DNA of 64,000 nt, taken from the NCBI GenBank assembly GCA_016203225.1, contig JACQNC010000005.1, positions 1-64,000 of the forward strand, read 5' to 3'. This stretch comes from Candidatus Woesearchaeota archaeon. Its GTDB lineage: Archaea; Nanobdellota; Nanobdellia; Woesearchaeales; ARS49. Both the position numbers and the translations under genes were made by a program. This document shows positions 1-64,000 of this stretch, piece by piece; the stretch's first letter is position 1; every line of letters starts with the position of its first letter. Under the pieces are notes generated by a model. The model did not search any database and was not told the DNA's origin. It saw only the letters and a program-made list of their open reading frames with translations.

Positions 1-643
1 GTTTGCGCACGTCATCCACTGTTTTCAGCCCTTGTTGGTGCAGGATTTCCTTGGTTTTTACTCCCACCCCTCTGAGCACACTGACGTCTTGGGGCGCTAG
101 GAAGTCAAGTACCTTTTCAGGTGGCACGACCGTGAGACCATCTGGCTTCTGGAAGTCAGAGCCTGCTTTGGCGATGAGCTTGTTTGGTCCGATGCCGACG
201 CTGCACTTCAATCGTTCTTGTTCCCAGAGCGCTTGCTTGATCTCTTTTGCCAACTGTTCAGCCGCATCATATGTCTGCACGTGCGAGACATCGAGGTAGG
301 CTTCATCGATCGACACCTGCTCGATATTTTCGACGAATCTGCGCAACAACGCCATGACTTTCGCTGAGACCTGCGTGTACAAGCGGTAGTTGACAGGCAA
401 GAACACGGCGGAAGGACAGGCGCGGTAGGCGCGCGAGATCGGCATCGCCGACTTGATGCCGTATTTCCTGGCTTCGTAGTTGGCCGTCGCGACGACACCT
501 CTTCCGGCGCCTGCTTTCGGGTCGGAGCCGACGACTATCGGTTTGCCTGCGTGTTCGGGATGCTCGCGCTCCTCGACTGCCGCGAAGAACGCGTTCAGGT
601 CGAGATGCATCAATATCTTGTGCTGGAGCTCTGTCTCAAGCAT
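1..643 (-). CDS. dinB: Y-family DNA polymerase IV (partial, C-terminus outside window)
   Basis: First 214 codons of a lesion-bypass DNA polymerase of the DinB/Dpo4 type; the gene runs off the left edge. The catalytic motif LDLNAFFAAVEERE starts at residue 14, the second acidic motif SIDEAYLDVS at about 111, and a SVGIGPNKLIAKAGSD block follows, all diagnostic of the palm and thumb. The helix-hairpin-helix entry (VLRGVGVKTKEIL) is seen near the edge. The ATG at 643 follows a TATA-like CGCTTTTAAGG by about 25 nt, consistent with a leaderless mRNA; a second ATG at 610 would also keep the polymerase fold. Role: translesion synthesis with low fidelity. Confidence 0.93.
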   Translation of the reverse strand, partial: MLETELQHKILMHLDLNAFFAAVEEREHPEHAGKPIVVGSDPKAGAGRGVVATANYEARKYGIKSAMPISRAYRACPSAVFLPVNYRLYTQVSAKVMALLRRFVENIEQVSIDEAYLDVSHVQTYDAAEQLAKEIKQALWEQERLKCSVGIGPNKLIAKAGSDFQKPDGLTVVPPEKVLDFLAPQDVSVLRGVGVKTKEILHQQGLKTVDDVRK

Positions 644-704
644 GGCATTCCGAGAACACCGGTCCCTTAAAAGCGCTTTGCGAGGATGTCCAGTGGTTTA
701 AAAA

Positions 705-1514
705 TCAGCGTTTCTCGACCAATTTCCGCATGCGTTCGACGAAGTCCTCTGCCATGGCGTAGTATTTCGTGTATTCGTCGCCCTTGATCTCCTTGACCTC
801 GCGGTGCACTATCATCTTGCTGAGGTTGTAGAGGAAGCGCAATGCCTGGGGGTATTTCGGCTCCAGATGCTTGGTCTTGACGAACTTCTCTTCGAGCAGG
901 TCCGGCACGTGATCGGGGCTGGGTGGAATCTCACCGGTTGTCATCAATGCCGCGTGCGCGCTGTCGATGGCTGCCCAGTACAGGTCCAATGTGGCCTGCA
1001 TGATGTGCCATTTGCTGTTGTGCAGCGTCGTCGGAGCGCGCATGTAGTAGCTCCAGACGCTCTCCTGCGTCGGCCGGATGCGGCCTTCGCGGAGCAGCAT
1101 CTGCAACGGGTCGAAGAATCCCGTGTCGAGGATGGCCAAGCCGTTGCGGAGCATGTTGATACCGACAGGGTCGCCCGCTCTGACGTATTCCCAGAAGCTC
1201 GTGAGACGCAAAGTCGTGACGTGCAACCTCGGCGAGACATCCACCACCGACTTCTCGATGATGATGCGGTACGTCTGTATCATCTCGTGGCTGAGCTGGA
1301 CAGTGACATCGTCGACCACCACGAGGACGTCGATGTCGCTTTTAGGACTGCGCGTCTCGCTCGTCGCCGCGCTGCCGAAGATGACGACGGCTTTCAGGAA
1401 GTTGCCGAACTCCTTGTAGAGCTTGTGCGCGAACGTCCGCGCCAATTCGCGGTCTTCCTTCGTGTAGAGCGAGAGGACAGGGTTCTCGCGAGGATAGATC
1501 TTGAACTCAGCCAT
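705..1514 (-). CDS. Nucleotidyltransferase-domain protein (MNT type) with helical C-terminal domain
   Basis: 269 aa. Residues about 45-75 hold the nucleotidyltransferase signature GSAATSETRSPKSDIDVLVV, with the GS and paired-Asp (DID) metal-binding pattern of the pol-beta/MNT superfamily. The second half is helical and resembles a HEPN-type domain in layout, although the canonical R-x4-6-H RNase motif is not obvious. An alternative TTG start lies 6 nt upstream; ATG 1514 is preferred. It stands alone between the polymerase and a palindromic repeat, so it is not an obvious MNT/HEPN toxin pair but a fused or single-chain version. The substrate (AMP-ylation target or antibiotic-like small molecule) cannot be told. 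Confidence 0.8.
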   Translation of the reverse strand: MAEFKIYPRENPVLSLYTKEDRELARTFAHKLYKEFGNFLKAVVIFGSAATSETRSPKSDIDVLVVVDDVTVQLSHEMIQTYRIIIEKSVVDVSPRLHVTTLRLTSFWEYVRAGDPVGINMLRNGLAILDTGFFDPLQMLLREGRIRPTQESVWSYYMRAPTTLHNSKWHIMQATLDLYWAAIDSAHAALMTTGEIPPSPDHVPDLLEEKFVKTKHLEPKYPQALRFLYNLSKMIVHREVKEIKGDEYTKYYAMAEDFVERMRKLVEKR

Positions 1515-1628
1515 TCCCAAAGCCTCACGAAGACTGCTCCTTCTGCGCTTTAAGAAGATTTGTCACTCCACAAAAATGGTCAAAATAGGATTTTGCCCGT
1601 TCCAAAGCGTGATGATGCCAAAACTCGC

Positions 1629-1739
1629 CGTTCCCAGGCTACCCGTTCACAAGCAGGTTTGAGGTCGCATCACGTCTGTAGATTGGACTGCGCTAGAGCC
1701 ACTACCAATCTGCCTGGGGAGAACTGCTGGGGACGCGGC
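1629..1739. repeat. Element A copy 1 (dispersed palindromic repeat)
   Basis: Begins CGTTCCCAGGC, then CAAGCAGGTTTGAGGTCGCA, a diverged core, then CCACTACCAATCTGCCTGGG and an outer GCTGGGGACG. The arms are imperfect inverted repeats, so the element can fold as a long hairpin. It lies between two minus-strand genes. See the findings for the family as a whole. Confidence 0.85.
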
Positions 1740-1758
1740 AATGGATAATGGCGCAGAG

Positions 1759-3660
1759 CTATTCCAACCCAAGTCCTGACCAGAACGGACTGCCGCGGTA
1801 TTCCTCAGACAGGGCAAGGTCGCCGAACAGGAAATAGGGTGGGTTGTTCTTGCCGAAGTAGGACTGCTGAACGTCGCCCCAGTCCAACCGTTTCGCGCCA
1901 GGCGCAGAAAGCCCGTAGATGGAATGCCCGAAGAGCTTCCAGCCGCCGTACAAGGCCTCGTACTGTTTCGAAGGGTCCTGCGCGCCTGGCTCGACGACCA
2001 TGTCTGTGATGCCGGCCTTCTTCATCAGCTCGACGAATTCCTTGATGGGCGCGGAGCCCATGCCGGGCGTGAGGTGCTCGTCGTGGTAGCCGAAGTTGTC
2101 CGTGATGTGCAGGTGACCTATGATCTTGTGCTTGTTCAGGTCCTCCATCTGGTTGAGGATCCATCCCTTGAAGCGTTCGTTCGCCGCGGCGACGGTCTCG
2201 CCTGGCTTGGACTCGAAGTACTTGCGCCACGTGTTCAGGTGGCCGATGTCGAGCGTGGCCTTGATGTGGTCTCCCGCGATCTTGGCCGCGTCGGATTTGT
2301 TCTTGCCTTGCTGGACGAGCATGTCCGTCATCTTGTTGCGGGCCGTGATTATGACTTCCTTCAGTTCCTGCGGGTGCGAGCCGTAGCGTTCCGGGAAGAG
2401 GTTCTCCGGCGCCACGAACAAGGGACGCTTGCCGTCCTTGTTGAGCCCTTTCTCCTGCTCGAGCTGATACGCGTACACGCCTGCGCGCGCCATGCTGTCC
2501 GCGCTCTTGTCGACAGCGACCTCCTTGATGGGCTTTATGCGCTTGAGCGTCTCCTCGTAGTCCTTCTGCTGCTCCTGGTACGAGAGCGCAGCGTGCTGGA
2601 TGCGTGCGAGCTGGTGCTCGACCTGGTCGAGTTCCTGCTTGATGATCTCTGTCGGCAATTTCTCTTCGCTCGGCACGAGTCCTGCCGCGTCCATCTCGGT
2701 GCGCAGCTCCTTCTTCAGGTGTTCCTTGCCTTCGCCTGCCGCTTGTTCGAGCTTCTTGTACAGTGCGAGCGCTTTTTCCATGTGTTTCTTGCTCTCGACC
2801 AGCCGGTCGTAGCCCTGCATGTGGTACAGTCGCTCTCCTTCTGCCTGCAATCGCTTGCTGTCGACTAGCTGCTTGTAGTACATCTGTTCCGGCGCGAGCG
2901 CGTCCTTCGGGTGCTCCTTGTTCCACTCGCTCGTGAGCTTGACGACCTCGTCCCAGCCGACCTCCTTGAGGACGAACTTGCGCGCTTTGGGGTCGTACTT
3001 CGGGACAGGGTTGCCGAACGTGTCCTTCCGGATCTTCCCTTCCTCGTCCTTCTCCCACTCAGGCATCTGGATGGGGACGTTCTTGCGCACGGCCGTGATG
3101 ATGTCCCCTGTGCGCGTGTCGACGAGGTAGAATTGGGCTTCCGTCTCTTCGGTAGGGTGCGCGCGGAACAATCCCTCCTCCTTCGGGGAGACGTTGAATA
3201 TGGGGCGCGGGAACTCGTCAGTGTGGATCGTGATGGCGCCGCCTTGCGCCGTGTCGGCCGCGAACTCGATGGCGCGCTTGATCTCGTTGACGTTCTGCAT
3301 GCGCGTGTTCTCGTCGAAACCGCGCTGGCTCAACCCCGCGAAGCCCCCTGTCGAGACTGTCGCGTGCGTGCTTAGGTCGACCTTGTTGATCTTCGCCAAT
3401 TCCCGGATGGCCGTGCGTTGCTCGGAATCGACGCTCTCGGGAGTTATCTGGCCTGAGAAGATGCTGCCCTTGCCCGCGCCCATGAACCCTATCTCGACCT
3501 TGCTCGCGCCTTCCCTGATCTTGGCCACGAGCGGCTGGATGGCGTCCTTCGTGGCCATGATGCTGACGCCGATCTGGCGTAGCGGCATGACCGCGTCGGG
3601 GTTGTAGTCCCTGTCCATCGCGTGGTAGTAGCCCCTGTCAGGGCCGTAGTTGAGTGCCAT
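1759..3660 (-). CDS. Large TIM-barrel protein (xylose isomerase/AP endonuclease 2-like) with coiled-coil insertion
   Basis: 633 aa. The N-terminal part (residues about 30-170: VEIGFMGAGKGSIF, VDLSTHATVSTGG, GGAITIHTDEF) and the C-terminal part (ATLDIGHLNTWRKYF, IGHLHITDNFGYHDEHL, MVVEPGAQ) look like alternating strands of a sugar-isomerase/epimerase TIM barrel with His, Asp and Glu at the usual metal-binding strand ends. Between them, residues about 265-385 are Lys/Glu/Gln-rich and probably coiled coil, which interrupts the barrel. The ATG at 3660 is two bases after the stop of the preceding coiled-coil gene, so the two are co-transcribed. The substrate is unknown; the barrel assignment is by pattern, not by search. 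Confidence 0.6.
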   Translation of the reverse strand: MALNYGPDRGYYHAMDRDYNPDAVMPLRQIGVSIMATKDAIQPLVAKIREGASKVEIGFMGAGKGSIFSGQITPESVDSEQRTAIRELAKINKVDLSTHATVSTGGFAGLSQRGFDENTRMQNVNEIKRAIEFAADTAQGGAITIHTDEFPRPIFNVSPKEEGLFRAHPTEETEAQFYLVDTRTGDIITAVRKNVPIQMPEWEKDEEGKIRKDTFGNPVPKYDPKARKFVLKEVGWDEVVKLTSEWNKEHPKDALAPEQMYYKQLVDSKRLQAEGERLYHMQGYDRLVESKKHMEKALALYKKLEQAAGEGKEHLKKELRTEMDAAGLVPSEEKLPTEIIKQELDQVEHQLARIQHAALSYQEQQKDYEETLKRIKPIKEVAVDKSADSMARAGVYAYQLEQEKGLNKDGKRPLFVAPENLFPERYGSHPQELKEVIITARNKMTDMLVQQGKNKSDAAKIAGDHIKATLDIGHLNTWRKYFESKPGETVAAANERFKGWILNQMEDLNKHKIIGHLHITDNFGYHDEHLTPGMGSAPIKEFVELMKKAGITDMVVEPGAQDPSKQYEALYGGWKLFGHSIYGLSAPGAKRLDWGDVQQSYFGKNNPPYFLFGDLALSEEYRGSPFWSGLGLE

Positions 3661-3662
3661 GG

Positions 3663-4265
3663 TCAAAAGTCTCTTTTGCGTTCTGGTTCGTCCTCGAGTT
3701 TCCTTGTCTTGTACGTCTCGATCTGGTGGATGGCCTTCTCTGCGCGCGTGATCTGGTCGGTCGCGTCCTTGTCGTGGATGTACGTGCGGACCTTACTGAC
3801 CGAGTTGATGAAGTCGCTGTAGTCCTCGAGCGTCTTCGTCTCGCCGGGCGTTAGCTCGTCGCCTGCCGCGAGCTTGTCCCTGATGCCCGCCAGACGTTCG
3901 TAGCCGCGGCCTTCCGTGAACCGGTACGCCGCGCGCAAAAGCTCGGGTTGCGCGTACTCGCCGATCGGCCTGTTCTCGGCAGGCACCTGTCGCGGCGCTT
4001 CATCCAGTGTCTCTTCGAGTTTTTTCGGCCTGTGGAAGAGCCGTTCGACGTCGACCTTCTTCGTTTCCGGGACCTTGATGCGGTCCAGCGCCTCGAGTTC
4101 TCGCGTCGTCTCGCGCTCGATGCTGGCCAGCAGCTCGAGTTCCTTCTGCACCTTTGCCTCGGCTGCCTTGAGGCCGTCCTCGACCAGTTTCCGCAGGATG
4201 CGGACCTGGTCAAGGCGCTCGTTCGGCGCGAGTCTGCGTAAGTTCGACACATCGATGCTTGGCAT
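3663..4265 (-). CDS. Coiled-coil protein of unknown function
   Basis: 200 aa, highly charged and almost entirely helical (repeated Glu/Lys/Arg with Leu heptads, residues 20-75 and 130-195). No enzyme motif is visible. The start is set at ATG 4265, 26 nt after ATTAAATA (a TATA box), giving a leaderless mRNA; a longer reading frame upstream is only translation of repeat element A. It is the first gene of a two-gene unit with the TIM-barrel gene, so it may be a structural partner of that protein. I do not recognise a family. Confidence 0.7.
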   Translation of the reverse strand: MPSIDVSNLRRLAPNERLDQVRILRKLVEDGLKAAEAKVQKELELLASIERETTRELEALDRIKVPETKKVDVERLFHRPKKLEETLDEAPRQVPAENRPIGEYAQPELLRAAYRFTEGRGYERLAGIRDKLAAGDELTPGETKTLEDYSDFINSVSKVRTYIHDKDATDQITRAEKAIHQIETYKTRKLEDEPERKRDF

Positions 4266-4318
4266 CGACGTGGTAGTGTGATCGCGACTATTTAATCGTT
4301 CGTGCCCGTCCCAAGCTA

Positions 4319-4409
4319 CCGTTCCCCGGCAGGTTTGACGCTTTACTTGCATCGAATCGATAGCGATGAAGCGACCACCAATCTGCCTGGGCAGCAATGT
4401 CGGGGGTGG
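4319..4409. repeat. Element A copy 2
   Basis: CGTTCCCCGGCAGGTTTGACG, core TTGCATCGAATCGATAGCGATGAAG, then CGACCACCAATCTGCCTGGG. The core is in reverse orientation relative to most copies. It is intergenic, between two minus-strand genes; the remaining 100 bases up to 4508 show nothing recognisable. Confidence 0.85.
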
Positions 4410-4508
4410 TTATCTGCGGGGGAGCGTCAACGCGGACGACTTGTGCGGTTGCGGGGCGTCTGTGTCATATAAGTGGATTGGATTCTTCAATTTTGCGCGA
4501 CATTTTTG

Positions 4509-6005
4509 TCACCACGCGACCATGCCGTGGGCTTTCTTGAAGTTCTTGTAAAAGAGGTACGTCATTTTCTTCGCTGATTTCTCGATGTCCTTCTTAGCGG
4601 GGCTGCCGCCGCCTTTCTTCGTCTCTGGCCAGAACGCCTTCATGACGTCCTTGAACCCGCCCCACGTCGCAGAGATCGCCTCGTGCGCGCCCTTTATGGG
4701 CGCCGTGATGGGTTCCATGAAGCTCTCGAACGCGGGCAGGCCTTTTGGTTTCGGCTCTTCCGGCTTTGGCGGGAAAGCTTCCTTGTCGGCCTCTTCGAGG
4801 AATTTCTTCAGGTCGTCCTCTACGCCTTCCAGCGATGCGCGCAGGGTCTCGTTGATGCCCTTGAGCAGGTCGAACTCCTCCTGCTCCCGGATCTTGCGGT
4901 ACATCGCGATGTCCTTGTCGCTCCATGCGTAGCTACGCCACGTGACCTCCGCCTCGCCGACGTGCACCGGACCGCGGTGCTGGTAGTCCGCCGTGGTCAC
5001 GGCCATGCTCGGCTTGGTGCGGTAGTTGAAAGTGAGCAGGATGCAGTTGTACAGCATGCTTTCCTTGCCGGTCTTGGGGTCCTTCGACTTGCTCTTCTCC
5101 TCTGCTTTGCGGCCGAGAACCTCGACCTCGACCATCGATGTCTCGAACGCCTTGACTAGCTCTGCGCGCGTGTTCTTGTCGAGGTCGAGCTGGAGGTTCT
5201 TGACGACGCGCAGGTAGGGCTTGACCCAGTTCATGTAGAGCTTGATCGTGCTGTAGTACTGCCGCAGGTATTTCAGCAGGTAGCTCCTGCGACGCTTGAG
5301 TTCCTGTTCGGAGTGTTTCTTCCACGTGTAGTACTGCGTGAGTTTGCGCTTGAGCGTCGTGACGACGTTGGGGTTGAAGTCGTTCTCGAGCTTGTCGACG
5401 CGTTTCCAGAAGTCTATCTCGTCCTCGCCGACGGCGCGGCGCATGCGGAAGAACAGGTCGGGCAGGATGACGAATCCCACCTGTTGCGCGAGCCCGAAGA
5501 CGCTTGCCGGGCTCTTAGAGCCGCCTTCGACGAGGTCGACGTACAATCCCTTGAGCGTGATCTCGGAGCCGTCCGAGTTCGGGTCCTTTTTCTGGCTCTT
5601 CTCGTAATAGTCGAGGCGTTCGGCGATGGCGCGGAGTTCGCGCACGTACACGGGGATGCTGCGCACCATGTCGTGTATGACTCGCAGGAACTGCATGACC
5701 CTGTCCTGTGACAGTCCGAGGCGTTGCTGGCCCGCGCCGAACATGCTCGACGCCTCCGACGCGCTGAAAAGGTCGTTGAGCTTGTCCACGGTCGGGTAGC
5801 CGATGCCGCGGAACTGCGACAGGCTCCAGAAATACATGGCCTCGATGCCCGCGTTCGGGCTCTCGATGATGATCCGGAACCGGTTCGCGGGCTTCGGATA
5901 AGCGCCCGCGTATTTTACGATCTGGTCCTTCGTGACCTCTGCTTCGTCCCAATCCTTGAAGTATGTCCTGGGATCGACCGGCGCCTCTTTTTTCTCGTCA
6001 GCCAT
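4509..6005 (-). CDS. Conserved-looking large protein of unknown function
   Basis: 498 aa, no signal peptide, no recognised catalytic motif. Residues 1-60 contain FRIIIESPNAGIEAMYFWSL; the middle (about 190-330) is Lys/Arg/Tyr-rich and helical (KRRRSYLLKYLRQYYSTIKL); residues about 330-375 form a compact block with strands (YNCILLTFNYRTKPSMAV); the tail is Pro/Lys-rich and has an amphipathic stretch (ITAPIKGAHEAISATWGGF). The promoter TTTAAATATCG sits about 30 nt before ATG 6005. Like its two downstream neighbours it is a large, soluble, helical protein of no known family. I cannot assign a function. Confidence 0.75.
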   Translation of the reverse strand: MADEKKEAPVDPRTYFKDWDEAEVTKDQIVKYAGAYPKPANRFRIIIESPNAGIEAMYFWSLSQFRGIGYPTVDKLNDLFSASEASSMFGAGQQRLGLSQDRVMQFLRVIHDMVRSIPVYVRELRAIAERLDYYEKSQKKDPNSDGSEITLKGLYVDLVEGGSKSPASVFGLAQQVGFVILPDLFFRMRRAVGEDEIDFWKRVDKLENDFNPNVVTTLKRKLTQYYTWKKHSEQELKRRRSYLLKYLRQYYSTIKLYMNWVKPYLRVVKNLQLDLDKNTRAELVKAFETSMVEVEVLGRKAEEKSKSKDPKTGKESMLYNCILLTFNYRTKPSMAVTTADYQHRGPVHVGEAEVTWRSYAWSDKDIAMYRKIREQEEFDLLKGINETLRASLEGVEDDLKKFLEEADKEAFPPKPEEPKPKGLPAFESFMEPITAPIKGAHEAISATWGGFKDVMKAFWPETKKGGGSPAKKDIEKSAKKMTYLFYKNFKKAHGMVAW

Positions 6006-6039
6006 TCTCGTGTTATGCGGGTTGTTCGATATTTAAAGG

Positions 6040-6423
6040 TTAGTAGGTCTCGACAGCTATATCTTTGATGCGTTTGAAATCGACGTCGCGGGTAATGATC
6101 GTGTCGCAGTTGTTCGCGAGCATGGCGCCTACCGTCATCAGGTCGCCATCTCCGACCTCGCGTCCTGCTTTGAGGAGCGCCGCGCCGATGCTGGCCGAAC
6201 TCGTCGCGGACGCGAGCGATAGATCAAGCATCCGCAATGAAGTCAGCAGCTCGATCACCTTCGGTGCCGCTGCCCGGTTTCCGAAGAATGCGCCGACCAG
6301 CACCTCGTGCGCGATCACCGGCGTGATCGCGAGTTCGTCCCCTTCGAGTTGTCGCGCTTTCGCCACAGCCAGCGGGTCATTCCTGAGAAGATCGATCACG
6401 AATGTTGAGTCCAGGCATTTCAC
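6040..6423 (-). CDS. vapC: VapC-type PIN-domain toxin
   Basis: 127 aa. The sequence KCLDSTFVIDLLR opens the PIN fold with its first Asp; further acidic residues are in TPVIAHEVLVGAF (Glu) and GDGDLMTVGAMLANNCDTIITRDVDF (Asp pair), the four-acid ribonuclease centre of VapC. The start is GTG 6423, whose GTGA overlaps the stop of the antitoxin gene, the usual coupling of VapBC pairs; a longer frame exists but breaks this arrangement. Expected role: Mg-dependent RNase that cleaves a tRNA or rRNA target when antitoxin is lost. Confidence 0.92.
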   Translation of the reverse strand: MKCLDSTFVIDLLRNDPLAVAKARQLEGDELAITPVIAHEVLVGAFFGNRAAAPKVIELLTSLRMLDLSLASATSSASIGAALLKAGREVGDGDLMTVGAMLANNCDTIITRDVDFKRIKDIAVETY

Positions 6424-6674
6424 GGGATACCTAGCTTCTGTCGTGTGTGGTTGCTCCAACGCTTGCGGCCTTCCTTGATGCGCCTCTGCATCTCCTCACC
6501 TTCCTCCCACGTGATCGTTCCCGCGAAATCGAGCAGTGACGGTTTGCGTTTCGGGGCGCCGAGCCGGAGAATTATCTCCGAGAAGCTTTCGCCGGGCAGT
6601 TTCAGGTTCTGCAGCACAGCATATGCCCGGTCCATTATGGCGATGTTCTTCGTAATGTGGGTATGGGTACCCAT
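6420..6674 (-). CDS. vapB: VapB-type antitoxin (VAPB_antitox/DUF217 family)
   Basis: 84 aa. The stretch NIAIMDRAYAVLQNLKLPGESFSEIILRL is the DUF217-type DNA-binding fold in which K-x-PGESFSE is conserved; the tail (WEEGEEMQRRIKEGRKRW) would wrap the PIN toxin. It ends in TGA overlapping the GTG of vapC. ATG 6674 lies inside a perfect 14-bp palindrome, which suggests autoregulation. The gene begins only 8 nt after the stop of the YhbY-like gene, so it can also be read through from that promoter. Family members usually start nearer to NIAIMD, so a shorter start is possible. Confidence 0.88.
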   Translation of the reverse strand: MGTHTHITKNIAIMDRAYAVLQNLKLPGESFSEIILRLGAPKRKPSLLDFAGTITWEEGEEMQRRIKEGRKRWSNHTRQKLGIP

Positions 6675-6675
6675 A
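6662..6675. promoter_or_regulatory. Perfect palindrome at the vapB start (candidate operator)
   Basis: TATGGGTACCCATA reads the same on both strands and covers the vapB initiation codon. VapB proteins commonly repress their own operon by binding palindromes at the promoter or start; here the TTAAATA just upstream (minus strand) is the likely TATA box. Confidence 0.5.
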
Positions 6676-6682
6676 TGAGTAT

Positions 6683-6901
6683 TTAAGCCTTGCGCTCTTC
6701 GAGAACGACCACAAACCCCACTTTGCTCTGGACGCGCGCGCCGACCTTCGCGGCCAGGGAGTCGACTATCGCATGGCGTTCCTCGCCGACGGCAGGGAGC
6801 AGCTTGACGCGCACCGTCTTGTGGCGCTGCAGCTGCCGCTTGATCTCCTCGATCATGCTGTCGGTCAACCCCGACTTCCCGATGTTGATTGTGGGGAGCA
6901 T
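6683..6901 (-). CDS. CRS1/YhbY (CRM) domain RNA-binding protein
   Basis: 72 aa. It has the features of the archaeal YhbY-like family: INIGKSGLTDSMIEEIKRQL at the start, then KTVRVKLLPAVGEERHAIVDSLAAKVGARVQSKVGFVVVL. The GKxGLT motif and the K-V-G-x-x-V-V-L end strand are typical of the CRM fold, which binds pre-ribosomes or structured RNA. The ATG at 6901 is preceded by TTAAAAC about 28 nt away, and by a GGAGG. It is the first gene of a unit with vapBC. Confidence 0.82.
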   Translation of the reverse strand: MLPTINIGKSGLTDSMIEEIKRQLQRHKTVRVKLLPAVGEERHAIVDSLAAKVGARVQSKVGFVVVLEERKA

Positions 6902-7002
6902 AAGGGGGATCCTCCTCAGCGCCGTTTTAAGCTTTGCCCTAATGATAGGCGAGCAGGACAGGACGTCGCGTTCCAAGCGTGATGCACTGAAATGTGAGCA
7001 CA

Positions 7003-7146
7003 CCCAAACACACTCGGAGGACGAAGTCCTCCGGTGTCTTGAAGGATGCTCCGCACCTTCAAGAGGTTTGTAGCTGTTTCTTTGCTATCGATTCTATGCT
7101 CGTAAAGCGACCACCAATCTGCCGGGGGAGATTGCGCAGGGGACGG
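7003..7146. repeat. Element A copy 3, with extra 5-prime hairpin module
   Basis: Before the usual AGGTTTGTAGCTG arm this copy carries an added module: a hairpin around AGGACGAAGTCCT and a second hairpin CTTGAAGG...CCTTCAAG. Core TTGCTATCGATTCTATGC and right arm CGACCACCAATCTGCCGGGG follow. Together with copy 4 it fills the 445 bases between the YhbY-like gene and the CcdA gene, which hold no gene. Confidence 0.85.
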
Positions 7147-7175
7147 CGATGACGTAGAGCACGTGCGCAGGTTAA

Positions 7176-7337
7176 CCGTTCCCTGGCTTCTCGTGCCCGG
7201 GCACACTCGAAGGACGAAGTCCTCCGGTGTCTTGAAGGATGCTTTGCACCTTCAAGAGGTTTGAGGTGGCATGGTAGCTATCGATTCGATGCCGACAAAG
7301 CAACATCAATCGTGCCGGGGGAGAGATGCCCGGGGAA
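7176..7337. repeat. Element A copy 4, with extra 5-prime hairpin module
   Basis: Almost the same extended module as copy 3 (AGGACGAAGTCCTCCGGTGT, then CTTGAAGGATGC...CCTTCAAG), followed by GCTATCGATTCGATGCC and the right arm CAACATCAATCGTGCCGGGG. Two extended copies side by side suggest local duplication or repeated insertion. Confidence 0.85.
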
Positions 7338-7345
7338 TTGCTGGT

Positions 7346-8044
7346 TTAGAGGATGTACGTTATCATCCAGATGCCCATCGCGATGAGCACGACGCCTGTC
7401 AACAGCCTCATCGCTTTCTTGTGTTTCTCGCGCCAGGCGTGCATCTTCTCTGCCGTGACTCCTTTGTACATCACGCCCATTATGAGGAACAACGGCAGCA
7501 CGAATATCACGTTGTACAGGATGAGCAGGATGATGTGGTTGAGCGTCACGCCTGCCAAGGACATCAGCGTGAGCACGGCGAAGTACACCGCGCCGGTGCA
7601 CGGGAGTTCGACGAGCGCGACGAACACGCCGAGCCCGAACGAGGTGTACCATTTGTCAGAGATGCGCTTCACGTACATCTTGATGCGCTCGGCGTCCGAT
7701 GGCGCGATCGCGAGCGAGAACCCTTTGCCGTACCAGAACACGTCCTTGAGCTCGATGAGTCCTGCGATGATGATGAGCCCCGCGATGACAAGATAGGCCG
7801 TCGTGGAGAACGCGCCGAGCTGCCTGATGATGGGCAGCAGCACCAGCCCCGCCACGAAATAGGTGACGAAGACCCCTGTGATGTATATCATGCCATGCAC
7901 GAGGAGCTTGTGCGGCTGTTTGAAAGTCTTCGTGAGGTACGCGAGCAGGAAGATGAGCACGCCGAACGCGCAGGGGTTGATGCTGTCTACTATGGCCGCG
8001 CCTACGATGATCGGGATGTTGACGCTCGCGGCCGCCAACACCAT
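7346..8044 (-). CDS. CcdA/DsbD-like transmembrane thiol-electron transporter
   Basis: 232 aa, about six membrane segments. Two conserved half-sites each carry a Cys: VDSINPCAFGVLIFLL in TM1 and ALVELPCTGAVYFAV in TM4, the redox pair that passes electrons across the membrane in CcdA proteins. ATG 8044 comes one base after the stop of a small zinc-binding-like gene, so it is part of an operon that starts with a pilin, NFACT-R and a His/Cys-rich anchored protein. It probably supplies reducing power to exported thiol proteins. Confidence 0.87.
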   Translation of the reverse strand: MVLAAASVNIPIIVGAAIVDSINPCAFGVLIFLLAYLTKTFKQPHKLLVHGMIYITGVFVTYFVAGLVLLPIIRQLGAFSTTAYLVIAGLIIIAGLIELKDVFWYGKGFSLAIAPSDAERIKMYVKRISDKWYTSFGLGVFVALVELPCTGAVYFAVLTLMSLAGVTLNHIILLILYNVIFVLPLFLIMGVMYKGVTAEKMHAWREKHKKAMRLLTGVVLIAMGIWMITYIL

Positions 8045-8045
8045 G

Positions 8046-8192
8046 TCAGCAGAACTCGCAGACGTTGTGGCCGTGCTTGTCGACGTATTTCTTCTTGCAC
8101 GTGCCGCAGCAGAACACCTTGCCCGCGTGCTTGATGACGGTCTTGCACGCGCTGCCGCAGTTCTCGCACTTCAGTTTCTTGGGTGTCGCCAT
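8046..8192 (-). CDS. Small Cys-rich (zinc-ribbon/TRASH-like) protein
   Basis: 48 aa with eight Cys at residues 9, 12, 16, 28, 29, 32, 45 and 48: CENCGSAC, FCCGTCKKKY, CEFC. The C-x2-C ... F-C-C-x2-C-K-K-x-Y layout recalls TRASH/MYM-like or heavy-metal-binding treble-clef domains. It has a GAGGTGA ribosome site 5 nt before ATG 8192 and touches the CcdA gene, suggesting a role in metal or thiol handling. The exact ligand is inferred. Confidence 0.8.
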   Translation of the reverse strand: MATPKKLKCENCGSACKTVIKHAGKVFCCGTCKKKYVDKHGHNVCEFC

Positions 8193-8201
8193 CGGTTCAC
8201 C

Positions 8202-8726
8202 TCATTCGAACGTGAGCTCTATCGTGTCCTCGTCCTGCCAGAGATAGTCCCTGAACCTGGAGTCTGGCTGGCCATTGATCCTCATCGTGAGCTGTCCTGG
8301 AACGCCGCCGCACAAGTCTCCGTTGCACTTGTCGCCGAGGCATTCGCTCGTGAGCCGCACTCCGACCGCGTCGAACGCGGCGCCGAGCGTGAGCTTGCTC
8401 GTGTCGGTTATCCGTTGCGCCGCAGGATCATATGGGAAGACCGTCTCGATGTGTATCCTGTTGCGTTCCTTGTGCGTATGCGGACCCTCGACAGAGCCGG
8501 TCTCGAGCGGAAGCCGTAGCTTTTCGCCGCAGACGGTGAGTTCGAGGTTGGTGTGGATGTGCATGGACAGCTTGCAGTTCTGGCCTTGGTTGTCGCAGAC
8601 CATCACGCCGCTTTCGGTGCCTTCATGGTAGTACTGCTGAAGGCTGTACGCGAAGAAGCCGAGCACCGCGAGCACCGCGAGCCCTATCGCGATCTTGAGC
8701 ATCGGATTGGGTTTGCTCTTTTTCAT
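8202..8726 (-). CDS. Membrane-anchored extracytoplasmic protein, His/Cys-containing
   Basis: 174 aa. One N-terminal membrane segment (LKIAIGLAVLAVLGFFAYSL, residues 10-29) leaves the rest outside. The outer domain has CDNQGQNCKLSMHIHTNLEL, VCGEKLRLPLETG and GPHTHKERNRIHIE, then further Cys (SECLGDKCNGDLCGG). The paired H-x-H-x-N-L-E-L and H-T-H-K-E motifs recall a widespread archaeal/bacterial exported domain with two His strands. It overlaps the NFACT-R gene by ATGA. With the neighbouring CcdA it may be a thiol- or metal-dependent exported protein; its function is unknown. Confidence 0.72.
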   Translation of the reverse strand: MKKSKPNPMLKIAIGLAVLAVLGFFAYSLQQYYHEGTESGVMVCDNQGQNCKLSMHIHTNLELTVCGEKLRLPLETGSVEGPHTHKERNRIHIETVFPYDPAAQRITDTSKLTLGAAFDAVGVRLTSECLGDKCNGDLCGGVPGQLTMRINGQPDSRFRDYLWQDEDTIELTFE

Positions 8727-9508
8727 TGTCCTATCACCTTCACGTCTCCTGGCGGGAGCGCGCGGATGATGGCGTCCAGGTCGCCTGCGCCTAAATACTT
8801 TTGGATTTTCTTTGCCGCGTCGCTTGGCTTGTCCGCGCCTTGCGCTATCAGCATGGTCTTGCGGCAGTGCTTTTTGACCGCCGATTCTGGGCCGGCCATG
8901 ACCCTGTCGTCGGGCAGCAGCCCTATCGCGAGCTTCAACTGCACGCTCTTGGCGTCGCGCTTGCCGCGCACCATGAACGCGCCTTTCGAGAGGTATTCGC
9001 CGGCTTGCGCCTCTTTCGTCACTTGGTCGGGCTTCACGCAGTACGAGTCCATCGCGGACACTCCGAGTTTCCAGCCTTTGCTGTAACTGGCGCATGCCTG
9101 ACGCGCCTCGTCGAGCGTGATCGCGCCAGGATTCGTGCCTTCTGTCTTGATGATGAAGAACGGGCTGCCTGGCGCTTCGGTGTGGCAGACGATGTCGTGG
9201 CCGTCGGTGTGTTTCTTGACCAGCATCTCGTTAGTCGCGGCGTCTCTGCCGCCTACGCACAGGTAGCCCTCGCTTGACAGGAACCAGCGGAACTTCTCAT
9301 ACCATTGTTTTGGCGCGTGCTCGATGACCTCGAGCCTCTTCGCCTGGGTCGTCGCCGGCTTGTGCCTCTCGAGCTCGGCCAGCTGCGCTTGGAATCGCAT
9401 GACAGCCGCCCGCGCGCCTTTCGCTTTGGCCTTGAGCTTCTTCGCGCGGTCGAAATACGTGGCGGCGTTCTGCTCGACTGTCTTGCGGAGATCGAGTACG
9501 ATGCGCAT
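8723..9508 (-). CDS. Stand-alone NFACT-R (DUF814) domain protein
   Basis: 261 aa. After a short coiled coil (residues 1-60) comes the NFACT-R core: KQWYEKFRWFLSSEGYLCVG, GRDAATNEMLVKKHTDGHDI, VCHTEAPGSPFFIIKTEG, then TLDEARQACASYSKGWK, the full signature of this RNA-binding domain. In Rqc2/NEMF/FbpA proteins it is fused to an N-terminal NFACT-N half and binds stalled 60S/50S subunits with tRNA; here that half is absent. A role in ribosome rescue is inferred. It overlaps the next gene by ATGA and follows the pilin by two bases. Confidence 0.85.
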   Translation of the reverse strand: MRIVLDLRKTVEQNAATYFDRAKKLKAKAKGARAAVMRFQAQLAELERHKPATTQAKRLEVIEHAPKQWYEKFRWFLSSEGYLCVGGRDAATNEMLVKKHTDGHDIVCHTEAPGSPFFIIKTEGTNPGAITLDEARQACASYSKGWKLGVSAMDSYCVKPDQVTKEAQAGEYLSKGAFMVRGKRDAKSVQLKLAIGLLPDDRVMAGPESAVKKHCRKTMLIAQGADKPSDAAKKIQKYLGAGDLDAIIRALPPGDVKVIGQ

Positions 9509-9510
9509 CG

Positions 9511-9993
9511 TCAGCAGGCGCGGGGCGCGTCCACCACTATCGACTTGCCGGAGCAGTATGTGCGTTCTGCGCCGCTGAATATCACCGGCGTGAGCTTAAC
9601 CTGCAACGGTGTGCCGACGCTTTCGTACGAGAACATGGTCTTGAGGGATGATGCCGCATCGAGCGGCTGCTTGAGGACGTTCGGCACGATGCGGACGTCT
9701 GCGCTGCCCGCGATTCGCGCCTGGAGACCGTCGATCGCGAAGGGTCCGTTGTCGAGCGACAGTTCGACGATCGAGTCGCGGACGCACAGTTGCGGCGTGC
9801 CGCTTATCGTTATGAGCTGGAGGTCCACCGCGTCGCACGCGCTGGACGCGACTTCTAGGCCCCCTTGCACGAATGCAGCCTGTTCTTCGACGTAGGCCTG
9901 GCCGTAGCTCATGACGACGGCTCCGAGAGCGACCGAGAACGCGATGAGAAGCACAGTCGCGATTAGTGGAGAGATTCCGCGGTTCCCGAGCAT
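9511..9993 (-). CDS. Archaeal type IV pilin-like/DUF1628-type protein
   Basis: 160 aa. The N-terminus MLGNRGISPLIATVLLIAFS is the archaeal class III signal: a short charged leader, then I-S-P-L-I-A-T-V-L-L and a hydrophobic helix that packs the pilus core. The remainder is Cys-containing (C53, C70, C145, C160 approximately) and strand-rich. A prepilin peptidase is encoded at 13.5-14.4 kb. Promoter TTTAAAGGTTAT (plus strand view) lies about 30 nt before the ATG. Probably an adhesion pilin or minor pilin. Confidence 0.83.
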   Translation of the reverse strand: MLGNRGISPLIATVLLIAFSVALGAVVMSYGQAYVEEQAAFVQGGLEVASSACDAVDLQLITISGTPQLCVRDSIVELSLDNGPFAIDGLQARIAGSADVRIVPNVLKQPLDAASSLKTMFSYESVGTPLQVKLTPVIFSGAERTYCSGKSIVVDAPRAC

Positions 9994-10056
9994 GGCATTC
10001 CTCTTTTACCGGGATGCAGGCAAAACGCTATTTAAAGGTTATGCTGGATGGTCATG

Positions 10057-10165
10057 AGTTCCCAGGCATCTCGTGCCCAGGCAGTTTGGTGGCTGCATTA
10101 TGGCTTTCGAATTGATTGCGATGAAGCTGCGTCCAACCTGCTTGGGACTGCAACGGACCCTGGGC
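10057..10165. repeat. Element A copy 5
   Basis: GTTCCCAGGCATCTCGTGCCC, AGTTTGGTGGCTGCATTATG, core GGCTTTCGAATTGATTGCGA, right arm CTGCGTCCAACCTGCTTGGG. It lies between divergent genes (pilin and HIT protein). The promoters of both genes sit outside the element. Confidence 0.85.
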
Positions 10166-10220
10166 GCGGATGACGACCGAGCGAACAACATTTATAAGCG
10201 AGGGAAATACGAAAGAGACG

Positions 10221-10976
10221 ATGGCCACTGAAGCCGAACTGCAGGAGCAATTGAAGAACATGACCCCTGAGCAGATCAGGGAATTGCAGAAGCAGCAGTG
10301 CATATTCTGCCGCATCGCGGAAGGCAAGGTCCAGGCGCGCAAGGTGTACGAGGACGAGTTCTTCCTGGTCGTGCTGGATATCAATCCCGGCACGCCGGGC
10401 CACATGCTCGTGATGCCGAAGGAGCACTACAGCATCCTGCCGCAACTGCCCGAGGAAGTGATAAACCATCTAGGGATGCTGTCGAAGCGTTTGTCGCAAG
10501 CTGCCCTCCGCGCGCTGAAGGCGCAGGGCACCACGATCTTCGCGGCCAACGGCGTCGCCGCAGGCCAGCGCGCCTCCCACTTCCTGCTGCACGTCATCCC
10601 GCGCATGGAGGGCGACGGAGCCGGCATCACGCTGCCGGCCAACGGAATCTCGGAGGAGATGCTCAGGAAGCTCCAGTCTCAGCTGCAGCCTTTCGTCGAC
10701 CGCGCGTTCGGGAAGGAGAACGGAGAGCCCGCGCCGCCTTTGGCTGCGGAACAATTGCCGGAACTGAAATCGAAACCAGATAAGACTGAATCTGAAAAGC
10801 ACGACAAATCTGCCGGGGGAGTCGCCGAGCATAGCGAGCGCGACGCCGCAGACCGCACGTCTGCGAGCGCTCAAGCAGGGGACGAGAAGAAAAAGGCGAA
10901 GGACGGCAAAGGCCAGAAGCCTAGCGACAAGTCCAATCTCGACGCCATCACTGACTTCTTGGCTGGTGGCAAATGA
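10221..10976 (+). CDS. HIT-family protein lacking the catalytic His (pseudo-HIT 1), with repeat-derived insert
   Basis: 251 aa. A HIT core at residues about 33-140: CIFCRIAEGKVQARKVYEDE, GTPGHMLVMPKEHYSILPQL, and SHFLLHVIPRMEGDG. In active HIT enzymes the last motif is HxHxHxx; here it is H-F-L-L-H, so the nucleophilic middle His is Leu. Residues about 195-222 (KSAGGVAEHSERDAADRTSA) are encoded by an element A-related repeat, inside a charged linker, and the conserved-looking end DAITDFLAGGK follows. TATA TTTATAAG is 25 nt before ATG 10221. It overlaps the next HIT gene by ATGA; the two may dimerise. Confidence 0.85.
   Translation: MATEAELQEQLKNMTPEQIRELQKQQCIFCRIAEGKVQARKVYEDEFFLVVLDINPGTPGHMLVMPKEHYSILPQLPEEVINHLGMLSKRLSQAALRALKAQGTTIFAANGVAAGQRASHFLLHVIPRMEGDGAGITLPANGISEEMLRKLQSQLQPFVDRAFGKENGEPAPPLAAEQLPELKSKPDKTESEKHDKSAGGVAEHSERDAADRTSASAQAGDEKKKAKDGKGQKPSDKSNLDAITDFLAGGK
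10796..10884 (+). repeat. Element A-related repeat inside a coding gene (coding copy 1)
   Basis: Starts with the element A right arm (GCACGACAAATCTGCCGGGG), continues with a middle of about 51 bp containing the hairpin CGCAGACCGCACGTCTGCG, and ends AAGCAGGGGACG like other element A ends. It has no stop in the frame used and inserts about 29 codons into the linker of the HIT protein. The same middle recurs at 52477-52566 with one mismatch. Confidence 0.85.
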
Positions 10977-11500
10977 CCGACTGCGTCGTCTGCCAGCAGG
11001 TGGAGAAGAAACTCGGCGTCGTGTTCGAGGACGCTGATATCGTCGCTTTGCTCTCTCCCACGCCTGCGTCGGCTGGCCACATCATCGTCGCGCCGCGACA
11101 GCACCACGTGATCCTCGAGCAGGTGCCTGACTGGATAATGGGCAAGCTCTTCACGACGGCGAACAAGGTCTCGATCTCGCTGTTCGAGGGGTTGGGCGTG
11201 CACGGCACCAACCTCTTGATCCAGAACGGCGCTGCCGCCGGACAGACCGCGCCGCACGTCTCGGTGCACGTCATCCCGCGCATGGAGAACGACGGCATCG
11301 ATCTCCTCTGGCAGCCGCGGCAGCTCGGCGAGGAGGAGATGAGCACCATCGAGCTCAAGGTCAAGGAGGAGACTAAGGGTTTGACGCTCGAGAAGGAGCC
11401 CCCGAAACCCAAGACAGAAGAGCCGAAGCCCAAGAAGGTCGAGTACTCGCTTTCTGACGAGGAGAATTATCTCATCAAGAGCCTGAGAAGGATCCCGTAG
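10973..11500 (+). CDS. HIT-family protein lacking the catalytic His (pseudo-HIT 2)
   Basis: 175 aa. HIT core: DCVVCQQVEKKLGVVFEDAD, SAGHIIVAPRQHHVILEQVP, then APHVSVHVIPRMENDG. The HxHxHxx triad reads H-V-S-V-H, so the nucleophile is Ser rather than His. The C-terminal 50 residues are a Lys/Glu/Pro linker ending in a short helix. Translationally coupled to the preceding pseudo-HIT gene. A third HIT gene at 47.8 kb keeps HAHLHVIPR intact, so this pair is a diverged, probably non-hydrolytic, nucleotide-binding branch. Confidence 0.85.
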   Translation: MTDCVVCQQVEKKLGVVFEDADIVALLSPTPASAGHIIVAPRQHHVILEQVPDWIMGKLFTTANKVSISLFEGLGVHGTNLLIQNGAAAGQTAPHVSVHVIPRMENDGIDLLWQPRQLGEEEMSTIELKVKEETKGLTLEKEPPKPKTEEPKPKKVEYSLSDEENYLIKSLRRIP

Positions 11501-11514
11501 GACTTCTGCTCTCG

Positions 11515-11620
11515 CGTTCACCGCGTTTCTGCCCAGGCAGGTTTGTAGTGGTGTTATTGCTATCGATTCTGTGCCGATAAAGCTACTACAAACCTGCTTG
11601 GGGCTGAACGTGCAGGGGAC
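11515..11620. repeat. Element A copy 6
   Basis: One of the cleanest copies: CCCAGGCAGGTTTGTAGTGG, core TTATTGCTATCGATTCTGTG, CCGATAAAGCTACTACAAAC, CTGCTTGGGG, outer GTGCAGGGGACG. It separates the convergent HIT and DnaA-like genes and could also act as a terminator hairpin for both. Confidence 0.88.
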
Positions 11621-11625
11621 GTGCG

Positions 11626-13296
11626 CTACTGTCGCGGATGTTGAGCTTCTTTCGGTGTCGGTTTCGGCGCTTGTGTCAGTTGAACGAAATGGTCCGTGAT
11701 TACGCTTTCGATGGTGCGCGTGCGGGGGTTGAGGCGGCCCAGGTCACTGCTTGAATCGAGCAACGTGTTGTAATCCGCGAGTTTCCAACCCAACATGAGC
11801 GCAAGTTTGCGGGGCTCCATTGAAGTTAGCTGATATGCGGTGAGTGCTGCAGCACGTTTGGCCGTGACGCTGCGCACGTCGGTCGCGGACTTCAGGTCGT
11901 CGCGTGTGGGCCTGTTCGCGAGACGTGCAGCCACATCTAGGATTTGGATAACGAGCTTGCTTTCATCGACCGGTTCCTGATGGAGAGATTCCTCTGCCTT
12001 GAGCTCGAGGAGGACGTGAGTGATTGCCTTTGCGTCTTTCCCGGATGCTCCGTATCTGCCCCTGATGTTTGTCACGAAGCGCTCGATATCACGGTAACCA
12101 ACGGCGTTTGCGACAAGGTCCGAGACGAGCTGGAACACAGGATCGCGGTCCTGCTCGCCCTCGCTACGCGGAATTTTTAGGTCCAATCCCGCACCGACCG
12201 CGTTCATGTAAAAGACCTGTATCTTCGCGTCCGTGCTCGGTGGCGAGATCTTCAGCCGCAATCCCTGGCAGATGCGGTTGAACAGCCGCGGCGGTAACCC
12301 TGGTTTGAGCTGTTCCGCGGGCACGTCGCTCGCGATTACGATGCTCTTGTCTTTGCCGAGCAGGTCATCGATGATGCTGTTGAGCTGGTTTTTGGTTCCG
12401 CTGAACGACTCACGGTTCCCCTTAGGGAGCCGTGCGATGTGCTGGATGTCATCAACAATAAGAACATCGAGCATACCGTAGATGCGACGGAAGAACTCCC
12501 ACCCCGGATCGACAGTGCTCTCGTGCACCCCGAAATCTTTTGCGGCGGCAGGTAGTCTTTCCTCTTTTGATTTCCCGTATTTCACTGGTTGGATGACGTC
12601 CTCTACGAATTTCCTGCACGGCACGTAACGGAATGCGAACTTGGAGATGCGCATCAAATAATCAAATTCTGGATCGCCAGGCTTTACACGTGCGTCCGTG
12701 AGGGATCTGATTGCATCGGACGTCTCACGGAATATCCTCCAGGAAAGGCCCTGCAGAAGCGAAGTCTTGCCCATACCCGACTCTGCCTGGATGAAGATGG
12801 TTTGGCTCTGGCGTTCATGCTGAGGTTCGCGCATCCACAACAACAAGTCATCCAGATGAGTGTGGACGATCCGGTTGTTCGAGTCGATGATGAGCCTGCT
12901 CGGGTTCGCATAGCGTCGTTCAAGATGTTGTGCGTTGTATGTCAACCTGTTGAAATACGGATTTAAGATGTTGACCAGTTGCTCATGCGGATTCTGGGGC
13001 TTCTCGATCGGCAGAACGCGAGGCACGCCTTGGGTCTGCCGCCGGTTGATCTTCTCCTGCAGGTCGGCGTTTACGCGGAGGTCGTAACGTTTGCACCCCG
13101 CGTTCAGCGCCGCCTGCCGGAACGGCTCGTCGAAGTCCTTCCTGAACAGTTCAAGGTAGAACTGGTTCGGTACCGCGACGACCATGCAGTCATTCTCGAT
13201 ATCGAACCGGATATTCTCTGTACTGATCCAAACGCGATACCTCTCTTCTGTGAGAAGTTCGCGTAGCTTCTCGTGAATTTTCTCCTTCGCCCCCAT
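11626..13296 (-). CDS. DnaA-like AAA+ replication-initiator homologue
   Basis: 556 aa with the full domain order of bacterial DnaA. Domain I-like: RYRVWISTENIRF ... VVAVPNQFYLELFRKDF (20-55). Domain III: LIIDSNNRIVHTHL (135-148, the sNRfah box), Walker A AESGMGKTSLLQG (171-183), FRYVPCRKFVEDV (222-234), Walker B LDVLIVDDIQHIA (276-288), sensor-1 SIVIASDVPAEQL (318-330), arginine-finger box RLFNRICQGLRLKI (337-350), sensor-2 box GYRDIERFVTNIRG (400-413). Domain IV-like: RSVTAKRAAALTAYQLTSME (475-494) then a helix pair, where DnaA has its DHTTV signature, here replaced by LADYNTLLD. An insertion of about 35 residues sits before Walker B. TATA CTTTTATAG is 25 nt before ATG 13296. Known archaeal initiators are Orc1/Cdc6, so this is exceptional. 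Confidence 0.84.
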   Translation of the reverse strand: MGAKEKIHEKLRELLTEERYRVWISTENIRFDIENDCMVVAVPNQFYLELFRKDFDEPFRQAALNAGCKRYDLRVNADLQEKINRRQTQGVPRVLPIEKPQNPHEQLVNILNPYFNRLTYNAQHLERRYANPSRLIIDSNNRIVHTHLDDLLLWMREPQHERQSQTIFIQAESGMGKTSLLQGLSWRIFRETSDAIRSLTDARVKPGDPEFDYLMRISKFAFRYVPCRKFVEDVIQPVKYGKSKEERLPAAAKDFGVHESTVDPGWEFFRRIYGMLDVLIVDDIQHIARLPKGNRESFSGTKNQLNSIIDDLLGKDKSIVIASDVPAEQLKPGLPPRLFNRICQGLRLKISPPSTDAKIQVFYMNAVGAGLDLKIPRSEGEQDRDPVFQLVSDLVANAVGYRDIERFVTNIRGRYGASGKDAKAITHVLLELKAEESLHQEPVDESKLVIQILDVAARLANRPTRDDLKSATDVRSVTAKRAAALTAYQLTSMEPRKLALMLGWKLADYNTLLDSSSDLGRLNPRTRTIESVITDHFVQLTQAPKPTPKEAQHPRQ

Positions 13297-13373
13297 GAAG
13301 AACGGGCGCGGTTGTCGACTATAAAAGATTATTGCTACTGGACAGAAGCGTCAAAGGAAAGGCGCATATGTGC

Positions 13374-13481
13374 TCGTTCCCAGGCTAAACGAACCCCGGC
13401 AGGTTTGTGGTGGTACTATGGCTATCGAATCAGTACCGATGAAGCGACGACAATCGTGCCGGGGGAGAAATGCGCAGGAAT
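13374..13481. repeat. Element A copy 7
   Basis: CGTTCCCAGGCTAAACGAAC, CCGGCAGGTTTGTGGTGG, core GCTATCGAATCAGTACCGAT, right arm GACGACAATCGTGCCGGGGG. It lies just upstream of the DnaA-like gene and downstream of the prepilin peptidase gene. Confidence 0.86.
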
Positions 13482-13495
13482 GCGATTGCGGGAAC

Positions 13496-14353
13496 TCAGA
13501 ACCAGGCCAGCAAGAAGGGATTTCCTATCATTAGAGTGGCGATGAATGCGAGGAGGAAGCTCGGCACGAAGGGGATGCCGTCCTTGACCTGCACCTTGAG
13601 TGCGTGTTTCTTGGCGTATTCCTGGAGTTTGGCTATCTGTTCGTTGGTGATGCCCAGATCCTTCGGTCCCGTGATGCGCTTCCCCGCGACGATGACATCC
13701 TTGTTTATCCAGTCGCCTTCGGTGAGCTTGTCCGGCGTCACCCAGCGTAGCATGCAGGACTCGGTAGCCTTGGTGAACAGGAATGCGTAGACGATGAACG
13801 GGAAGAACACGGCGAGGATGAGGAACGCGATGCGCGCCAAGGCATCATCGACGAAGAACGACAGAGCGCCGAACGCCAGCAACAGGACGATGGCCGCGAT
13901 GCGCGCGATTATGAACGTTCGCGCCTTGGCCAGCTTGGTGAATGCGGGCACGAACTCCTTCTTGTTCCGGAGCGCGATGATACCGACGCTCACGATCCCG
14001 TACAGCGCGCCCATGAATAGCGTGTTGATGAGGAACGCGACCCCTACATGGTCGAGCCGGCCCTGCAACCCGAGGAGGCTGCCGATCGCCATCATGGCCT
14101 TGGCATCGCCGCCGCCCCACTGGCCGCCGTAATACATCAGGAATCCCAACGGCACGAACACGCCGAGCCCGAACGCGAGGTCGAGCAACGGATGCCAGTC
14201 CCACGCGACGACCGCGGCGACGAGATGTATCCCTACACCCGCCGCGATGCCAGCGTAGTTCAGCCAGTCAGGCACTTCGCGCGTCTTGAAGTCGGTTATG
14301 GTGCCGATGACAAGAAGGACCCCTACGACCGCGAGCGCCATCAATTCGAGCAT
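13496..14353 (-). CDS. Prepilin/preflagellin peptidase (A24 family aspartyl protease)
   Basis: 285 aa, about seven membrane segments. First catalytic Asp in GTITDFKTREVPDWLNY (residues about 17-33); second in GGGDAKAMMAIG (about 80-91), the GxGD motif of type IV prepilin peptidases. It removes the leader of pilin-type proteins such as the one at 9.5-10 kb. The C-terminal half carries an extra loop (residues about 205-255, DKLTEGDWINKDVIVAGKR) before a last membrane helix, as in archaeal FlaK/EppA relatives. It is the last gene of a three-gene operon. Confidence 0.9.
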   Translation of the reverse strand: MLELMALAVVGVLLVIGTITDFKTREVPDWLNYAGIAAGVGIHLVAAVVAWDWHPLLDLAFGLGVFVPLGFLMYYGGQWGGGDAKAMMAIGSLLGLQGRLDHVGVAFLINTLFMGALYGIVSVGIIALRNKKEFVPAFTKLAKARTFIIARIAAIVLLLAFGALSFFVDDALARIAFLILAVFFPFIVYAFLFTKATESCMLRWVTPDKLTEGDWINKDVIVAGKRITGPKDLGITNEQIAKLQEYAKKHALKVQVKDGIPFVPSFLLAFIATLMIGNPFLLAWF

Positions 14354-14355
14354 GG

Positions 14356-14703
14356 CTATCTATACTCCATCATCTGTTCCCAGAGGGATTTCTTCGGGGG
14401 TTTCTTGAGGGACATGATGCCGACGGTCTTCACGGGCAGCTTAACGGGCGCGAGTTTGATCGTGCGCTGCAGGCCGTCGAGGACGTCCATGCCCGCCCAA
14501 CCGGCGATGAACGAAACGATCTTGCCCTGGACGAGCAGCAAACCCAATAATGCGCCGAATCCGGCGTTGACTATCGTGAGAAAGGCGATGGGCAGAGGGT
14601 AGATGCGTTCCTTTCGCATCACGGCCTTGACGGTCAGGAACGCCGTGCGGGCGATGCCGCCGATGATGCTCCACGTGAGCGCGAGCTGCAATGCGGGTTC
14701 CAT
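14356..14703 (-). CDS. Small membrane protein of prepilin-peptidase operon
   Basis: 115 aa with about three hydrophobic segments (residues 5-25, 37-60, 60-75) and a basic tail (LKKPPKKSLWEQMMEYR). No family recognised. A GAGGTGA site within the preceding gene drives ATG 14703, and the gene ends two bases before the prepilin peptidase. An accessory role in pilus assembly is suggested by position only. Confidence 0.75.
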   Translation of the reverse strand: MEPALQLALTWSIIGGIARTAFLTVKAVMRKERIYPLPIAFLTIVNAGFGALLGLLLVQGKIVSFIAGWAGMDVLDGLQRTIKLAPVKLPVKTVGIMSLKKPPKKSLWEQMMEYR

Positions 14704-14706
14704 AGT

Positions 14707-14898
14707 TCACCTCTTGACGATGTAGTCTTCCATGCTCCACTTCTTGCCGGGCCTGCCTGTCTTCTTCGGTTTCAGGTACGTGGCGCGCAGGGCGTGCACG
14801 ATCAGCTCCTGCACGTTCATGAACTGGGATCTCGCCTGGTGCTCGAGGATCCGGTAGAACTCAGGTTGGAGGCTGAGGATGAGCCGTTTGGAAGCCAT
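14707..14898 (-). CDS. Ribbon-helix-helix-like DNA-binding protein
   Basis: 63 aa. The first 40 residues read as a strand (KRLILSLQPEF) followed by two helices (YRILEHQARSQF and NVQELIVHALRATYL), the outline of a CopG/Arc fold; the tail KPKKTGRPGKKW is basic. TATA TTTATACC lies about 22 nt before ATG 14898. It heads the prepilin peptidase operon and is divergent from 14999, so it may regulate both directions. Family assignment is tentative. Confidence 0.65.
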   Translation of the reverse strand: MASKRLILSLQPEFYRILEHQARSQFMNVQELIVHALRATYLKPKKTGRPGKKWSMEDYIVKR

Positions 14899-14998
14899 AG
14901 CACAAGAATATACCTTCGTGGTATAAAAATGCATCGTTTCTCGACGATGAAACATGGACACAGTAAAGTTTATATATCGCCACACTAAGGGGCACCCA

Positions 14999-15907
14999 AT
15001 GGTCACAATCGAGTTCGGCAAGGGCGCCAAGACAATACATGTGCTCGAGGACGTCTACGACCGCGACCAGGCGCAGGAGATCGCGGAGAAGAACAAGGGC
15101 GCCGCGTTCAGCGCGTTCACGCACATCATGAAGGCGTTCGACCGCACGCGCGGCCAGGTCATCCTCACGGGCTACCGCAAGCGCTACCTGCCTTTCTGGC
15201 ACATCCGCGGCGAGAGCTTCTTCGAATACCACCGCAAGAGCACGTACCAGTTCGGCGTGCGTCCTGAAGTCCAATCAGTGACGATCAACAGGCAGAAGCT
15301 CACTGTCCAACCCGATTCCCCCGTCTGCGTCTTCGAGGGGCTCGACCACTGCTTCGAGCACTACCAGAAGGAGATCGTCCAGGACGCGATGAAGGAGAAA
15401 GGGAAGCTCTACGCGAAATACCTCGAGTCGAAATCGCGCGCCATCCGCGGCGTCGAGGACCTGCAGAAGCGCGACGTGGACGTGCTGCCCGTGCAGATCC
15501 GCGCGAGCTACCTGCTCACCAATCTCACCAAGGACATCCTCAAGCCCGTGCAGGCCGACGAGATCCTTGACGAGCGCGTCGTCATCACGAAGCTCACGCT
15601 CTCGTTCTCTCCGGTGCACGTGTTCGAGTTCAAGGAGGAGAACCGCGACAATCGCGGCACGATCGAGGTCGACGGCATCACCGGCGGCTGGGAGAAGGGC
15701 ACGCGCCTCATCGCGGACATCGCCAAGAAGTACTGGAGCGCGGACACGATGTTCGACATCTCGACAGAGATCGCCGGCACGTTCGTGCCCGGTGCTGGCG
15801 TCGGGATGATAATCACCAAGAAGCTGTTCGAGAAGCGCAAGGCAGGCAAGGAAGAGAAGCACCGCAAGGAGTTGCGGACCTTGTTCACGGCAAGGAAACG
15901 GAAGTGA
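14999..15907 (+). CDS. Protein of unknown function
   Basis: 302 aa, soluble, Lys/Glu/Arg-rich. Notable blocks: GRVILTGYRKRYL-like strand region about residue 45, LPFWHIRGESFFEYHR, SVTINRQKLTV, and a late AGTFVPGAGVGMIITKKLFE hydrophobic turn that could touch a membrane. TATA GTTTATATATC is 25 nt before ATG 14999, giving a leaderless mRNA; a longer upstream ATG is ignored for that reason. I recognise no family. Confidence 0.75.
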   Translation: MVTIEFGKGAKTIHVLEDVYDRDQAQEIAEKNKGAAFSAFTHIMKAFDRTRGQVILTGYRKRYLPFWHIRGESFFEYHRKSTYQFGVRPEVQSVTINRQKLTVQPDSPVCVFEGLDHCFEHYQKEIVQDAMKEKGKLYAKYLESKSRAIRGVEDLQKRDVDVLPVQIRASYLLTNLTKDILKPVQADEILDERVVITKLTLSFSPVHVFEFKEENRDNRGTIEVDGITGGWEKGTRLIADIAKKYWSADTMFDISTEIAGTFVPGAGVGMIITKKLFEKRKAGKEEKHRKELRTLFTARKRK

Positions 15908-15911
15908 CTGA

Positions 15912-15970
15912 TTTTTCCGGCGGCAACCGGAAGAACGCAGTTTCTCGTCGGAAAGTTTCCGGATTTTCCT
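15912..15970. repeat. Element B copy 1 (TTCCGG-rich dispersed motif)
   Basis: TTTTTCCGG, seven bases, CGGAAGAAC, twelve bases, CGGAAAGTTTCCGG, then a T-rich end. It aligns without gaps to the copy at 63721-63779 and in its first half to 34591-34653. It lies just before the promoter TTTAAAG of the gene at 16009. Confidence 0.65.
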
Positions 15971-16008
15971 AGGAAAGACATTTAAAGAATGGAAACTCTA
16001 TGACGCGC

Positions 16009-16140
16009 ATGAACACATTCGCGGAATTGCCTTTTGAGAGGAAGGCAAGGACCATCGGATTGATCATCGCAGAGACAGGACTCGCTATCGGGATACTGTT
16101 CATGCTTTTCATGACGATCAGGATAGTTCTGGGCGGGTGA
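16009..16140 (+). CDS. Small membrane protein
   Basis: 43 aa (46 if ATG 16000 is used). A basic, polar start (ELPFERKARTIG) and one membrane helix (LIIAETGLAIGILFMLFMTI). TATA TTTAAAGA about 26 nt before ATG 16009 favours the shorter start. It overlaps nothing and is followed after 4 nt by another small membrane protein gene with its own GGTGAG site, so they form a pair. Function unknown. Confidence 0.65.
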   Translation: MNTFAELPFERKARTIGLIIAETGLAIGILFMLFMTIRIVLGG

Positions 16141-16144
16141 GATC

Positions 16145-16354
16145 ATGTGGATATTTCTCCTGAATATAGGCGCGTTTATCGGATTGACCATAGTCATGTT
16201 CAACAATGTCGCGCAACTCGCGACCGTTTTCAACCAGCAACTAACCGGACTCGTCGCGTATGCGACTCTGCTCGATTCTGCTTTGATCGCGGGATGTTAC
16301 CTTCTCATCCATAAGCACGCGGAGCCCGCGCCAACCGCCGCGAAACCTTTATAA
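16145..16354 (+). CDS. Small two-helix membrane protein
   Basis: 69 aa with two hydrophobic helices (WIFLLNIGAFIGLTIVMF and GLVAYATLLDSALIAGCYLL) and a Pro/Ala-rich tail. Ribosome site GGTGAG sits 5 nt before ATG 16145. Its last codons overlap the promoter of the L7Ae operon (CCTTTATAAACC). Probably works with the preceding 43-aa protein; no family known to me. Confidence 0.65.
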   Translation: MWIFLLNIGAFIGLTIVMFNNVAQLATVFNQQLTGLVAYATLLDSALIAGCYLLIHKHAEPAPTAAKPL

Positions 16355-16357
16355 ACC
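16343..16357 (+). promoter_or_regulatory. Promoter of the L7Ae-S28e-L24e operon
   Basis: AAACCTTTATAAACC matches the promoter consensus seen throughout the window (AACC/AACG then TTTATAAA or TTTAAATA). Transcription would start near 16375-16380, leaving an unusually long leader of about 120 nt. Confidence 0.7.
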
Positions 16358-16376
16358 CCCCCTCTGCAGGTTCGTG

Positions 16377-16499
16377 TATCTCTGATGAGATAATGACCGC
16401 CGCAATCTCGGGCGCAGCGTCCGAGAGTTGCCGAACGAAGTTCGGGATATGGCGCGAATTGAGGGGTTAACGTTCTACGTTTTCCCGGAGGAAATCACT
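16377..16499 (+). promoter_or_regulatory. Structured 5-prime leader of the L7Ae operon
   Basis: Three hairpins follow one another: TATCTC-TGAT-GAGATA (16377-16392), TCTCGG...CCGAGA (16406-16426) and CCGAAC-GAA-GTTCGG (16431-16445). Most other mRNAs here have almost no leader. L7Ae is known in archaea to bind kink-turns, including in its own leader, so an autoregulatory element is plausible; a TGATGA lies in the first hairpin. A true kink-turn is not proven. Confidence 0.5.
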
Positions 16500-16826
16500 A
16501 TGGCGAATGAAATGGCCGATAACGCGTTGCAAGCCATCGAAGTGGCCCGCACGACCGGCAAGATCAAGAAAGGCGCGAACGAGTGCACCAAGGCTGTCGA
16601 GCGCGGCACCGCGAAGCTCGCCGTGATCGCGAAGGACGTGCAGCCTGCCGAGGTCGTGATGCACATCCCGCTGATCGCGAAGGAGAAGGGCATCCCGTGC
16701 GTCACCGTCGACAGCAAGGAAGAGCTCGGCCAGGCGGCCGGCATCGGCGTCCCTACTGCTGCTATCGCGATCACCGAGGAAGGCGACGCGAAGAAGCTGA
16801 TAGCTGAAATCAAGGCAAAGGCATAA
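16500..16826 (+). CDS. rpl7ae: Ribosomal protein L7Ae
   Basis: 108 aa. It has the L7Ae RNA-binding signature KIKKGANECTKAVERGTAKL followed by VIAKDVQPAEVVMHIPLIAK and the IPCVTVDSKEELGQAAG block. It binds kink-turns in 23S rRNA, box C/D and H/ACA RNPs and RNase P. GGAGG lies 8 nt before ATG 16500; a longer frame upstream runs through the leader and lacks family similarity. It leads the classic archaeal L7Ae-S28e-L24e-Ndk cluster. Confidence 0.97.
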   Translation: MANEMADNALQAIEVARTTGKIKKGANECTKAVERGTAKLAVIAKDVQPAEVVMHIPLIAKEKGIPCVTVDSKEELGQAAGIGVPTAAIAITEEGDAKKLIAEIKAKA

Positions 16827-16830
16827 TCAC

Positions 16831-17184
16831 ATGGCAGAAAAGACCGATGCAAAACCCGCGGCAAAACCTGCCGGGAGCGCGAAGCCGGACGCAGCGAAAG
16901 CGCCTGCGGCTCCTGCGGGAAAACCGGGAGCAGCCGCGCCGCGTGGTTCGGAACCTGTCAGGTTCACGATGTCGTTCCCAGCCCGCGTGGAGGAGATCGT
17001 CGGCCGCACGGGTTCGCGTGGCGAGGCCATCCAGGTCCGTTGCCGCGTGCTCACGGGCCGCGACCAGGACAAGGTCCTGCGGCGCAACGTCAAGGGCCCC
17101 ATCCAGAAGGATGACATCCTCATGTTGAGGGAGACTGAGATCGAAGCGCGGCCGCTCGGCAAGGGCGGACGCGGAAGCGTGTAG
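16831..17184 (+). CDS. rps28e: Ribosomal protein S28e with N-terminal low-complexity extension
   Basis: 117 aa. The S28e core begins at about residue 43: VRFTMSFPARVEEIVGRTGS ... RNVKGPIQKDDILMLRETE, complete to the end. It is preceded by an Ala/Pro/Lys tail of about 40 residues (KPAAKPAGSAKPDAAKAPAA) that ordinary S28e proteins (about 70 aa) lack. It begins four bases after L7Ae. The tail may contact rRNA or be disordered. Confidence 0.95.
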   Translation: MAEKTDAKPAAKPAGSAKPDAAKAPAAPAGKPGAAAPRGSEPVRFTMSFPARVEEIVGRTGSRGEAIQVRCRVLTGRDQDKVLRRNVKGPIQKDDILMLRETEIEARPLGKGGRGSV

Positions 17185-17185
17185 T

Positions 17186-17407
17186 ATGGCACGATGCAGT
17201 TTCTGCAAACACAACATCGAGCTCGGCACGGGCAAGATGCTGATCCTAAAGGACGGTCGAATCATGAACTTCTGCTCGCGCAAGTGCGAGAAGAACCAGA
17301 TCAAGCTCGGCCGCGTCGGCCGCGACACCAAGTGGACGTACGCGTACCGCTCCGAGCACAAGACGAAAAAGACCGAAACCAAGCACGAGCCTAAGGTTGA
17401 GAAATAA
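17186..17407 (+). CDS. rpl24e: Ribosomal protein L24e
   Basis: 73 aa. The zinc-binding motif is visible: CSFCKHNIELGTGKMLILKD and FCSRKCEKN (C-x2-C ... C-x3-C), with the RVGRDTKWTYAYR continuation and a basic/acidic tail. Starts one base after S28e. It is a large-subunit protein near the L3/L14 region. Confidence 0.95.
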   Translation: MARCSFCKHNIELGTGKMLILKDGRIMNFCSRKCEKNQIKLGRVGRDTKWTYAYRSEHKTKKTETKHEPKVEK

Positions 17408-17426
17408 TAAATAAGACGATGAGCGC

Positions 17427-17515
17427 ACGTCAATACTGCCTGGGGAGGAAATTTCGGGGGCTCAACACGAGCAGCCCAGCAAGTTGCTGCCCAGGCACGA
17501 TTGACGGTCGCACGG
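17427..17515. repeat. Element A copy 8, inside-out variant
   Basis: Reads ACGTCAATACTGCCTGGGGA, then TTTCGGGGGC, then CAGCCCAGCAAGTTGCTGCC, then CAGGCACGATTGACG. The order is right arm then left arm with no core, which looks like the joint between two neighbouring elements. It separates L24e from Ndk. Confidence 0.7.
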
Positions 17516-17522
17516 AGATACG

Positions 17523-18095
17523 ATGATTGAACGGACACTGATTTTGGCTAAGCCTGACGCTGTCCAGCGGGGGCTGATCGGCGAGCTCATCCAGCGGTTT
17601 GAGCGGATGGGTTTTTGGGTCTGTGGAGCCAAGATGTTGACTCCTGATGAGAAGCTTCTGTCACTTCACTACGCGGATGATCCCGCCTGGAAGAAGTCCG
17701 TGGGCGCGAAGACGCGCGCTTCGATGAAGGCGAAGGGCATCGAGATGAGCGAGACAGATGAGGAGATCGGCGCGCGGATCCGCAAGTGGAACATGGAGTG
17801 CCTCAAGGGTCCGGTCATGGCGATCGTTTTCCAGGGCCCGCACGTTGTCGAGGCCGGACGCAAGATAGTGGGCAATACCGAACCGCGTCAGGCCGCGATG
17901 GGCACTATCCGGGGCGATTTCTCAATCGACAGTTACGCGCTCGCGGACAAGGAGAAGCGGGTCATCAGGAACCTCGTGCACGCCTCGGGCAGCGTCGACG
18001 AGGCCGAGCGCGAGATCGCGTTGTGGTTCAAGAAGGATGAGACTCACCAGTACACGAAGCAGGATTACAAGGTTATCTACGGAGTGACGAACTAA
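17523..18095 (+). CDS. ndk: Nucleoside diphosphate kinase
   Basis: 190 aa. ERTLILAKPDAVQRGLIGEL opens the fold; the phosphohistidine is in IRNLVHASGSVDEAEREI (usual NxxHgSD), and the RGDFSIDS motif precedes it. About 40 residues longer than usual: the excess lies at HYADDPAWKKSVGAKTRASM..., an insertion seen in other archaeal and CPR/DPANN Ndk. It transfers phosphate from NTPs to NDPs. One base separates it from EF-2. Confidence 0.95.
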   Translation: MIERTLILAKPDAVQRGLIGELIQRFERMGFWVCGAKMLTPDEKLLSLHYADDPAWKKSVGAKTRASMKAKGIEMSETDEEIGARIRKWNMECLKGPVMAIVFQGPHVVEAGRKIVGNTEPRQAAMGTIRGDFSIDSYALADKEKRVIRNLVHASGSVDEAEREIALWFKKDETHQYTKQDYKVIYGVTN

Positions 18096-18096
18096 G

Positions 18097-20295
18097 ATGG
18101 CAGAAAAAGAGACCCAGCTCGAGAAGATGAAGCGGCTGTCCAGCAGCCAGACCGATATCCGGAACATCGCGACCAGCGCGCACATCCACCACGGCAAGAC
18201 AGCGTTCACGGACAACCTCCTCGCGGCGGCCGGCATGATGTCCGAGCGCAGCGCGGGCGACCTCGAGAAGGGCATGGCCACGTGGCAGCACAAGGACGAG
18301 CAGGAGCGCCTGATGACGGTCGACTCCGCTAACGTCTCCATGGTCCACAAGTTCGGCGACAAGGAATTCCTGATCAACCTCATCGACACGCCGGGCCACA
18401 TCGACTTCGGCGGCAACGTCACGCGCGCGATGCGCGCCATCGACGGCACCGTCGTGCTCGTGTGCGCCTCGGAAGGCATCATGCCGCAGACCGAGACTGT
18501 CCTCAAGCAGGCCCTGAGAGAGCGCGTCAAGCCGGTGCTGTTCATCAACAAGGTCGACCGGCTCATCAAGGAGATGCAGTACACGCCTGAGCAGATCCAG
18601 CAGCGCTTCGTCAAGATCATCATAGAGTTCAACCGCCTGATCGAGCAGATCGCGGAGAAGGAATTCCAGCAGAAGTGGAAGGTCAACATCCAGGACGGCA
18701 GCGTCGCGTTCGGTTCTGCGAGGGACAACTGGGCGCTCTCACTCCAATACATGCAGAAGAAGGGCGTGTCGTTCAAGGACATCATGAAGCTCTACGACAT
18801 GACTGAGGAGGACCGCCAGAAATGGGTCTGGGAGCACGCTCCCCTGCACGAGGTCATCCTCGACATGGTCATCAAGCACCTGCCCAACCCGGTGGACGCG
18901 CAGAAGTACCGCATCCCGAAGATCTGGCACGGCGAGCTTGACAGCCAGATGGGCAAGGACCTGCTGTCGTGCGACCGCAACGGAAAGGTCGCGTTCGTCA
19001 TCACCCGCATCCTCATCGAACCGAAGTCCGGCAGGGAGTTAAGCGCCGGCCGGCTGTATTCCGGCACCATCCGCGAGGGAATGACAGTCTACCTGAATAT
19101 GGCGAAGGCCAACCAGCGCGTCGCGCAGGTGTTCATGTATCAGGGCATCAAGCCCGAGATAATCGAGAGCGTGCCCGCCGGCAACGTGTTGGCGATAGCG
19201 GGCATAGCAGGGTTCGCTGGCGAGACCATCACGCTCGAGCCCGAGCAGCCGTTCGAGGAGTTGAAGCACATCTTCGAGCCGGTCATCTCGAAGGCCATCG
19301 AGCCCGCCAAGCCGCAGGACCTTTCGAAGCTCGTCGAAGTGCTGAGGAAGGTCTCGAAGGAAGACCCGAGCGTCAAGATCGAGATCAACCAGGAGACGGG
19401 CGAGAACCTGCTGCACGGCATGGGCGAACTCCACCTCGAGATCATCGAGAACCGCATCATCACCGAGAAGGGCGTCCAGATCAAGACTTCGCCTCCTATC
19501 GTCGTGTACCGCGAGACGGTGTCCAAGCAGAGCGGCGAGGTCGAGGGGAAATCGCCGAACAAGCACAACAAGCTCTACTTCAAGGTCGAGCCGTTGGAGC
19601 CGCACGTCTCTGAACTGATCAGGAACGGCGAGATCTCCGAAGGCCGCATCAAGAAGAAGGACCTTGTCCTGCGCGACACGCTCGTCGAGGCCGGCTACGA
19701 CAACGACACGGCGCTGTCCATCAAGGACATCTATAAGGGAAGCGTCCTCATCGATGCGACGCGCGGAAACATCCAGTTGTCAGAGAGCATCCAGCTCGTG
19801 GTCGAGGGGTTCGAGCAGGTCATGGATCAGGGTCCGCTCGCGCGCGAGCCGTGCTTCGGCATCAAGGTCACGCTCACTGACGCGAAACTGCACGAGGACG
19901 CCATCCATCGCGGCCCGGCGCAGATGTATCCTGCAGTGCGCGAGGGCATCCGGGGCGCCATGATGGGCGCAGGCCCGGTAATATTCGAACCCATCCAGAC
20001 GCATCTCATCGAGGCGCCGATCGAGTTCACGGGCGACCTGACGAAGCTCGTGATGAACAAGCGCGGCCAGATCCTCGAGATCACCGAGCAGGGCACGCAG
20101 ACTGCCGTGAAGGCGAAGCTGCCGGTGCCGGAGATGCTCGGCTGGAGCTCGGACCTGCGCTCGGCGACAGGCGGCCGCGGGCAAAGCTCGCTCGTCGACC
20201 AGACGTTCGAGAAGCTGCCGAACGAACTGCAACAGAAGATCACAGCGCAGATCGTGCAGCGGAAAGGTCTCACTGCCGGTCAGTTGGGCGCGTAG
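18097..20295 (+). CDS. fusA: Translation elongation factor 2
   Basis: 732 aa. G1 reads SAHIHHGKTAFTDNLLAAAG (usual HIDHGKTT; here Asp is His), G3 DTPGHIDFGGNVTRAM, G4 NKVDRL. Domain IV holds DAIHRGPAQMYPA, with the His that is modified to diphthamide. The C-terminus SDLRSATGGRGQSSLVDQTF is typical of archaeal EF-2. GTP-driven translocation of tRNA and mRNA. T-rich sequence follows the stop. Confidence 0.97.
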   Translation: MAEKETQLEKMKRLSSSQTDIRNIATSAHIHHGKTAFTDNLLAAAGMMSERSAGDLEKGMATWQHKDEQERLMTVDSANVSMVHKFGDKEFLINLIDTPGHIDFGGNVTRAMRAIDGTVVLVCASEGIMPQTETVLKQALRERVKPVLFINKVDRLIKEMQYTPEQIQQRFVKIIIEFNRLIEQIAEKEFQQKWKVNIQDGSVAFGSARDNWALSLQYMQKKGVSFKDIMKLYDMTEEDRQKWVWEHAPLHEVILDMVIKHLPNPVDAQKYRIPKIWHGELDSQMGKDLLSCDRNGKVAFVITRILIEPKSGRELSAGRLYSGTIREGMTVYLNMAKANQRVAQVFMYQGIKPEIIESVPAGNVLAIAGIAGFAGETITLEPEQPFEELKHIFEPVISKAIEPAKPQDLSKLVEVLRKVSKEDPSVKIEINQETGENLLHGMGELHLEIIENRIITEKGVQIKTSPPIVVYRETVSKQSGEVEGKSPNKHNKLYFKVEPLEPHVSELIRNGEISEGRIKKKDLVLRDTLVEAGYDNDTALSIKDIYKGSVLIDATRGNIQLSESIQLVVEGFEQVMDQGPLAREPCFGIKVTLTDAKLHEDAIHRGPAQMYPAVREGIRGAMMGAGPVIFEPIQTHLIEAPIEFTGDLTKLVMNKRGQILEITEQGTQTAVKAKLPVPEMLGWSSDLRSATGGRGQSSLVDQTFEKLPNELQQKITAQIVQRKGLTAGQLGA

Positions 20296-20296
20296 T

Positions 20297-20322
20297 TCTT
20301 TTCTTTTACTTTTTAGTGGTGA
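20297..20322 (+). terminator. T-rich terminator after EF-2
   Basis: Several T runs (TTCTTTTCTTTTACTTTTTAG) directly after the stop, the simple U-run form of archaeal termination. It closes the ribosomal-protein/EF-2 unit before a new promoter at 20330. Confidence 0.6.
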
Positions 20323-20358
20323 CGAATATTTATAGCGTGCGCCGGCTACAAACAGGGT

Positions 20359-20757
20359 GTGGCATACACTGCTCTCGTGACCGTCCTCGACATGTTCGCG
20401 ATTATCGGCGCGATCGTTTGCATCTACCTCACCCGCCGCATCTATGAGTACAACCGCTTGACGTCCGGCTGGCTGTTCCTCACGGTCGGATTCACCGCTT
20501 CATTGGTCCGCAGGATCCTCACGTTCTTCGCGTCTCCGCTAGGCATCCCTCAGGATGTGCTACGCGTGCTCCAAGGTGTGCTTTCCGCAGCATTGTTCGT
20601 CTGTTTCGCATGGGGGCTTTGGTCCATGGCACGCAGGTTTGAGAGTTTCGAGATCATCGAGAAACAGGTCGGCGGGAAGGTCACGGACTTCGTGAACGCA
20701 TACGAACGACGACATCGCCGCAAGAAAAAAATGAGCTCTATCGGACCAGAACCATGA
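20359..20757 (+). CDS. Small four-helix membrane protein with C-terminal tail (sensor module 1)
   Basis: 132 aa, starting with GTG 20359 just where a leaderless mRNA from TATTTATAG would begin. Four hydrophobic segments (AIIGAIVCIYL, GWLFLTVGFTASLV, AALFVCFAWGLW and one weaker) and the tail ARRFESFEIIEKQVGGKV. The same tail motif (RRFETFEIVEK) is in the protein at 22250 and in a remnant at 22079. It overlaps the downstream RecA-like gene by ATGA. Probably a membrane sensor or anchor for that protein; inferred from repeated pairing. Confidence 0.7.
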   Translation: MAYTALVTVLDMFAIIGAIVCIYLTRRIYEYNRLTSGWLFLTVGFTASLVRRILTFFASPLGIPQDVLRVLQGVLSAALFVCFAWGLWSMARRFESFEIIEKQVGGKVTDFVNAYERRHRRKKKMSSIGPEP

Positions 20758-21257
20758 CCAGCATACGCCTGCACATCTGCGATGCACAACGGTTCAATGA
20801 CTACACGCTGCGTCTCGCGCGCAAGACCGCGAAGGAGGGCATCGTCATCTACGTGTCCGTGAACCGGCCCGCGAGCACCATCTCGGAGCTGTGGCGCAAT
20901 GCGGGGATCGACCAGTCGCGGCTGTTCATCATCGACTGCAGCCCAAGCCACAATAAGGATGGGATCCCGAACTGCGTTTACCTGAACAGCCCTCAGGATC
21001 TTACCGACATCGGGATCGCGATCAGCGCGGCGATAACCCGCATCCCGGGCCACAAGACGGTCATCTTCGATTCCATCAGTATGCTGCTTGTGTACAACGA
21101 TGCGGAGATCGTCGGCCAATTCATGAATTTCATCATCAACAAGATGAGGTTGCAGGGCGTCGACATCGATGTGCTCTCGCTGAAGAGCGATGCTTCGCGG
21201 AACGTCGTCGCGACGATCGCAGCGATAGTGGACGAGGTGAAGGAAGTTGGCGAATGA
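20754..21257 (+). CDS. RecA/KaiC-like protein without P-loop (DUF835/MEDS-like), paralogue 1
   Basis: 167 aa. Alternating strands and helices of a RecA-like fold: GIVIYVSVNRPASTISELWR, RLFIIDCSP, DIGIAISAAI, and a Walker-B-like HKTVIFDSISMLLVYNDAEI with VGQFMNFIINKM next. No Walker A (GxxxxGKT) is present, so it is unlikely to be an ATPase. Paralogues lie at 23658 and 25061. Similar P-loop-less KaiC-like proteins are used as signalling partners in archaea and bacteria. Coupled to a small membrane protein gene. Confidence 0.72.
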   Translation: MTSIRLHICDAQRFNDYTLRLARKTAKEGIVIYVSVNRPASTISELWRNAGIDQSRLFIIDCSPSHNKDGIPNCVYLNSPQDLTDIGIAISAAITRIPGHKTVIFDSISMLLVYNDAEIVGQFMNFIINKMRLQGVDIDVLSLKSDASRNVVATIAAIVDEVKEVGE

Positions 21258-21270
21258 CGATGATGCGCCC

Positions 21271-22038
21271 ATGAGGCGGTTCAAGCCGGTCCCGGCGCTG
21301 CTGCTGATCGGGTTTCTTGTGGCGACGGCGCTATACGTTTTCCGCCCGGGCGGCGAGGAAGGCATGGTCGTGCTCGGCGACTTGTTGTACGTCGCGTTCG
21401 CGGTCGTCGCGACGATAAGCGGGTTCATCGTTGCACGCGCAAACCCGCCCAAAACTCTTCCGCGGATCGCGCTCACGCTGTTCACGTTGATGGTCGCGGC
21501 CGATGCGCTCGCGGGCATCGTGTTCGCGTACCATGAGATCGGTCTCGGCGTGCGTAACCCGTTCCCGACGATCGCGGACGGTATTTGGATCCTATTCTAC
21601 GTTTTCGGCATCCTCGGGATGCTCACCGTCACGCGCCGCCTGTGGAGGTTCATAAGTCCGTGGAAGATCCTGACCGCGACGGCGGCGACAGCCGGGCTCC
21701 TGGCTGTCACGTACAGCTCCTTCCTGCGCCCGATCGCGGCGGACTCCGGGGCGACATTGGCTGAGACAGTCATCAGCGCAATGTATCCAGTCGGGGACAT
21801 CCTCCTGATCGGGTTCGCGTTCCTGCTGTTCCTGTCCTTGAGGGGCAACATCTTCGGCAGGCCAGGGCGGACGTTCCTCCTCGCGTTCGTCGTCTACGCG
21901 ATCGCTGACCTCAGTTACATCCATAAGACCTATCTTGGAACTTACATAACCGGCGACATGGTGGACCTGCTTTGGTTCGCGGGCCAGCTGTTGATGGCGT
22001 ACGCGTTCTATCAGCAATTGAAGACCGGAGGGAAGTGA
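21271..22038 (+). CDS. Multi-pass membrane protein (eight-helix sensor-like)
   Basis: 255 aa, seven to eight membrane helices (ALLLIGFLVATALYVF, LLYVAFAVVATISGFIVA, IALTLFTLMVAADAL, WILFYVFGILGML, ILTATAATAGLLA, ILLIGFAFLLFLSL, FLLAFVVYAIADL, LLWFAGQLLMAYA). It resembles the membrane input half of archaeal sensor kinases but lacks any kinase domain. ATG 21271 is used; TTG 21247 would overlap the preceding gene by 11 nt. Placed within the sensor-module cluster. Confidence 0.68.
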   Translation: MRRFKPVPALLLIGFLVATALYVFRPGGEEGMVVLGDLLYVAFAVVATISGFIVARANPPKTLPRIALTLFTLMVAADALAGIVFAYHEIGLGVRNPFPTIADGIWILFYVFGILGMLTVTRRLWRFISPWKILTATAATAGLLAVTYSSFLRPIAADSGATLAETVISAMYPVGDILLIGFAFLLFLSLRGNIFGRPGRTFLLAFVVYAIADLSYIHKTYLGTYITGDMVDLLWFAGQLLMAYAFYQQLKTGGK

Positions 22039-22078
22039 TATAGCGCTTGATGCGATAACCATGATCGAGGGAGGACGG

Positions 22079-22243
22079 CAGCATTGCTGAAGCATTCGTG
22101 GTGTTCTCAGGCGTCCACCCTATCCTGGCATCGATCGTCCTCGCGGCGACGGAGCATGCTCGGACGGTTCCAGACGTTCGAGATCACGGAGAAGATGACT
22201 TCCGAGAAGGCATCGAGAATGTCATCCCGCTCGCGGAGAGGTG
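22079..22243 (+). pseudogene. Remnant of a sensor-module membrane protein
   Basis: From 22156, one frame gives MLGRFQTFEITEKMTSEKAS, closely matching the C-terminal tail of the intact gene that follows (RRFETFEIVEKTTSEKAA). Just upstream, another frame gives AEAFVVFSGVHPILASIVLA, like the last membrane helix of that family. A frameshift and loss of the 5-prime part explain this. No complete gene is left. Confidence 0.6.
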
Positions 22244-22249
22244 AAAGAA

Positions 22250-22624
22250 ATGGTGGATAGCACGCTGGTGCTCGCGGCAGGGCTCGCTTCGATCGCGCTC
22301 CAGGTTGTCGCGGTCTATTACGTGATCGCGATCTATCGCTACAATCGGCTGGCGTATGCCTGGCTTGCGCTCGCGGTGGCCTCGGCCATAATGGTGGTCC
22401 GCCGCGTCACTGCGCTCGGGAAGATCGAGGCGGTGTTCCCCGCTGCTGCCGAGACCCTCCGCCTCCTCGACACGATCATCCTCCCGTTGACGATCAGCGT
22501 CTGCCTCGTCATCGGATACTATTCCATGAAACGACGTTTCGAGACATTCGAGATCGTTGAGAAGACGACTTCTGAGAAGGCCGCGAAGATGGTCCTGACG
22601 CGCAGCAAGAGACGTAAGGCGTAA
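22250..22624 (+). CDS. Small four-helix membrane protein with C-terminal tail (sensor module 2)
   Basis: 124 aa with four hydrophobic segments (VLAAGLASIALQVVAVYYV, LAYAWLALAVASAIMVV, TLRLLDTIILPLTIS, VCLVIGYYSM) and the tail KRRFETFEIVEKTTSEKAAK. GAGAGGTGA lies 6 nt before ATG 22250. Paralogue of 20359 and probably 24149. No RecA-like gene follows directly; instead a pseudogene precedes it. Confidence 0.7.
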   Translation: MVDSTLVLAAGLASIALQVVAVYYVIAIYRYNRLAYAWLALAVASAIMVVRRVTALGKIEAVFPAAAETLRLLDTIILPLTISVCLVIGYYSMKRRFETFEIVEKTTSEKAAKMVLTRSKRRKA

Positions 22625-22722
22625 AAGAATCCCTGCGCGAGACCGCCGCATGGATCGTCCAGAGAGAATGTATCACTGCCGTTCTATCCGGCAGCCCGTG
22701 TTCAAGCGTTGAGCCGAGATTC

Positions 22723-23535
22723 TCACGTGCGACGGATTCTCTTCGTCGCCGCTGAGAACGCCATGATCGGCTGGTAGATCGCGGCGGTCTTGGAGAATGT
22801 GTATGCCAAGATTATGATGAACATTCCGGTCGCCGCGAGCAGGACGTCCTGGAGCGCATGCGTCCAGATGTAGAGGAACCCGTTGCCGATCTGGGCCGCG
22901 ACGCGACCCGCAAAGATCACGGTCGTCAGGATGATGATCGTCCAGGTGAATAGGCCGAGCTGCATCGCGATGAAGCTCTTGAATGACGCGATGCGCGCGT
23001 GGGCGAGCATCAATCGCCTGGATTGCATCAGCGCGAGGGCTCCCATGACCAGCGTCGGAACCATCGCGACCAGGAAGAACCCCCATTCTATCACCGGGTC
23101 CCAGTTCGTTTCGGCCAGCGATGCGAGGAATACGGGGATGATGATCAACGCCGCGAAGCCCGCGATGTATGCCGCGTATGTGCGCTCGGTGCGCGCGTCT
23201 GCCATAAGTTTCATCGCCCGCCACAGGAAGTAGACTGCGAGCAGTCCTGCGACCATGTGCAGATAATGCCAGAAGTCGTGGTTGAAGACCCCTCCCGCGT
23301 GCTCGAAAGCCTCGCCTGCGCCGATCAGCCCCGCGTTCAGGAACGAGCTCGCGAGCGCGGGCCAGGCAGGCGTCATGCGCCGGTACTTGGAACAGACTAC
23401 CAGCACCCCGATTAGGCTCGCTGCGAAAATGAGCACGCCTGCCGTCCAGTGGACGTTCATCTCGAGCAGGCCGTGATGTTGGTCGGGGATCTGGGATAGC
23501 ACTAGCTCGCGGGCGTGGAACAGGATTCCGGACAT
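22723..23535 (-). CDS. Seven- to eight-helix membrane protein, His-rich at the N-terminus
   Basis: 270 aa. Many His in loops: FHARELVLSQIPDQHHGLLE, VHWTAG, EAFEHAGGVFNHDFWHYLHM. Such E-x-x-H and H-x-x-H patterns in membrane helices can bind metal or haem, but no known family fits. Helices span ALVFAASL..., YLHMVAGLLAVYFL, GFAALIIIPVFLASL, GFFLVAMVPTLVMGAL, TWTIIILTTVIFA, LLAATGMFIIILAY. It is the only minus-strand gene in the sensor cluster and is divergent from the 23658 unit. Confidence 0.68.
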   Translation of the reverse strand: MSGILFHARELVLSQIPDQHHGLLEMNVHWTAGVLIFAASLIGVLVVCSKYRRMTPAWPALASSFLNAGLIGAGEAFEHAGGVFNHDFWHYLHMVAGLLAVYFLWRAMKLMADARTERTYAAYIAGFAALIIIPVFLASLAETNWDPVIEWGFFLVAMVPTLVMGALALMQSRRLMLAHARIASFKSFIAMQLGLFTWTIIILTTVIFAGRVAAQIGNGFLYIWTHALQDVLLAATGMFIIILAYTFSKTAAIYQPIMAFSAATKRIRRT

Positions 23536-23657
23536 CAGCAGGGACGCTACGGTGCGCGCACTAAAACTTTCGCGACCATTGCGGAGTGATGAACTTCGGA
23601 TAATCTCTCGCGAGAAGTGACAAAACGTTTTAATGCTGTCCCCTGTTGGACACCGCC

Positions 23658-24152
23658 GTGACCGTGACCCTTTACCTGCTCGAGGCGAAGAACTACTTCA
23701 AGGGCCTGCTCGCGCTCGCGAAACGGCAGAGCGCAGACAACCTCGTGATCTGGCTCACGCTCACCAGGCCGTTCGTGCAGTTGAGGGACGCGCTGGACTT
23801 CGCAGGCATCCCCCCGAAGCGCATCTTCTTCATCGACGCATCCTCCGGGCCCGTCCCGAGAGGCGCGCAACCTACCGAGAACTGCATCTTCATCGAGAGC
23901 CCGCAGGACATCGTGGGCATGACGATCGCGATCAGCGAGACGTTGTCGCTCACGCACGGGAAACGCGTGCTGCTGGTGGACTCGCTGAACACGTTGCTGG
24001 CCTTCCAGTCCTCGGACATAGTCGAGCAGTTCACCAACGTGCTTGCCAACAAGGCGCGCACGCTCGGCATCGACGTCGCGTTCCTCGCGTCGGACGTGGG
24101 ATCCAAGAAGCTCGGCAGCATCGAGGCGCTTGTCGACGAGGTGAAAGAATGA
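23658..24152 (+). CDS. RecA/KaiC-like protein without P-loop, paralogue 2
   Basis: 164 aa. GTG 23658 fits the leaderless start from CGTTTTAATG and aligns with the N-termini of the paralogues (MTVTLYLLEAKNY). Core: NLVIWLTLTRPFVQLRDALD, RIFFIDASSG, GKRVLLVDSLNTLLAFQSSD, VEQFTNVLANKARTLGIDVA. The Walker-B-like VLLVDSLNTLL is kept, Walker A is absent. Overlaps the membrane protein gene 24149 by ATGA, so again a RecA-like and a membrane protein are made together. Confidence 0.72.
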   Translation: MTVTLYLLEAKNYFKGLLALAKRQSADNLVIWLTLTRPFVQLRDALDFAGIPPKRIFFIDASSGPVPRGAQPTENCIFIESPQDIVGMTIAISETLSLTHGKRVLLVDSLNTLLAFQSSDIVEQFTNVLANKARTLGIDVAFLASDVGSKKLGSIEALVDEVKE

Positions 24153-24505
24153 CCCATAGCCCTGAAGCCATAGCGATAACCGCTATCGGCGTGCTGTTCA
24201 CCATCATCGGCGCGGTGCTGTCGTTGCGCATCTACAGGTACACGCGGATGCGCCGCGGCTGGCTCGCGGTCACTATCGCGTTGTTCCTGCTCGCGGTCGA
24301 GCACCTCCTAGATCTTTCGGTCGTGCTTGACTTTATCCCGCATCAAGAGCACGGTATAGGCGCAATCGTCTTCGCGGCGCTTCCACTGCTGATCGCGATC
24401 ACGCTCACGGTGGGCCTGTTCAGCCTGCTGAAGGAGTTCAGGCGTTTCGGCGACATCGCAGACAGGGTCGTCACGGCGCTGCGCACGAAAAAGAAGAGGC
24501 GGTAA
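24149..24505 (+). CDS. Small membrane protein (sensor module 3)
   Basis: 118 aa. Helices: AIAITAIGVLFTIIGAVLSL, WLAVTIALFLLAVEHLLDL, GAIVFAALPLLIAITLTVGL; tail LKEFRRFGDIADRVVTALRT, a diverged version of the RRFExFEIxEK tail of the other modules. Coupled by ATGA to the upstream RecA-like gene (opposite order to module 1). Function is inferred as partner of that protein. Confidence 0.7.
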   Translation: MTHSPEAIAITAIGVLFTIIGAVLSLRIYRYTRMRRGWLAVTIALFLLAVEHLLDLSVVLDFIPHQEHGIGAIVFAALPLLIAITLTVGLFSLLKEFRRFGDIADRVVTALRTKKKRR

Positions 24506-24593
24506 CCGCGCCAAAGGGGCGCGTTGAAAGTCGCCTTCCGGCGAGCGCAGGCGAAGCAAAAGGATAATAAACACCCTGACGCGGGATGCACGC

Positions 24594-25058
24594 ATGGACT
24601 CTTACGTCGCGAAGCTCGAGACTTTTCTGAGGCAGCATGGCATCGACCACGAGCTGAAGGAGTTCCCGATGTCAGTGCACACGGTCGAGATGGCCGCCGA
24701 TGCCGCGCACGCGAGGATCGACCAGTTCATCAAGACGGTGATCCTGATCGACAAGAACGACACGTTGTTCGCATCCATCGTGCGCGGCGACGATCGTGTC
24801 TCGCTCTCGCGGTCGGGCTTCAACCTGAAACTCGACGGCCTGCGCATGGCGAAGCCGGATGAGGTCCTGGCAAGGACCGGCTACCCGATCGGGGGCGTGC
24901 CTCCGCTCGGCTTCGAAGCGAGGTTCGTCGTGGACGTCAAGGTCAAGGAGATGCCGTTCTGCTGGGCCGGCGGCGGGAACGACAAGGCGTTGGTGAAAAT
25001 ATCTCCAGCGGACATCATCAGGACGACCGCCGCGACGGTCGTGAGGATAACTGTCTGA
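24594..25058 (+). CDS. YbaK/ProX-family aminoacyl-tRNA deacylase
   Basis: 154 aa. Matches the YbaK/ProRS-editing fold: VHTVEMAADAAHARIDQFIK (Lys at the conserved catalytic place), TVILIDKNDTLFASIVRGDD, RMAKPDEVLARTGYPIGGVP and PLGFEARFVVDVKV. Members hydrolyse Cys-tRNA(Pro) or Ala-tRNA(Pro). TATA ATAATAAAC is about 25 nt before ATG 24594. It is followed after two bases by a RecA-like paralogue, an unexpected neighbour for an editing enzyme. Confidence 0.9.
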   Translation: MDSYVAKLETFLRQHGIDHELKEFPMSVHTVEMAADAAHARIDQFIKTVILIDKNDTLFASIVRGDDRVSLSRSGFNLKLDGLRMAKPDEVLARTGYPIGGVPPLGFEARFVVDVKVKEMPFCWAGGGNDKALVKISPADIIRTTAATVVRITV

Positions 25059-25060
25059 CC

Positions 25061-25579
25061 ATGATCACGCTCCGATTCATCAACCCGATTGAGTGGCAGG
25101 CGAACGCGGTCGCCTGCGCGAAAAGGTTCACGAAGTCGGGCAGCATCATCTACGTGACCGTCCTGCGTTCCCATCACGACCTCCTGCATCCGTTCCAGGA
25201 GGCAGGCATCGACGCCGACCGTGTCCATTATATCGACCTGGCCCGGCACCCGAGCACCCACAAGCACAAGGAGACGACGCATCACTGCACCACGTTGAAC
25301 AGCATGGAGAACCTCAATGAGGTCGAGATCGCGATAACCACCACGTTAAGCAAGGTCCCTGACGCGGCGCTCGTCATCGATGCGGTGTCAGGGCTGTTCC
25401 TCTACCATGACCCGGATACCATCGGGCAGTTCCTGCTGCACATCACCGCCTTCGCGAGGTCCCTTGGACGCGACTGCGTAATAGTCGCGTCTCCCCCGGA
25501 AAATCCTGAAGAACGCTCGCTCATCGGCATGGTCGCGACGCTTGCCGACGAGGTCGAGGGAAAGAAAGACCTTCTTTGA
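25061..25579 (+). CDS. RecA/KaiC-like protein without P-loop, paralogue 3
   Basis: 172 aa. Same fold and layout as 20754 and 23658: SGSIIYVTVLRSHHDLLHPF, RVHYIDLARHPST, VEIAITTTLSKVPDAALVID, AVSGLFLYHDPDTIGQFLLH. Here the Walker-B-like strand reads ALVIDAVSGLF. An insert with His (THKHKETTHHCTTL, residues about 66-79) is unique to this copy. No small membrane gene follows; three element A copies do. Confidence 0.7.
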   Translation: MITLRFINPIEWQANAVACAKRFTKSGSIIYVTVLRSHHDLLHPFQEAGIDADRVHYIDLARHPSTHKHKETTHHCTTLNSMENLNEVEIAITTTLSKVPDAALVIDAVSGLFLYHDPDTIGQFLLHITAFARSLGRDCVIVASPPENPEERSLIGMVATLADEVEGKKDLL

Positions 25580-25665
25580 ATTGACGTGGTATTACGGCAG
25601 TCGAATCTGCACGGATTAAGCCACTACAAACCTGCCTGGGCACGGAAAAGCCTGGGAACGGCTAG
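25578..25665. repeat. Element A copy 9 (first of a tandem trio)
   Basis: Starts AATTGACGTGGTATTACGGC, core AGTCGAATCTGCACGGATTA, then GCCACTACAAACCTGCCTGG, outer AGCCTGGGAACGGC. It begins right at the stop of the RecA-like gene. The 320 bases between 25580 and 25899 contain only this trio. Confidence 0.85.
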
Positions 25666-25687
25666 GCTGAGACGCGCCACAAAATTG

Positions 25688-25797
25688 CCGTCCCCTGCGT
25701 GATGAGCTTCGCAACGATTGACGCAGTTTTATCGCAATAGAATCGATAATGGTAATGCAACTACAAACCTGCCTGGGCACGGAAAAGCCCGGGACAT
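25688..25797. repeat. Element A copy 10 (second of the trio)
   Basis: CCGTCCCCTGCGTGATGAGC, CAACGATTGACGCAGTTTTA, core ATCGCAATAGAATCGATAAT, right arm CAACTACAAACCTGCCTGGG, outer AAGCCCGGGACA. The outer left arm with GTGATGAGCTTCGCAACGAT is repeated in copy 11. Confidence 0.85.
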
Positions 25798-25827
25798 GAG
25801 ACCTTGGCGCACGTTCAACGTCATTGC

Positions 25828-25885
25828 CGTTCCCCGGCGTGATGAGCTTCGCAACGATTGACGTGGTTCAATCGGATCTGGAAAA
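25828..25885. repeat. Element A copy 11 (third of the trio, truncated)
   Basis: CGTTCCCCGGCGTGATGAGC, TTCGCAACGATTGACGTGGT, then core-like TCAATCGGATCTGG, where it stops before the right arm, next to the end of the lipoprotein gene. Its left 28 bases match copy 10 almost exactly. Confidence 0.7.
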
Positions 25886-25899
25886 GCAGGAACTTAAAC

Positions 25900-26790
25900 C
25901 TACCCGGGTTTGAACGACAGCCATGCCTGCCACGCGGCGCTGTCCTCTTGCGTAGACTCCAGGAGTCCGGCGCTGTCGAACGGCTCGTGCGCCGCAGGGT
26001 CGTACACGAACGGCCAGATGAACAGTTCGGCGTCGAGGCCCTTTGTGAGCGAGGAGAATCTGCGTATGAACCTCGCCTGTTCATCCTGCGAGCTTTCCCA
26101 ACCGGCAGGGCCGTCGCGGAACCAGCCGATCTCGGAGAAGCCCACGGGTTTCGTGGTGTGCGCCCTGATCTGCGCGTAATAATCGTCAGGGATGTCGTCA
26201 GGATCCTTGTACAGCAGGCCGGGATAGGTCGTGAACACTATCATGTCCGCGTCCGACGCAGCGAGTTGGTCCCAGTGGGGCGCTGTCGACTTGCCGAACA
26301 GCCCTCCGCCTCCGACCATCCATTCGAGCTGGAATGTGGTGAAGAGTGTGACGTCAGGCACCGCGGCCTTCACTTCCGCGATGATGGCGTTCACGCGCTC
26401 GACATCCGGGCCGCCGCTGTTTATCTCGTTCCCTATCCCGACATACTTTATGCCGTACTTCTTGACGAACGTGATTATATCCGAGGCATCGGCCTCGTCC
26501 ACGATTATCATGGGTTCTAGACCTTGTTTGCGCGCCAACTGCACGACGACGTGCGGCGCCGCCTTTTCGTCAGCGAGCTGGTCTCCTGGCCCGGCCCACG
26601 TGAGCGCGTCGCCCGCTTCGGCCGCTTTCGCGAAGAACACGCCGAACTCAGCCGTGCTGCGTGGCGAGAGGCTGACTCCCTTGAGCACGGAAGGCGATGC
26701 CGCCTGTTCAGGTGACGCAGCAGGAGCGGTTCCGCAGCCTACGATGAAGAGCGCTAGAAGACAGATGACAAAGCTGATCCGTGGGCGCAT
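25900..26790 (-). CDS. Lipoprotein with glycoside hydrolase-like TIM barrel
   Basis: 296 aa. Signal with lipobox: FVICLLALFIVGCGTAPAAS (Cys about residue 20). The rest reads as a (beta/alpha)8 barrel: EPMIIVDEADASDI, KYVGIGNEINSGGPDVERVN with the NE acid/base pair of clan A glycosidases, and KPVGFSEIGWFRDGPAG with a candidate nucleophile Glu. GH family cannot be given. ATG 26790 overlaps the stop of a small upstream gene. It could act on surface or host glycans. Confidence 0.75.
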   Translation of the reverse strand: MRPRISFVICLLALFIVGCGTAPAASPEQAASPSVLKGVSLSPRSTAEFGVFFAKAAEAGDALTWAGPGDQLADEKAAPHVVVQLARKQGLEPMIIVDEADASDIITFVKKYGIKYVGIGNEINSGGPDVERVNAIIAEVKAAVPDVTLFTTFQLEWMVGGGGLFGKSTAPHWDQLAASDADMIVFTTYPGLLYKDPDDIPDDYYAQIRAHTTKPVGFSEIGWFRDGPAGWESSQDEQARFIRRFSSLTKGLDAELFIWPFVYDPAAHEPFDSAGLLESTQEDSAAWQAWLSFKPG

Positions 26791-26921
26791 CACTTCTTCT
26801 CTTCCTTCTCTGCCTTCTTCTTTTTTTTCTTTCCGAGCCCGAACAGGTCGCCCCAGCTCTTCGTCTCGCCGGTCGCGACAGAACTCGCATCAGAATCCCC
26901 TGAACCGAACTTCCATCCCAT
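26790..26921 (-). CDS. Small Lys-rich protein
   Basis: 43 aa: a Gly/Ser/Trp-containing start (MGWKFGSGDSDASS), WGDLFGLG, then a Lys/Glu run (KKKKKKAEKEEKK). AGGTGAT lies 5 nt before ATG 26921, and TGATG overlap links it to the lipoprotein gene. Function unknown; a nucleic-acid or membrane-surface contact through the Lys tail is possible. Confidence 0.6.
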   Translation of the reverse strand: MGWKFGSGDSDASSVATGETKSWGDLFGLGKKKKKKAEKEEKK

Positions 26922-26926
26922 CAATA

Positions 26927-27532
26927 TCACCTCTTAGGAAAGCTCGCCTGGCCCTTGGTCGTCACGAGCTCGAACGCCCAGCCGTTGTCGTTGCACACCT
27001 GGCGCAGGACTTCCTTGAGCTGCATCGGGTTGAACCTGTAGTTGTAGACCTCGCCGATCGTGCCGTCTGTCCTGATGCCCCAGCGGTAGCCGCGTTCCTT
27101 GCGGAACAGCTGCACGCCGCGGAAGAAGCTCGCCTCGCCGTACGCGCCCGGGCCTGCGAGCGTCAGCGACTTCTCGGTTATCATCTCGTTCATGCGCGCC
27201 GTCTTTGTCGCGTCATCGAGCAGCAGCCAGCCGTAGTAGTTCTTCTTCAGCCACGCGCCTCCGAGGACCTCTATCCATTTGGCGTCGACGATCTTCCACT
27301 CGACGAAAAGGTCTGTGTCCTTCGCGGGCTTGAGCGTGAACGGGTGTTTGGGCTTGTTGAGCCTGAGCAGCATCGCCTTGAGCTTCGATTTCGTGACAGG
27401 CTTCGCGCCTGACGCGCCTTCGGTGCGCTGCAGCGCTTTCTTGTAGATGCCTGTCGCCCAGAGCGCCATCCAGACAGCGAACACTATCGCGATGACGCCC
27501 GCGACCACGCCGAGAATCGCGACTGCTGCCAT
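26927..27532 (-). CDS. Single-pass membrane protein of unknown function
   Basis: 201 aa. N-terminal membrane helix VAILGVVAGVIAIVFAVWMA, then a cytoplasmic/extracellular strand-rich domain: FVEWKIVDAKWIEVLGGAWL, YYGWLLLDDATKTARMNEMI, YGEASFFRGVQLFRKERGYR. No catalytic motif recognised. It starts directly after the stop of the upstream gene and is in one operon with three other exported or membrane proteins. Confidence 0.72.
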   Translation of the reverse strand: MAAVAILGVVAGVIAIVFAVWMALWATGIYKKALQRTEGASGAKPVTKSKLKAMLLRLNKPKHPFTLKPAKDTDLFVEWKIVDAKWIEVLGGAWLKKNYYGWLLLDDATKTARMNEMITEKSLTLAGPGAYGEASFFRGVQLFRKERGYRWGIRTDGTIGEVYNYRFNPMQLKEVLRQVCNDNGWAFELVTTKGQASFPKR

Positions 27533-28036
27533 TCACTTACCCTTCTTGCTTTTCTGCGCTTTGACGATGAGGAAAATCACGAGTCCGACAACACCGATGA
27601 AGACGAGGAATCCCACAAGGAACACGGTGCCGAGCACCGCGAGGAACCCGCCGCCGGACGGCGGTCCGGGGAAGAGCTCCACCTGGACCTTGTTCCAGAA
27701 CTGTGCGTTGGTCATCGAGCCGAAGAGCATATCGTAGACGTCGGTGTTCTTGACCGTGAGCTTCTGCACGAGCACGTCGCCAGCGTACTGGTAGACCTCA
27801 TACGTCGGTGTCGTGGGGTGGTTCTTGAACATCATCGCCATCACGACGAACGCGGTGGCGTACATCTCGTTCCTGTCCGTGCTCGGAAGCTCATAACCGA
27901 CGCGGACGACTGCGTCATCGGCCGTGGCGAACCTGACCGTGAGGCCCTGGTTCTCCACATCGCCATCAAGCGAAGCGAGCGCGGGCAGCGCAAACAATGA
28001 CAGTACGAGCGTGAACAGGACCGCACGGCGCATCAT
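27533..28036 (-). CDS. Exported protein with C-terminal membrane anchor
   Basis: 167 aa. Signal peptide RRAVLFTLVLSLFALPALAS (cleavage after ALA likely), an outer domain (VENQGLTVRFATADDAVVRV, TYEVYQYAGDVLVQKLTVKN) and a C-terminal helix FLAVLGTVFLVGFLVFIGVV followed by a Lys tail. ATGA overlaps the upstream gene. Unknown family; it resembles a small surface protein. Confidence 0.72.
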   Translation of the reverse strand: MMRRAVLFTLVLSLFALPALASLDGDVENQGLTVRFATADDAVVRVGYELPSTDRNEMYATAFVVMAMMFKNHPTTPTYEVYQYAGDVLVQKLTVKNTDVYDMLFGSMTNAQFWNKVQVELFPGPPSGGGFLAVLGTVFLVGFLVFIGVVGLVIFLIVKAQKSKKGK

Positions 28037-29286
28037 GGTTCACCGTTGTTGTTCGCGTTGGCGAACCTGATCTCGTTCAAGAGGTATTCCTGCGCGGCCT
28101 CGAAATCCGCGCGCGCATCCGCCGCCTTGATGAGCGTCTGACCGAGCTTCTTGGCGTCGAACCCGAGGCCGTACGAGCCCACGACGAACTGGCTCGTCGC
28201 GAGTTCGCGGTGGCCGCCGGCCTTCGACGCGATGGTCTCGGCGTTGCTTCCGAGCAGCATGCCGATGATTATCATCGACTGCAGGTCCCTGCTGTTCTCC
28301 GGGTCGAGCCGGTTGATGGCGCGGGCGAGCTGTTCCTGCTCATCGCCGCCGAGGGCGTATGCTGAGACCGCGTAGAGCGAGTAGTCTTTCCATGCGTTGA
28401 ATTCCGGGATGGTGATCGCTTTCGTGCCTTGTGCAGGGGTTCGTGGGCGCGGCGGTGCAGCGGCAGCGGTGTCATCCTCTGTGGTCGTCACGCGATCTTC
28501 CGCTTCCGTTACCGTGATGGTGATCTTGCGCGTGTCGCGGTATGTGAATTTGCCGTCGCTGCCCGTGTAGACGATGTTTGCGGTGTACGTTCCGGGCCGC
28601 GCGTTCGCGGGGACCTGGACCGTGATCGACAGGGAGCCCTTGCCGTGCGGGCTGAATGACACCGTGCGCGAACCGAGCTTGATCCAGCTCGCGGCGTCGC
28701 CTGACACGCTCACTGAAAGCGAGATGTCTCCTTGGCCGTCCGCGGTCGAGAGCGTCTCGACCTCGAGCGTCTCGGTCCGGTGACCGTTCTGGGCGATGGT
28801 GAACGAATCGTCGCCCCCTGCGTAGGGGTTGAGCGTGCCTGGCTGGACCTCGGGCGTGGCGGGCGTCTCGGATGTCATGGGCGCGGTCGGCGTCTCTGAT
28901 GGAGTTTCTGCGCTCAGCGAACCGCAACCTGATTCCTTGGCGACGGGCTCGCAGCAGTTGAGCTCTGCGTTGCCGCAGTCGAACTTGTCCTGCTCGACGA
29001 GTATCGCGCAATCGAGACCCTTGAGCGGGGATGTGCTTGATTCGAAGCACGCGTCCTCCTTGGTCTTGACCGTCGCGAGGCAGTCGGTGTAGATCGTTCC
29101 GCACCCGGCGGAGCAGCCATATGTGATTGGATTCGCGTTGCCGTCGCCGTCGGCCTTGTTGAGCGCGCGCTTGTCCGCGAAATCCTGCGCGATGATCTGT
29201 TCGCAGGACTCCTTGTCGGACAGCGCGAGCGCGAGAGCGCTGAACGCAAGCATGAGAACAAGCAGCGCGACACCTCTCTTCCGCAT
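28033..29286 (-). CDS. Secreted Cys-rich protein with Ig-like (NEW3-type) domain
   Basis: 417 aa. Signal peptide KRGVALLVLMLAFSALALAL; then a Cys-rich region with about a dozen Cys (GCSAGCGTIYTDC, ACFESS, DCAILVEQDKFDCGNAELNC), a Thr/Pro linker, an Ig-like domain (GDISLSVSVSGDAASWIKLG, SFSPHGKGSLSITVQVPANA, RPGTYTANIVYTGSDG), and a helical C-terminus (YLLNEIRFANANNNGEP). TATA TTAATATATT is 26 nt before ATG 29286. Probably an extracellular adhesin or envelope protein stabilised by disulfides. Confidence 0.75.
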   Translation of the reverse strand: MRKRGVALLVLMLAFSALALALSDKESCEQIIAQDFADKRALNKADGDGNANPITYGCSAGCGTIYTDCLATVKTKEDACFESSTSPLKGLDCAILVEQDKFDCGNAELNCCEPVAKESGCGSLSAETPSETPTAPMTSETPATPEVQPGTLNPYAGGDDSFTIAQNGHRTETLEVETLSTADGQGDISLSVSVSGDAASWIKLGSRTVSFSPHGKGSLSITVQVPANARPGTYTANIVYTGSDGKFTYRDTRKITITVTEAEDRVTTTEDDTAAAAPPRPRTPAQGTKAITIPEFNAWKDYSLYAVSAYALGGDEQEQLARAINRLDPENSRDLQSMIIIGMLLGSNAETIASKAGGHRELATSQFVVGSYGLGFDAKKLGQTLIKAADARADFEAAQEYLLNEIRFANANNNGEP

Positions 29287-29331
29287 ACGTTTGCGACACC
29301 ATCCAGAATATATTAACTTGCCGAAAAACGG

Positions 29332-29453
29332 GGCGCAGTAGAAGGTCACCTTTTGGCAGCGCGAACAAGGCGCCGTTCGTGAACCGGCGACTGGTGCTTG
29401 CGATAGAGCATAACTAGGGGCAAGCATGTGAGCGCGAGACGTTCTACTGCGCC
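29332..29453 (+). ncRNA. Candidate structured RNA upstream of EF-1A
   Basis: A perfect 12-bp inverted repeat (GGCGCAGTAGAA at 29332-29343, TTCTACTGCGCC at 29442-29453) encloses two further hairpins: CGCCG...CGGCG and TGCTTGC...GCAAGCA. A TATA-like AATATATTAAC at 29307-29317 would start transcription within a few bases of 29332. No reading frame with family similarity is present. It is not 5S rRNA, SRP or RNase P RNA by the motifs I can see. A DNA palindrome is an alternative. Confidence 0.45.
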
Positions 29454-29499
29454 GGAAAACGGTTTCACGCGCGAAACCGTCCGTGATGCGCGCTTTACG

Positions 29500-29512
29500 A
29501 AACGTTTATAAA
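29500..29512 (+). promoter_or_regulatory. Promoter of EF-1A
   Basis: AACGTTTATAAAC, the window-wide consensus. Transcription would start about 29530 and leave a leader of about 40 nt with AGGAGGG before ATG 29569. A hairpin GGTTTC-ACGCGC-GAAACC lies just upstream at 29461-29478. Confidence 0.7.
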
Positions 29513-29568
29513 CCCCCCTCTTGTCCCTCGAAGTACTACCTATACTAGGTTCACAGGAGGGTGTGAAT

Positions 29569-30852
29569 ATGGCAAAAGCAAAACCGCACATTAACGTCGT
29601 TTTCGTAGGTCACGTCGACCACGGCAAGTCCACGACTGTCGGACGTCTCTTGTTCGACGCCGGCGCAGTCCCCGAGCAGGAGATGCGCAAGCTGAAGGAG
29701 AAGGCCGAGGAGATGGGCAAGGGCGGTTTCGAGTTCGCCTTCGTCATGGACAACCTCAAGGAGGAGCGCGAACGCGGAGTCACGATCGACCTCTCGCACA
29801 AGAAGTTCAGCACCCCCAAGTACGACTTCACCATCATCGACGCGCCGGGCCACCGTGACTTCATCAAGAACATGATCACCGGAGCCTCGCAGGCGGATGC
29901 CGCCGTGCTCGTCGTGGGTTCAGAGGGCGTCCAAGCCCAGACAAAGGAGCACGCGTTCCTGGCGAAGACGTTCGGAGTCCAGCAGATCATCGTCCTGTGC
30001 AACAAGCAGGACCTGAACAAGTACGACCAGTCCAAGTTCAACGCCACCAAGGCCCAAGCAGAGGCGCTCCTGAAGAGCGTCGGCTACAAGACCGAAGGCG
30101 TCAAGATAATCCCTGCGGCGAGCTACCTCGGCGAGAACATCGTCAAGAAGAGCCCGAACATGGCATGGTACACGGGCCCCACGCTGATCGAAGCGCTGGA
30201 CCAGCTCTCTGTCCCGCAGAAGCCGACCAACCTGCCGTTGCGGTTGCCGATCCAGGATGTCTACAGCATCACCGGCATCGGCCTCGTGCCCGTCGGAAAG
30301 GTCGAGACAGGCCTGTTGAAGGCCGGCGACAAGGTCATCATCGTGCCCGGCCGCGAAGGCAAGGGAGTCTCGGGCGAAGTCAAGAGCATCGAGATGCACC
30401 ACGAGATGATCCCTGAGGCGGAGCCCGGCGACAACGTCGGCTTCAACCTCCGTGGCCCCGAGAAGAAGGACCTCGCGCGCGGAGACGTTCTCGGACACCC
30501 GAACAACGTGCCCACCGTCGCGACGGAGTTCACGGCCAACATCATCGTCTTGAACCACCCCTCGGTCATCACGGTCGGCTACACGCCGGTGTTCCACATC
30601 CACACCGCGCAGGTCGCTTGCCAGATCACCGAGATCGTCAAGAAGATCAACCCTGCCAACGGCGAGACGTTGCAGGAGCACCCGGACTTCATCAAGAACG
30701 GAGACGCAGCCGTAGTCAAGATCAAGCCCATGCAGCCGCTGTGCATCGAGAAGAACAAGGACATCCCGCAGATGTCCCGCTTCGCGATCCGCGACTCTGG
30801 CGTGACCGTGGCGGCCGGAATGTGCATCGACCTCATCAAGAAGCCGATGTGA
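29569..30852 (+). CDS. tuf: Translation elongation factor 1-alpha
   Basis: 427 aa. G1 [21 protein letters not shown]3 [21 protein letters not shown]4 NKQDLNK, then the beta-barrel domains ([40 protein letters not shown]). It delivers aminoacyl-tRNA to the ribosome. GGAGG sits 10 nt before ATG 29569; a longer frame runs into the leader and has no similarity. Confidence 0.97.
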
Positions 30853-30932
30853 TCGCCGTTATCGATTGATTTTTTGTTTTTCACCGATGGTGAGCAGGGC
30901 ATCATCATCGCACAAACCTTGAGACACACACC

Positions 30933-31247
30933 ATGCAAAAAGCGCGCATCAAGTTGGCTAGCACCGACATCGACAAGCTGAACAACGTGTGTAGTTACAT
31001 CAAGGACATCGCCGACAAGACCGGCGTCTCCATCCGCGGCCCGATCCCGCTTCCCACCAAGAAGTTGCGCATGGCGACGCGCCGCTGCCCGTGCGGCGAC
31101 GGTTCTGCCACGTGGGAACGCTTCGAGATGCGCATCCACAAGCGCTTGATCGATCTCGGCATCGACGAACGCGCGTTGCGTCTCGTCATGAAGGTCCCCA
31201 TCCCTGAAGGATTGAACATCGAGATAGAAATGATAGAAGCTGCTTAG
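30933..31247 (+). CDS. rps10: Ribosomal protein S10
   Basis: 104 aa. [20 protein letters not shown], the long loop [40 protein letters not shown] and [13 protein letters not shown] are typical of archaeal S10p/S20e. EF-1A followed by S10 is the usual archaeal gene pair. The unusual [10 protein letters not shown] within the loop region is also common in archaeal members. Small-subunit head protein. Confidence 0.96.
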
Positions 31248-31251
31248 TTCT

Positions 31252-31653
31252 ATGGCACTCGTCGAATTGACCACATCGAGCCCCACAGTCATGCATGCGC
31301 GGCACCTCCTGCGCGCGATAGTCGAGAAACACCCTGTCGTCTCGCTCGGTTTCGACCATGTCGACATCGGCGAGCGCATACCGCTGTACGAACACGAGAT
31401 TACGGTACTTTCGTATATCGAAGACGGACTGTTGAGCCCCGCATTCATTGAGATGAACCGTGACCGCAAGATCGTCTCCGCACCGTTGGACTCTGTTTTG
31501 GAGGACCTTGTTGAACTAGGCCTCGTAAAAGAGGAGAACGGCAGGTATAAACTGGACAGCCGTGCGAGGCGATGCACGTACACCGTCGTAGTCGACGTCC
31601 CGTCCGAACAACCGCACAATCTCGCGTCTTCCGCATCACCGTTCTGCAGATAA
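31252..31653 (+). CDS. Unknown protein with winged-helix-like segment
   Basis: 133 aa, four bases after S10. Residues 55-100 (EDGLLSPAFIEMNRDRKIVS, VLEDLVELGLVKEENGRYKL) resemble the recognition half and wing of a winged helix. The C-terminus is low in pattern (RARRCTYTVVVDVPSEQPHN). A transcription-regulator role is possible but not shown; no family recognised. Confidence 0.6.
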   Translation: MALVELTTSSPTVMHARHLLRAIVEKHPVVSLGFDHVDIGERIPLYEHEITVLSYIEDGLLSPAFIEMNRDRKIVSAPLDSVLEDLVELGLVKEENGRYKLDSRARRCTYTVVVDVPSEQPHNLASSASPFCR

Positions 31654-31695
31654 ACCGCCTGTTCCGCGTTGCCAAGCTTCTCGTCTTCCGCATTT

Positions 31696-31790
31696 CTCCC
31701 CAGGCAGTTTGGTAGTCGCATTAATGATTTCGCATAGATTGCGATGAATCGACGTCAAACCTGCTTGTGGTGCACAACCGGGGCTGATCC
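31696..31790. repeat. Element A copy 12
   Basis: CCCCAGGCAGTTTGGTAGTC, GCATTAATGATTTCGCATAG, core ATTGCGATGAATCGACGTCA, AACCTGCTTGTGGTGC, outer CCGGGGCTG. Between convergent genes. Confidence 0.82.
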
Positions 31791-31801
31791 CTGCGATTTC
31801 T

Positions 31802-33598
31802 TCACTTGATCTTCGCTGATAGAAGACTACGCTGGCGCGGAGCGAGACTGAACGGAATGTCGAAGGTCTTGCCTAGCGTCTCGACTCTTAGAACGCCATC
31901 CGCGGTTGAATTGCCGTTGTTCATCACGAAGACGTGCGCATAGTCGCCTTTGATGAGCAGGCCATCATAGTCCACGGCGTCTCTCCGCGCCCAATAGTCA
32001 AGAAGTTCATCAGGCGCGGGATGCCAGACGTTCGGTTTTGCCCGGACGGTCTTGATGAGGAACGCCAACTTTTCGAGGTTCTCGGGCTTCAGGTGCGCAT
32101 AGAGGTTTATCATTCCGCCGCGTTCATAGGACTCGTTGACCAATGCCTCGATCGAGCCCAAGCTGTGGTGCTCGAGCACCGTGGCGAGCGATGAGCCATT
32201 GAGCGCGTCGGGATGGTACAGCGTCGAAGTCGGCACCTCGAGCACAGGGTAGTGCAGGCCCCTGACCTCGGGCGATAGCGAACGGTGCGGGAGATCGCCG
32301 ATGTTCTGGTTTCCGGTCATCCTGATGCCGAGATCCCTCATCAGGCGGAGTGAATAGTCGTTGTTCGCCCCGAACGCTGGCGCGACCCAGTCCGTGACCG
32401 GGTGGCCGAGCACGTCCTCGAGCCTGAACAGCGAATGCCAGATGTTGATGCGCCGCTCGACGCGGTCGAAATCGGGCCCGATGTGCCAGGTCGAGTGCGA
32501 GCCGATCGTGACGCCTTCGCTTTCGGCGTCGCGCAGCAGTCCTTGGACAGCGGGATCCTCGATGCTGTAATAATCGATGCTCGGGTCGGGTTTGCCTTTC
32601 TTCTCCTGGTCGACCAGGACGTAAAAGGTCGCGGTCTCGTTGTTGTCCACGACGGCATCCACGAATTCGGGGAACAGCGCGAAGAGGTTATTTTCAGACG
32701 TCTCGACGTCGAACCTGAGCATGAACGCCGCGTCATAGGATCCCCAAGGCTTGAGGCTGATGAGCGGGATCCGCGCGCGCAGGAACGCCCATCGCACGGC
32801 GTTCAACGCTATCAACGCGCCCTGTGTGCCTGGCTCTCCCTGGTATCTACCCCACAACATGTTGAACTGGGAGTCATAGATGAACGTGCCGTTGCCTCGG
32901 TCCTGGACCGCGAGGCTCACCGTCTCGTCGGTGCCGTTGCCCGCGCGGAGGATCTCGCGACCGGTCGTCGTCCGGACCCGGAATGAATCGTATGGCGTGG
33001 TGAAATATCTGGACATGCGCCAGACGAGGTCCCCGTCTGGAAGGTGCGCTACGAGCGGGTGCTCTTCGCGCTTGCTCATCAAGTCCGTGCGCAGCAGGTT
33101 CTCTTTGCGCACGGGGTTCACGCAGTCGAGACCTACGTCGAGCAGGAAACAGCCTTCAGCCGCGTCGTTCCCCGCCAGGCGCGTGAACGTCGCGTGCGTG
33201 AAGAACGTGACGCCTCCTGACGCGACATATGTATTGACCGCATCGATGCCTTCCGGCGACCAGACCTCGTTGTTCAGCGTGAACAGGATCGGGAACCGCG
33301 GAGTGCCGCTCTGAAGGTTCAGGCGTGATTCGATGTCTTTATCGGTCAATTCGATGAACGGGATCTTGTGGCTGTTGAGGATCTCCTCCAATGCCGTGTA
33401 CTGCTCGAAGTAGAGCGCATCCTTGCGCGACCACTGGTTACGTGAACGCTCGGACACGTGGATGGCGACGACCGGCAACGGGCGATCCTCGTTGAGCATC
33501 TCCTTCTCGATCGCTTCTGGGTCGAAACTTGGTTCGCGTAGAATGCATCCTGCGAGCACAATCACGATCAGGAGAACCAATCCGGTCAAGACGCGCAT
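31802..33598 (-). CDS. Lipoprotein with polysaccharide-deacetylase-like (NodB) domain
   Basis: 598 aa. Lipobox LLIVIVLAGCILREPSF (Cys about 18). Residues about 60-280 form an unassigned domain resembling a class I glutamine amidotransferase-like fold (PRFPILFTLNNEVWSPEGID, YVASGGVTFFTHATF). Residues about 305-510 look like a NodB barrel: AAFMLRFDVETSENNLFALF (Asp pair), GVTIGSHSTWHIGPD (His pair), DWVAPAFGANNDYSLRLMRD. The C-terminus is a small beta domain. It probably trims N- or O-acetyl groups from surface glycans; metal ligands are inferred. Confidence 0.75.
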   Translation of the reverse strand: MRVLTGLVLLIVIVLAGCILREPSFDPEAIEKEMLNEDRPLPVVAIHVSERSRNQWSRKDALYFEQYTALEEILNSHKIPFIELTDKDIESRLNLQSGTPRFPILFTLNNEVWSPEGIDAVNTYVASGGVTFFTHATFTRLAGNDAAEGCFLLDVGLDCVNPVRKENLLRTDLMSKREEHPLVAHLPDGDLVWRMSRYFTTPYDSFRVRTTTGREILRAGNGTDETVSLAVQDRGNGTFIYDSQFNMLWGRYQGEPGTQGALIALNAVRWAFLRARIPLISLKPWGSYDAAFMLRFDVETSENNLFALFPEFVDAVVDNNETATFYVLVDQEKKGKPDPSIDYYSIEDPAVQGLLRDAESEGVTIGSHSTWHIGPDFDRVERRINIWHSLFRLEDVLGHPVTDWVAPAFGANNDYSLRLMRDLGIRMTGNQNIGDLPHRSLSPEVRGLHYPVLEVPTSTLYHPDALNGSSLATVLEHHSLGSIEALVNESYERGGMINLYAHLKPENLEKLAFLIKTVRAKPNVWHPAPDELLDYWARRDAVDYDGLLIKGDYAHVFVMNNGNSTADGVLRVETLGKTFDIPFSLAPRQRSLLSAKIK

Positions 33599-33664
33599 GA
33601 CCTAGTCGATAGCTGAATCCCGCTTTAATACTTTCTAAAACCCCAGCAGCACGTTCCCCGCATT

Positions 33665-33786
33665 TCTGCCCTGGCTCTTCGTGCCCAGGCAGGTTTGAGC
33701 TGGCATTAGCACAATGGATCCGATAGCAATAACGCGACTACAAAACTGCCGGGGGAGTAAAGCGGGGACTGCAACGGACCCTGGGA
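33665..33786. repeat. Element A copy 13
   Basis: TCTGCCCTGGCTCTTCGTGC, CCAGGCAGGTTTGAGCTGGC, core ATGGATCCGATAGCAATAAC, right arm GCGACTACAAAACTGCCGGG, outer GCGGGGACTGCAACGGACCC. It shares the CTGCAACGGACCCTGGG end with copy 5. Between divergent genes. Confidence 0.85.
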
Positions 33787-33846
33787 CGATACTTCTTGAT
33801 TCCACAACGCATAAATAGCAAGGCGACAGCATCAACCTCGAAAAAG

Positions 33847-34359
33847 ATGGTGAAGCAGGAACTCGTCGACGTCGTCGACGAACAAGGGTGGCCGTTGCGC
33901 GTCGTGACACGGAAGCACGCGCACAGGTTCGGATTGATGCATCGCGCGGTCAGGGTGTTGGTCTTCAACAGGCGCGGCGAGGTGTTCGTCCAGCAACGCT
34001 CGAAGACCAAGGACGTGAATCCCGGGTTGTGGGAGGGCTCGCTCGCAGGGCACCAGAGACACGGCGAGACGCCAGTGCACACGGCCGTGCGCGAAGCGCG
34101 CGAGGAGCTGGGGTTGCGGATCCCGAAACGCGCATTGCGACGCCTCGGCACGTATCTGACCCGCAACGCCAAGGACCGGCTGTTCTACACGCTCTTCTCG
34201 GTCAAGGGAGTCACCAAGACGCCGCGGCTGAACCGCGCGGAAGTACAGGCCGGCTACTGGGAACCGCGCGAACTCGTCACGCGCCACACGCGCACCCATC
34301 CCCACAAGTACACGCCAGGATTCCTGATCGCGTGGCATCTGTTCTCGAGAAGAAAATAA
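33847..34359 (+). CDS. NUDIX hydrolase
   Basis: 170 aa. A perfect NUDIX box G-x5-E-x7-REUxEExGU is visible at about residues 65-87: GHQRHGETPVHTAVREAREE then LGL. Upstream VVDEQGWPLRVVTRKHAHRF and VLVFNRRGEVFVQQRSKTKD give the fold, resembling isopentenyl-diphosphate isomerase/NUDIX relatives of YfcD type. ATG 33847 is chosen over 33796; TATA GCATAAATAG is 30-35 nt before it. Substrate unknown (nucleoside diphosphate-X). Confidence 0.9.
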   Translation: MVKQELVDVVDEQGWPLRVVTRKHAHRFGLMHRAVRVLVFNRRGEVFVQQRSKTKDVNPGLWEGSLAGHQRHGETPVHTAVREAREELGLRIPKRALRRLGTYLTRNAKDRLFYTLFSVKGVTKTPRLNRAEVQAGYWEPRELVTRHTRTHPHKYTPGFLIAWHLFSRRK

Positions 34360-34363
34360 AAAA

Positions 34364-34490
34364 CGCCGGGACCGGGATTTTCAACTTTTCGCTCCCTCCG
34401 CCTGTGGGTAACGAAAAGTATTTGAACCCGGACGTCCTTGCGGACACCAGCTTCTCAGACTGGCGGCCCACCTGATTGGCCGATCCCGGC
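34364..34490 (-). tRNA. tRNA-Leu(GAG) with a 43-nt intron in the T-loop
   Basis: Acceptor GCCGGGA/TCCCGGC, anticodon arm CCAGT-CTGAGAA-GCTGG (anticodon GAG), long variable arm GTCC-GCAA-GGAC (class II) and T-arm CCGGG-TTCAAAT-CCCGG. The T-loop is interrupted at 34378-34420 (plus coordinates). The junction folds as a canonical bulge-helix-bulge: helix TTCA/TGAA with AAT bulges on opposite strands, then ACTTTTCG/CGAAAAGT. Cutting after the second base of each bulge restores TTCAAAT (position 59/60). Discriminator is G, unusual for Leu. Confidence 0.9.
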
Positions 34491-34491
34491 A

Positions 34492-34550
34492 TTGCCGAGC
34501 GTCGCCGCCCGACCCGTGTATGAAACACGGCGCGAGGTTGCCCTCGGCAA
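34492..34550 (-). ncRNA. Miniature cloverleaf-like RNA element joined to tRNA-Leu
   Basis: 59 nt closed by TTGCCGAG/CTCGGCAA, with three internal hairpins: GGC...GCC, CCGTG-TTTCATA-CACGG and GTCG-GGCGG-CGAC. It ends one base before tRNA-Leu, and the TATA-like TTAAAGA at 34569-34576 (minus) would start transcription at its 5-prime end, so both would be in one precursor. No TTCRA T-loop is present, so it is not an ordinary tRNA. Function unknown. Confidence 0.45.
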
Positions 34551-34590
34551 TTTATTTTCTATTTCAATTCTTTAAGTGTCTTGCCGCGAT

Positions 34591-34653
34591 TTTTTCGGAA
34601 GGCTTCCGGTAGAACCGTCCAGATTTCCGGCAAAAATCGGAACATTTCCGGCT
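34591..34653. repeat. Element B copy 2
   Basis: TTTTTCGGAAGGCTTCCGGT, AGAACCGTCCAGATTTCCGG, AAATCGGAACATTTCCGG. The first half aligns without gaps to copies 1 and 3 (TTTTTCCGG ... CGGWAGAAC). It lies before the promoter of the SUF regulator gene. Confidence 0.6.
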
Positions 34654-34683
34654 GACTGCGACATCTGCATCATAGACAATCAT

Positions 34684-34715
34684 AACCTTTATATACGGAA
34701 GTTAACCATAGTTAA
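34684..34715 (+). promoter_or_regulatory. Promoter and candidate operator of the SUF-region regulator
   Basis: Promoter AACCTTTATATAC at 34684-34696, then a perfect inverted repeat TTAAC-CATA-GTTAA at 34702-34715, between TATA box and the start codon at 34719. This is where a repressor would block transcription start; the regulator encoded next is the obvious candidate (autoregulation). Confidence 0.6.
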
Positions 34716-34718
34716 GAA

Positions 34719-35093
34719 ATGGGGTTGAAAGTGCTGCATCCGCAAGAAGTCGAAGTCTTCTACATACTTCCCAGCATACGCAAGGCTTTCGCAGAGGCGT
34801 TCAAAGCAGAAGGTTGGAAACAGTCCAGGACCGCGGAGGTCATGGGCGTCACGGAATCCGCGGTGAGCCAGTATCTCAAAGAGAAGCGCGCGATGGACGT
34901 CACGCTGCCCGACGCGGTCAAGGCGAAGGTGCGCGCTGCCGCGAAGAAGACAGCAGACCAGTCGCAGTTCGTTTTCGAGACGCAACAGATCCTCGACTTC
35001 ATGCTCAAGACAAAAGCGACTTGCGACGTCCACAGACAGATGGGCAAGGACGTCGCGCACGACTGCAACACGTGCTTCGAGAGGACGCCATGA
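34719..35093 (+). CDS. XRE-like transcriptional regulator with C-terminal Cys/His cluster
   Basis: 124 aa. HTH at residues about 33-56 (WKQSRTAEVMGVTESAVSQY followed by LKEKRAM). The N-terminus VEVFYILPSIRKAFAEAFKA and the end KTKATCDVHRQMGKDVAHDC plus NTCFE match the layout of COG2522-type archaeal regulators, with C-x2-H ... C-x2-C able to hold an Fe-S cluster or zinc. It starts leaderless from AACCTTTATATAC, and overlaps the next gene by ATGA, so it leads the SUF operon. A Fe-S sensing repressor of that operon is inferred. Confidence 0.82.
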   Translation: MGLKVLHPQEVEVFYILPSIRKAFAEAFKAEGWKQSRTAEVMGVTESAVSQYLKEKRAMDVTLPDAVKAKVRAAAKKTADQSQFVFETQQILDFMLKTKATCDVHRQMGKDVAHDCNTCFERTP

Positions 35094-35797
35094 AGTGCAG
35101 TGATTGTGGATGGATAGTCGATGACGCGCACCAGGACGTTCCCGCGTTGCAGTGTCCGGATTGCGGATCAAGGGTTTTCGAGCAAGGGGGAAACGACATG
35201 ACTATGGACAAACAAGAGACAAAGCAGACTGGCGGCCCGATCACGCGGGACATGAACATCCAGCAGCTGGCGAACACGTATCCGGAAGCTGTCGGCGTGA
35301 TGGCTGAGAAGGGCCTGCATTGTTTCGGCTGCCACGCATCGGCGTACGACACTGTCGAGGCCGGCGCGCGGGGCCACGGAATGCCCGACGACGATATCGA
35401 CAGGATGGTCGACGAGATGAACGCCGCCGTCGCGCAGCACCAGGCGCAGAAGACGCAACCGAAGGAATCGCAGAATGAATTGGTCGTCACAGAACACGCC
35501 GCGAAGAAGCTTTTCGACTTCATGAAGACAGAGAAGAAGGAGGGCTACGGCCTTCGCGTCGCGGTCGTGCCCGGCGGTTGCTCCGGATTCAGTTACGCTC
35601 TCGATTTCGACAAGGCCTCGAAAGAGGGCGACATCGTGCTGGACAGGCATGGCGTCAAGGTCTTCCTCGACAAGGAAAGCATGCAGATGATGTCCGGCGC
35701 CACCATCGATTACGTCGACGGTTTGCAGGGCTCTGGTTTCAAGATCGAGAACCCCAACGCGCACTCCAACTGCGGATGCGGGAAGAGCTTCTCATGA
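35090..35797 (+). CDS. Zinc ribbon-DUF1858-A-type Fe-S carrier fusion
   Basis: 235 aa in three parts. 1-30: MKCSDCGWIVDD ... LQCPDCGSRVF, a rubredoxin/zinc-ribbon-like C-x2-C pair. About 50-105: ITRDMNIQQLANTYPEAVGV then GLHCFGCHASAYDTVEAGAR, a DUF1858 domain with its C-x2-C. About 128-235: IscA/ErpA fold with VVPGGCSGFSYALDF and SNCGCGKSF, the three cluster Cys. ATGA overlap with the regulator fixes the first start; an internal ATG at 35198 with GGGGG before it could give a shorter form. It would deliver clusters made by SUF. Confidence 0.88.
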   Translation: MKCSDCGWIVDDAHQDVPALQCPDCGSRVFEQGGNDMTMDKQETKQTGGPITRDMNIQQLANTYPEAVGVMAEKGLHCFGCHASAYDTVEAGARGHGMPDDDIDRMVDEMNAAVAQHQAQKTQPKESQNELVVTEHAAKKLFDFMKTEKKEGYGLRVAVVPGGCSGFSYALDFDKASKEGDIVLDRHGVKVFLDKESMQMMSGATIDYVDGLQGSGFKIENPNAHSNCGCGKSFS

Positions 35798-35821
35798 GCG
35801 CTAGCGCATTCTCCGTTAACT

Positions 35822-35928
35822 TCGTCCCCGGCGTGATGAGACCCAAGCAGGTTTGTCGTTTTATCGGAATCGATTCGAAAGCCACAAATCCACTACCAAT
35901 CTGCCTGGGGAGCAAAGTGGGGAACGCG
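35822..35928. repeat. Element A copy 14, inside the SUF operon
   Basis: CGTCCCCGGCGTGATGAGAC, CCAAGCAGGTTTGTCGTTTT, core ATCGGAATCGATTCGAAAGC, right arm CCACTACCAATCTGCCTGGG, outer GTGGGGAACG. It splits the carrier gene from sufC, so it is either an internal regulatory hairpin or makes two transcription units. Confidence 0.86.
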
Positions 35929-35945
35929 AACGCAGGTGGACGGGC

Positions 35946-36692
35946 ATGAGCGCACTCGTCATAAAAGATCTGCACGTGAGCTGCAGCGGAAAGCAGATCC
36001 TCAAAGGCGTCGATCTCACGATAAATCCCGGCGAGGTTCACGCGCTGATGGGCCCGAACGGGTCTGGCAAGAGCACGCTGAGCTGCGCCATCGCGGGGAA
36101 TCCCAATTACGTGATCGAGAAAGGCGACATACTGTTGGACGGCAAGAGCATACTAAAAATGACGCCTGACGAGCGCGCGAAGGCGGGGTTGTTCCTCGCG
36201 TTCCAGCACCCGCTTGAGATCCCCGGCGTCAACCTGGGCTCGTTCCTGTTCACGCTCTTCAAGCAGCGATTCCCGAAAGCCACGCACGTCACGTTCCAGC
36301 GCGAAGTGAACGAGGCGTTGAAGCAGGTCGGCCTGCCGCAAGGCTTCCTCGAACGCTCGTTGAACGTAGGGTTGTCCGGCGGCGAGAAGAAGCGCGTCGA
36401 GATCCTGCAGCTGCTGCTCCTGAAGCCGTCGTTCGCCGTGCTGGACGAGACCGACTCGGGACTCGACATCGACAGCCTGCAGGCCGTTTCGAAAGCTGTG
36501 AACAGCATGAAGTCGGACAGGTTCGGAGTCCTCGTCATAACGCACTACAACCGCATCCTCGAATACATCAGGCCCGACCACGTGCACGTGCTCATCGAGG
36601 GCAAGGTCGCGATGAGCGGCGATGCGGGGCTTCCGAAGGCGCTCGAGTGCAAGGGATATTCCTGGCTGAAGCCCGAGGCGGTAGATGCCTGA
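35946..36692 (+). CDS. sufC: SUF ATPase SufC
   Basis: 248 aa ABC ATPase. Walker [20 protein letters not shown]-loop [13 protein letters not shown], signature [20 protein letters not shown], Walker [22 protein letters not shown]-loop [13 protein letters not shown]. Partner of SufB/SufD in the SufBC2D scaffold. ATG 35946 is right after the element A copy; its stop overlaps sufB by 8 nt. Confidence 0.97.
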
Positions 36693-38088
36693 ACAAGTCA
36701 CCGTCAACGCGACGTACGAGGAGACGTACGGCTTCCACGACGAAGAAAGCACGTTGTTCCGCACGCCGAAAGGGCTGTCAGAGGACGTCGTGCGCCAGAT
36801 CTCTGCACAGAAAGGCGAGCCTGACTGGATGCTCAACCTGCGCCTGAAGGCGTTGAAGATGTTCCTTGCCAAGCCGATGCCTGCATGGGGCGGAGACCTC
36901 ACGAAGATTGACTTCAACAACATCACGTATTATCTCAAGCCGTCTGAGAAGACCGAGCATTCGTGGGACAAGGTCCCGGACCAGATCAAGAAGACTTTTG
37001 ATCGGCTCGGCATCCCTGAAGCTGAACAGAAGTTCCTCGGCGGCGTGGGAGCGCAATACGAGAGCGAGACGGTCTACCACAAGCTGCGCGAGGACCTCGC
37101 GGCGCGCGGCGTCGTCTTCCTCGACACGGACACCGCGCTGAAGACGCATCCGGAGCTGTTCAAGAAGTATTTCGCGACCGTCGTGCCTCCGGGCGACAAC
37201 AAGTTCGCCGCGTTGAACACGGCGATGTGGAGCGGCGGCTCGTTCATCTACATCCCGCCCGGAGTCAAGGTCGAAGTCCCTCTGCAGGCGTATTTCCGCA
37301 TCAACGCGAAGAACGTCGGCCAGTTCGAGCGCACACTCATCATCGTAGACAAGGATGCGAGCATCACGTACATCGAGGGCTGCACCGCGCCCGTCTACAG
37401 CACAGATTCCTTGCACGCGGCTGTCGTGGAACTCATCGCGCTTCCGGGCGCGAAGGTGCGTTACGTCACGATCCAGAACTGGTCGAGCAACGTCTACAAC
37501 CTCGTCACGAAGCGCGCGGTCGCGCACGAGAACGCATTGGTTGAATGGATCGACGGCAACCTGGGCAGCAAACTAACTATGAAATACCCCTCAGTCTACC
37601 TGAAAGGCGTCGGAGCGCGCGCTGACATCCTGAGCATCGCGTACGCCGGCAAGGGCCAGCACCAGGACGCGGGCGGCAAGGTCATCCATCTCGCGAAGGA
37701 CACGCAGTCCCGCATCATCTCGAAGAGCATCAGCAAGGACGGCGGGCGCACGAGCTATCGCGGGCTGCTGCAGGTCGCGAAGGGCTGCACAGGCGTGAAG
37801 AGCACCGTGCAGTGCGACGCGTTGCTTTTGGACGAGAAGTCGCGTTCAGATACTTATCCCACGATGGACATCGCCGAGGAGCGCGTGAGCATCGGCCACG
37901 AGGCGACCGTGGGCAAGATCAATGAGGACCAGATATTCTACCTGATGTCGCGCGGATTGAGCGCGAGCGAAGCCACGGCCATGATAGTGCTCGGCTTCAT
38001 CTCCGAATTCACGAAGGAACTGCCGATGGAATATGCGGTTGAGCTTAACAAACTCATCCAGCTGGAGATGGAGGGAAGTGTAGGATGA
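36685..38088 (+). CDS. sufB: Fe-S cluster assembly scaffold SufB
   Basis: 467 aa. Begins [20 protein letters not shown]; contains [80 protein letters not shown] and [20 protein letters not shown], the SufB signature with its Cys and His/Glu ligands. Nascent cluster is assembled here with SufC and SufD. Overlaps sufD by ATGA. Confidence 0.97.
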
Positions 38089-38738
38089 TACTCACCTCGA
38101 ACGACATCGTCGTCCCTGCCCACGCAGACATCACGTTGCTCGACACCGGCGCGACAAACCACCGCATCACCATCTCGGAAGGCGCACGCGTACGGCTCGT
38201 CAGCGTGTTCACCCAGCCGCGCGCAGTGCAACGCACCATCGAACTCGTAGGCAAAGGCGCTTCGTACGAAGAGCATGACATCCTTGTCGGCACGGAAAAG
38301 GACGAGATCGCTGTCACGAGTGACGTCACGAACGCCGCGCCGGACACAACGACGAAGGTCTCGATGCAAGGCGTCCTGGACGGCTGCGCGAAGGCGTCGT
38401 GCGTCGGGAACATGAAGATCATCAAAGGCGCGACGAAAGCGGACAGCAGGCTTTCCCAGCACATCCTGCTGCTCAGCCCCGAAGCGAAAGCAGACACGCA
38501 ACCTAACCTCGAGATCGACGAGAACGACGTGCACGCGGGCCACGCGGCCACTGTGCGACCGATAGACCAGGACAGCCTGTTCTACCTGCGCTCGCGCGGC
38601 ATCTCTGAGGCAGAGGCGCGCAGGATGCTCGTGCTCGGCTTCATCACGCCGTTCCTCGCGTCGCTGGACGCAGCCGATAAACTGATGGTGCTTGACACCA
38701 TCGAAGAGAAACTCGACCATGCCATCGCAACTCATTGA
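38085..38738 (+). CDS. sufD: SufD-like scaffold protein (short form)
   Basis: 217 aa. The parallel beta-helix repeats and the end [40 protein letters not shown] match SufD/SufB C-termini. It is only half the length of usual SufD: the N-terminal helical part is missing, leaving about the core and SufC-binding tail. Such short SufD is common in archaea. The His in HAGHAATV is the conserved ligand. Overlaps both neighbours. Confidence 0.92.
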
Positions 38739-39939
38739 CGTGCAGGAGAACGCTTGGAAGAATGACTTCCCGATCCTGAAAAAAGGGGTCTATCTGGACA
38801 GCGCGGCGACCAGCCAGAAGCCCGCCAGCGTCATCAAGGCGCTCGACAAGTTCTACAAGACATCCAACGCGAACGTGCACCGTGGCGTGTACGAGCTCAG
38901 CGCCAAGGCGACCGAACAGTACGAAGGCGCGCGCAAGAAAGTAGCACAGTTCATCAACGCGAAACCGTGGGAGACCGTGTTCGTGCGCAACGCGACCGAA
39001 GCGGTGAACCTCGTCGCGAGAAGCTGGGGCGAAGCGAACGTGCAACGTGGCGACGCCATCCTCGCGACGGTGATGGAGCACCACAGCAACCTCGTGCCGT
39101 GGCAGCAGCTGGCGAAGCGCACAGGCGCGAAGCTCGGCTACATCCCGCTCAAGGACGGCGAGCTCGACATGGGCGCGGCGTTGCAGTTGTTGTCCAAGAG
39201 GCCGAAGCTTTTGGCGGTCACGCACGTCTCGAACGTGCTCGGCACGATCAACCCGATAAAAGAATTGATCACGATGTGCCACAGCGTCGGCTGTCTCGTG
39301 CTCGTCGACGCGTGCCAGAGCATCCCTCATATGGCGATCGATGTCAAGCAGTTGGATTGCGATTTTCTCGTCTTTTCAGGACACAAGCTGTTCGGACCCA
39401 CAGGCATCGGAGTCCTGTACGCGAAGGAGGATCTGCTCAACGCCATGCCGCCGTTCCTTTCAGGCGGAGACATGATCAAGGAAGTCTCGCTCGTCGGCGC
39501 GTCGTGGAACGACATCCCCTGGAAGTTCGAGGCCGGCACGCCCGCTGTCGCGGAAGCGGTCGCACTCGGTGCCGCGGTCGACTATCTGTCGAAGATCGGC
39601 ATGGAGAACATCGCGAAGCACGACCATGACCTGATCGCGTACGCACTCGAGAAGCTCCAACAGGTGCCGGGCATCACGATCTACGGTCCCAAGGACGCGA
39701 ACAAGCGCTGCGGCGTCATCGCGTTCAATCTTGGAGATATTCATTCCCACGATCTCGCGACAGTGCTCGACCAGCACGATGTCGCGGTGCGTTCCGGGCA
39801 TCATTGCTGCATGCCTTTGATAGGACAGCTCAACGTCACCGCGACCGCACGCATGAGCGTGGCGTTGTACAACACGACTGAGGACATCGACGCGTTGGTG
39901 AACGCGTTGCAGGAGTGCAGGAAGGTGTTCAAGCTATGA
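38719..39939 (+). CDS. sufS: Cysteine desulfurase SufS
   Basis: 406 aa PLP enzyme. YLDSAATSQKPASVIKALDK, NVHRGVYELSAKATEQYEGA, FVRNATEAVNLVARSW, DFLVFSGHKLFGPTGIGVLY with the PLP Lys, and the catalytic Cys region RSGHHCCMPL. It removes sulfur from Cys for SUF. ATG 38719 overlaps sufD by 20 nt; next gene overlaps by ATGA. Confidence 0.96.
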   Translation: MPSQLIDVQENAWKNDFPILKKGVYLDSAATSQKPASVIKALDKFYKTSNANVHRGVYELSAKATEQYEGARKKVAQFINAKPWETVFVRNATEAVNLVARSWGEANVQRGDAILATVMEHHSNLVPWQQLAKRTGAKLGYIPLKDGELDMGAALQLLSKRPKLLAVTHVSNVLGTINPIKELITMCHSVGCLVLVDACQSIPHMAIDVKQLDCDFLVFSGHKLFGPTGIGVLYAKEDLLNAMPPFLSGGDMIKEVSLVGASWNDIPWKFEAGTPAVAEAVALGAAVDYLSKIGMENIAKHDHDLIAYALEKLQQVPGITIYGPKDANKRCGVIAFNLGDIHSHDLATVLDQHDVAVRSGHHCCMPLIGQLNVTATARMSVALYNTTEDIDALVNALQECRKVFKL

Positions 39940-40334
39940 TGTTCACCGACGTCATCCTCGACTATTACCGCAACCCGCAGAACAAGGGCGTGATCGAGGG
40001 CGCGGACATCCACGCGAGGGACACGAATCCGTTGTGTGGCGACGTGCTCGAGATCACCGCGACCGTCGAGGACGGCGCGTTCAAGGAGTTGAAGTTCAGC
40101 GGCAACGGGTGCGCCATCTCGCAAGCCGCCGCGAGCATGCTGTGCGAACATCTCGCAGGCAAGCCTGTCGAGGACGCGAAGCGTCTTACGAAAGATGATA
40201 TCCTGAAGCTGCTCAGCATCCCGATCTCGCCCGTGCGGCTGAAGTGCGCGCTGTTGGGACTGAAAGTCTTAAAAATGGGCGCATATGAGCATCTCGGCAT
40301 GCAGTTGTCACGCGACGAGGCAGAGACGTTATGA
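39936..40334 (+). CDS. sufU: SufU/IscU-type scaffold protein
   Basis: 132 aa. VILDYYRNPQNKGVIEGADI, NPLCGDVLEITATVED, SGNGCAISQAAASMLCEHLA and RLKCALLGLKVL contain the conserved Cys residues and Asp of the U-type fold. It either accepts sulfur from SufS or holds clusters. Starts with overlapping ATGATG; the second ATG (39939) is equally likely. ATGA overlap to the next small gene. Confidence 0.94.
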   Translation: MMFTDVILDYYRNPQNKGVIEGADIHARDTNPLCGDVLEITATVEDGAFKELKFSGNGCAISQAAASMLCEHLAGKPVEDAKRLTKDDILKLLSIPISPVRLKCALLGLKVLKMGAYEHLGMQLSRDEAETL

Positions 40335-40495
40335 CCAAGAAGAAGCAGAAGCGCACAATCGATGTCAGGGTCGCGGGCCCGAACTATGTCGACAAGGACC
40401 CGATCAAGTCCACGATGGACCTGCTGGAACAGTACGAGGAAGGCTGCCAGCCCCGCAAGCCCATCGGCTGCAACTGCGACCATCAAGGCGAATAG
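40331..40495 (+). CDS. Small Cys-rich protein at the end of the SUF operon
   Basis: 54 aa: basic start MTKKKQKRTIDVRVAG, acidic middle YVDKDPIKSTMDLLEQYEEG, end CQPRKPIGCNCDHQGE. Cys-x-n-C-x-C with a His makes a possible metal or cluster ligand. Translationally coupled (ATGA) to sufU. No family known to me; its position suggests an accessory Fe-S protein. Confidence 0.72.
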   Translation: MTKKKQKRTIDVRVAGPNYVDKDPIKSTMDLLEQYEEGCQPRKPIGCNCDHQGE

Positions 40496-40510
40496 GGATT
40501 CTCTGTCGCC

Positions 40511-40620
40511 GCGTCCCCGGCCGTTCTCCCCCGGCACGATTGACGTGGTTTTACTGCAACAGAATCGACAGCGGTGATGCGACTACCAACCTGCTTGGGT
40601 CTCATCACGCCTGGGACGCG
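40511..40620. repeat. Element A copy 15
   Basis: GCGTCCCCGGCCGTTCTCCC, CCGGCACGATTGACGTGGTT, core TTACTGCAACAGAATCGACA, right arm GCGACTACCAACCTGCTTGG, outer CATCACGCCTGGGACGCG. Ends the SUF operon region. Confidence 0.85.
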
Positions 40621-40682
40621 GAGGAACGTCGTTGTATTATCCCGACAAAACGTTTATTAACGCCCTCTCTTGTTTTCATCGT

Positions 40683-41150
40683 ATGCTAGAGAAGCTCTTC
40701 CAGCACGGGGCGTTGCACACTGGCGCGCACTTGGGGTTCTTCAGCGGTGTCGGGTTGCTGCTACCCACATTGGGCAAGGCGTGGGAACTGCAGATAAAGC
40801 CGTGGCTGTACTCTCCGTACGGGTTCTACATCGCGATAGGTCTCATCATAATCAGCATCGTCCTCATCGGTTTCCTGGCAGGGAGCGTCAGCAGACTTAT
40901 GCGCAGCGTCGGCTGGCTGCTGCTCATCCCGGGCATCCTCGCGCTCGTGTTCGCCGCGTTCGGCGAGATGCAGGTTTATTCATGGGCTGATAACCACATC
41001 ACGGGTTTCAGCGTAGCTGCGCCCGCGGTGCATTTCCTCATCGAGGAGAGCGTGCCCCAGACCGCCATCCTCGGCGGATTCTACATCCTGCTCGGCATAG
41101 GGTTCCTGTGGGTTGGCAGAAGGATCTCGCGCGTCGCGGACTACATATGA
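40683..41150 (+). CDS. Four-helix membrane protein
   Basis: 155 aa. Helices: GVGLLLPTLGKAW region, YIAIGLIIISIVLIGFLAG, VGWLLLIPGILALVFAAFG, AILGGFYILLGIGFLWVG. Starts leaderless from ACGTTTATTAACG. ATGA overlap with a C39-like peptidase gene suggests that the two act together, perhaps as a membrane partner of the protease. No family recognised. Confidence 0.72.
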   Translation: MLEKLFQHGALHTGAHLGFFSGVGLLLPTLGKAWELQIKPWLYSPYGFYIAIGLIIISIVLIGFLAGSVSRLMRSVGWLLLIPGILALVFAAFGEMQVYSWADNHITGFSVAAPAVHFLIEESVPQTAILGGFYILLGIGFLWVGRRISRVADYI

Positions 41151-41671
41151 CGATCATCCCCCGCAAACCGCCCGTGAAGAGGACTATCCCGTTCTACCCG
41201 CAGGAGAAACCTTACACGTGCGGCCCGGCCACGATCAGGATGGCACTCGCGGCGTTGGGCAGGAGGATGTCCGAGGCATATATCTCGAAAGTTGCGGGCA
41301 CCACCGCGAAGCACGGCACCTCGAGCGCGCAGATGATCCGCTGTTTGCGCAGGCTCAAGGTCGCGCACATGGCGGGTTACAATCTGCGTTATCATGACCT
41401 GATGTACTACGCGAACCAGGGGATCGCCATCATCGATTGGGCGCCGCAGGTGCTGTTCCCCTACCATCCGGAGTTCGTCCACACCGAGCACTTCAATCCC
41501 GCGGAGGACTCGCATTGCGCCATCGTCCTCTCGGTGAGCCAGAAATTCATTGTAGTCCGCGACCCTGTGCTGGGCAAGATCAAGCTCTCACGCGCTAACT
41601 TCATGAAGGCATGGAACAGCCCGGAAGAGGACCGCTGGATGCTCGTCGTCATGCCGCGCGAGCTTCAGTAA
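41147..41671 (+). CDS. C39-like cysteine peptidase
   Basis: 174 aa. Papain-like order of C39 peptidases: YTCGPATIRMALAALGRRMS (nucleophile Cys, residue about 25), EDSHCAIVLSVSQKFIVVRD (catalytic His, and Asp in RDPVLG). No signal peptide. C39 members cut double-Gly leaders or process peptides; this one is not fused to an ABC transporter. Ends 7 nt inside the convergent ATP-grasp gene. Confidence 0.82.
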   Translation: MTIIPRKPPVKRTIPFYPQEKPYTCGPATIRMALAALGRRMSEAYISKVAGTTAKHGTSSAQMIRCLRRLKVAHMAGYNLRYHDLMYYANQGIAIIDWAPQVLFPYHPEFVHTEHFNPAEDSHCAIVLSVSQKFIVVRDPVLGKIKLSRANFMKAWNSPEEDRWMLVVMPRELQ

Positions 41672-42957
41672 AGGTAGCCCCAAGTCCTCAGCATGTCCCC
41701 TTCGTGCCGCCAGCGATATCCTATGTCGGTTCTATAGAACATGTTGGGGATCATGATGTTCTTTACGCGCAGGTACGCCTGGGCGCGGGCGTCCTCCATC
41801 GTGATGCCGGAACCGGTGACGACCAAAGCGTAGCCCGAGTTGCCCGCGAGGTGCCAGTCCCCTTCGACGAACTTGACGTCGCCGAGGTGGACTCCGTCCA
41901 TCGCGGGCTTCTTGAACAGGATGGTGGCATCCTCTGAATATCGCCTGAACGCGGCCGGGTCCTCGAAAGGGAAAGGCGGGCACGCGATGACGACCCCGAC
42001 TTGGAACCCTTTCTTCGTTTTCAGCTCGAAGGGTTGCTGGTGAGCGATCGCGTGCAGGAACGTGCTCCACTTGCTCACCACGCCCTCCATGTGGATGCTG
42101 ATGGTAGGATAGCCGAAGCGTGACGTGAATTCCAACGGATAGATTCCCTTGCCGTTCGCGATGCAGTTGATGTCGATGTAGCCCACGTATTTCGCGGCGG
42201 CCAGCTTGTCCTTCATGCGCGCAAGGGTCTCCTTGAATATCGCGTTCGGCGGGCACCAGAGCATCGCGGTCCCCATCTCTCCTGTCGAAGGCCCGATCTC
42301 TCCGGGGAACATGCGCTTGTGCTCGAAGTTGATGTTGACAGGCGTCACGAAATCGACGCCGTTGAAGAACGACCCGACGGCGACCTCGACGCCAGCGGCG
42401 TATTTCTGCAGCTGGAACGTCTTTATCTTCTTCGACCAATTCTTCTTGTAGTGCAGGAGGATGTCATGGACGTCCTTGCCGTCCTCCTCCTGCCCCACGA
42501 AAAGCAATTCCTTCTCGTTCTGCGCCTTGCCGCTCGGCTTGAGGACGTACCGGTCGGGGTTCTTCTCCAAGAACTTGATAGCCTCGTCGAAATCAGTGAA
42601 GTCCCAGTGGGCGAGCACGCTCATGCCGACGGCCTTCATCTCCGCCTGCCCGAACTCCCTGTCGTCCTCGAGCTTGTCGGTGTATGCGCTCCCGCCTACG
42701 ACGAACTTGCCCTGCTTCCGTAATCTGTCGGCGGTATCGCCGAACGCGATGTCGTCGAACACGATGACGTCCGCCCAGTCGACATGCGGCTCCCACGCGT
42801 CGACCTTCTCGACGACCTCGTCGCACACGTCCTTCTGCGCCTTGTCCTTGATGAAGTACTTGACTTCGTTCCCCTCCTTCTTCACCTGCCACGCCAGGTC
42901 GCCGATAAGCGCGATATGCGAGACGAACAAGAATTTCAGTTTTATGTTGCCGTTCAT
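41665..42957 (-). CDS. PurD-like ATP-grasp ligase
   Basis: 430 aa. N-domain FLFVSHIALIGDLAWQVKKE, ATP-grasp FLEKNPDRYVLKPSGKAQNE, GVEVAVGSFFNGVDFVTPVN, MFPGEIGPSTGEMGTAMLWC and YVGYIDINCIANGKGIYPLE FTSRFG - all resemble GAR synthetase (PurD), which joins glycine to phosphoribosylamine. It diverges in the C-terminal part (LVVTGSGITMEDARAQAYLR), and no other purine gene is in the window. Either an orphan PurD or a paralogue with another substrate. Confidence 0.78.
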   Translation of the reverse strand: MNGNIKLKFLFVSHIALIGDLAWQVKKEGNEVKYFIKDKAQKDVCDEVVEKVDAWEPHVDWADVIVFDDIAFGDTADRLRKQGKFVVGGSAYTDKLEDDREFGQAEMKAVGMSVLAHWDFTDFDEAIKFLEKNPDRYVLKPSGKAQNEKELLFVGQEEDGKDVHDILLHYKKNWSKKIKTFQLQKYAAGVEVAVGSFFNGVDFVTPVNINFEHKRMFPGEIGPSTGEMGTAMLWCPPNAIFKETLARMKDKLAAAKYVGYIDINCIANGKGIYPLEFTSRFGYPTISIHMEGVVSKWSTFLHAIAHQQPFELKTKKGFQVGVVIACPPFPFEDPAAFRRYSEDATILFKKPAMDGVHLGDVKFVEGDWHLAGNSGYALVVTGSGITMEDARAQAYLRVKNIMIPNMFYRTDIGYRWRHEGDMLRTWGYLY

Positions 42958-43099
42958 TGCTATTAATCCTTCTTTTAGGAAAAAATCGCTTCCAGTTTAA
43001 AAGAATTGCTGCGCAAAAGCCCCTACAACACTGTTGCAGGTTTTCTGTCAGCAACAATTATGCTTTTTGCAACGCCACTTGATGATTGAGGTGAGTCAC

Positions 43100-43906
43100 A
43101 TGGCAAGAACCCAACCCGCTCCGAAAGTCCCGACATTCACCGAACTGCTCGAGTTCCACACGCTCGAACGGCCCGCGAGCCTCGACGACGAGATCAAGGG
43201 CACGCTCGACGGCATCGCGCACGTGACGTCGCGCAGCGCCCTGCACGTGAACGACGAGAACTATTGGAGCGCGGTCTCCTCGCTGGTGCAGCGCTATTTC
43301 TGCTTCCAGCTCGCGAAGCGGTACAAACCACTCTCATCCGACATCTTTCAGCTGAAACGCAACGTCATCGCGGAAGTGCCTCGTCATGCGGATGGCAGAC
43401 ATCAGGAGACCTTCGCGATCCCCCTTTTCGCGGTCGTGCATCCCATGACGAAGACGTGGTCGCACGAGCACGCCTGGGAGGGTGCGGACACCTATGGACG
43501 GAAAGCGAACAACACATTGCACGTCGAGGCAACCGTGCCCAGGATGCCGCAGGCCATCGTCGACAAAGCGCTTGAGGCGCTCGCGTACGTCAGCGAGGTG
43601 AAAGCGGGCGCGCGCAGGGAGAAGGCGCTCGGCGAACTGTTGACGTTCTCCGGCAAGGCGTTCCCACAGCCCACTGAGGATCTCAGGACGATCTGGATCC
43701 CGCGGGATGAGGACCTCAAGGTCTGGGTGGAGGTCAAGCGGCAGCCGGAACGTGACCCAGCGTTGCTGCTGAAGTACGAGGACAATCACTTCATCGTCGG
43801 AACGTGGAACATCGAGTCCGAACGGGCGATGGAACACTACCTGCGCGAATACGCTGGAGTGCTGGACAGCAAGCCGTTCAAGCGCAACCTGAAGCTGACC
43901 CCCTGA
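43100..43906 (+). CDS. Protein of unknown function
   Basis: 268 aa. GAGGTGA lies 6 nt before ATG 43100. Soluble, mixed fold: SLVQRYFCFQLAKRYKPLSS, FAIPLFAVVHPMTKTWSHEH, TEDLRTIWIPRDEDLKVWVE. No motif recognised. It precedes the AAA-CYTH pair by two bases, so the three form an operon possibly concerned with phosphorylated nucleotides. Confidence 0.7.
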   Translation: MARTQPAPKVPTFTELLEFHTLERPASLDDEIKGTLDGIAHVTSRSALHVNDENYWSAVSSLVQRYFCFQLAKRYKPLSSDIFQLKRNVIAEVPRHADGRHQETFAIPLFAVVHPMTKTWSHEHAWEGADTYGRKANNTLHVEATVPRMPQAIVDKALEALAYVSEVKAGARREKALGELLTFSGKAFPQPTEDLRTIWIPRDEDLKVWVEVKRQPERDPALLLKYEDNHFIVGTWNIESERAMEHYLREYAGVLDSKPFKRNLKLTP

Positions 43907-43908
43907 CA

Positions 43909-44460
43909 ATGCCTGACCACGACTATGTCATCACGAGCGGCCCCGGCGCCGGAAAGACCGCCGTCATCGAGGCGTTGGCCGCGATGGGGCACGCGACCGT
44001 GGTTGAGGCCGCGCGTGAGGTGATACGCGACCAGCAGGAACGCCTGCATCCGGTCTTGCCGTGGACGAACAATTACGCGTTCCAACTGCTCTGTCTCGGC
44101 ACGCAGCTCGCGTTCGAGGCGGAAACGCTCGGCAAACCGCGTTTCCTCGACCGCTCGCACGTGGACAGTCTCGGCTACAGCGCGTTCTGGAACAATCCTG
44201 TGCCTGACGTAGTCCGGCGAGCGATCCGCGCGCACCGCTACGAGAAGGTGTTCGTGCTGGACACGATGCCTGAGGCGATCTACCGCGCGGACGGTGAACG
44301 CAAGGAGAGCTACCCCCAGGCGCTCGCGCTGCGGGAGCACGTGCGCGCGGGATACCGTGAGGCGGGCTATGACCCAATAGTCGTCCCGGTTTTCCCGGGC
44401 AATCGCGATGTCGGAGTCAAACTACGATTGGAGTTGATATTGAGCCATGTACGAACTTGA
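43909..44460 (+). CDS. AAA_28 family P-loop NTPase (NadR/Ttd14-like)
   Basis: 183 aa. Walker A ITSGPGAGKTAVIEALAAM at the start; E-x-x-R VVEAAREVIRDQQER; then FLDRSHVDSLGYSAF as in AAA_28/NadR-like kinases; VFVLDTMPEAIYRADGERKE carries the conserved R. Overlaps the following CYTH gene by 14 nt. In eukaryotic Ttd14 an AAA_28 domain is fused to a CYTH domain; here they are adjacent genes. Confidence 0.85.
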   Translation: MPDHDYVITSGPGAGKTAVIEALAAMGHATVVEAAREVIRDQQERLHPVLPWTNNYAFQLLCLGTQLAFEAETLGKPRFLDRSHVDSLGYSAFWNNPVPDVVRRAIRAHRYEKVFVLDTMPEAIYRADGERKESYPQALALREHVRAGYREAGYDPIVVPVFPGNRDVGVKLRLELILSHVRT

Positions 44461-44926
44461 GGTGAAGCACCATGTCGACGATTTGCATACAGTTGAGGAA
44501 CGGGTCAGAGATCTCGGAGGGGTTTGCAACGGAACAAGACAGGAGACGAATCGTTTCTATGCTCTTGGCGGCTGGCTCATCAGGCTCAGAGACGACCCGG
44601 CGGAGATCACGCTGAAGGGGCCGGCGAAGCATGGCAAGGTGCGGGAATGCCTGGAACTCAATTGCCCGGTCCCGCGATGGGCGCTGCCGGCGCTTGGCTT
44701 GTTTTTTTCTTTCGGGTGGCGATACGATAAGGAACGGACAACCTATGAGTTCCGGCAGACAGAGGTCGCGCTGGACACGCTTGAGTTCGGGACCTTTGTA
44801 GAGGTTGAAGGGAGCATCGACGAGGTGGTGGCCGTCGAAAGGGCGCTCGGTTTGAACAGTCCTGTCAAGGAGACGTATTCGCAGATGGCGAGGTGGAAAC
44901 ATGGAAAAACACGTGTTGTTTTATGA
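44447..44926 (+). CDS. CYTH/triphosphate tunnel-like protein
   Basis: 159 aa. Starts with MYELEVKHHVDDL, the E-x-E-x-K signature that binds triphosphate in CYTH enzymes. LIRLRDDPAEITLKGPAKHG and FVEVEGSIDEVVAVERALGL supply the other tunnel residues (R, K, E-x-E). Substrate may be triphosphate, thiamine triphosphate or nucleotide; pairs with the AAA_28 protein. Overlaps neighbours on both sides. Confidence 0.82.
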   Translation: MYELEVKHHVDDLHTVEERVRDLGGVCNGTRQETNRFYALGGWLIRLRDDPAEITLKGPAKHGKVRECLELNCPVPRWALPALGLFFSFGWRYDKERTTYEFRQTEVALDTLEFGTFVEVEGSIDEVVAVERALGLNSPVKETYSQMARWKHGKTRVVL

Positions 44927-45101
44927 CGAAGATGTGCCTGAGTGCGGCCAGGCGGCGGCCGTCTTGGATGGTGCGGGGCTGCTTTTCGAATTGATACCCT
45001 GCAGCGGGCTTGTCGAGGCAGAACTCGCGACCGCGCGGGCGACGCATCAGGGGATCGGGAACATCCTCAGGTACGTGCAGGCGCAACTGCTGGCCGCGTG
45101 A
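44901..45101 (+). CDS. Small thioredoxin-fold-like protein
   Basis: 66 aa, overlapping the CYTH gene by 26 nt. HVLFYDEDVPECGQAAAVLD then GLLFELIPCSGLVEAELATA has the strand-helix-strand rhythm of glutaredoxin N-halves, with two single Cys rather than C-x2-C. Complete from ATG to stop. Could be a truncated redox adaptor; real expression is likely because of the coupling but not certain. Confidence 0.55.
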   Translation: MEKHVLFYDEDVPECGQAAAVLDGAGLLFELIPCSGLVEAELATARATHQGIGNILRYVQAQLLAA

Positions 45102-45173
45102 AATACGCCGCCGGCAGACCATAAACGTTTTTGACAACGCTGACGTGATGCTGGCGTTTCTCCGAATGTCGGA

Positions 45174-45256
45174 CGCCGTCGGCAGGATTTGAACCTGCAA
45201 TTCCTTGCGGATCCCGCTTTCGAGGCGGGCGCCTTACCGGGTTAGACTACGACGGC
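45174..45256 (-). tRNA. tRNA-Ser(CGA)
   Basis: Acceptor GCCGTCG/CGACGGC, anticodon arm CCCGC-CTCGAAA-GCGGG (anticodon CGA), long variable arm TCC-GCAA-GGA, T-arm with TTCAAAT, discriminator G as in Ser tRNAs. No intron. First of a short tRNA cluster that runs to 46656. Confidence 0.94.
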
Positions 45257-45282
45257 AATACCCAGTTTTCTCGAGAGAGTGC

Positions 45283-45855
45283 TTAAAAAAGTTTCCATGC
45301 GTTGACGCCCAACGCGAGCACGAGCACCGCGGTGAACTTGGACAAGAATGCGTAGATGAAGAACTTCTTGGGCTGCACCTGGCCCGCGCTCATGAACGTG
45401 AGCGCGACTTCGTCCGGCAGTCCCGGCATCGCCAATAGGATTCCGCCTAGCACGGGCAAGAGGTGCCTGACAGGGCTCTTGTGCCGGTGCAGTTTCCTGA
45501 CCTTGTGGAACAACCGTGGCGCGAACACGCGGACGTGCTGGACCGCGTGCTTTTGGACGATCGCGATGAGCACGACGTCCATCAGCGCCGCACCGAGCCC
45601 CGCGATCAACGCCAAGAGCCAAGGATTCAGGCTCTCCGCTAACACCGCGAGGATCGCGAACGCCGGGAGTATCGTCAGTCCGGTCGTGAAGAACGCGCCA
45701 GCGAAGAACGCCCCGATGTAACCGACTGAACCGATTCCTGCGAGGAACACGCGCATCGCGTCAGAACTCAGCAACAACACCGCGAAGAAGACGCTGATGA
45801 GGAACAGGAACAGCCGGATGCCGGCTTCCCACCGCTGCACATTCTTTGAGCTCAT
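45283..45855 (-). CDS. VTT/DedA-like membrane protein
   Basis: 190 aa, five to six membrane segments. A loop with LLAMPGLPDEVALTFM resembles the conserved G-x-P motif region of VTT/SNARE-associated (DedA) proteins, with FFAGAFFTTGLTILPAFAIL earlier. These proteins help lipid scrambling and membrane homeostasis. ATGA overlap with a small upstream gene. Confidence 0.68.
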   Translation of the reverse strand: MSSKNVQRWEAGIRLFLFLISVFFAVLLLSSDAMRVFLAGIGSVGYIGAFFAGAFFTTGLTILPAFAILAVLAESLNPWLLALIAGLGAALMDVVLIAIVQKHAVQHVRVFAPRLFHKVRKLHRHKSPVRHLLPVLGGILLAMPGLPDEVALTFMSAGQVQPKKFFIYAFLSKFTAVLVLALGVNAWKLF

Positions 45856-46004
45856 GAGAATTCCGATAACGAACGGTTCGTATCTCGCTTCTCTTTCTTC
45901 ATCTCCGGCACGTTCTTGATCGCGTTCGCGATGACGACGTCCTTGATGTCATCGTACTGCGTCAAGCGCGCGTTCTTCCTGCTTTCAACGTAGGTGATGG
46001 TCAC
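45852..46004 (-). CDS. Small protein of unknown function
   Basis: 50 aa if GTG 46004 is used: VTITYVESRKNARLTQYDDI then VVIANAIKNVPEMKKEKRDT. A TTG start at 46034 would add 10 residues. It overlaps the VTT-like gene by ATGA. The YVESRKNARLTQYDD segment looks conserved-like, but I recognise no family. Confidence 0.5.
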   Translation of the reverse strand: MTITYVESRKNARLTQYDDIKDVVIANAIKNVPEMKKEKRDTNRSLSEFS

Positions 46005-46075
46005 CGGTTTTTCCGCTCGTTTGCGAGGCAGCAAGGGGTCTCAACCGCCGACCCCTTGCTAACCCCGCGGTATAA

Positions 46076-46150
46076 TGCTCCCGGCGGGATTTGAACCCGC
46101 GTCGCAACCGCGAGAGGGTCGCATCCTTGACCGGGCTAGACTACAGGAGC
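46076..46150 (-). tRNA. tRNA-Glu(CTC)
   Basis: Acceptor GCTCCTG/CGGGAGC, D-arm GTCTAGCCCGGTCAAG, anticodon arm CGACC-CTCTCGC-GGTTG (anticodon CTC), T-arm GCGGG-TTCAAAT-CCCGC, discriminator A. No intron. Confidence 0.92.
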
Positions 46151-46197
46151 AAGGTATCGAAACGCACGAGCGGACGTTTAAAAAGGTTGCTATCGGA

Positions 46198-46281
46198 CGC
46201 CACCGCCCGGATTTGAACCGGGAAACCCTTGCGGGAACGGGATTTCCAATCCCGCGGAGTACCAAGTTGTCCCACGGTGGC
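46198..46281 (-). tRNA. tRNA-Ser(GGA)
   Basis: Acceptor GCCACCG/CGGTGGC, anticodon arm CGGGA-TTGGAAA-TCCCG (anticodon GGA), long variable arm CCC-GCAA-GGG, T-arm CCCGG-TTCAAAT-CCGGG, discriminator G. TTATAAAG just upstream on the minus strand is the likely TATA box. Confidence 0.94.
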
Positions 46282-46368
46282 AATAAAGAAAACTGCTGCG
46301 GAAGCTCTTATAAAGCTTTCTTCAAAAAAATCAATACAAAAGAAAAAAATTAGAAGAAAAGTCTCGTT

Positions 46369-46530
46369 TTACTTCCGCTTGCTTGAGACGTGGTGGAAGC
46401 CGGAGATCAAGGACAGCAGCGCGAGCACGTAGATGCTCCATGCCGTGTTTCCCGACCAGACGAAATATCCTGCGACCAAAGCTCCGATGACGTTGAGCCA
46501 GCCACGCATCTTGGGGTCCATACCTGCCAT
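46369..46530 (-). CDS. Small two-helix membrane protein
   Basis: 53 aa: MAGMDPKMRGWLNVIGALVA, GYFVWSGNTAWSIYVLALLS, LISGFHHVSSKRK. Two membrane helices separated by a short polar turn. AGGTGAT 5 nt before ATG 46530. It sits alone between tRNA genes. Function unknown. Confidence 0.72.
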   Translation of the reverse strand: MAGMDPKMRGWLNVIGALVAGYFVWSGNTAWSIYVLALLSLISGFHHVSSKRK

Positions 46531-46582
46531 ATCAAATCACCTCTTTTTGCCTGTTCTATCCTCGGTGCCTTTATAAACGTTA

Positions 46583-46656
46583 TGGCGGTAGGGAGATTTG
46601 AGCTCCCGACCTACGGGTTATGAATCCGTCGCTCTACCAGGCTGAGCTATACCGCC
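46583..46656 (-). tRNA. tRNA with CAT anticodon (elongator Met or Ile2)
   Basis: Acceptor GGCGGTA/TACCGCC, D-arm GCTCAGCCTGGTAGAGC, anticodon loop TTCATAA (anticodon CAT) on stem ACGGA/CCCGT with an A-C mismatch at its top, T-arm GGGAG-CTCAAAT-CTCCC, discriminator A. Position 54 is C instead of the near-universal T. Ile2 (modified C34) cannot be excluded. TTTTTAAATCG upstream fits the promoter consensus. Confidence 0.88.
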
Positions 46657-46715
46657 GAGTGCATCAGCGGAAGGGCGATTTAAAAAGGTTGTTGAACACC
46701 ACGCGCTTCGTCGTC

Positions 46716-46837
46716 GGTTCCCCTGCTTTCTGCCACGGCCGTGATGCCTAAGCAGGTTTGTAGTGGTGTGATTGCTATCGAATCAATACCGATAAAACAA
46801 CGTCAAACCTGCCTGGGAACGGCGATGTCTGGGACGA
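46716..46837. repeat. Element A copy 16
   Basis: GGTTCCCCTGCTTTCTGCCA, CGTGATGCCTAAGCAGGTTT, GTAGTGGTGTGATTGCTATC, GAATCAATACCGATAAAACA, right arm ACGTCAAACCTGCCTGGGAA, outer TCTGGGACGACG. Between the tRNA and the TrmB-like gene. Confidence 0.86.
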
Positions 46838-46848
46838 CGTCAGCGAGC

Positions 46849-47694
46849 TCACCTCAATCCCTTGATGCTCCGCAGATCCTCGAGCCGTTTCTGCCCCGAG
46901 AGCGATGACCTGAACAGGTTCCAGAACACGTTCTGCAGCCACTTCACCCAGTCAGGATCAGAGAATTCGTAGAGCAGGATTGTGTGGCCGTCCAGTTCTG
47001 CGGACCGGTACCTCACCGGATCGAGCTCCTCCTTCAGCCGCACGACCTCGTCGTCGATGATGAATCCGCGCAGAGGTTGTTCGCAGTGCTTTACCTCGAC
47101 GACGTCCTTGCCGAGCCCGTAATTGATCGATAGGAACTTCTGGAGGTTCTTGACGGCAGCGAGGTCGACGCGCGAGAGCACCTTTATCCCGACCCCGCGT
47201 TCCGCGAGCTGTTGGAAGACGCTGAGCAACGACTGCCGGTCCTCTGTGAGGTTGATGAATGAGCAGTTGCCCGTGAATATCAGCACCTGGCGTTTCGCGG
47301 ACGCGAGCAGTTCCGGCAGGTGCTGTTTCGTCATTCCGCGTTCACTGTACTTTCCGTTCCAGGCCTTGCGCATCTTGGGATCGATGTAGTTGTAGAGTTC
47401 GAACGGCGAGAAGTCCTCCTTGCGCTTCCCGTGCTCGATGCGTTTGAACAGGCGTTCCTGGAATTCGGTGGAATTGATGCGTTCGATGTTGTTCCAGAAC
47501 ACGATCTTGAGCGCGCCGCGCGTGCCGCCGCGGAAGGTCCGCGTCGAGATCGCGCCGGATTCCTTCACGATCTTCTCGACATACGAATCGGCCGTGCGCC
47601 AGTTGCGCTGGATCAGGTGCGCGACCTCCTGGACGGTGCGTGGCTGCTGGTGCACGAACTCGAGGATCCTCTTTTCGGCGGTTTTGTCGAGCAC
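46849..47694 (-). CDS. Winged-helix transcriptional regulator (TrmB-like)
   Basis: 281 aa, GTG start 26 nt after GCATAAATAG. N-terminal wHTH: EKRILEFVHQQPRTVQEVAH, LIQRNWRTADSYVEKIVKES, with wing TFRGGTRGALKIVF. The C-terminal 180 residues resemble the effector domain of TrmB-like regulators: KRQVLIFTGNCSFINL, GVGIKVLSRVDLAAVKNLQK, HTILLYEFSDPDWVKWLQNV. Ligand unknown. Such proteins often regulate sugar metabolism. Confidence 0.75.
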   Translation of the reverse strand: MLDKTAEKRILEFVHQQPRTVQEVAHLIQRNWRTADSYVEKIVKESGAISTRTFRGGTRGALKIVFWNNIERINSTEFQERLFKRIEHGKRKEDFSPFELYNYIDPKMRKAWNGKYSERGMTKQHLPELLASAKRQVLIFTGNCSFINLTEDRQSLLSVFQQLAERGVGIKVLSRVDLAAVKNLQKFLSINYGLGKDVVEVKHCEQPLRGFIIDDEVVRLKEELDPVRYRSAELDGHTILLYEFSDPDWVKWLQNVFWNLFRSSLSGQKRLEDLRSIKGLR

Positions 47695-47764
47695 GCTGCC
47701 GATTGGACGCTGCCGCTATTTATGCATTTCGTGGCTACAACACAAGAACAAAAACACTACAATG

Positions 47765-48178
47765 TCACTTCAACGCTTTGCGGATGGCGTCGGCGTCGAG
47801 CTTCAATTCTTCCGGAGTGTACTGGCGCCCCGGCCAGTGCCTGAGCCCATCGTTCACGAAACGAGGGATCACGTGGAGGTGCGCGTGCATCACGACCTGA
47901 CCCGCGGCGCCGCGGTTGTTCATGCCGATGTTCAATCCATCCGCTTTCGTCGTCTTGACGAGCACCGGCGCGAGATGCTTGGCAGCAGCCATGAGATCCT
48001 TCAGGTCCTCTTCGGGCGTGTCGAATATGTCCGCGTGGTGGTGCTTGTGGATGACGAGGGCGTGGCCTCGGTTGATGGGCCTGATGTCGAGGAATGCGTA
48101 GACCTTCTCGTTCTCGTAGACCCTTTCGGCAGGTATGTCTCCGGTCACGATCTTGCAGAAGATGCATCCGTTCGTCAT
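47765..48178 (-). CDS. HIT-family hydrolase with intact triad
   Basis: 137 aa. GCIFCKIVTGDIPAERVYEN, NRGHALVIHKHHHADIFDTP, GLNIGMNNRGAAGQVVMHAH and HAHLHVIPRF complete the HxHxHxx nucleophile motif. Zn-binding Cys (CIFC) at the start as in HINT-like proteins. It hydrolyses nucleotidyl-phosphoramidates or similar. It serves as the internal control for the two non-catalytic HIT genes at 10.2-11.5 kb. Confidence 0.93.
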   Translation of the reverse strand: MTNGCIFCKIVTGDIPAERVYENEKVYAFLDIRPINRGHALVIHKHHHADIFDTPEEDLKDLMAAAKHLAPVLVKTTKADGLNIGMNNRGAAGQVVMHAHLHVIPRFVNDGLRHWPGRQYTPEELKLDADAIRKALK

Positions 48179-48182
48179 GAAG

Positions 48183-48824
48183 TCACCCCAATTTGCTGTC
48201 GAGTTCGCTGAGCGTCGCGATCTTGTCCGGGTATTCGCGCGTGCCCTTGCGATCGATCAGGATGCCCTTGATGTTGGCTGTTTTCGCGCCCTCGAGGTCG
48301 GTCTCGACGCTGTCGCCCACGACGAGCGCTTCGTCCTTGCTGACGCCCAATTGCTCGAGCGCGATGTCGTAGAGCGTGCCGTGCTGTTTGAGTGCATTGT
48401 GCTTGTACGAGAGCACGACAGCGTCGAAGTATTTCGCGAGGTCGAGCTTGCTCAGGACCTCCTCGACCGCACCCTGGTGGGTGTTGCTCACGACCGCGAG
48501 CTTGATGCCTTTGTCCTTCAATTGCTGCAGGACCTCGACCGTCTCGGGGTATGCCTTCGCGAAGAGCTTGTTCTTGTTCCAGAGCCCGATCAGCTTGCTG
48601 ATGACGATAGGGTAAGGTCGCACGTTGAACGCCTCGCAGACCGTCTTGAACGCGTCCTCTTGCGACGTGAATTCCTGCGTGAAGAAGACCTCCTCGAACC
48701 GGGTGATGAAGTCCGTGTACTCGATCGGCGCGCGCAGGATCATCAGCGTGCCGCGCGTCGGGCTACGTGCGCCGTTCTCGACGAGCGTGCCCCAAAAGTC
48801 GAACAGTATCGCCTTGATTGCCAT
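48183..48824 (-). CDS. HAD-superfamily hydrolase
   Basis: 213 aa. Motif I ILFDFWGTLVENG (nucleophile Asp, D-x-x-G-T), motif II LAVVSNTHQGAVEEVL (Ser/Thr), Lys in LSYKHNALK, motif IV ALVVGDSVETDLEGAKTANI (DxxxD). A cap domain sits between I and II. Phosphatase or phosphonatase type; substrate unknown. Lies directly before tRNA-Ala and after the HIT gene. Confidence 0.9.
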   Translation of the reverse strand: MAIKAILFDFWGTLVENGARSPTRGTLMILRAPIEYTDFITRFEEVFFTQEFTSQEDAFKTVCEAFNVRPYPIVISKLIGLWNKNKLFAKAYPETVEVLQQLKDKGIKLAVVSNTHQGAVEEVLSKLDLAKYFDAVVLSYKHNALKQHGTLYDIALEQLGVSKDEALVVGDSVETDLEGAKTANIKGILIDRKGTREYPDKIATLSELDSKLG

Positions 48825-48844
48825 GATTGTTCCTCCGTTATGAA

Positions 48845-48916
48845 TGGACGCGCCGGGAATCGAACCCGGAGCCTCATCCTTGCGAAGGATGCGTCATACC
48901 GTTAGACCACGCGCCC
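48845..48916 (-). tRNA. tRNA-Ala(CGC)
   Basis: Acceptor GGGCGCG/CGCGTCC with the G3-U70 wobble pair that marks Ala tRNAs, anticodon arm CATCC-TTCGCAA-GGATG (anticodon CGC), T-arm CCGGG-TTCGATT-CCCGG, discriminator A. No intron. Confidence 0.93.
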
Positions 48917-48963
48917 GAACATCGTGAGACGCGCTGGTCTAGACAGAACTCCGGTTCTGGCGT

Positions 48964-48977
48964 GGACCACGCGCCCG
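48964..48977. repeat. Partial duplicate of the tRNA-Ala 5-prime end
   Basis: GACCACGCGCCCGC repeats 13-14 bases of the tRNA-Ala(CGC) 5-prime part (GACCACGCGCCCGA at 48905-48918) about 60 bases upstream of that gene. Short tRNA-end copies often mark past integration or recombination; here an endonuclease gene follows. Confidence 0.5.
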
Positions 48978-49096
48978 CGTGTTTCAGTTGCCGAGGGAGA
49001 GTATTTAAAGCTTTATGTGACATTGCAGAAAGAACACTGGACAAGTTCGCGCAGAGTATTTAAGAGAGCTTTCTCGCAAAATCATGCCATAAGGAC

Positions 49097-49855
49097 ATGC
49101 CAAAACTTCTTCCCCGTGGTACGAAACAGGAACTTCTTCAACAGATTACAAACGGCAATTCGATAAATGCTATTGCGCGAAGTCTTCATCTCGGAAAATC
49201 TACTATTTACTACCACTATAAGAAAATCCGCGGGAGAAAGAACAAACCGCCCCAATTCAACCCTCAAGCATCCGAAGCGGAAGGAGAGATCTGCGGCATT
49301 TTTGCGGGCGATGGAAGCCAATATTTTGAACCAAAAAAATTTCATTATGAAGTGAACGTCCATTTTGGCGGGCACAGAGAACCGTATGCGCGGTACGTCA
49401 AGTCCCTATTCGAATCATTCTTCCATAAAGAGTTCCGATTGAGACGAGAAAAATCTGGCGCGCCGAGATTACGGACGCAAAGCAAAACGATCTTTTGTTA
49501 TTTCAAACATTATCTTGAATACATTCCTCAACACAAACACGACACGGTCCAGCTCAAAGAACGGACTGCTTCCCCCGAGTTCAAGAAAGGATTCCTGCGC
49601 GGACTCTTTGATACTGATGGTTGCCTTTGGAAGGATGTCACGAACCGAAGGCTTCGGGCATTTTACTATACGACCTCCGAAATACTTTCCCGACAGACAA
49701 TCCAAATGCTCGCCGAATTCGGGGTTTCAGCGACAAAACACGTCCGATTCAAGCCCGGCTGCAAGCCTATCTTCGTCCTGCAATTCGCTACGCGCTCCAT
49801 CGACACATTTTTAAAGCACGTGAAGCCGTTCAAAGCCCGTTGGGCCGGTAGTTAA
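49097..49855 (+). CDS. LAGLIDADG homing endonuclease with N-terminal HTH
   Basis: 252 aa. N-terminal helix-turn-helix SINAIARSLHLGKSTIYYHY; first LAGLIDADG-like helix EGEICGIFAGDGSQYF (Asp ligand), second FKKGFLRGLFDTDGCLWKDV (Asp ligand), each starting a homing-endonuclease half. Codon use and base composition are more A/T-rich than neighbours, suggesting transfer. Its last five codons (RWAGS stop) lie inside the tRNA-Ala(GGC) gene that follows. Free-standing, not in an intein or large intron. Confidence 0.9.
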   Translation: MPKLLPRGTKQELLQQITNGNSINAIARSLHLGKSTIYYHYKKIRGRKNKPPQFNPQASEAEGEICGIFAGDGSQYFEPKKFHYEVNVHFGGHREPYARYVKSLFESFFHKEFRLRREKSGAPRLRTQSKTIFCYFKHYLEYIPQHKHDTVQLKERTASPEFKKGFLRGLFDTDGCLWKDVTNRRLRAFYYTTSEILSRQTIQMLAEFGVSATKHVRFKPGCKPIFVLQFATRSIDTFLKHVKPFKARWAGS

Positions 49856-49935
49856 ACCCGGTATAACGCGCCCATGGCATGCGACACAATCGCCCATCTT
49901 GGGTGAGGCTCGGGGTTCAAATCCCCGCCGGTCCA
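49842..49935 (+). tRNA. tRNA-Ala(GGC) with 20-nt intron
   Basis: Acceptor GGGCCGG/CCGGTCC with the G3-U70 pair, anticodon arm CGCCC-ATGGCAT-GGGTG (anticodon GGC) after removal of the intron at 49880-49899, T-arm GGGG-TTCAAAT-CCCC, discriminator A. The junction is a perfect bulge-helix-bulge: ATGG/CCAT flanked by CAT and CTT bulges; cutting after the second base of each leaves intron position 37/38. The 5-prime end overlaps the endonuclease gene by 14 nt; its TATA (TTTTAAAG at 49808) is inside that gene. Confidence 0.93.
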
Positions 49936-50168
49936 TCTAGTTTTTCTATCAGCGTGTTTGGCGATCGGGACTGCCGCCAAGACGCAATCGTTGTGCTGAA
50001 GAATGTTAGAAAAAAAGTGGGCACACATACAAAAAGGCCCCGTTGGTCGATGTTTGTGCTGGACAAACCACACGCGAAGTGATTTAAATAGTTTTCGATT
50101 GTGCATAAGTAGGGAAAAAATTTATAACCGGGGTTTCCGTAAATCCAGTAAAAAAAGGAGGTCTGTCT

Positions 50169-50573
50169 ATGGCAACACCGGTCATAAACTATCTGGCGGT
50201 TCTCGGAGCCGCTGTCGTGAGCATCGTGCTCGGCATGCTTTGGTATGGTCCCGTATTCGGCAAGGCCTGGATGAAGGCTGCCGGAATCTCGGAAAAGGGC
50301 GCGAAAAAGGGGATGGCGAAGGGATTCGTCGGGATGGTCATCGTCTCGCTCGTGTTCAGCTACGTGCTGGCGCATTTCGTTGACTATCTTGACGTCACGG
50401 ATTTCGGCGGCGCGTGGCAGCTCGGCTTCTGGGTCTGGCTCGGATTCATGGCGACAATCCAGATCGGCTCGTACCTGTGGGAGAGCAGACCTTTCAATCT
50501 GTTCCTCATCAATGCGGGATACAGCCTGGTCCAGATCGTTGTGCTCGCCTGGATCCTCGCAGTCTGGACATGA
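50169..50573 (+). CDS. DUF1761 family membrane protein
   Basis: 134 aa, four membrane helices. The start TPVINYLAVLGAAVVSIVLG and MLWYGPVFGKAWMKAAGISE is the DUF1761 signature (WYgplFGk.W), then FVGMVIVSLVFSYVLAHFVD and SLVQIVVLAWILAVW. GGAGGT 7 nt before ATG, after promoter TTTATAACC. Role unknown. The 230 bases before it (49936-50168) hold tRNA termination T-run and nothing I can name. Confidence 0.88.
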   Translation: MATPVINYLAVLGAAVVSIVLGMLWYGPVFGKAWMKAAGISEKGAKKGMAKGFVGMVIVSLVFSYVLAHFVDYLDVTDFGGAWQLGFWVWLGFMATIQIGSYLWESRPFNLFLINAGYSLVQIVVLAWILAVWT

Positions 50574-50638
50574 ACTTCTTTTTTTTTCTGTTCTTCACCC
50601 GCGAAATCAATAAATAGCCCGCTCTCGGCCGCGACGTC

Positions 50639-51187
50639 ATGAGCGATGCGCTTGATGATCTGTTGTACGAGTTCCGCGGGTTCGCTTTCGACTGGGATGA
50701 GGTCGGTCGTCGGATGGAAGGCAGAAAGTATGAGCAGGGCCATTTCCAGGGTTTGGCAGGCAAACACGCGCTCCGTATCTTCATAGAGGGATTCATGAAG
50801 ACGCATCCTGCGGTGACCCTGCTTGAGCTGCCCACGCATCCCTCGTATCGTCTCTCCGACGGCGGCGACTTCGTCGCGATCAAGCAGGGCGGCCGGATGG
50901 TGACCACGATCGACACTCCGTTGAGATTCGAGGACCGGCCTCTGCTCATCGACATAAAGTTGAACGAGTGGCACAATGTCCTGCGCGGCTATTTCGCGGA
51001 GAAGCACCGCCACAAGCGGGCGATACTCGAGGATATCTTCGGCAGGGAGCGGTATGATCACGCCATTCTGGTTCCTTACGCGATGACGCGTTGGCACGGT
51101 GGTTCGAACATCGTGAGACTGCGGTTCAGCGCAGAGGATTTCCGCGAGCAGGCTGATGCTGAAGGCGAGAAACGCGGACTGGTCTAG
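50639..51187 (+). CDS. Protein of unknown function
   Basis: 182 aa, leaderless from ATAAATAGCC. Soluble; blocks: KYEQGHFQGLAGKHALRIFI, GDFVAIKQGGRMVTTIDTPL, FEDRPLLIDIKLNEWHNVLR. The I-D-I-K-L strand after a Lys could hint at a nuclease-type core, but no E-x-K catalytic pattern is certain. Ends 4 nt inside the convergent dehydrogenase gene. No family recognised. Confidence 0.68.
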   Translation: MSDALDDLLYEFRGFAFDWDEVGRRMEGRKYEQGHFQGLAGKHALRIFIEGFMKTHPAVTLLELPTHPSYRLSDGGDFVAIKQGGRMVTTIDTPLRFEDRPLLIDIKLNEWHNVLRGYFAEKHRHKRAILEDIFGRERYDHAILVPYAMTRWHGGSNIVRLRFSAEDFREQADAEGEKRGLV

Positions 51188-52182
51188 GCGCCGGTCTTGA
51201 TCCAGGGATTCTTCTGCAGGACGTCCTTGTTGACCAACGCTTCGGGGACTTCGCCTTTGAACGCGGCGAGAACGCATTGCGCGGCTATCCTGCTCATCGA
51301 GTCGCGCGCTTCCCACGTGGCCGACGCGATGTGCGGTGTCAGCACGACGTTGTCGAGCTTCGCCAGCCCGGGCACCAGCTTCGGCTCGAACTCGTAGACG
51401 TCGAGCCCCGCTCCGCCTATCTGTCTGCGCTTCAACGCGCTCACCAGCGCGGTCTCGTCTATCACGGGCCCACGCGACGTGTTGATGAGGAACGCGGTTT
51501 TCTTCATCAGCTTGAGGTGGCCTGCGTTGATCAGGTGCCTTGTCGAAGGCATCAATGGCACGTGGATGGAGATGACGTCGCACTGCTTGAGCAAGGTGTT
51601 GATATCTACGGGTTTCGCGTCGTATTTCTGCTCGATGTCAGGCGAGCGCACAACGTCGTTATAGATGATGCTCATCCCGAGCGCTTTGGCGAACTTGACG
51701 AATATGCTCCCTATCCTGCCCACACCGATGACGCCGCAGACTTTTCCGTCGAACTCCGTGCCGAGCAGCAGGTCGGGGTCCCATCCTTTGTACTTGCCCG
51801 CGCGCATGAACGCGTCTGCTTCGCGTATCCTTTTGCCGAGCACCATCATCAATCCTATCGCGTGCTCTGCGACGGATTCTGTCTGCGCGCCAGGCGTGTT
51901 CGTGACGAGGACTCCGCGTTTCGTCGCTTCTGCCAGGTCGATGTTGTCGAAACCGACTGCATAATTCGCGACTATCTTCAGGCGGGGATTCTGGTCGTAG
52001 ACCTCTGCGTCGACCTTGTCGGTCAGGAGCGTCACGATAGCATCTGCCCATTTAGCGCCTTGCAATAGCTTCTTCCGGGGGCACGTCCCTTTCATCACGC
52101 CGATCCTGACATCGCAGGATTTCTTCAGAAGAGCTATCCCTTCTCCGGGAAAATGGCGTGATACGAAGACTCTAGGTTTCAT
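51184..52182 (-). CDS. D-isomer 2-hydroxyacid dehydrogenase (glyoxylate reductase/SerA type)
   Basis: 332 aa. NAD-binding GVIGVGRIGSIFVKFAKALG (GxGxxG), catalytic Arg in LINTSRGPVIDETALVSALK, Glu in GLDVYEFEP, His in VVLTPHIASATWEARDSM. Acts on glyoxylate, hydroxypyruvate or 3-phosphoglycerate-like acids. ATG 52182 overlaps the glutaredoxin-like gene by ATGA; a longer frame upstream is within that gene. Last gene of the transketolase operon. Confidence 0.93.
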   Translation of the reverse strand: MKPRVFVSRHFPGEGIALLKKSCDVRIGVMKGTCPRKKLLQGAKWADAIVTLLTDKVDAEVYDQNPRLKIVANYAVGFDNIDLAEATKRGVLVTNTPGAQTESVAEHAIGLMMVLGKRIREADAFMRAGKYKGWDPDLLLGTEFDGKVCGVIGVGRIGSIFVKFAKALGMSIIYNDVVRSPDIEQKYDAKPVDINTLLKQCDVISIHVPLMPSTRHLINAGHLKLMKKTAFLINTSRGPVIDETALVSALKRRQIGGAGLDVYEFEPKLVPGLAKLDNVVLTPHIASATWEARDSMSRIAAQCVLAAFKGEVPEALVNKDVLQKNPWIKTGA

Positions 52183-52583
52183 TTGCCCAACGCCCAGTCT
52201 TTGAGAGTGTCGTAGTCTGTCTCGCCGCATATGTGACGCTTGGTCTTTGCGTTCCAGAAGAACGGCACGCCACCGCAGAACCCCTTGTCGATCATCTCGA
52301 GCAGCTGCGCGTTCTTGTCGTTATGCCACACTTCGAGCTTCGCGACCTTGACCTTGAATTCCTTCTCGAGTTGTTCGACAGATTCATCCATGTTCCTGCA
52401 GTGAGGGCACTCCGTGCCATGGAACATGATTAGATGAGGTTCTGCGCCTGCGCTCTTCATTTTTGTCGCAGCGCGTGTCTTCCCCGGCTTCACGCGCGCA
52501 GACGTGCGGTCTGCGGCGTCGCGCTCGCTACGCTCGGCGACTCCCCCGGTAGGTTTGTCGTGCGTCCGTCGTTTCGAAGCCAT
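52179..52583 (-). CDS. Thioredoxin/glutaredoxin-fold protein, repeat at its start
   Basis: 134 aa from ATG 52583. The redox core is residues about 50-130: PHLIMFHGTECPHCRNMDES with the C-P-H-C active site, then CGGVPFFWNAKTKRHICGET with the cis-Pro. Residues 10-35 (PTGGVAERSERDAADRTSA) are encoded by an element A-related repeat. If translation begins instead at internal ATG 52461 (MKSAGAEP), the repeat is leader sequence. The upstream stop overlaps at TGAATG, so the first start is well coupled. Confidence 0.85.
   Translation of the reverse strand: MASKRRTHDKPTGGVAERSERDAADRTSARVKPGKTRAATKMKSAGAEPHLIMFHGTECPHCRNMDESVEQLEKEFKVKVAKLEVWHNDKNAQLLEMIDKGFCGGVPFFWNAKTKRHICGETDYDTLKDWALGK
52477..52566 (-). 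repeat. Element A-related repeat at the start of a coding gene (coding copy 2)
   Basis: On the minus strand: GCACGACAAACCTACCGGGG, then the same 51-bp middle as at 10796-10884 with hairpin CGCAGACCGCACGTCTGCG, then AAGCCGGGGAAG. Encodes PTGGVAERSERDAADRTSA without stops. Outer ends match intergenic element A ends. Confidence 0.85.
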
Positions 52584-52853
52584 TCACTCGCCCTCTATGC
52601 AGTCGCACTGCATCAGTCGTTTTTGGCACCCGCTGCACACCTTGCACATCGGACAGCCCGGGAGACTCTTGAGGATTACGTGGCCATAGCCGCAATGCGG
52701 GCATTTCGGCGTGGGCTCAGGGATGCAGACGTTGCTGGCGCAGATCATACCCGGCGTGACGCGTTTCGCGACGCGCTCAGGTCTGTACACGATCCGGACG
52801 CGTTTTGCGGACTTCGGGAGCCGTTTCGCCTTTTTCGCGGGTTTTCGCTTCAT
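52584..52853 (-). CDS. Small zinc-ribbon protein
   Basis: 89 aa. Basic N-terminus (KRKPAKKAKRLPKSAKRVRI), then C-x4-C (MICASNVCIPE), CPHCGYGHVILKSLPGCPMC and CSGCQKRLMQCDC, at least three C-x2-C pairs. Overlaps the transketolase C-half gene by ATGA. Probably nucleic-acid or protein binding; function unknown. Confidence 0.78.
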   Translation of the reverse strand: MKRKPAKKAKRLPKSAKRVRIVYRPERVAKRVTPGMICASNVCIPEPTPKCPHCGYGHVILKSLPGCPMCKVCSGCQKRLMQCDCIEGE

Positions 52854-54166
52854 CTGTGTCTCGCCAATTGTCCCAGCCGCGCTCCGATGACGCGCGCGAC
52901 CGCCGCTTTCGTGGTTGCCTTGCGCAATGCGTGCGCGAGATCGTTGTCCTGGTGGACATCCGCGATCCATTGCGCGAAATCGTGCTTGCTTCCGTGGACG
53001 TGGTGCTTGAAAGTGCCGTTGTCCATGCTCAACACAGCCTTGTGGAGTTGCGGCAGGTTCGTGATGATCGCTCCGTCGCGGGCCTTGAACGCGATCTCTG
53101 CAGGCACGGGCTTGAATGCGCGTTCGGACAGACGACTGGCCTGCTCGCCTCGCGGCGCAGCAGGAACGTGCTCGCTCGTGCCGGAATATTTCATCTTGAC
53201 CGCTTCTTTCGCGGCTTGCACGATGTTCGGCGCCTTCAGCCCGTAGAGTTTCATCAGTTCCTCGGGCGCGCCGGACTGGCCGAACTTGTTCTGCACGCCG
53301 ATGCGTTTGATAGGCACAGGGTACTCGCCTGCGAGGAATTCCGAGACTGCCGCGCCTAGTCCGCCCGAGATCTGGTGTTCTTCTGCGGTCACTATGCTGC
53401 CGCACTTGCGCGCATAGTCCAGGATCGTTTTTGTGTCGAGAGGCTTGACAGAATGGCAGTTGATCACCGCAGCAGATACTCCTTCCTTCTCGAGTTGTTG
53501 CGCTGCGACGAGCGCTTCGTACACCATCGTCCCGGCTGCGATGATGGCGACATCGGTGCCTTCTGCGAAGACCTCCGCCTTGCCTATCTTGAACGGCGTC
53601 GCGTCGGTCGTGACGACCGCTGTCTTCTCGCGCGCGAACCTGATGTACACGGGTCCCGGATACTCTGCTGCGGCGACGGTCGCTTTGCGCGCCTCGACAG
53701 CGTCGCAGGGCACGAGCACGGTCATGTTGGGTATTACGCGCATTATTGCGATGTCCTCGACGGCCTGGTGCGTCGCGCCGTCAGGGCCTACGGAGATGCC
53801 TGCGTGCGCGCCTCCTATCTTGACGCCCACTTCGTTGTAGCAGATCGTGGTGCGTATCTGTTCCCAGTTCCTGCCTGGCGAGAACATCGCGTAGGATGAT
53901 ATGAACGGGACCTTGCCCGCCATCGCCATGCCTGCCGCGAGCGAAGCCATGTTCTGCTCTGCGACGCCCACTTCGACGAAGCGTCCTGGATACTTCTGTT
54001 GGAACGCGAGGGAGCGCGTGCTTTCCGAGAGGTCTGCGCACAGGACTACGACGTCCTTGTTCTTGTCGCCGGCGAGCACGAGTCCTTCGCCGTAGCCGTT
54101 GCGGATCGGGACTAGCTTGATCTCTGCGTCGAGGTTCACCAATTGCATCGGGGGGTTGGTTCTCAC
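52850..54166 (-). CDS. tkt: Transketolase C-terminal subunit with an extra C-terminal domain
   Basis: 438 aa. Pyrimidine domain: VVVLCADLSESTRSLAFQQK, FVEVGVAEQNMASLAAGMAM (Glu for TPP), GPDGATHQAVEDIAIMRVIP; C-domain: AAGTMVYEALVAAQQLEKEG, CGSIVTAEEHQISGGLGAAV. After residue about 320 comes an added part: FKHHVHGSKHDFAQWIADVH, LAHALRKATTKAAVARVIGA, a DUF5752-like pattern (F-x-x-H-V ... D-F-A-x-W-I). GTG 54166 follows the stop of the N-half; ATG 54148 is an alternative. Confidence 0.9.
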   Translation of the reverse strand: MRTNPPMQLVNLDAEIKLVPIRNGYGEGLVLAGDKNKDVVVLCADLSESTRSLAFQQKYPGRFVEVGVAEQNMASLAAGMAMAGKVPFISSYAMFSPGRNWEQIRTTICYNEVGVKIGGAHAGISVGPDGATHQAVEDIAIMRVIPNMTVLVPCDAVEARKATVAAAEYPGPVYIRFAREKTAVVTTDATPFKIGKAEVFAEGTDVAIIAAGTMVYEALVAAQQLEKEGVSAAVINCHSVKPLDTKTILDYARKCGSIVTAEEHQISGGLGAAVSEFLAGEYPVPIKRIGVQNKFGQSGAPEELMKLYGLKAPNIVQAAKEAVKMKYSGTSEHVPAAPRGEQASRLSERAFKPVPAEIAFKARDGAIITNLPQLHKAVLSMDNGTFKHHVHGSKHDFAQWIADVHQDNDLAHALRKATTKAAVARVIGARLGQLARHR

Positions 54167-55030
54167 TCAGTCAACCCCTGCTTCGATCTGTTGGCGCCAG
54201 TGTTGGAGCTCTGTCAGCGCGACTTCACCCTGCTCTTTCGTCGGCGGCTTTCCGTGCCATTCGTGGTCGTTCTCCATGAAGCTGACGCCCTTGCCGGGGA
54301 TGGTGTGTGCGATGATGCACGTGGGCTTCTCGTACACTGCTTCCGCTTCGTGGAACGCTGCCATCAAGTGATCGTGGTTGTGGCCGTCGACCTCTATGAC
54401 GTGCCAGCCGAACGCCTCGTATTTCGCTTTCAACGGCTCGAGAGGCATGACGTCTTCGGTGTGGCCGTCGATCTGGATGTTGTTGCGGTCGATGACGCAC
54501 GTGAGATTGCGGAGCTTGTTATTGCCGGCGAACAATGCGGCTTCCCAGGTCTGGCCTGATTCGTGCTCGCCATCGCTCGTTAGGCAGTAGACGCGCCACG
54601 CCTTCTTGTCCATCAGTCCTGCGTACGCGAGACCAGCGGACTGGCTCAGCCCAGAACCGAGCGGTCCGGACGTGGTTTCGACGCCCGGCAACGCTGTCCT
54701 GTGGGGATGTCCTTGGAGTCGCGTGCCGAGCTTGCGCAGCGTGAGAAGTTCTTCTTTAGGGAAGTAGCCTGCGTTCGCCATCGCGGCATACCTTACAGGA
54801 CAGATGTGGCCGTTGCTGAGGATCAAGCGGTCGCGGCCTTCCCAGTCCGGCTTGGCAGGGTCGTGGTTGAGTATGTTGAAGTAGAGCACCGTGAACACGT
54901 CAGCCATCCCGAGCGGCCCGCCCGAGTGCCCAGAACCTGCCGAGACAAGCGACTTGATGATGTCCTGGCGCACCGTGTTCGCGATGAGCCTCAACTGTTT
55001 GATGTCAGTTACCTTCTGGAACCGTGCCAT
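54167..55030 (-). CDS. tkt: Transketolase N-terminal subunit
   Basis: 287 aa. TPP domain: SAGSGHSGGPLGMADVFTVL, LILSNGHICPVRYAAMANAG, TTSGPLGSGLSQSAGLAYAG, and SDGEHESGQTWEAALFAGNN with DRNNIQIDG (GDG...N motif). Split transketolase is usual in archaea. Transfers two-carbon units in the non-oxidative pentose phosphate pathway. GGTGAGG precedes ATG 55030; TATA TTTATAAAC is about 40 nt upstream. Confidence 0.95.
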   Translation of the reverse strand: MARFQKVTDIKQLRLIANTVRQDIIKSLVSAGSGHSGGPLGMADVFTVLYFNILNHDPAKPDWEGRDRLILSNGHICPVRYAAMANAGYFPKEELLTLRKLGTRLQGHPHRTALPGVETTSGPLGSGLSQSAGLAYAGLMDKKAWRVYCLTSDGEHESGQTWEAALFAGNNKLRNLTCVIDRNNIQIDGHTEDVMPLEPLKAKYEAFGWHVIEVDGHNHDHLMAAFHEAEAVYEKPTCIIAHTIPGKGVSFMENDHEWHGKPPTKEQGEVALTELQHWRQQIEAGVD

Positions 55031-55089
55031 TCCTCACCCTTTTTCAAGAGAACTCATCGGCGCGGGTGTTTATAAAGGTTGCTGGGACG

Positions 55090-55193
55090 CAGGAGAAAGT
55101 CAGGTTCGGAGCGCGGAGGCGAGGCCATCCTTCACCAGCCAGGAACCGCTGCCGCTCTGCGAGGCAGCGGCAGTAGCGCGAGACTTTCTCCTG
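55090..55193. other. Structured intergenic region between rpe-like and transketolase genes
   Basis: A perfect 12-bp inverted repeat CAGGAGAAAGTC / GACTTTCTCCTG closes a 104-nt region with two inner hairpins: GGTTC...GGAACC and CCGCTGCC-GCTCTGCGA-GGCAGCGG. It resembles the candidate RNA at 29.3 kb in size and shape, not in sequence. Could be a regulatory RNA, terminator or DNA palindrome. Confidence 0.45.
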
Positions 55194-55200
55194 ACCGCAT

Positions 55201-55854
55201 TCACACTCGGTTCACTTCAGCCGTGAGCGCTGCGTATTCGCGCTTGAAGTCCGGCGCGTCGAAGAGCGCGCTTCCTACGACAAAAAGGTTCGCGCCCGCG
55301 AAGCGACAGTTGAGCGCAGTGCTGTGATGGATGCCGCCATCGACCTCGATGTCGACGTCCTTGCTCCAGCGCCTGATCTGCTTGATTTTCTTGGTCATGT
55401 CCATGAATGCTTGCCCCATGAATCCTGGCTTGACGGTCATCACGAGCACATGGTCGACTAGTTTCAGATAAGGCTTGATCCGCGCGGCAGGCGTCTTGGG
55501 ATTCAATGCGATGCCGACCGCTAACCCGTGGAATCTGCAGTGCTCGATCAACGCCAACGCCTGTCTCTTGTTGTGGAGCGATTCGACGTGGAAGATGAAC
55601 AGCCGCGCTTGCGCGATCTTTGCGACGTCGTGCACATAGTGCTCGGGGTGCTCGACCATGAGCTGGAATTCCAGCGCGAGCTTGGTCTTGACGTCCCAGA
55701 AGTCGCGAGGCATCACTGTCTTGTTGGGTGCGAACCTGCCGTCGATGATGTCCACCTGGACCTTCTTGGCCGCAGCCGCGAGTTTCAGTCGGCGCAGCGC
55801 ATCCTTCTTCGTCTTCGCTAGGATGGACGGGACGATGATACCTGGTTTAGCCAT
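55201..55854 (-). CDS. Ribulose-phosphate 3-epimerase-like protein with changed metal ligands
   Basis: 217 aa TIM barrel: GIIVPSILAKTKKDALRRLK, VQVDIIDGRFAPNKT, FQLMVEHPEHYVHDV, VMTVKPGFMGQAFMDM, IEVDGGIHHSTAL. In RPE two His ligands stand before V-D-x-x-D-G and L-M-V; here both are Gln (VQVD, FQLMV), while the Asp residues remain. It may work without the usual metal or on another sugar phosphate. Overlaps rpiB by 8 nt. Confidence 0.87.
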   Translation of the reverse strand: MAKPGIIVPSILAKTKKDALRRLKLAAAAKKVQVDIIDGRFAPNKTVMPRDFWDVKTKLALEFQLMVEHPEHYVHDVAKIAQARLFIFHVESLHNKRQALALIEHCRFHGLAVGIALNPKTPAARIKPYLKLVDHVLVMTVKPGFMGQAFMDMTKKIKQIRRWSKDVDIEVDGGIHHSTALNCRFAGANLFVVGSALFDAPDFKREYAALTAEVNRV

Positions 55855-56326
55855 GGTGTTCGAAGCGCGAGATCTTGTGCAGTCGGCGCACGTGGCGTGC
55901 TGCGCCTAAGAACGGTTCCGATATCCAGGCGTCGACGATTTTCTTTGCCTGCGAGAACGATAACCCGAGCCCGTGCGTCTTCGCGACGGTCTTTCCGCCG
56001 GCGATGCACAGGATGTTGGCGTCGTTGTGTTGTCGGCTCACGCGCGCGTTCTTGACGCTCCAGATCGGCACGGCGCGCGCCCCCTTGACCTTGTTGGCCG
56101 CGATGCATATCCCTTCCGCGCTGCCGCACACGAGGATGCCTTTGCTGCCGGTCTGCACTACTAGTTTGGCGACCGGGAACGCGTAATCAGGGTAATCGTC
56201 ATGCTTGTCGAGCTTCCACGCGCCGAGGTCGCGGACCGTGACTCCTTTCTTCTTTAGGTATGCCTTGAGCTTCTCTTTCAGCTCGAATCCGGCATGGTCC
56301 GCTCCGAGATACAACGTGTCTGCCAT
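55847..56326 (-). CDS. rpiB: Ribose-5-phosphate isomerase B
   Basis: 159 aa. TLYLGADHAGFELKEKLKAY at the start, YPDYAFPVAKLV, then GILVCGSAEGICIAANKVKG (the catalytic CGxGxG loop, here CGSAEG) and ARVSRQHNDANILCIAGG. AGGTG 3-4 nt before ATG 56326. It interconverts ribose and ribulose 5-phosphate. First gene of the pentose phosphate operon rpiB-rpe-tkt. Confidence 0.94.
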   Translation of the reverse strand: MADTLYLGADHAGFELKEKLKAYLKKKGVTVRDLGAWKLDKHDDYPDYAFPVAKLVVQTGSKGILVCGSAEGICIAANKVKGARAVPIWSVKNARVSRQHNDANILCIAGGKTVAKTHGLGLSFSQAKKIVDAWISEPFLGAARHVRRLHKISRFEHHG

Positions 56327-56384
56327 CAGCACCTCTTTGCCTTCGTGATATGAGTAGTGCGTTAAAAGCTTTACCCCGCACAGA

Positions 56385-56489
56385 AGTTCCCAGGCTTCTC
56401 GTTCCCAGGCAGGTTTGAGGTCGCTTTACAAGCATCGAATCGATAGCCATCATGCAAAGTCAATCGTGCCGGGGGAGAAAAGCCGGGGA
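56385..56489. repeat. Element A copy 17
   Basis: GTTCCCAGGCTTCTCGTTCC, CAGGCAGGTTTGAGGTCGCT, core AAGCATCGAATCGATAGCCA, right arm AAAGTCAATCGTGCCGGGGG, outer AGCCGGGGAAAG. The left end shows the tandem CGTTCCCAGGC arms most clearly. Confidence 0.88.
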
Positions 56490-56509
56490 AAGAGCGACAA
56501 AAGCGCGTT

Positions 56510-56824
56510 TTATCGTAGCACCTGTTTGCTCCACGCAAGGTACTGTCTGCTTCCTGCGACGATCGGCACCGCGATGATGCAAGGGACTTCATAGGAGTGC
56601 AGTTTCTTGACAACCGCTTCAAGCTTTTTGTACTTGGTGTCAAACGTCTTGACGATGAGCAGCACTTCCTTGTCCTGATGGACTTTACCCTGCCAGACAT
56701 AGCGTGAACGCATGCCAGGAAGCGTCATTACGCAGCTTGCAAGCTTTTTCTTGACCAGTGCCGCGCCAAGGATGTCTGATTCTCGCAGGTTCGGCGCGGT
56801 GATGTAACAGAGAAGCGGCTTCAT
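56510..56824 (-). CDS. cutA: CutA1-like divalent cation tolerance protein
   Basis: 104 aa. PLLCYITAPNLRESDILGAA, LVKKKLASCVMTLPGMRSRY, VWQGKVHQDKEVLLIVKTFD and LHSYEVPCIIAVPIVAGSRQ YLAW follow the trimeric CutA1 fold. ATG 56824 overlaps the upstream ZIP-like gene by ATGA; coupling to a metal transporter supports a metal-related job. Confidence 0.93.
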   Translation of the reverse strand: MKPLLCYITAPNLRESDILGAALVKKKLASCVMTLPGMRSRYVWQGKVHQDKEVLLIVKTFDTKYKKLEAVVKKLHSYEVPCIIAVPIVAGSRQYLAWSKQVLR

Positions 56825-57519
56825 ATGAACCACCCGAGCGCGAGCTTGACCAGCAGGAACGTGACGGTGCCGACGAGGAACAAGCCGGGCCTGGCGTTGC
56901 GCGCGTCCGGCAGGAACTCCTTGACCACTACGAAGAAGAGCGCGCCCACGACCAACCCGATGAGCACATCGAACACCGCGATAGGGAGCACGAACGAGAG
57001 GAACGCGCCGAGCACCGGCGCCGCGGCGAGCACGAACCTCGTCACGAGGTTGGACGTGATGCTGCCGTGAAGTTCGTGCAAAGCGGCCGAGGACGCCACG
57101 GCATGGAGCGCGACCGGGATGAAGAACAGGACGCCCTCGCGGATGCTCTGCGAGGTGAAGAAGCCTATGGACACTCCGAGCAGTACGTGATAGACAAAGA
57201 ACGCCAAGCTGTGCTCAAGCTTGAGCTCTGCCTTCCGTTGTTTTGCCTGCGCGTGCTTGTACACGAAGACCTCTGCCAATCGGAACAGGACAAAACCCGC
57301 AAGGATGGACACATACAACGCGTTGCCGAGCAATCCCTCCGCGCGGATGCTCTCGGGCAGCAGCGCGGTGAAGAGGTACGCGATGCTGAACCCGCCCGCG
57401 AACGCCAGGATGTCGTGCCTGCCCGGCAAGCCCTTGAACCTGAACAGTTCGCTCGAGAAATTGATGATGCTCAGCAGGAACGCCAGCGCGAACGAGACGA
57501 CGAGTGTGAGCGGGACCAT
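56821..57519 (-). CDS. ZIP-like metal transporter
   Basis: 232 aa, about eight membrane segments. DILAFAGGFSIAYLFTALLP then ES resembles the ZIP TM2-3 region, and FIPVALHAVASSAALHE is the metal-site helix (H-x5-H spacing). LEHSLAFFVYHVLLGVS adds further His. Usual ZIP motif H-N-x-P-E-G is diverged. Promoter TTTAAATAAC. Coupled with cutA. Confidence 0.75.
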   Translation of the reverse strand: MVPLTLVVSFALAFLLSIINFSSELFRFKGLPGRHDILAFAGGFSIAYLFTALLPESIRAEGLLGNALYVSILAGFVLFRLAEVFVYKHAQAKQRKAELKLEHSLAFFVYHVLLGVSIGFFTSQSIREGVLFFIPVALHAVASSAALHELHGSITSNLVTRFVLAAAPVLGAFLSFVLPIAVFDVLIGLVVGALFFVVVKEFLPDARNARPGLFLVGTVTFLLVKLALGWFI

Positions 57520-57588
57520 GGCACCTCTTCTGCTGCGCTCATGCGCTGGATGTTATTTAAAGGTTGCTTGTGAGGAACGCAGCAGAAC

Positions 57589-57831
57589 TTAGACGATACC
57601 CAACGCCGTCTTCATCGCTGCTTTGTCGAAGCCTACGATGATTTGGCCGTCGATGTCGATCACGGGCACGCCCATCTGGCCTGACTTCTCGATCATCTCC
57701 TGGGCCTTCTTCTCATCGGAAGCGACGTCGATCTCAGTGTACTTGATGTTGTTCTGTTTCAGGAAGTCCTTCGCCTGTTTGCAGTACGGGCACGTCGGAG
57801 TGCTGTAGATGGTCACTTTATGGTCAGCCAT
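57589..57831 (-). CDS. Glutaredoxin
   Basis: 80 aa. VTIYSTPTCPYCKQAKDFLK with C-P-Y-C, KYTEIDVASDEKKAQEMIEK, MGVPVIDIDGQIIVGFD with cis-Pro and the TVP-like loop. NrdH/Grx type. It is just downstream of a CcdA-like membrane gene in the same direction, so they may share electrons. Confidence 0.95.
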   Translation of the reverse strand: MADHKVTIYSTPTCPYCKQAKDFLKQNNIKYTEIDVASDEKKAQEMIEKSGQMGVPVIDIDGQIIVGFDKAAMKTALGIV

Positions 57832-57877
57832 GCGTCACCTCGTTTTGTGCTGTCTGATTTTGCTGATTATATAAACG

Positions 57878-58900
57878 TTACAGTTCGTGCTTGGTCGTCC
57901 ATTGGCGATATATGATGTGCGCGATGCTGCCGAGCACGAGCAGGCCCGCGATGATGCCGAGGACTTGCGCGGTCGTCGACGTGAAGAACGGCGTCTGTGT
58001 GAGCATGTCGTGGGCGGCGTAGAACAATGTCATGCTCCACGGCACGACGCGCGTGACCGCGTACTCGACCCAACTCGTGCCGCGCGAGAATATCATGATG
58101 ACACCGAGCGCGACGAGGATGATCGCGCTGACGATGTTATATGTGTGCGTCGTGATCTCTGTGCCGAAGAGCCTGAACGTGAATAGTCTGCCCTTTATCC
58201 AGGACTTGCTGGCGAGATCTAACCTGTCCGCGAACGCCGCCACGAGCAGCAATGGCACGGAGACGCCGAGCGCGAAAAGGAACAGGTAGCTCGCGCCCGA
58301 TAGCACCGTGCCTGCGTTCGCCGCCAACAGAAGGATGCCGCCGAGCACGGGCCCGATGCAGGGGCTCCAGCCGAGCGCGAAGAAGAATCCCATCGAGGTC
58401 ATGGTGACCGCGCTCTTGGTCTTGTGGTGGTCGAGCTTGAACTGGAACCACGAGAAGCCCTTGTTGAGGAACATCATGATGCCGAACACGACGAACACGA
58501 CGCCTGAGAAGACCGCGAACGGCGCGCGGAACTGGCCGATAACCACGCCCGCGAGCGCCGCGAGCACTCCGAGGAGCGTGAATCCGAGCGTGAGCCCGAC
58601 CGCGAACAGCGAGGTCATCAGGAGCGCGCGCTTGCGTTCCTTGAACAGGAACGCGAAGAACGTCGGCAGAAGCACGAATCCGCACGGGCTCGTGAACGCC
58701 ACGATTCCCGCCAGGAACGCGGCGAGGAACGTGATGCCTGCCGCCAGCTCGTTGCGGTACTCGATTATCTTGAGCACGCCTTCAGGCAGGTCCAACGGTC
58801 CGTCGGGATGACCGTCATCGAAACCGCCGTGCGCAAGGACTGCTGTGCTGAGAAGCACGAACGTCAATGCTGCCAGGGGAGCTAGCTTGAGAACGTTCAT
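57878..58900 (-). CDS. CcdA/DsbD-type transmembrane electron transporter with signal peptide
   Basis: 340 aa. Signal peptide LAALTFVLLSTAVLAHGG, short His-rich outer part (GGFDDGHPDGPLDLPEG), then eight helices with two Cys motifs: AFTSPCGFVLLPTFFAF and LGWSPCIGPVLGGILLL. Passes electrons from cytoplasmic thioredoxin/glutaredoxin to exported thiol proteins. Second CcdA-type gene of the window. Confidence 0.9.
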   Translation of the reverse strand: MNVLKLAPLAALTFVLLSTAVLAHGGFDDGHPDGPLDLPEGVLKIIEYRNELAAGITFLAAFLAGIVAFTSPCGFVLLPTFFAFLFKERKRALLMTSLFAVGLTLGFTLLGVLAALAGVVIGQFRAPFAVFSGVVFVVFGIMMFLNKGFSWFQFKLDHHKTKSAVTMTSMGFFFALGWSPCIGPVLGGILLLAANAGTVLSGASYLFLFALGVSVPLLLVAAFADRLDLASKSWIKGRLFTFRLFGTEITTHTYNIVSAIILVALGVIMIFSRGTSWVEYAVTRVVPWSMTLFYAAHDMLTQTPFFTSTTAQVLGIIAGLLVLGSIAHIIYRQWTTKHEL

Positions 58901-58934
58901 CTTATGTTACATCTAGTGTAATGGTTTAAAAGCT

Positions 58935-59657
58935 TTATGGATTATTTTTGAGCCACGCAAGGATGTCCTTCGCGAGCGTCGTCTGCCCGAACATTGCGTA
59001 GCCGTGGCCGCCTTCAGCATAGATTTTTGTCTCGACATCGGTGTTCTTGCTGTACAGCGTCCGGACAGACTCTGCGGAATACGCGTCGTCCTCGGCGGCC
59101 ACGAGCAGCGTCGCGTTGGGCGCATTCTCGATTCCTTCCAAGGGTTTGATGCCGCGGAAGTCCAGGCCGGGCGAGATCGCGATCACTGCAGTCACGTCGC
59201 GGTCTTGCGCTGCGTGGTTGATGACTGCATTCGCCGAGAAGCTCGCGCCGATGAGCAAAAGACCCTTGCCCGCGCCATTCTTCTGCAAGAAGCCCTTCGC
59301 CGCGGCGATATCCAACCCGACTTTCCTGAAATCGCTCTCTGAGAACAGCTCCCAGTTGCCCGTGCTCTCGCCGTGGCCGCGCACGTCGATGCTGATGACG
59401 TTGTAGCCTGCGGATTTCAGTTGCGGTGCGAACGTGTCGTAATCGTGCCTGTCCCTGCGCAGCTGGTGCAGGAGTATCGCGCCTGGTTGGCCTTTCGCGC
59501 CAGGATAGTAAGTGTACGCGATTGATTTACCGTCAGTCGTGGTGAGTTTGTCAGGCATAACTACCTCTTGCGTCTGCGCTTGCCGCTCCTGCACTGCGGG
59601 ACGTCCGCATGCGACGGCAACCAATGCCAATGCTATGAGCAATGCGATAACGCGCAT
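58935..59657 (-). CDS. Lipoprotein alpha/beta hydrolase
   Basis: 240 aa. Lipobox LLIALALVAVACGRPAVQ (Cys about residue 17). Fold: GAILLHQLRRDRHDYDTFAP, ISIDVRGHGESTGNW, LLIGASFSANAVINHAAQDR (nucleophile Ser in GASFSA), LLVAAEDDAYSAESV (Asp), AEGGHGYAMFG (His). Esterase/peptidase-like with catalytic triad complete. Substrate unknown. Confidence 0.9.
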   Translation of the reverse strand: MRVIALLIALALVAVACGRPAVQERQAQTQEVVMPDKLTTTDGKSIAYTYYPGAKGQPGAILLHQLRRDRHDYDTFAPQLKSAGYNVISIDVRGHGESTGNWELFSESDFRKVGLDIAAAKGFLQKNGAGKGLLLIGASFSANAVINHAAQDRDVTAVIAISPGLDFRGIKPLEGIENAPNATLLVAAEDDAYSAESVRTLYSKNTDVETKIYAEGGHGYAMFGQTTLAKDILAWLKNNP

Positions 59658-59728
59658 AAGGCATGAGAGAGTAGGACTCTATTTAACGGTTACGCCTCGC
59701 GTTGAACGTCCCGACCTCATTCATCTTA

Positions 59729-59889
59729 TCCCCGGCTGAGCATCCCAAGCACACCAAAAGGACAGAGTCCTTTGGTGTGCTTGGGATGCTCCGCACCTTC
59801 AAGAGGTTGGTAGTGGCGTCAATGCTATCGATTCGATGCAGGTAAAGCCACTACAAATCTGCCAGGGAGAGAAGCTGGGGCTGCAATGC
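59729..59889. repeat. Element A copy 18, with extra 5-prime hairpin module
   Basis: Extended module as in copies 3 and 4 but with a longer first hairpin: AGCACACCAAAAGGAC...GTCCTTTGGTGTGCT, then CACCTTCAAGAGGTTGGTAG, core ATGCTATCGATTCGATGCAG, right arm GCCACTACAAATCTGCCAGG, outer GCTGGGGCTGCAA. Confidence 0.86.
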
Positions 59890-59903
59890 AGGGGTCCGAC
59901 GAA

Positions 59904-60821
59904 TTACGCTTTTTTCGAGCTTCCGAAGAGCTGCATCCGGTGCTCGACGACCTGCTGCATGAGGTCGCGCGCGTGGCCGAGGATGTCACGCGGATCGAAG
60001 TCAGCGCACTTGAGGGCGAGGAATTCGCGCACGCCGGCGTCAAACGCGAGTCTCAGATCCGTGTCGGTGTTGACTTTGCAGATGCCGTGCTGGATGGCGC
60101 GCGTGATCTGGTCGTCGGGCACGCCTTCAGGGTCGCCTAAGCAGGCGCCGTACTGTCGCGCCTTGTCGACGAGCCACGACGGCACGCCTGACGCGCCGTG
60201 CAGCACCAAGGGGATAGTGATGAGCTCGCGTATGACCTTCAAGCGCCCGATGTCGAGCCGGGGCGTGCCGGCGAACTTGTACGCGCCATGAGAGGTTCCA
60301 ATCGCGATTGCCAACGAGTCGCACTTGGTGCGCTTGACGAATTCTGCCGCTGAGTCAGGTTCTGTGTAGAATATTGATCGCGCCGATACTTTGTCCTCTG
60401 CGCCGCCTATCGTGCCGAGCTCTGCCTCGACAGAGATGCCTTTCCTGTGCGCCCAACCCACGACTTTCTTCGTGTTCGCGATGTTCTGCGCGAACGGCAG
60501 GTGGCTGCCGTCGTACATGATGCTCGTGTAACCAGCATCGATGCACTTTTTCACGAGCTTGAGGTCGCGTCCGTGGTCGAGGTGCAGCGCGAAAGGCATC
60601 TTGCTCTGTTTCGCGGCCTCCTTGATGAGCAGGACGAGATTGTTCAATCCCGCGTACGCAATCGCGCCTTCGCTCGTCTGCAGGATAGCTGGGCTTTTCT
60701 GTTTCTCTGCGGCTTGGACTATCGCTTGCAGGATCTCGAGGTTGTTGACGTTGAACGCGCCGACAGCATAGCGCCCGTGCAGGGCGTTTTTCAGCAATGC
60801 GCTGCCGGTCACGAGAGTCAT
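59904..60821 (-). CDS. fba: Class II fructose-bisphosphate aldolase
   Basis: 305 aa. YAVGAFNVNNLEILQAIVQA, FALHLDHGRDLKLVKKCIDA (Zn His and catalytic Asp region), YDGSHLPFAQNIANTKKVVG, VEAELGTIGG, DSLAIAIGTSHGAYKF, LVLHGASGVPS and KVNTDTDLRLAF complete the class II pattern. Cleaves or forms fructose 1,6-bisphosphate. ATGA overlap with the PfkB gene. Confidence 0.95.
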   Translation of the reverse strand: MTLVTGSALLKNALHGRYAVGAFNVNNLEILQAIVQAAEKQKSPAILQTSEGAIAYAGLNNLVLLIKEAAKQSKMPFALHLDHGRDLKLVKKCIDAGYTSIMYDGSHLPFAQNIANTKKVVGWAHRKGISVEAELGTIGGAEDKVSARSIFYTEPDSAAEFVKRTKCDSLAIAIGTSHGAYKFAGTPRLDIGRLKVIRELITIPLVLHGASGVPSWLVDKARQYGACLGDPEGVPDDQITRAIQHGICKVNTDTDLRLAFDAGVREFLALKCADFDPRDILGHARDLMQQVVEHRMQLFGSSKKA

Positions 60822-61792
60822 AGGTGGCTTTCCTCGACATGGTGCGGTTTGCGCTTGAGCTCGGCGACCGCTTGTGGACGCGTGGCCAGGTTGTTCTTCG
60901 CGCCGACGGCCTGCAGCACGCTCTCTGCCTGGACTTGGCCCAGGCGCAATGATTCTGGTATTCCGAATCCCAGCATCTGTCCAGCGACGAAACCTGATGC
61001 GAACGCGTCGCCTGCGCCGGTCGTCTCCACGACGGCCATGCGGTGCGGTTTGAGGTGGAAGATGCTTGTGCCGTCCGTGGCGTACGCGCCTCGGGGTCCG
61101 TCGGTGATGACCGGCAATTTGACGTGCGGGTGGAGTTTTCTGAGCAGGTAGCTGATGTTGCTGCCCGGCGCGTGTAGGAGCGCTTCCGCTTCCTCCTTGT
61201 TCAGGATGAGAACATCTAGGCCCTGCAGGACAGGCGCGAGCTCGTGCATCCCTTGGCTTGCCACGTACATGCTGGGGTTGAACGCGATCCTGATGCCGGC
61301 TTTCCTCGCGCGCTTTACTACGCTCACGAGCGTGTCCCAGCTCTTGCCGAGCATCGAACTGCAGTAAAGCCAATTTGTCTTGAGGTCAGGAATGTCCTTT
61401 GCCAGCAATTCGTCGTTGACTCCTTTGAATGCGAGGATTGTCCTGTCGTGCTCGAGCCCGACCATGATGACTGAGTATCCTGTGGGTCCGTCTTTCGTTG
61501 GGCCTAGGATGTCGACGTGGTCGTTGCGCAACGCGGCGAAGACCTGTTTGCCGTTCGCGTCGTTGCCGAGCACGCCAAGCCAGCCTGTCTTGAATCCCAA
61601 TCTGGAGAAAGAGACTGCTGTGTTCGTGCCTCCGCCGCCGGTGTCGGTCACGAGGTCGTCGATGAGTATCTTGGAGCCGAGATGCAGGCAGACGTCACGG
61701 TGCTTCGCGTGCTGCACGATCTCGCGACCTGAAGCGCGCGTCTTCGCGAAGACGTCGACTGTGGCAGAACCTATCGTGATGATGTCGTACAA
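60818..61792 (-). CDS. PfkB-family carbohydrate kinase
   Basis: 324 aa. N-terminal GGGGTNTAVSFSRLGFKTGW LGV (substrate Gly motif), and the C-terminal catalytic MAVVETTGAGDAFASGFVAG. TTG start 61792 with AGAGGTG 5 nt upstream; no in-frame ATG nearby. Phosphorylates a sugar or sugar phosphate; coupling to fba suggests a phosphofructokinase or related role, but a nucleoside or fructose substrate is possible. Confidence 0.92.
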   Translation of the reverse strand: MYDIITIGSATVDVFAKTRASGREIVQHAKHRDVCLHLGSKILIDDLVTDTGGGGTNTAVSFSRLGFKTGWLGVLGNDANGKQVFAALRNDHVDILGPTKDGPTGYSVIMVGLEHDRTILAFKGVNDELLAKDIPDLKTNWLYCSSMLGKSWDTLVSVVKRARKAGIRIAFNPSMYVASQGMHELAPVLQGLDVLILNKEEAEALLHAPGSNISYLLRKLHPHVKLPVITDGPRGAYATDGTSIFHLKPHRMAVVETTGAGDAFASGFVAGQMLGFGIPESLRLGQVQAESVLQAVGAKNNLATRPQAVAELKRKPHHVEESHL

Positions 61793-61901
61793 CCATGCAC
61801 CTCTTTCAAGGACTTCGAGAGAAGATGCTATTTAAAGGTTGTTGCCGCGACAATCGCGCGTTTCTTCCCACCACATTTATAAATCACGTAAATCATGCTC
61901 G

Positions 61902-62318
61902 ATGAAAAGAGGCGATGACATGAAAGGCGTACGTCTTATACCGAAGGAAAAACCGAAGGAAACTCCGGTGACTCCGCAGCCTGCGAAATCTCCTAGCGTA
62001 CGCAAGATGGGCGCGCTCATCGCCTTGATCGCGGTGGCTGCCCTGCTAGCTGTCGGGTATTCATTGATCAGCGGACCGAAGGATCCCTGCGATCTCTATC
62101 CTGACCTCCAGTGCGGCAAGTACGCGAATACAGGGGGCGACACTGGTGGAGATAACGGGAATGGCGGATCGGGAGACACCAGCGGCTGCCCGACGTTCTG
62201 CGACAGCGCGGCCATCACCGTCGCGCCGATGTGCGAGTGTCCGCCTGACAGCACGTATTATGACACCATCACGGGTTCGACCTGCACTGGCTGCAAACAG
62301 TGCGTCTGTGACCGATGA
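61902..62318 (+). CDS. Membrane-anchored Cys-rich secreted protein
   Basis: 138 aa. A TM helix (MGALIALIAVAALLAVGYSL, residues about 36-55), then a Gly/Asn linker and a Cys-rich end: CDLYPDLQCGKY, GCPTFCDSA, MCECPPD, CTGCKQCVCDR. Promoter TTTATAAATC. ATG 61920 is an alternative start. Stop overlaps the next gene by ATGA. Probably a small surface disulfide-rich protein. Confidence 0.7.
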   Translation: MKRGDDMKGVRLIPKEKPKETPVTPQPAKSPSVRKMGALIALIAVAALLAVGYSLISGPKDPCDLYPDLQCGKYANTGGDTGGDNGNGGSGDTSGCPTFCDSAAITVAPMCECPPDSTYYDTITGSTCTGCKQCVCDR

Positions 62319-62710
62319 AAACTGATGCGTGGTTACTGGGTGTCGTCGTTCTGATAGTCATCGGAATCGGGGTGGTGGAAGCCGACCGCGAGTTGCGCGA
62401 GTCTGAGTGCGAGCAGAGCTGCGGCAAGTGCATCACGACCGTTGTCGACAATCCGCCGGTGTGTGGCGTGGAATGCGCTGCGTGCGAGGCGCAGGGCGGC
62501 TTGTGGGGCAGGCAATCCGTATTCCTCGAAGATGAGACCTGTTTCCTTCCGACAAAGGATGCGGGAAAACCCTGCATCGATGGGCAACAGTGCGAAGGAA
62601 GCTGCATCGGGACGGAGGGGAACGGCAGCTGTTCAGACACACATCCGTTGCCGCCAGGATGCTACAGTTTGCTTTACAACGGCACTGCTGATCGATTGTG
62701 CATCGACTAG
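62315..62710 (+). CDS. Secreted Cys-rich protein
   Basis: 131 aa. Signal/anchor AWLLGVVVLIVIGIGVVEAD, then Cys throughout: ECEQSCGKCITTVV, VCGVECAACEAQGG, CFLPTKDAGKPCIDGQQCEG, SCIGTEGNGSCSDTHPLPPG CYSL. Sixteen or so Cys imply disulfides or metal binding. Coupled to 61902. Family unknown. Confidence 0.7.
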   Translation: MKTDAWLLGVVVLIVIGIGVVEADRELRESECEQSCGKCITTVVDNPPVCGVECAACEAQGGLWGRQSVFLEDETCFLPTKDAGKPCIDGQQCEGSCIGTEGNGSCSDTHPLPPGCYSLLYNGTADRLCID

Positions 62711-62755
62711 CACGGCCATCAATCATGGAATGCACAACACAAGAGAGGTGATCGC

Positions 62756-63670
62756 ATGGCGATACGGGATCAATTGACGAAACTGAAGGATAACTGGCTT
62801 TTGATACTTCTGCCGCTGGTGCTTTTCTTCCTGCTGGCCGGAGGCCTCTCTGGGCTGTCCGGGCTGGTCAGCGACGTCGCGTTCTCACCCGGCGCATCGA
62901 GCGGATATGCTCAGCCATCGATCGGATATGACGGTGGCTACCCGAGCCAGTCGTATGCTCCGTCCGGAGCGCGTGAAGCGACGTCCACTTCGGTCGACGC
63001 GACCGCGGGCCAGCTGATCGCGAAGACCGCGAGCATGGAGACGAAGGTCGAGCGCGGGACGTTCCTTGACGAGGAAGCCTCTTTGAAATCAATCGTGCAA
63101 TCCTCTGATGCACAACTTCTCCAACAGAACGTGCAGACCTATGGCGAGGGCATCTCTCAGTACCGTGCCGGCAGCTACCGGGTCAAGGTCGATGCGGACA
63201 AGTACGAGGAGCTCGTCTCCAAATTGGGGGAGATCGGGGAGATGGACTCGTTCAGGGAGACCGCCGATGACGTTACGCAGGCGTATACCGACTTGAGCGT
63301 CCGGCTCGCGAACGAGAAGACGCGACTCTCGAGGTACAACGAGATGTACAAGGAGGCCACAGACGTCTCCGATAAGCTCGAGATCAGCGACAGGATATTC
63401 AACCAGGAGAACATGATAAAATATCTCGAAGAGGCGCTCCGGGATGTCGGGGATCAAGTCGTCTACTCGACCGTCGACGTGACCCTCACCGAGGAGAAAT
63501 CAGGCTATGCCGAGCTGACGTTTGTCGGGCTCTCCGACCTGGTTAAGGGGTTCGTCGGCAGCCTCAGCACGGTGATCTACCTGTTCGTGCTCCTGCTCCC
63601 GTGGGCGCTCGGCATCTGGCTGGTCGTCTTCGTTGTCAGGAAGCTGCGCGGCAAGGGCAAGAAGAAGTAA
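62756..63670 (+). CDS. DUF4349 family protein
   Basis: 304 aa. Signal/TM WLLILLPLVLFFLLAGGLSG; repeated long helices with YRVKVDADKY, MDSFRETADDVTQAYTDLSV, RLANEKTRLSRYNEMYKEAT match the DUF4349 pattern (V-D-x-T-x-x-Y-x-D-L-x-x-R-L); C-terminal TM LPWALGIWLVVFVVRKLRGK. GAGGTGA before ATG 62756. A cell-surface or membrane protein. Confidence 0.85.
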   Translation: MAIRDQLTKLKDNWLLILLPLVLFFLLAGGLSGLSGLVSDVAFSPGASSGYAQPSIGYDGGYPSQSYAPSGAREATSTSVDATAGQLIAKTASMETKVERGTFLDEEASLKSIVQSSDAQLLQQNVQTYGEGISQYRAGSYRVKVDADKYEELVSKLGEIGEMDSFRETADDVTQAYTDLSVRLANEKTRLSRYNEMYKEATDVSDKLEISDRIFNQENMIKYLEEALRDVGDQVVYSTVDVTLTEEKSGYAELTFVGLSDLVKGFVGSLSTVIYLFVLLLPWALGIWLVVFVVRKLRGKGKKK

Positions 63671-63697
63671 TTGTTCTTTTCTTTTTTTCTTTTTTAT
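63671..63697 (+). terminator. T-rich terminator after the DUF4349 gene
   Basis: TTGTTCTTTTCTTTTTTTC and TTTTTTA runs directly after the stop. The following stretch up to 63860 holds element B copy 3 and a promoter, no gene. Confidence 0.6.
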
Positions 63698-63720
63698 CAC
63701 AACCGCACCTTGATGGCGTT

Positions 63721-63779
63721 TTTTTCCGGTTGGAAGCGGAAGAACAGGGTGCTCTGCCGGAGAGCTTCCGGTTTTTTCT
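63721..63779. repeat. Element B copy 3
   Basis: TTTTTCCGG, seven bases, CGGAAGAAC, twelve bases, CGGAGAGCTTCCGG, TTTTTTC. Aligns without gaps to 15912-15970. Upstream of the AbrB gene. Confidence 0.65.
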
Positions 63780-63836
63780 GCGCAACGCATTTGAATCCTT
63801 TTTGATCGTGTGAAGGCCATGACCGAAAGCTTGATA

Positions 63837-63854
63837 AGTAAGCCTGAGCTTACT
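63837..63854. promoter_or_regulatory. Inverted repeat before the AbrB-like gene (candidate operator)
   Basis: AGTAAGC-CTGA-GCTTACT is a perfect 7-bp inverted repeat, ending 6 nt before ATG 63861 and just after a TTGATAAG TATA-like box. Autoregulation by the encoded AbrB-type protein is likely by analogy. Confidence 0.55.
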
Positions 63855-63860
63855 AACCCT

Positions 63861-64000
63861 ATGGACATCCTTAACGTATCATCGAAAGGGCAGATAGTCA
63901 TCCCCGAACATCTGCGGAAGAAGCTCAACATCAGGAAAGGCACGCGGCTCGTGCTTCTGACCAAGAAGGACACTATGGTGCTCACCAAGGAAACCGATGC
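63861..64000 (+). CDS. AbrB/SpoVT-type transcription regulator (partial)
   Basis: Only the N-terminal 46 codons are in the window; the rest lies beyond 64000. MDILNVSSKGQIVIPEHLRK then LNIRKGTRLVLLTKKDTMV is the swapped-hairpin DNA-binding fold. An in-frame ATG at 63819 would add 14 residues, but would place the inverted repeat within the gene. Often these are antitoxins; the partner would lie outside. Confidence 0.9.
   Translation, partial: MDILNVSSKGQIVIPEHLRKKLNIRKGTRLVLLTKKDTMVLTKETD

Follow-up and report, generated by a model that had tools for sequence, protein, structure and literature searches.

A DnaA-lineage AAA+ protein, probably acquired horizontally, in an archaeon that carries two Orc1/Cdc6 genes and a genome-specific palindrome family

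A 556-residue protein encoded in the genome of an archaeon is, judged by its sequence, a member of the DnaA lineage, with a relationship to DnaA well beyond chance. We think it probable, though with real reservation, that it is a horizontally acquired and repurposed ATPase, accessory in one archaeal species and possibly acting on palindromes dispersed through the same genome. In reviews, DnaA is the bacterial origin protein and Orc1/Cdc6 the archaeal one (PMC5333045, PMC7617429). The initial annotation had stated that no archaeal DnaA is established, and our search of open-licence papers was consistent with this, as no report of one was found. The DNA analysed here, called the window, covers the initial 64 kb of contig C11, which is 111,777 bp long and belongs to a 1.0-Mb genome.

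Results

Relationship of the protein to DnaA

The open reading frame of 556 aa that had been noted at 11626-13296 is real, and its coding strand is the minus strand; the plus strand is closed by stops over this interval. The gene and the parts of its product are listed below.

11626-13296, minus strand: gene of the DnaA-lineage AAA+ protein (P0001), 556 aa (NCBIfam, Bac_DnaA, domain I hhalign)
13072-13296, minus strand: domain I (residues 1-75), DnaA_N, helix-strand-strand-helix-helix-strand in the model (Pfam, model, hhalign)
11983-12894, minus strand: AAA+ module including the lid (roughly residues 135-438); relative to bacterial DnaA, it has two insertions in the segment from Walker A to Walker B (TIGR00362, alignment, model)
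12760-12789, minus strand: Walker A, AESGMGKT (alignments)
12442-12465, minus strand: Walker B, VLIVDDIQ (alignments)
12274-12276, minus strand: R341, the box VII arginine finger position, in LFNRICQGL (invariant alignment column)
11629-11982, minus strand: helical C-terminal region (residues 439-556, 118 residues) in the place of domain IV (helices in models; homology undetectable)

The proposed relationship to DnaA was borne out by several comparisons. The NCBIfam DnaA model (TIGR00362) matched the protein with E=3.2e-26 and 92.4 bits, a score well short of the equivalog cut-off of 343.9 bits. In a six-frame scan of the genome, this model aligned as two colinear pieces, covering model positions 2-167 and 192-315. 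The match to Pfam Bac_DnaA (PF00308), which had been suggested as a check, was above cut-off (E=2.5e-11), and that to DnaA_N (PF11638) fell slightly below it (E=2.5e-4, 21.1 bits; cut-off 24.6). The best PDB matches by sequence were DnaA, and the identity to a DnaA of the Bacteroidota type was about 24% across the alignment. The Hda model scored 33 bits and the DnaC-like model 13 bits, compared with 92 for DnaA. A helicase-loader ATPase of the DnaC/IstB type, which the initial annotation had named as the competing assignment, was rejected on this difference and on the presence of domain I.

Domain I was supported independently by hhalign (E=4.2e-7 against a profile of six bacterial domain I sequences). 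Within the AAA+ module, Walker A, Walker B, sensor 1 (IVIASDVP) and the Arg finger aligned with bacterial DnaA as had been described. The basic residue of sensor 2 did not hold up, since the Lys or Arg of DnaA is replaced by Asn in the alignment. This change makes ATP hydrolysis by the protein uncertain; an Arg two residues beyond the Asn could possibly provide a shifted sensor-2 role, as far as the alignment indicates. What was reported before as a single insertion of 35 residues is more accurately two separate ones, both located between Walker A and Walker B.

The helix-rich C-terminus had been read as domain IV, and this reading was not sustained. The region had no match to the DnaA C-terminal domain in Pfam, hhalign gave E=0.14 with a wrong register, and with an HMM built from 112 DnaA-C fragments it scored no better than shuffles. 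The absence of DHTTV was confirmed, the aligned residues being DYNTL. The term full-length is therefore too strong, as domain IV is not detectable. Because the domain IV and equivalog cut-off tests both failed, we file the protein, on its sequence, as a DnaA relative rather than as DnaA.

The comparison of a predicted structure with DnaA, also proposed at the outset, gave a similar picture. All of the top 11 PDB fold matches of an AlphaFold model built from a four-row alignment (pLDDT 62.6, pTM 0.50) were DnaA; the alignment contained DnaA rows, so this agreement is only partly independent. The single-sequence AlphaFold model had a pLDDT of 36, and its C-terminal helices were predicted at very low confidence.

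The archaeal contig and the inserted gene

The genome is 96.5% complete and 0.71% contaminated. The same contig encodes aEF-2 (925 bits, above the archaeal cut-off), EF-1alpha, eL8, S28e and an S10 of the archaeal/eukaryotic type. The DnaA-lineage gene lies 11.6 kb inside this 112-kb contig, between the following features.

9511-9993, minus strand: archaellin/type IV pilin N-terminal domain gene, an archaeal marker left of the insert (TIGR02537)
10221-10976, plus strand: second HIT-domain gene, conserved (profile match, gene order of relatives)
10973-11500, plus strand: HIT-domain gene, the conserved left neighbour (profile match, gene order of relatives)
11501-13495, no strand: inserted stretch of 1995 bp between convergent genes (gene-order comparison)
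13319-13326, minus strand: TATA-like box (TTTTATAG) at 23-30 nt upstream of the ATG, like those of other first genes in the window
13496-14353, minus strand: type IV prepilin peptidase-family gene, the conserved right neighbour (profile match, gene order)

The product of the last gene is nearest to archaeal FlaK and scores under the equivalog cut-off. The contig is thus archaeal, as are the genes to either side of the DnaA-lineage gene, and contamination is very unlikely, in agreement with the earlier view that this is a genuine archaeal sequence. The host is a small-genome archaeon, which we infer to belong to DPANN. Two other observations were made in the window. Between 20359 and 25579, a small gene pair, one member encoding a membrane protein and the other a soluble protein that starts with an IYVSVNRP-like sequence, appears by eye in two to three diverged copies. 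A tRNA-Pro (TGG) gene of 97 nt at 49841-49937 probably contains an intron.

The convergent arrangement of the HIT-domain and prepilin peptidase genes is common to many members of the family. The gap between them is 1995 bp here versus 10 bp in a genome of the same genus, and ranges from -18 to 674 bp in eleven others; the DnaA-lineage gene was found in this gap in none of the other genomes compared. Its codon usage was the most atypical among the 36 genes of the window, with the lowest score, at 3.3 SD under the mean, and a GC3 of 0.68 versus 0.82. The outlying codon usage, the lack of an archaeal homologue in the order and the 10-bp junction in the genus-mate make it probable that the gene was acquired horizontally. 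Between -45 and -20, TATA-like boxes preceded 9 of 38 first genes including this one, against 0.8 expected. With its box about 27 nt before the ATG, the gene is predicted to be expressed in archaeal style.

Distribution

The survey of related archaea that had been proposed yielded no homologue apart from contaminant-like dnaA genes. A tblastn search that covered 145 genomes from the order and 371 from the phylum found none, except for a match in one genome (G025) to a bacterial-looking, contaminant-like dnaA on a short contig. When all 353 genomes of the order were scanned with TIGR00362, the remaining stronger matches likewise all came from bacterial dnaA genes or fragments that look like contaminants. 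Those in G025, G202 and G342 (L003, L004 and L005) are bacterial dnaA genes on contigs of 3-10 kb, and the match in G087 (L006) is a DnaA fragment at a contig end; none of the four was accepted as another archaeal DnaA. On two of the three dnaA contigs, the adjoining bacterial-looking genes are ones that we take to encode YidC and the ribonucleotide reductase small subunit. Such dnaA contamination in archaeal metagenome-assembled genomes (MAGs) could be misread as archaeal DnaA. By their length, we took the many weak matches to TIGR00362, in reading frames near 400 or 760 aa, for Orc1/Cdc6 and further AAA+ proteins.

Searches of viral, phage, plasmid and GTDB sequences gave no close homologue of the protein. 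Pattern scans of IMG/VR, which reach close relatives only, found no relative, PHROG gave no match, and the phage and plasmid matches were only to ordinary bacterial-type DnaA. The DnaA-lineage gene is thus accessory, was seen in a single species and is not a general archaeal trait.

Three unrelated DnaA-like arrangements came up during the searches. Many DnaA-C-like DHTTV motifs occur in IMG/VR contigs (L100-L219) in proteins too short for a full DnaA. In a Gemmatimonadaceae MAG, a single protein (L223:453-2393) apparently contains two DnaA-type AAA+ modules in tandem. A protein of more than 600 aa (L008:1-1833, contig C53 of genome G264, 59% complete) contains a DnaA-C-like helix-turn-helix (RSDHTTVSHG), and its other end resembles a sigma-70 family factor.

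Replication machinery of the genome

Two genuine Orc1/Cdc6 genes are present in the genome, on C6 (419 bits) and C13 (170 bits), and Orc1/Cdc6 genes are present in the relatives too; this answers the earlier call for a survey of Orc1/Cdc6. Both are matched by TIGR02928 (Orc1/Cdc6), and the DnaA-lineage locus is not among the matches of this model in the genome. A full MCM gene lies on C6 (297 bits). No DnaB helicase was recognisable in the genome, where the only DnaB_C match was partial and weak (20.5 bits), and DnaA boxes in the window were at chance level. The replacement of Orc1/Cdc6 by the DnaA-lineage protein was ruled out by the two genuine genes. Given these genes, the full MCM and no recognisable DnaB, the protein is an extra and not a substitute initiator. 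Bacterial-style initiation is argued against by the lack of recognisable DnaB, DnaA boxes and domain IV. On these grounds, the name initiator used in the initial annotation was not upheld.

A dispersed palindrome family

An imperfect palindrome of about 75 bp was located with a sequence model at about 80 distinct places in the genome. The core consensus of all copies is roughly CCCAaGCAGGTTtGtaGtgGc.TtAt.GCtaTcGAaTCgAT.gCgaTaAagC.ACgtCAAaCcTGCc.GGG. The remaining 25 genomes of the family yielded no copy, and neither did the 352 remaining ones of the order, for which the scan used stricter filters. The palindrome is specific to this genome and occurs on C13 as well as C11, which links both contigs to the same organism. 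The copies nearest to the DnaA-lineage gene are as follows.

13394-13473, plus strand: copy upstream of the gene, starting 97 nt before the ATG (79.2 bits, the second best in the genome)
11532-11609, plus strand: downstream copy, in the same orientation, 16 nt past the stop codon (72.9 bits)
10076-10147, plus strand: nearest further copy

The start positions of the other window copies are 1650, 4324, 7064, 7257, 25580, 25707, 31699, 33684, 35842, 40521, 46747, 56404 and 59804, and all 16 window copies are intergenic. The two copies that flank the gene are direct repeats with 76% identity across 85 nt. At this identity, they do not represent a recent composite insertion. The distribution in the genome is uneven, with 24 copies on C11 versus 8.9 expected, 4 on C13 versus 14.1 expected, and none on 135 kb of contigs that include C6, where MCM and one Orc1/Cdc6 are encoded. 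The densest 14-kb stretch of palindromes in the genome adjoins the DnaA-lineage gene. As 14 of the 37 window gaps of at least 75 bp contain a palindrome, the chance of two flanking copies is roughly 14%.

A structured RNA hairpin was rejected as an explanation of the family, because 28 copies showed no covariation above shuffles and there was no Rfam match. No transposase partner or RAYT-like gene was found in the genome. RAYT/IS200 elements were not supported as the source either, as the only strong Y1_Tnp match was an IS200-type gene on C2 that has no palindrome. This 7-kb contig (L097) carries an IS200/IS605-type TnpA with an adjacent TnpB-like frame, unrelated to the palindrome. For archaea, a survey reports TnpA of the IS200 type only (PMC6006769).

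Discussion

The 556-residue protein resembles bacterial DnaA in the order of domain I, linker and AAA+ module with lid, and in its Walker A and B motifs, sensor 1 and box VII Arg. It differs in having no detectable domain IV, in the DYNTL that stands for DHTTV, in the Asn at the sensor-2 basic position and in the insertions between Walker A and B. Its setting also differs, an archaeal host with Orc1/Cdc6 and with neither recognisable DnaB nor DnaA boxes. Hda, a DnaA relative that is not used as an initiator, shares the DnaA-type AAA+ module; however, Hda lacks domain I and the C-terminal region found here, and its model scored below DnaA. Archaeal Orc1/Cdc6 belongs to the initiator AAA+ clade and shares the archaeal host, but the protein lies outside the Orc1/Cdc6 matches. 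The palindromes recall REP sequences with their RAYT genes (REPtrons), in that many imperfect palindromes are dispersed in intergenic positions and a single-copy gene lies between two of them. In contrast to REPtrons, the palindrome measures about 75 bp and not 20-40, the gene encodes an AAA+ ATPase instead of a Y1 transposase, and the genome has no RAYT-like gene that could be found.

By analogy with DnaA, the protein would bind ATP, and may self-assemble through domain I and the Arg finger. As its box-reading domain cannot be recognised and the search for a DnaB helicase found none, it would neither read DnaA boxes nor start chromosome replication through DnaB loading. Its most likely role would be that of an ATP-controlled DNA-binding protein with a C-terminal domain that recognises another sequence. 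The species-specific palindrome family, with two copies that bracket the gene itself, is the best candidate target, because gene and palindromes are confined to one genome and lie together; this co-occurrence is correlative and hints at such a role weakly. At the palindromes, the protein might act as an initiator or maintenance protein of the mobile element that brought the gene in, or alternatively as a regulator of the DNA that carries them.

The structure of the insert, which is almost exactly repeat, gene and repeat with two direct copies, could also reflect the capture of a gene that served a plasmid or virus in its replication or maintenance. In that case, a circle with the gene and one palindrome would have recombined with a resident copy and left precisely this arrangement in direct orientation. 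Foreign codon usage and presence in one species only are in line with such a capture. However, the two copies have diverged, and the searches of IMG/VR, PHROG, phages and plasmids returned nothing beyond ordinary bacterial-type DnaA, so we regard capture as possible yet on the whole unlikely. The ATPase and the palindromes might instead form one new system, either a DnaA-type initiator with an origin-like module that spreads its sites or a chromosome-wide binding network of a repurposed DnaA; this seems doubtful to us. A transferred bacterial dnaA that is decaying by drift, an inert passenger, would account for the altered sensor 2 and domain IV and for the atypical codon usage. It is harder to reconcile with an intact frame of 556 codons, with catalytic motifs kept in a very diverged sequence and with a TATA-like box at the usual distance, and appears quite improbable.

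Origins usually lie beside initiator genes, and the palindromes adjoin a gene whose product still has domain I and domain III, including Walker A/B and the Arg finger. On this basis, the protein might be considered a functional initiator of the DnaA type, firing an extra, non-Orc origin and recruiting MCM instead of DnaB. We give this reading low probability, as DnaA boxes are not enriched, domain IV is unrecognisable, Orc1/Cdc6 and MCM are on other contigs (C6 and C13), and the gene is absent from all relatives searched. An assembly or binning artefact that joined bacterial sequence into an archaeal contig would have precedents in the true bacterial dnaA contaminants of the order (G025, G202, G342). 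Those lie on short contigs, whereas this gene is well within a long one, with conserved archaeal gene order on both flanks and archaeal markers on the contig. It is also flanked on both sides by genome-specific repeats that occur on other contigs, and it has no close bacterial match; a contaminant or chimera was rejected on such grounds, and an artefact is hardly credible.

Our preferred reading remains a horizontally acquired and repurposed DnaA-lineage ATPase. DnaA has so far been regarded as strictly bacterial, with Orc1/Cdc6 as its archaeal and eukaryotic counterpart. The presence of a DnaA-lineage protein alongside Orc1/Cdc6 and MCM in one cell offers a natural test case of whether a bacterial initiator ATPase can function in the replication context of an archaeon, or be put to a new use there, and the genome-specific palindromes provide a concrete candidate target for it.
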